A DNA stretch of 10,136 bases from the NCBI GenBank assembly GCA_905233965.1, contig CAJOFG010000140.1, forward strand, positions 2,570 to 12,705, read 5' to 3'. Shown one piece after another: positions 1 through 10,136 of this stretch (the stretch's first letter is position 1; each line of letters begins with the position of its first letter). A model generated the notes under the pieces. The model saw nothing but the letters and a program-made list of their open reading frames with translations, ran no database searches and had not been told where the DNA came from. Both the position numbers and the translations under genes were made by a program. This stretch comes from an uncultured Selenomonadaceae bacterium. GTDB lineage: Bacteria > Bacillota > Negativicutes > Selenomonadales > Selenomonadaceae.

Positions 1-1628
1 GTAACGTGTTTTTGTTTGCAAGGATTGATGTCAATATCCGTTTCGCGGGAATTTTCGCCGACGATCATTCCCTCATAAACTTTTTGATTCGGTTCGATAA
101 ACATTATCCCTCTGTCCTGCAAATGATAAATCCCGTAGCCGGTAGTGTCGCCCGCCTCGAAGGCAACCAAACTTCCGCGCGAACGTCCGGGAATGTCGCC
201 TTTGTAAGGAGCGTAACCGTGAAAAACGTGATTCATGATTCCGTTGCCCTTCGTACTCGTCAAAAGTTCGGAACGGAAACCGATTAAACCGAGCGCCGGA
301 ATTAAAAAGTTCAGCCGCATATAACCGGCAATTTCGCTCATGTCAACCGTTTCCGCCTTTCTGCGACCGAGCGACTCCATAACCGTGCCGACGTATTCTT
401 GCGGGACTTCGACGGTTAAATTTTCAATCGGCTCAAGTTTTTTTCCGTCAACAATTTTGTAAACGACTTCCGGCTTTCCGATTTGCATTTCGTAACCTTC
501 GCGGCGCATCGTTTCAATCAAAATGGAAAGATGAAGTTCGCCGCGCCCGCTGACTTTGAACACGTCCGCGGAATCCGTTTCTTCGACGCGCAAGGCAACA
601 TTTGTTTCCGCCTCTTTGAAAAGTCTGTCGCGAATGTGCCGGCTTGTTACGAATTGTCCTTCGCGCCCGGCAAGAGGACTTGTGTTTACTCCGAAAGTCA
701 CGCTCAAAGTCGGTTCGTCAACTCTGATGCCCGGCAACGCTTCCGGATTTTCCGCATCGGCAACAGTGTCACCGATTGAAACGTCACTCAATCCGGTAAG
801 TGCGACAATTTCTCCGGCGACGGCTTCCGGCGTTTCGACCCGGTTCAATCCGTCGTAGGTGAAAACTTTTCCGACTTTGACTTTTTTGGTTTCGTTCTCA
901 CTTATGAGCGCGATGACTTCACCGGATTTAATTTTCCCGCGATGAATTTTTCCAATCGCAATTCTTCCGACGTAATCGTCCGCCTCCAAAGTCGTGACGA
1001 CCATTTGCAAAGGCGCGTCCGGATCTCCTTCCGGTGCCGGCATTTCTGCGATAATCGTATCCATGAGCGGCTTTAAATCTTTGCCTTCCTCGTCCGGAGT
1101 TTTTTTTGCAATTCCGGCTTTCGCCGCCGTGTAAATCACCGGGAAATCAAGTTGTTCGTCGTCCGCGTCCAACTCCATGAAAAGTTCAAGGACTTCATCT
1201 TCGACTTCCGCAATTCGTGCGTCCGGTCTGTCGATTTTATTTATAACGACAATCGGTTTTAATTTATGCTCCAATGCTTTGCGGAGAACGTATTTTGTTT
1301 GCGGCATGGGTCCTTCAAACGCATCGACCAAAAGCAAAACGCCGTCCACCATGTTTAAAACACGTTCGACTTCGCCGCCGAAATCCGCGTGACCGGGAGT
1401 ATCGACGATATTTATTTTCACGCCTTCGTAAAAGATTGCCGTGTTCTTTGACAAAATTGTTATGCCGCGCTCGCGTTCCAAATCGCCGGAATCCATGACG
1501 CGCTCGGCGACCTGTTCATTCTTCCGGAAAATGTGACTTTGTTTGAGCATGGCATCGACCAAAGTCGTTTTCCCGTGATCGACGTGAGCGATTATCGCGA
1601 TATTTCTTCTCTCAGAATTTTTTTCCAT
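1..1628 (-). CDS. typA: TypA/BipA ribosome-associated translational GTPase (3' end cut by window)
   Basis: The translation is an EF-G-like GTPase that binds ribosomes and acts in 50S assembly and stress or cold adaptation. Visible G motifs are HVDHGKTT at residues 15-22 (P-loop), RGIT at 54-57 (switch I), DTPGHAD at 76-82 (switch II) and NKID at 130-133. The switch I context, DSGDLERERGITILSKNT, is characteristic of TypA/BipA and separates it from EF-G and LepA. Beta-barrel, EF-G III-like and V-like regions follow, ending in the TypA-typical stretch NGIMNHVFHGYAPYKG and GSLVAFEAG. About 542 codons are present; the family is about 605-615 residues, so roughly the last 60-70 residues (the C-terminal domain) lie beyond base 1. 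The start at 1628 is chosen because AAGGAGG lies at 1640-1646 and the conserved N-terminus follows directly. It is divergent from the MFS gene. Identification is from motifs seen plus family knowledge. Confidence 0.97.
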   Translation of the reverse strand, partial: MEKNSERRNIAIIAHVDHGKTTLVDAMLKQSHIFRKNEQVAERVMDSGDLERERGITILSKNTAIFYEGVKINIVDTPGHADFGGEVERVLNMVDGVLLLVDAFEGPMPQTKYVLRKALEHKLKPIVVINKIDRPDARIAEVEDEVLELFMELDADDEQLDFPVIYTAAKAGIAKKTPDEEGKDLKPLMDTIIAEMPAPEGDPDAPLQMVVTTLEADDYVGRIAIGKIHRGKIKSGEVIALISENETKKVKVGKVFTYDGLNRVETPEAVAGEIVALTGLSDVSIGDTVADAENPEALPGIRVDEPTLSVTFGVNTSPLAGREGQFVTSRHIRDRLFKEAETNVALRVEETDSADVFKVSGRGELHLSILIETMRREGYEMQIGKPEVVYKIVDGKKLEPIENLTVEVPQEYVGTVMESLGRRKAETVDMSEIAGYMRLNFLIPALGLIGFRSELLTSTKGNGIMNHVFHGYAPYKGDIPGRSRGSLVAFEAGDTTGYGIYHLQDRGIMFIEPNQKVYEGMIVGENSRETDIDINPCKQKHV

Positions 1629-1659
1629 AAAAATTTTTTCCTCCTTCGTTACACCGGAT

Positions 1660-1688
1660 ATTTTATATCGCCGGGAAAACTTTTTCAA
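1660..1688 (-). promoter_or_regulatory. Predicted sigma70-type promoter of typA
   Basis: Read on the minus strand: -35 TTGAAA at 1688-1683 (5/6 match), a 17-bp spacer, and -10 TAAAAT at 1665-1660 (5/6). The -10 lies inside a perfect small palindrome, GATAT-TTT-ATATC (1657-1669). The leader to the start codon is about 25-30 nt and contains the AAGGAGG ribosome binding site. The -35 box abuts the palindrome shared with the divergent transporter promoter. Prediction from sequence only. Confidence 0.6.
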
Positions 1689-1719
1689 GTGTTGACACTT
1701 TCCCGACTGTGTGTAATAG
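1687..1719 (+). promoter_or_regulatory. Predicted promoter of the MFS gene with palindromic -35 region
   Basis: A perfect -35 TTGACA (1692-1697) is embedded in a 14-bp palindrome, AAGTGT-TG-ACACTT (1687-1700). The best-placed -10 is TAATAG (1714-1719, 16-bp spacer), which matches the consensus poorly, so activation or repression at this site is conceivable. TGTAAT at 1712-1717 matches better, but its spacer would be only 14 bp. The palindrome overlaps both this -35 and the edge of the typA -35, so a protein bound there could affect both genes. The same GTGTTGACAC core recurs at 9917-9926. Confidence 0.5.
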
Positions 1720-1743
1720 TTACCGGCGGGAGGAATTTTTTTT

Positions 1744-2919
1744 ATGGTAAGACAAAAACATTTATCTCATTCGGCAATGATAACGTTCATAACCTTTATG
1801 AATATGTTCATTCCGCTTTCAACCGATATGTATTTGCCGGCACTGCCGGAAATGGGAAAATATTTTTCGACGAACGAATTTTTGGTCGGCTTGACGCTGA
1901 CGGTATTTTTTTTCGTCTTTGCGGTAAGCATCGTTTTGTTCGGACCGTTGAGCGACAAATACGGAAGGAAACCGGTTTTGATTTTCGGCTCGGTGATTTA
2001 CACGGTCGCGTCGTTGAGTTGTGCGTTTTCGCCGGACATTTATTTCTTGATAGTCGGAAGATTTTTTCAAGCTCTGGGTTCCGGCGCGGTGATAACCGTT
2101 TCAACCGCGCTGATAAAAGATTCTTTTCGCGGAAAAATTTTGACGAAAATTTTGGCAATCACTCAAGCTTTGGGAGTCATCGCACCGATGGCGGCTCCTC
2201 TGGTCGGCGGCTTTTTGTTGCGATTCACTTCATGGCACGGAGCATTTTACGCGCTGGCTTTTTTGGGTGCGATAAATTTATTTCTCGCCTGCCTGTTGAC
2301 GGAAACGTTGCCGAAAGAAAAACGCTACGAAGGAAAAATTTTGCAATCTCTCTCGCTCCTCGTCGAACTTGGAAAGAAAACTCACTTCATGTTGATTTTG
2401 ATAATGTTCGCAATTTTGTCCGCGCCGTACATGGCATATTTAAGCGCGTCGTCGTTCGTCTACGTCGAATATTTTTCGCTGACGGCTCAGGAATACAGTT
2501 ATTTTTTCGCGGTGAACTCCGCCGCGTCGATAGCCGGTCCGATGATTTATTTGCGGCTGAAAACTTCGGTATCCGATCAAACTTTGATGAAGTTGACTTT
2601 TTTGACGGCGTTTACAAGCGGGTTGCTCGTCCTTGTGCCGGGACATTTGAATGAGTTTGCGTTTTTGTTTTCGTTCCTGCCGTTCACGGTTATCGGCGCG
2701 GTTGTTCGTCCGTTCGCGATGGAAGTTTTGCTGAACAAAGTTAAAGAAAATGCCGGTACCGCGTCCTCCATGATAAATTTTGTGCCGACACTGTTCGGAA
2801 GTTTCGGAATGATGCTGGGGACTTTGCCTTGGGGCGATTTTATTTTGGGATTGGGTTTAATAATGCTGGTTGCAACCGCGCTGTCATTTTCGATTTTTAA
2901 ATTCGTCGGGAAGATTTAG
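1744..2919 (+). CDS. Bcr/CflA-type MFS multidrug efflux transporter
   Basis: A 391-residue inner-membrane protein, the normal length for the 12-helix Bcr/CflA (DHA1) branch of the major facilitator superfamily; members export drugs or small metabolites by proton antiport. STDMYLPALPEM at 26-37, at the end of TM1, is a hallmark of this branch. Motif A is GPLSDKYGRKP (67-77) between TM2 and TM3. GRFFQALGSG (105-114) is the TM4 motif B region, and APMAAPLVGG (147-156) is the TM5 antiporter motif C region. AGTASSM (337-343) matches the Bcr-type AGTASS box in the C-half. The start is supported by GGGAGGA at 1728-1734. The stop TAG is made jointly by TA of the target site and the first G of the inserted element downstream. 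The gene is alone in its unit; the substrate cannot be inferred. Confidence 0.9.
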   Translation: MVRQKHLSHSAMITFITFMNMFIPLSTDMYLPALPEMGKYFSTNEFLVGLTLTVFFFVFAVSIVLFGPLSDKYGRKPVLIFGSVIYTVASLSCAFSPDIYFLIVGRFFQALGSGAVITVSTALIKDSFRGKILTKILAITQALGVIAPMAAPLVGGFLLRFTSWHGAFYALAFLGAINLFLACLLTETLPKEKRYEGKILQSLSLLVELGKKTHFMLILIMFAILSAPYMAYLSASSFVYVEYFSLTAQEYSYFFAVNSAASIAGPMIYLRLKTSVSDQTLMKLTFLTAFTSGLLVLVPGHLNEFAFLFSFLPFTVIGAVVRPFAMEVLLNKVKENAGTASSMINFVPTLFGSFGMMLGTLPWGDFILGLGLIMLVATALSFSIFKFVGKI

Positions 2920-3047
2920 GGCGTGTCGGTAAAGACGAACGCACGCCGATAACGGTTATTTTTCCGTCCGGACTTTGTCAAAATTTCTTGAAATATGTAC
3001 GATATTCCTGCGAAATTGTCGCACATTCTTACTTTACCAACACACCC
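2919..3047. mobile_element. 129-bp TIR element (MITE-like) inserted at the MFS stop codon
   Basis: The ends are 16-bp inverted repeats. The left arm is GGGCGTGTCGGTAAAG (2919-2934). The right arm (3032-3047), read in reverse complement, is GGGTGTGTTGGTAAAG, giving 14/16 identity with both differences being C/T transitions. TA flanks each side (2917-2918 and 3048-3049), as expected for a duplicated TA target. It is too short to encode a transposase. Removing the element plus one TA restores ATT TAA AAA, giving the transporter a normal TAA stop at the same codon. On the minus-strand transcript the two mismatches become G-U pairs, so the arms could form a continuous stem. Inside are GTCCGGAC and ATAAC-G-GTTAT mini-palindromes. 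This is consistent with a non-autonomous relative of a TA-targeting insertion sequence (IS630/Tc1 or some IS5-group families); which family is not resolved. Confidence 0.65.
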
Positions 3048-3080
3048 TAAAAAAATCTTTTGAGTACTGTTTTTGCAAAT

Positions 3081-3117
3081 AAAAAACCCGGCGCGAACAT
3101 CGCCGGGAATTTTATTT
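3081..3117. terminator. Bidirectional intrinsic terminator between MFS and MCP genes
   Basis: The stem is CCCGGCG (3087-3093) with CGCCGGG (3101-3107) and a 7-nt loop. On the minus strand it is followed by six U residues and then AUUU, an excellent terminator about 30 nt past the chemoreceptor stop codon. On the plus strand it is followed by AATTTTATTTT, so it can also stop transcription from the transporter. The inserted 129-bp element lies between the transporter and this hairpin. Confidence 0.85.
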
Positions 3118-3135
3118 TGCGAATTGTATTGTCGA

Positions 3136-5190
3136 TTAAATTTTGAATTGCGCGATTGTGGTTTGCATATCGGTTGCAAGATTTGCAAGGGCTTGTGATG
3201 CGGCGGCAATTTCTTCGTTCGACGCGGATTGAGTTTCCGTAGCGGAAGAAATTGTTTTCGTCCGGTCTTCGGTCGCCCGGCTGGATTCGTCGATTGACGC
3301 GGTGACGGCAACAATATTTTCCGCGCCGTCCGTAACCGTCTTTACCGAATTGTTTATGCCGCTTATTTCCTCTTTTATTCCGTCAACCATAGCCATAATT
3401 TCTTTGAACCGGATACCGACTTCGCGAATGGCTTCCGTGCCGGCTTTAACGTCATCCGTACCGGCTTTCATGGAAGTGACCGCCTCTTCCGTCGCGGCTT
3501 GAATACTTTCGATACGGGTACGAATTTGTTCTGCGGATTCCTGCGACGCGGTTGCAAGTTTGCGAACTTCTTCAGAAACGACAGCAAAACCTCTGCCGTG
3601 TTCGCCGGCGCGTGCCGCCTCAATCGCGGCGTTCAATGCAAGCAAATTCGTTTGGTCGGAGATGTCGGAAATTGCCGCGACGATTTGTCCGATTTGTTTT
3701 GAATTTTCGCCGAGCCTTTCGACAACTTCGGCGGACGCGAGAACGGATTTTTCGATACTGTTCATCTTTGCGACGGCCTCTTCCATGAGCGTCGAACCGT
3801 TCCTTGCCGCCTCTGCGGTTTTTTCGGAAGTCGCCGTGACATTTTTTGCCTTGTCCGCCATGACTTGAATGTCGCTTGAAACCAAGTCGATACTGTTTTT
3901 CGCCGTTTCAATATTTCTCATCTGGTCTGTAATGTCCGCGCTGACTTCGCTGACCGTCGCCGCAACATTGACGGACGCGTCCGCCGATTGTTGAGCGGAG
4001 GCTGTCAACTCTTCTGAAGATGCGGCAACCTGTTCGGAAGTCGTCGCCATCTTCGTTATCAAATTTCTTAAATTTTTACTCATGTTGTTGAAGGCGAATG
4101 TCAGACTGCCTATCTCGTCATCGGATTTGACTTCAAGCTGTTCGATTCTCAAATCGCCGTCGGCAAGTTTCGTCGCGAAAGTTTTCAGCTTGTTGAGTGA
4201 ACGGGAAATTCCGGTCGCCTGAGCAATGACACTGCCGATACAGAGCAAAAGAGTTATGACGCAGACGACAATCATAATTTTGGTGAGGGTTGAAACCGGC
4301 TCGTTAATTTCGGCGGTCGGTATGTAAATTATCATTTTCCAATCGACGCCGGGAACAGTCGCGTAGTACAAAGTGTAGTCGTCGAAAATGTCTTTGCCGG
4401 TCAAGTTCGCCAAAATTCTTGTGCCGGCATCCGCAAGAGATTTATTTTCGTCGCCGGTTATCTTCAACTGATTTTCAACTTTCGATTTATCTTCGGTGTG
4501 AATGTAGGTACCGTCTTTGGTAACCAACATTGCGCGACCGCCTTCGCCGATTTTTATTCCGCCTGTCAATTCTTCGACGGCTTGCAAATTCAAATCGACG
4601 GTGACGCAACCGATAAATTTTCCGCCTTTGTCAAAAATCGGCGCGGAGCAACTTGCCATTATCGTTCCGGAAGTCGAATCATAATAGGGGTCGGTTATAA
4701 TGCCGCCGGGCTTGCCGAGTGACTTTGCATTTTTGTAATATTCCTGATTGAAATAATTGTATTGCTCGTTGCTGTATTCGTAAGTTTCGGCAATTTGTCC
4801 GCCTTCGCGATACCAATAAGGTCCGACAAATTTTTGCGCGGCATTGAACGCGAACGGCTCAAACCAAATTCCGGCTCCGTAATAGAGGTCGTCGGAAAGA
4901 ATTGTTTTGGAAAAAATTTCTTTGTAATGTTCCATGTTGCCGCCTTGATAAGTCGCGCCGACGACTGCCGCCAAACCGGTTGCCGTCGAACGTGCCATAT
5001 CAAGTTTTTCGTTAATGTAATTTACGTTCGCTTTGAGTTCGGCGTTCATCGTTTGTTCGACTTGCGTGTCGATGATGTCGCCGGAAAAATAAGCTGACAC
5101 GCCGGTTAAAATAATTACTCCGAGTACCACGAAAGGAAGTATCCCCAAAAGTAATTTTTCCCTGATTCCAAATTTTTTTTCGCCCGGCAT
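3136..5190 (-). CDS. Methyl-accepting chemotaxis protein with dCache sensor domain
   Basis: A 684-residue transmembrane chemoreceptor that senses an extracellular ligand and controls CheA kinase. TM1 is about residues 13-35. A dCache_1-type extracellular domain spans about 36-300, with the typical stretch PYWYREGGQ (124-132), [20 protein letters not shown] (166-185) and [13 protein letters not shown] (190-202). TM2 is about 304-326, HAMP about 327-380, and the cytoplasmic coiled-coil signalling domain about 385-680. Its conserved hairpin tip is [20 protein letters not shown] (509-528), continuing [18 protein letters not shown]. No C-terminal CheR/CheB-binding pentapeptide is seen; the protein ends IAQFKI. 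The open frame extends upstream, but the start at 5190 is chosen because GGAGG lies at 5199-5203, 8 nt away, followed by a proper basic N-terminus and TM1. No che genes are adjacent, so it is an orphan receptor. Its ligand is unknown, although dCache domains often bind amino acids, amines or organic acids. Confidence 0.95.
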
Positions 5191-5222
5191 TTTTACGACC
5201 TCCAGTAATTTTTTTTCGCCAT

Positions 5223-5252
5223 ATGATAACACCCGGAAAATATATATTTCAA
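5223..5252 (-). promoter_or_regulatory. Predicted sigma70-type promoter of the chemoreceptor gene
   Basis: On the minus strand, -35 TTGAAA (5252-5247), an 18-bp spacer and -10 TATCAT (5228-5223) each match the consensus at 5 of 6 positions. This places the transcript start about 25 nt upstream of the start codon, just before the GGAGG site. I saw no convincing sigma28-like (TAAA-N15-GCCGATAA) flagellar promoter here, which is noteworthy for a chemotaxis gene. Confidence 0.6.
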
Positions 5253-5393
5253 GAAAATTTGTGAAAAAAATTATTGCCCGGTTTGTCGAAGGTGCAACAT
5301 GGCGTGGAAAAAATTTTTTTGATAGGGAAGGAATTACCGGGAAAAGAGCGAATTTTTCGGAAAATAATATTTGTGTGAGGAGTTGAAGAAAGA

Positions 5394-5702
5394 ATGAAAA
5401 AATTTTTATCCGTAATGTTTTTGTCGGCTGTTTTGATTTTTGCCGGCAACGGTTCGGTTGAAGCTCGTGAAGTTTATGTCGGAACTTACAGCGACGGCAC
5501 ACCGGTTTATTTGCTCGATGATTCGTTGGCGGGAGGCGGAAGTAACTTCACCTGCAGAGTCAGAGCCGGATACGATTACCTGAGGTACCATTTCTTCATG
5601 CGCGGCGGCAGTCCGTACTACACCAATTCCGAAGGCTATGAGGGCTATGTTTACGGCGGACAATCACCGGTTGCCGCAGCCATTTGGGAGTATGCGCACT
5701 GA
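5394..5702 (+). CDS. Small secreted protein of unknown function
   Basis: A 102-residue protein with a clear Sec signal peptide: basic MKK, a hydrophobic core at about 4-18, and a V-E-A cleavage site at 22-24 (cut before R25). The mature part of about 78 residues is rich in Tyr, Gly and Ser and has a single Cys in [17 protein letters not shown]. It ends with [20 protein letters not shown] and a helix-like AAAIWEYAH tail. It has no lipobox, no repeats and no enzymatic motif that I can name. GAGGAG at 5377-5382 is the ribosome binding site, 11 nt before ATG. A strong terminator follows directly, so it is its own transcription unit. I did not identify a clear -35/-10 pair in the 203-bp gap upstream (TAATAT at 5365-5370 is the best -10 candidate). 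It is a real gene by signal peptide, ribosome binding site and terminator; its function is not inferred. Confidence 0.82.
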
Positions 5703-5727
5703 CAACAACCAAAAATTCGGATACGAC

Positions 5728-5774
5728 AAAAAAATTTCCCGGCGTGTAACGAGTACGTCGGGAAAATTTTTTTT
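5728..5774 (+). terminator. Intrinsic terminator of the small secreted-protein gene
   Basis: The left arm TTTCCCGGCGT (5735-5745) pairs with ACGTCGGGAAA (5755-5765), an 11-bp stem with one G-U pair and a 9-nt loop. A run of eight T residues follows at 5767-5774, and an A run precedes it, so it may also work in reverse. The ~90 bases after it (5775-5863) hold no gene that I can support. Confidence 0.85.
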
Positions 5775-5863
5775 ACCGTGTCCCGGTCGGGTTTGTCTTC
5801 GGCGGCTTTGATTTTTTTTTGACATACTCGATTCTTAAAAACGTAAGTCTTCAATTATTTTTC

Positions 5864-5893
5864 CCGACAAAAAATTTTTTTACCCGGTATAAT
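5864..5893 (+). promoter_or_regulatory. Predicted promoter of ugd
   Basis: A perfect -10 TATAAT (5888-5893) lies 18 bp after CCGACA (5864-5869, 4/6 match to the -35 consensus). The transcript would start near 5900, giving a leader of about 27 nt that includes the GGAG ribosome binding site at 5915-5918. This position rules out the longer upstream in-frame start at 5819 for ugd. Confidence 0.65.
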
Positions 5894-5926
5894 GTCTGCC
5901 GTCAAAAAAATATCGGAGTTGAATTT

Positions 5927-7129
5927 ATGCAAAAAAAAATTACCGTCGCCGGTTTGGGTTACGTCGGATTGTCTCTGTCCGTTTTGTTGGCGCAAAAAAA
6001 TTTTGTGACAGCCGTCGATATTTCCGAAAAAAAAGTTGCACTCGTCAACACCCGGAAATCGCCTGTTGATGACGAGTACATAGAAAAATATTTCGCCGAA
6101 AAAAATTTAAATCTGACTGCGACAACGGAACCTGTTCCCGCATACCGTGACGCGGACTTTGTGATAATCGCCGTGCCGACGAATTACGAGCCGAAAAAAA
6201 ATTACTTCGACACTTCAGCCGTTCAATCGGTTATCGAAAAAATTTTTGAATCGAAGTCGAACGCCGCAATAATTATCAAAAGCACCGTGCCGGTCGGTTT
6301 CACGAAGTCTGTGCGCGAAAAATTTTCTTCCGACAAAATTTTTTTCAGTCCGGAATTTTTGCGCGAATCGAAAGCTTTGTACGACAACTTGTATCCGTCA
6401 AGAATAATCGTCGGGACTGACGAAAAACAAATTCAAACGGCGAGAGAGTTTGTAAAACTTTTGGCGGAAGGCGCGATTAAAAAAAATATTCCCGAACTTG
6501 TTACCGGATTGACCGAAGCCGAAGAGATAAAACTTTTCGCGAACACTTATCTGGCTTTGCGCGTCGCCTACTTCAACGAGTTGGACACTTACGCCGAGAT
6601 GAAAGGTTTGGACACCCGGCAAATAATCGAAGGCATTTGTCACGACAATCCTTCGTTCGGATACGGCGGTTATTGTCTGCCGAAAGACACGAAACAACTT
6701 TTGGCGAATTATCGCGACGTGCCGGAAAATTTGATTGAGGCGATAGTAAACAGCAACAGAACCCGGAAAGATTTTATCGCCGACAGAATTTTGGAATTCG
6801 TTTCGTACTCGCAGAACGAAAATTATTTTCCGGAACGCGAAAAAGAAATTATCGTCGGCGTTTATCGGCTCACCATGAAATCCGGCAGCGACAATTTCCG
6901 GCATTCGTCAATTCAGGGGATTATGAAACGAATCAAGGCGAAGGGTTTAACCGTCATCGTGTATGAACCTTCCTTGCCGGACGGCTCGACTTTTTTCGGA
7001 AGTAAAATCGTGAACGACATCGACGAATTTAAAAAACTCAGTCGGTGCATAATTACGAATCGTTACGATAAAATTTTGGACGACGTTGCAGAAAAAGTTT
7101 ACACCCGCGATCTTTTTCGCCGGGACTGA
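5927..7129 (+). CDS. ugd: UDP-glucose 6-dehydrogenase
   Basis: A 400-residue cytoplasmic enzyme that oxidises UDP-glucose to UDP-glucuronate with two NAD+, supplying precursors for capsule, exopolysaccharide or modified envelope glycans. The N-terminal Rossmann motif is GLGYVG (9-14), with the acidic residue that binds the adenosine ribose at D31 (TAVDIS). SPEFLRE (141-147) carries the catalytic glutamate region. K202 and N206 lie in [20 protein letters not shown], and the catalytic cysteine is C250 in [11 protein letters not shown]. The C-terminal UDP-binding domain completes the protein. Length and the [14 protein letters not shown] stretch match the short HasB/Ugd class. The start at 5927 is chosen for GGAG at 5915-5918 and the Rossmann start. 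Nine A residues follow ATGC (5931-5939, codons 2-4). No other sugar or capsule genes are adjacent. Its stop is one base from the stop of the convergent tetR, with no terminator hairpin between. Confidence 0.96.
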
Positions 7130-7130
7130 A

Positions 7131-7736
7131 TCAATCAATCCAAATATGTTCGTGCTTGTACTCTTTTACTTTCTCGAAAACGCCGCTCATTATCGAACGA
7201 AAATATTCGTCAATTTTTTCCGGCTCCGGCTGCATCTTGTTGCCGACCCACCATTTAATCAGTTCGCTGAAACTTACGGAAATGTGATTTATCAAAAAAT
7301 CTTCCGGTATCTCGGTTTCGGCGAATTTATTTTTTTTGAACGCCTTGTCGCAAAGAAAATTATTCATGTCCTCCCGGAAAAAGCGCAAAAAAATTTCGTT
7401 GTTCTCGCCGGCAAGCAAATTCAGAATCCGGTTTTCGTCCTCCTTCAAATGCCGGAGAATGTGACAGAAAATCGAAACTTTCTGCCCGTCCTTCGTAACG
7501 AAACAATTTTTACTTTCGCTGTCCGACAAACTTTTGAAAATGTGGTTGAAAAGTTCAAAGCAGAGAGAGTTTACAATTTCGTCCTTAGTTTCAAAGTGTG
7601 AGTAAAACGTACTTCGTCCCACGTCGGCTTTGTCGATAATTTCTTGAACGGTGATTTTGTAATACGATTTTTTTTTCAAAAGCTCGGTGAAGGCGTTAAA
7701 AATTGCGTCCCTCGTTTTTCGTTGTCGTCTGTCCAT
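7131..7736 (-). CDS. TetR/AcrR-family transcriptional repressor
   Basis: A 201-residue DNA-binding regulator. The N-terminal TetR helix-turn-helix spans about residues 8-56, with ITVQEIIDKADVGRSTFYSH (28-47) followed by FETKDEI. The C-terminal ligand/dimer domain has the stretch LIKWWVGNKMQPEPEKIDEYF, which resembles the TetR_C_7 (DhaS-like) group common in Firmicutes. It is transcribed divergently from the P1B ATPase gene, the usual TetR arrangement for repressing itself and the neighbour; this role is inferred. Regulators of metal ATPases are more often ArsR/SmtB, MerR or CopY types, so the pairing is unusual. Lys21-23 are encoded by nine consecutive A residues (7668-7676). Upstream of ATG is a purine-rich GGGAAGGGA. 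It is convergent with ugd, with a 1-bp gap. The inducer is unknown. Confidence 0.93.
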   Translation of the reverse strand: MDRRQRKTRDAIFNAFTELLKKKSYYKITVQEIIDKADVGRSTFYSHFETKDEIVNSLCFELFNHIFKSLSDSESKNCFVTKDGQKVSIFCHILRHLKEDENRILNLLAGENNEIFLRFFREDMNNFLCDKAFKKNKFAETEIPEDFLINHISVSFSELIKWWVGNKMQPEPEKIDEYFRSIMSGVFEKVKEYKHEHIWID

Positions 7737-7761
7737 AATCCCTTCCCGTTTTCGTACAAAT

Positions 7762-7780
7762 TTATCGGATTGTCCGGTAA
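7762..7780. promoter_or_regulatory. Candidate operator A (19-bp palindrome) near the tetR promoter
   Basis: Arms TTATCGGA (7762-7769) and TCCGGTAA (7773-7780) are complementary at 7 of 8 positions around a 3-bp centre (TTG). It lies 26 bp upstream of tetR and about 25 bp upstream of the ATPase -35 box, and overlaps a possible tetR -10 (GATAAA on the minus strand). Size and position fit a TetR-family autoregulatory operator. Inference only. Confidence 0.45.
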
Positions 7781-7804
7781 CGAATTTTGAATTGAGTTTG
7801 ATTA

Positions 7805-7834
7805 TTGTTTATGATTGTAAAAATTTTTATAATC
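7805..7834 (+). promoter_or_regulatory. P1B ATPase promoter with 22-bp palindrome (candidate operator B)
   Basis: The -10 is a perfect TATAAT (7828-7833), with a -35 of TTGTTT (7805-7810, 3/6) and a 17-bp spacer. A palindrome spans 7813-7834: GATTgTAAAAA and TTTTTAtAATC match at 10 of 11 arm positions with no spacer. It covers the -10 and most of the promoter spacer, a classic repression position. Its core, AAAAATTTTT, is a common string in this DNA, so only the outer arms carry weight. Its sequence differs from candidate operator A, so the two may serve different regulators. Confidence 0.55.
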
Positions 7835-7864
7835 TTTGTCAAATGAAACGGGGAGTTGATTTAA

Positions 7865-9802
7865 ATGTTTGGAAATATTGCCGGAACAATCGAAGAGATT
7901 GTCGAAAGTTTTGAAAGCGTACCGATGATAATTCTTGCCGGCTTGAGTTTGCTTGTAAGTTTTTTGGCACCGGAACTTTTGGGAGAAAATTTTTTCGACC
8001 CGGCTTGGTGCGCAGTGATTATTTGCGGTGCGCCGATTTTTTATTCAGCCGTCAAGAGGTTGTTCAAAAATTCCGGCGTGAGTAAAATTTCTTCGCCGCT
8101 CTTAATTTCAATCGCGATGTTTGCGGCAATCGGTATCGGCGACTTGTTCGCAGCCGGTGAAGTCGCATTTATCATGGCGTTGGGCGAAATGCTGGAGGAC
8201 TTTACAACCGGACGCGCAAAGCGGGGATTGCACAAATTGATAAATCTTTCTCCGCAAACCGGGCGCGTCATCACAAAAAATTCGGAAGAAATTTTGCCGG
8301 TTGAAAAAATTTCCGTCGGCGACATTGTACGCGTTTTGCCCGGCGAAACTTTCCCGGTTGACGGCGTGATAATTTCCGGCGAAACTTCCGCAGACCAATC
8401 CGTTTTGACCGGTGAATCTTTGCCGGTTGACAAAAAGCCCGGCGACGAAATTTTTTGCGGCACGATAAATCGTTTCGGCGCGGTTGATGTTCGTACGACG
8501 AAAACCGGCGCGGAAAATTCTTTGCAAAAACTTATTCGCATGGTGAAGAATGCGGAATCGAAAAAAGCTCCCATGCAACGAATCGCCGACAAATGCGCAA
8601 GTTACCTCGTCCCCGTCGCGCTGTTGGTCGCAATCGCAACCTATTTTGCAACTTCAGATGTGGTTCGTGCGGTAACCGTTCTGGTAGTTTTCTGTCCGTG
8701 CGCTCTCGTCTTGGCAACGCCGACAGCGATAATGGCGGCGATAGGTCAGGCGACGAAGCACGGAGTGATTATAAAATCCGGTGAGGCTCTCGAACAAATG
8801 GGTAAGGCAAAAGTTATCGCGTTCGACAAGACCGGAACTTTGACGCACGGAAAATTGAAAGTCAGCGATATAATTTCCTTCGACGAAAAAATTTCTTCGG
8901 ACGAATTGTTAAAAATTGTCGCCGGCGCGGAATCGAAAAGCGAACACCCGATAGGGAAAGCAGTCGTTCAATTCGCGAAAGAAAAAAATATTTCGCCGGC
9001 AAAAATTTCAAATTTCAAAATGACGGCGGGCAGAGGAATTTTTTCGACCGTCGGCGGGAAAAAAATTTTTTGCGGCAACGAAAATTTTTTGGAGGAACAA
9101 AATATTTTTCCGGGCGACGAAGTCAAAGAACGGCTGAACTTTTTCGGCGCACAGGGTAAAGCGTCAATCCTCGTTGCCGACGAAGAAAAATGTTTCGGAA
9201 TAATCGCGCTGTCGGATACTCTCCGGGCGAACGCGAAAAATATTATTCAATCGCTTGCCGAGTTGAAAATAAAACCGGTTCTCCTCACCGGCGACAACAA
9301 ACCGGCGGCTGAATATTTGGCGGAGCGTGTCGGCATTTCGGAAGTCTGTTCAAAACTTTTGCCGGAAAATAAAGTCGAAAAAATTATTGCGCTCCAAAAA
9401 GAAAATAACGTCGTCTGCATGATAGGCGACGGCGTGAATGATGCTCCGGCTTTGAAAACGGCGAACGTGGGAATTGCTCCGGGAAAAATCGGAAGTGACA
9501 TCGCGATTGAGGCGGCGGACATCGCTTTGATGAACGACGATATTTCAAAAATTCCTTACATCAAACGACTTTCCGACGCGACGGCGAAAACGATTGTATT
9601 CGGAATTTCTCTTTCCATGACGATAAATATTGTCGCGGTTATTTTGTCGGTACAGGGCTTTTTAAATCCGGTGACCGGTGCGCTCGTTCACAATCTCGGT
9701 TCGTGTCTGGTAATTTTGATTGCGGCACTTTTATACGACAGAAATTTTGAGGACGAAATACCGGAAGAAAGTTATCCGGCTTATGAACTTACAACCAAGT
9801 GA
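7865..9802 (+). CDS. Heavy-metal-translocating P1B-type ATPase (CPC type, no N-terminal metal-binding domain)
   Basis: A 645-residue membrane pump that exports transition-metal ions using ATP. Eight membrane segments are visible in pairs: about 20-40 and 47-66, 78-92 and 94-111, 246-263 and 267-290, 577-598 and 602-623. The actuator motif is TGES (182-185), the TM6 metal site CPC (277-279), the phosphorylated Asp D321 in DKTGT (321-325), the P1B-specific SEHP (359-362), TGD (475-477) and GDGVNDAP (521-528). The last helix carries HNLGS (609-613). It lacks the MSxS pattern of typical Cu(I) pumps and has HNLGS in place of the DxG of ZntA, so Zn/Cd-like specificity is possible but not established. 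There is no HMA (GMTCxxC) or His-rich N-terminal domain. The start is supported by GGGGAG at 7850-7855, 9 nt upstream. It is divergent from the TetR gene, probably its repressor, and followed by its own terminator. Confidence 0.94.
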   Translation: MFGNIAGTIEEIVESFESVPMIILAGLSLLVSFLAPELLGENFFDPAWCAVIICGAPIFYSAVKRLFKNSGVSKISSPLLISIAMFAAIGIGDLFAAGEVAFIMALGEMLEDFTTGRAKRGLHKLINLSPQTGRVITKNSEEILPVEKISVGDIVRVLPGETFPVDGVIISGETSADQSVLTGESLPVDKKPGDEIFCGTINRFGAVDVRTTKTGAENSLQKLIRMVKNAESKKAPMQRIADKCASYLVPVALLVAIATYFATSDVVRAVTVLVVFCPCALVLATPTAIMAAIGQATKHGVIIKSGEALEQMGKAKVIAFDKTGTLTHGKLKVSDIISFDEKISSDELLKIVAGAESKSEHPIGKAVVQFAKEKNISPAKISNFKMTAGRGIFSTVGGKKIFCGNENFLEEQNIFPGDEVKERLNFFGAQGKASILVADEEKCFGIIALSDTLRANAKNIIQSLAELKIKPVLLTGDNKPAAEYLAERVGISEVCSKLLPENKVEKIIALQKENNVVCMIGDGVNDAPALKTANVGIAPGKIGSDIAIEAADIALMNDDISKIPYIKRLSDATAKTIVFGISLSMTINIVAVILSVQGFLNPVTGALVHNLGSCLVILIAALLYDRNFEDEIPEESYPAYELTTK

Positions 9803-9822
9803 AAATTAAGTCGAACAAAAGT

Positions 9823-9866
9823 AAAAACCTCCGTCGGAGAAAAAATTTCGGCGAAGGTTTTTTCAT
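9823..9866 (+). terminator. Intrinsic terminator of the P1B ATPase gene
   Basis: AAAACCTCCGTCG (9824-9836) pairs with CGGCGAAGGTTTT (9849-9861) with one C/A mismatch and one G-U pair, followed by more T residues. It begins about 20 nt after the stop codon. A smaller CTCC/GGAG hairpin can form inside the left arm. The rest of the gap to the next gene (to 10077) holds only the promoter listed next and an AT-rich leader. Confidence 0.7.
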
Positions 9867-9915
9867 TTTTCCGGAAAAAAATTCGCCGGAAAAAAATTTT
9901 TATGACGTTTCAAAA

Positions 9916-9948
9916 GGTGTTGACACCGATTTTTTTACATTGTATATT
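9916..9948 (+). promoter_or_regulatory. Near-consensus promoter with palindromic -35 for the gene at the right edge
   Basis: The -35 is a perfect TTGACA (9920-9925), then a 17-bp spacer and -10 TATATT (9943-9948, 5/6). The -35 sits in the palindrome GGTGT-TG-ACACC (9916-9927), whose GTGTTGACAC core is identical to that upstream of the MFS gene. The -10 is followed into ATATTTTATAT (9944-9954), a string also found at the typA -10 (1658-1668). The leader to the predicted start codon would be about 120 nt, long enough for post-transcriptional control, but I see no recognisable riboswitch. Confidence 0.6.
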
Positions 9949-10077
9949 TTATATAAATTTGTGAAAAAGTGTTATTTTTTTTTACCGAATTTACGAATAT
10001 ACTATATAAAAGGAAAATTTTTTGGCGAATTTGATTTTTCAGTGCATGGAAGATTTTTTAACCGGGAGTGAATGGAA

Positions 10078-10136
10078 ATGAAACGCGCTGTCAGAAGGAA
10101 AAAACAAAGGATTATAAACAAACTTTTTGCCGGCGG
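10078..10136 (+). CDS. Start of an unidentified gene (cut by window edge)
   Basis: An open frame begins at ATG 10078 with MKRAVRRKKQRIINKLFAG and runs off the end of the window. GGGAG at 10064-10068 is 9 nt from this ATG and only 3 nt from the in-frame ATG at 10072, so 10078 is the better start. The N-terminus is strongly basic (8 of the first 13 residues are Lys or Arg) and could precede a membrane segment or be a nucleic-acid-binding tail. Too little is present to assign a family. A strong promoter lies upstream at 9920-9948. Confidence 0.5.
   Translation, partial: MKRAVRRKKQRIINKLFAG

Follow-up and report, generated by a model that had tools for sequence, protein, structure and literature searches.

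The window, a stretch of 10,136 nucleotides from an uncultured Selenomonadaceae bacterium, contains a transporter gene whose stop codon shares its last base with a short sequence bounded by inverted repeats. This arrangement raises two questions: whether the sequence is a mobile element that has landed on the stop codon or a conserved part of the locus, and what an insertion at this position means for the gene and for the element.

The insert at the end of the transporter gene

An intact Bcr/CflA-type MFS transporter gene occupies 1744–2919 on the plus strand (NCBIfam TIGR00710, 226 bits, cut-off 200.9) and ends with TAG at 2917–2919, the third base of the stop being the initial G of the element. 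The element copy, 129 bp long (2919–3047, plus strand), is bounded by the left terminal repeat GGGCGTGTCGGTAAAG (2919–2934, plus strand; L end) and the right arm CTTTACCAACACACCC (3032–3047), which reads GGGTGTGTTGGTAAAG inward on the minus strand (R end). The two 16-bp arms pair at 14 of 16 positions. TA lies on both sides, at 2917–2918 within the stop codon and at 3048–3049, and from the sequence and the flank statistics both are presumed to be the target duplication; the A following the right TA completes the former TAA. The preliminary description had reported this element, its arms, its flanks and its start at the third base of the MFS stop, and was confirmed to the base. Read by eye, deletion of the 129 bp together with one TA restores ATT-TAA-AAA and leaves the protein unaltered, as had been claimed. 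The transporter has also been parted from its terminator, in agreement with the earlier account: a terminator-like hairpin at 3087–3107, detected on both strands in the gap where the MFS and MCP genes converge, lies 167 bases from the MFS stop and would lie 36 bases away without the 131 inserted bases.

The preliminary description had proposed a search for an empty site in orthologous genes. MFS matches at E <= 0.001 were present in all 66 genus genomes searched (host included), many of them distant, and the 30 best loci were fetched. Seven non-host orthologues (L073–L078 and L094) aligned through residue 391, and all seven end there with TAA and carry no element in the following bases (33 bases behind the stop for L076 and 11 for L078). 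The site reads ATT TAA in L074, L075, L077 and L078. The L076 orthologue has an internal TGA, and the remaining MFS loci have a different C-terminal tail that is uninformative for the insertion site. At 66–72% identity, the empty site is that of orthologues and not of the same species. By this comparison of sequences, the remake of TAA to TAG at the MFS gene is well supported.

One claim of the preliminary description failed. The two differences between the arms, both transitions, had been taken to suggest a moderate age. The same right arm occurs at the host loci L004, L013, L023, L028 and L029, and L013 carries the left arm of the window copy as well; because the same arms occur in other host copies, the differences were inherited with the element. 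The age claim is also contradicted by the 100% identity of the window copy to C74 over 99/99 bases and to C154 over 98/98 bases (BLAST, host assembly).

Copies, partner insertion sequences and target sites

The host assembly comprises 1.77 Mb in 223 contigs. A 133-bp query returned 59 BLAST pieces from it, own locus included, which supplied the further genomic copies that the preliminary description had suggested looking for. The end motif matched 59 times in the host at <=2 mismatches, against 2 matches for the reversed control pattern; with these two results the window element lies far beyond chance. Several host contigs break off inside the element, as they do at repeats in short-read assemblies. 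After removal of duplicates, 31 left ends and 26 right ends remained, which together define 38 insertion sites in the host; L102, a separate record from an uncultured Selenomonadaceae rumen assembly that also contains the inner motif, was excluded from these counts.

The nine full-length host copies measure 157–167 bp, one copy of 246 bp has extra sequence, and the others are shorter or cut. The window copy is an internally deleted form of this ~165-bp family. It has lost 32 bp that copy C28, for example, retains; the gap falls between bases 101 and 102 of the query, after about 3017 in the window. Short, bounded by terminal inverted repeats, without a transposase gene and dispersed in many copies, the family has the properties of a MITE, and the reading of the window insert as a non-autonomous element with terminal inverted repeats is supported. 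That the insert is instead an immobile conserved intergenic sequence of this locus has practically no probability: the host holds 38 insertion sites, no element match appeared in the 24 congeners examined, so that among these genomes the host is the sole carrier, and the element is missing from all seven orthologous gene ends that could be compared.

Some copies show further peculiarities. Miniatures of 34 bp, including the flanking dinucleotides, occur at three sites (C31, C132 and C168; L033 3015–3048, L035 2981–3014 and L179 10421–10454) with an identical inner junction; they may be mobile in their own right or have arisen repeatedly by deletion at microhomologies. At L025 (2958–3091) a second copy of the right end and 15 bp of its flank stands at a distance of 116 bp, a local duplication that spans the border of the element. 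An ORF at L028 (2045–2971; hydrolase-like by reading) enters the right end and stops at a TAA inside the terminal repeat, so that its last residues are element-derived. At L053 (position 517) a transporter-like ORF (again by reading) has a lone 16-bp end on its stop codon, followed by unrelated sequence; this end is perhaps a relic.

The end motif was present at <=1 mismatch in 36/60 genus genomes, host included. The ends of the MITE match autonomous insertion sequences in related genomes and an IS fragment in the host. Two complete ISs were found in congeners, one at L054 (827–1701) with TA on both sides and one mismatch to the motif per end, the other at L067 (951–1828) with flanks TT and TA and one and three mismatches. 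Their transposases match NCBIfam transpos_IS5_3 with 252 and 236 bits (cut-off 110) and the Pfam families DUF4096 and DDE_Tnp_1. The preliminary description had suggested a search for a full IS with such ends, and these two answer it. Of the affiliations it had drawn from the TA flanks, IS630/Tc1 or the IS5 group, the second is supported, the two full partner ISs found being of the IS5 family; presumably they are "IS427-like". DDE_Tnp_4, considered as the partner family, was rejected, having no match in the host and not being the family of the full partner ISs.

No complete transposase of this type was found in the host assembly, which yielded a single fragment at a contig edge (L052). This fragment is 80% identical over 49 residues and is followed by an end, flanked by TG, that is identical to the left terminal repeat of the window copy over all 16 bp. 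Six other element-bearing genomes of the class gave no IS5_3 transposase over the cut-off (four no match, two weak partial matches), and in them the driver would be another enzyme or have been lost. Congeners G010, G013, G015, G017 and G054 contain other high-copy repeats with related ends (GGGTGTGTTGGTAAAT, GAGCGTGTTGGTAAAG and others), many of them at contig ends.

Among the 19 host copies with both ends, TA is present on both sides in nine, on one side only in nine (with CA, TG or CG on the other) and on neither in one. Candidate pairs in congeners have TA on both sides in 29/40 cases, overlapping pairings included. T precedes TA at 41/57 host ends, against 43% in the background, and judging from these flanks the target is TTAA-like. 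Four of the copies with TA on one side have CG on the other. CG in place of TA beside one end was seen at L174, L179, L183, L187 and L191, each time after C (CCGGGG). A CG flank needs two changes and is commoner than single-base decay predicts, and plain duplication of TA predicts no missing TA. The idea that such CG, CA or TG flanks reflect a TA carried by the element without target duplication was dropped: the 9/9/1 split also fits independent decay at single ends, and the stop codon of the Era gene (L174) itself requires TA at the site.

Stop codons and orientation of the copies

A simple codon-usage gene caller applied to 20 host stretches predicted 314 genes, with the stops TAA (156), TGA (126) and TAG (15). 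The flanking TA falls within the stop codon of a called gene at 13/38 host sites, the genes concerned including those for RecR, GTPase Era, SmpB, phosphoglycerate dehydrogenase, a U32 peptidase and a transaldolase-type protein. Among the non-coding sites in 313 kb, stop codons account for 9.6% of TA, 15.7% of TTAA and 15.3% of YTAR, and the probability of at least 13/38 is 3e-5, 0.004 and 0.003 under the respective nulls. As the target is TTAA-like, TTAA sites provide the appropriate null, and against it the host has a moderate excess on stop codons. The left end faces the gene at 11 of the 13 stop-codon sites and the right end at two (two-sided P 0.02). Either end can rebuild TAG, because both begin with G after TA. 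Of the TAG stops on the 20 host stretches, 7/15, most of these stretches having been chosen for bearing copies, were made by the element. A count by open frames alone gives a slightly different list: frames of 195 codons in L017 (right end) and 107 codons in L027 (left end) likewise enter the element but were left uncalled by the gene caller, and the frame at the right end in L001 (111 codons) was taken as spurious.

The excess was not seen in relatives. In congeners, 6/99 ends (a list that includes weak end matches) fall on the stop codon of an open frame with a minimum length of 70 codons, or seven with one that is offset by a base. In five other genomes of the class, with the minimum set at 80 codons, the same is true of 8/40 copies, five by the left end and three by the right. 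On these two counts, the idea that the family as such targets stop codons was rejected.

What the stop-codon sites mean in the host is evenly balanced. They may have no special meaning and result from the TTAA preference combined with purging of harmful insertions, with the orientation excess arising by chance, and to this account we assign an even probability. The TTAA null reduces the contrast to 34% against 15.7%, the P value for orientation is no lower than 0.02, the relatives have no clear excess, and the G that follows TA at both ends would let either end rebuild a TAG. However, purging has spared insertions close to start codons, five host ends lying 22–30 bp before called starts, and the stop-codon excess persists under all four nulls tried.

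We consider it highly probable that the insert represents a palindromic MITE that is mobilised by an IS5-family (IS5_3 type) transposase at TTAA-like sites, remakes stop codons and forms an ERIC-like hairpin. To judge from the ends and flanks, such a transposase would recognise the 16-bp ends and move the element in trans, with insertion at TTAA-like sites and duplication of TA. A TAA stop preceded by T would be a suitable target site. The element's initial G after TA would then turn the stop into TAG with the protein unchanged, as the orthologues indicate for the MFS gene; the change of TAA to TAG without a change of protein follows from a TA target and an element that starts with G. The harmlessness of this remake may be why such insertions survive. 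On transcription, the ~165-bp foldback is predicted to give the gene an ERIC-like 3′-end structure, a long hairpin directly after the stop that might act on the mRNA; the window copy, with its loss of 32 bp, is predicted to fold less well. The orientation excess is weakly explained.

Fold, family and relation to known repeats

The full copy C28 was predicted to fold end to end, with z scores of -6.75 on the plus strand and -11.15 on the minus strand; the score of the window copy was -3.34 (plus strand). The minus strand, which reads from the right to the left end, was the more stable in 15/15 host copies, and the right-to-left strand folded better in 26/28 rows of a copy set that includes L303–L305. 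L305 is among the 26 although it was read off-site (its match is at 1235), and L303 and L304 folded better on the other strand.

Covariation was assessed in an alignment (A2) of 28 full-length copies, nine from the host and 19 others, taken from 30 fetched loci. Shorter and longer host copies, the window copy among them, were left out, as were L258, L259, L264, L268, L269, L271–L273, L276, L277 and L280, which were truncated, weak or duplicate. In a structure of 54 pairs, 97.3% of cells were paired, against 86.5% after shuffling; 27 pairs had changes on both sides (18.2 shuffled), and 166 cells were double changes (47.2 shuffled). None of 500 shuffles, which do not preserve relatedness, reached these three values, and with the partners slid by 1–3 columns 37–48% of cells paired. 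The inner helices (2–4, 6 and 7) co-vary too, beyond what transposase binding at the ends would need. Selection of one strand by G-U pairs was rejected as a candidate, since the excess changes with the choice of pairs (112 to 22, 17 to 50, or 15 to 13).

The family extends well beyond the host. One weak match, L009, came from another family of the class; it turned out to be a cousin of 165 bp that folds in the same way and shares 73% identity over 135 bases. A search with this cousin gave matches in 8/60 genomes, and six of them beside G028, all outside the host's own family, carry complete or almost complete copies; some of the copy sets overlap in part (for example, L255 is L284 and L262 is L344). 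Under stricter filters, the covariance model R1 matched 49/250 genomes drawn from the class, host included, which belong to 23/91 genera. Among genomes drawn from the phylum it matched 4/299, host included. In the window it matched 2917–3049 on the minus strand (54.4 bits, E 6.6e-13). Full R1 matches among those listed are mostly 157–168 bp long and the deleted host copies shorter. Weaker members of the family keep the core and have other ends (AAGGAAGCACTGATTAA, with TAGGGCGTGTTGATTAAATGA as an intermediate): the consensus sequences of the two end types are identical at 72/122 positions in the core and 15/40 in the ends, in an alignment fitted to the model. Plasmids gave a single partial match (52% covered) and phages none. 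Rfam 15 gave no match in the window and none at E <= 1 in six sources; in five further sources it gave two matches, neither at the element.

The element might instead be primarily a selected RNA: its transcripts would form hairpins at gene ends through which mRNAs are protected, cut or terminated, and its ends would serve only for its spread. The mostly constant length of the full-length copies read, the co-variation of the inner arms as well as the ends, the better fold of one strand in nearly all copies and a core more conserved than the ends are consistent with this account, which we nevertheless regard as rather unlikely. Co-variation in a palindrome can also come from correction of one arm by the other through template switching or gene conversion, and related sequences alone can exceed the shuffles. 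The strand preference is reversed in L303 and L304, the G-U excess on one strand varies with the pair set, and some model matches are longer (184–213 bp). With the left end at the gene, moreover, the mRNA bears the less stable strand.

Transposition of a palindromic MITE, a mechanism of known kind (MITE, IS5-type transposase, TTAA), explains the finding. What appears to be new is a class-wide, nearly constant-length, co-varying foldback family with diverged ends that is frequent on stop codons in the host. TAG is read by RF1 only. One could go further and imagine an old mobile RNA hairpin of the class, ~165 bp long with a conserved core and with ends re-fitted to different transposases, that seeds 3′-end structure by landing on TAA and leaving an RF1-only TAG, with one preferred orientation in the host: a self-spreading part of 3′-UTRs. 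This proposal is speculative, and we think it improbable as a whole. In any case, the Negativicutes gain an ERIC-like palindromic repeat together with a covariance model able to annotate it. A TA target and an end starting with G provide a simple route for a transposon into the last codon of a gene with the protein unharmed, and the family offers a way to test if the lasting pairing of the arms in foldback repeats has to do with RNA or with transposition.

Among the best matches in the open-licence literature, neither a described MITE of the Negativicutes nor a stop-codon-favouring family was found. IS5-family ISs (NCBIfam transpos_IS5_3) share with it near-identical ends and, in congeners, mostly TA flanks; the MITE differs in having no transposase gene, and inside the ends no likeness was seen by eye over the first bases.

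In kind, the element can be set beside three known repeats. ERIC is an imperfect palindrome over its whole length. In enterobacteria, ERIC (IRU, RU-1) is described as a 127-bp repeat, carried by E. coli, with TA ends, target duplication and a stable stem-loop transcript whose effect on upstream mRNA depends on orientation (PMC2229807). The Negativicutes element resembles ERIC, so described, being likewise a short repeat with a long stem-loop and TA ends, but is not a member: it measures ~165 bp, belongs to another host class, and its copy C28 has no blastn match at E 0.01 in an E. coli collection of 5,426 genomes. QMITE2 is reported at the 3′ end of enhC in Coxiella burnetii, where one strain has a stop codon just before the MITE and another has it after the MITE (PMC5896051), and is reported to have direct repeats of 7–9 bp (PMC10969869). 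It is likewise a MITE at a gene's 3′ end next to a stop codon; that account concerns one gene and 7–9 bp repeats, whereas the host element has TA flanks and sits exactly on stops at 13/38 sites. The RUP of Streptococcus pneumoniae is described as a 107-bp MITE with a TA target whose ends match those of the resident IS630-Spn1, its proposed mobiliser (PMC2229807). The Negativicutes element shares with RUP, so described, its nature as a MITE, the TA target and ends held in common with an IS; it differs in that its partner belongs to the IS5 family and that the family is spread over a class. By analogy, the family may work like the ERIC or RUP repeats.
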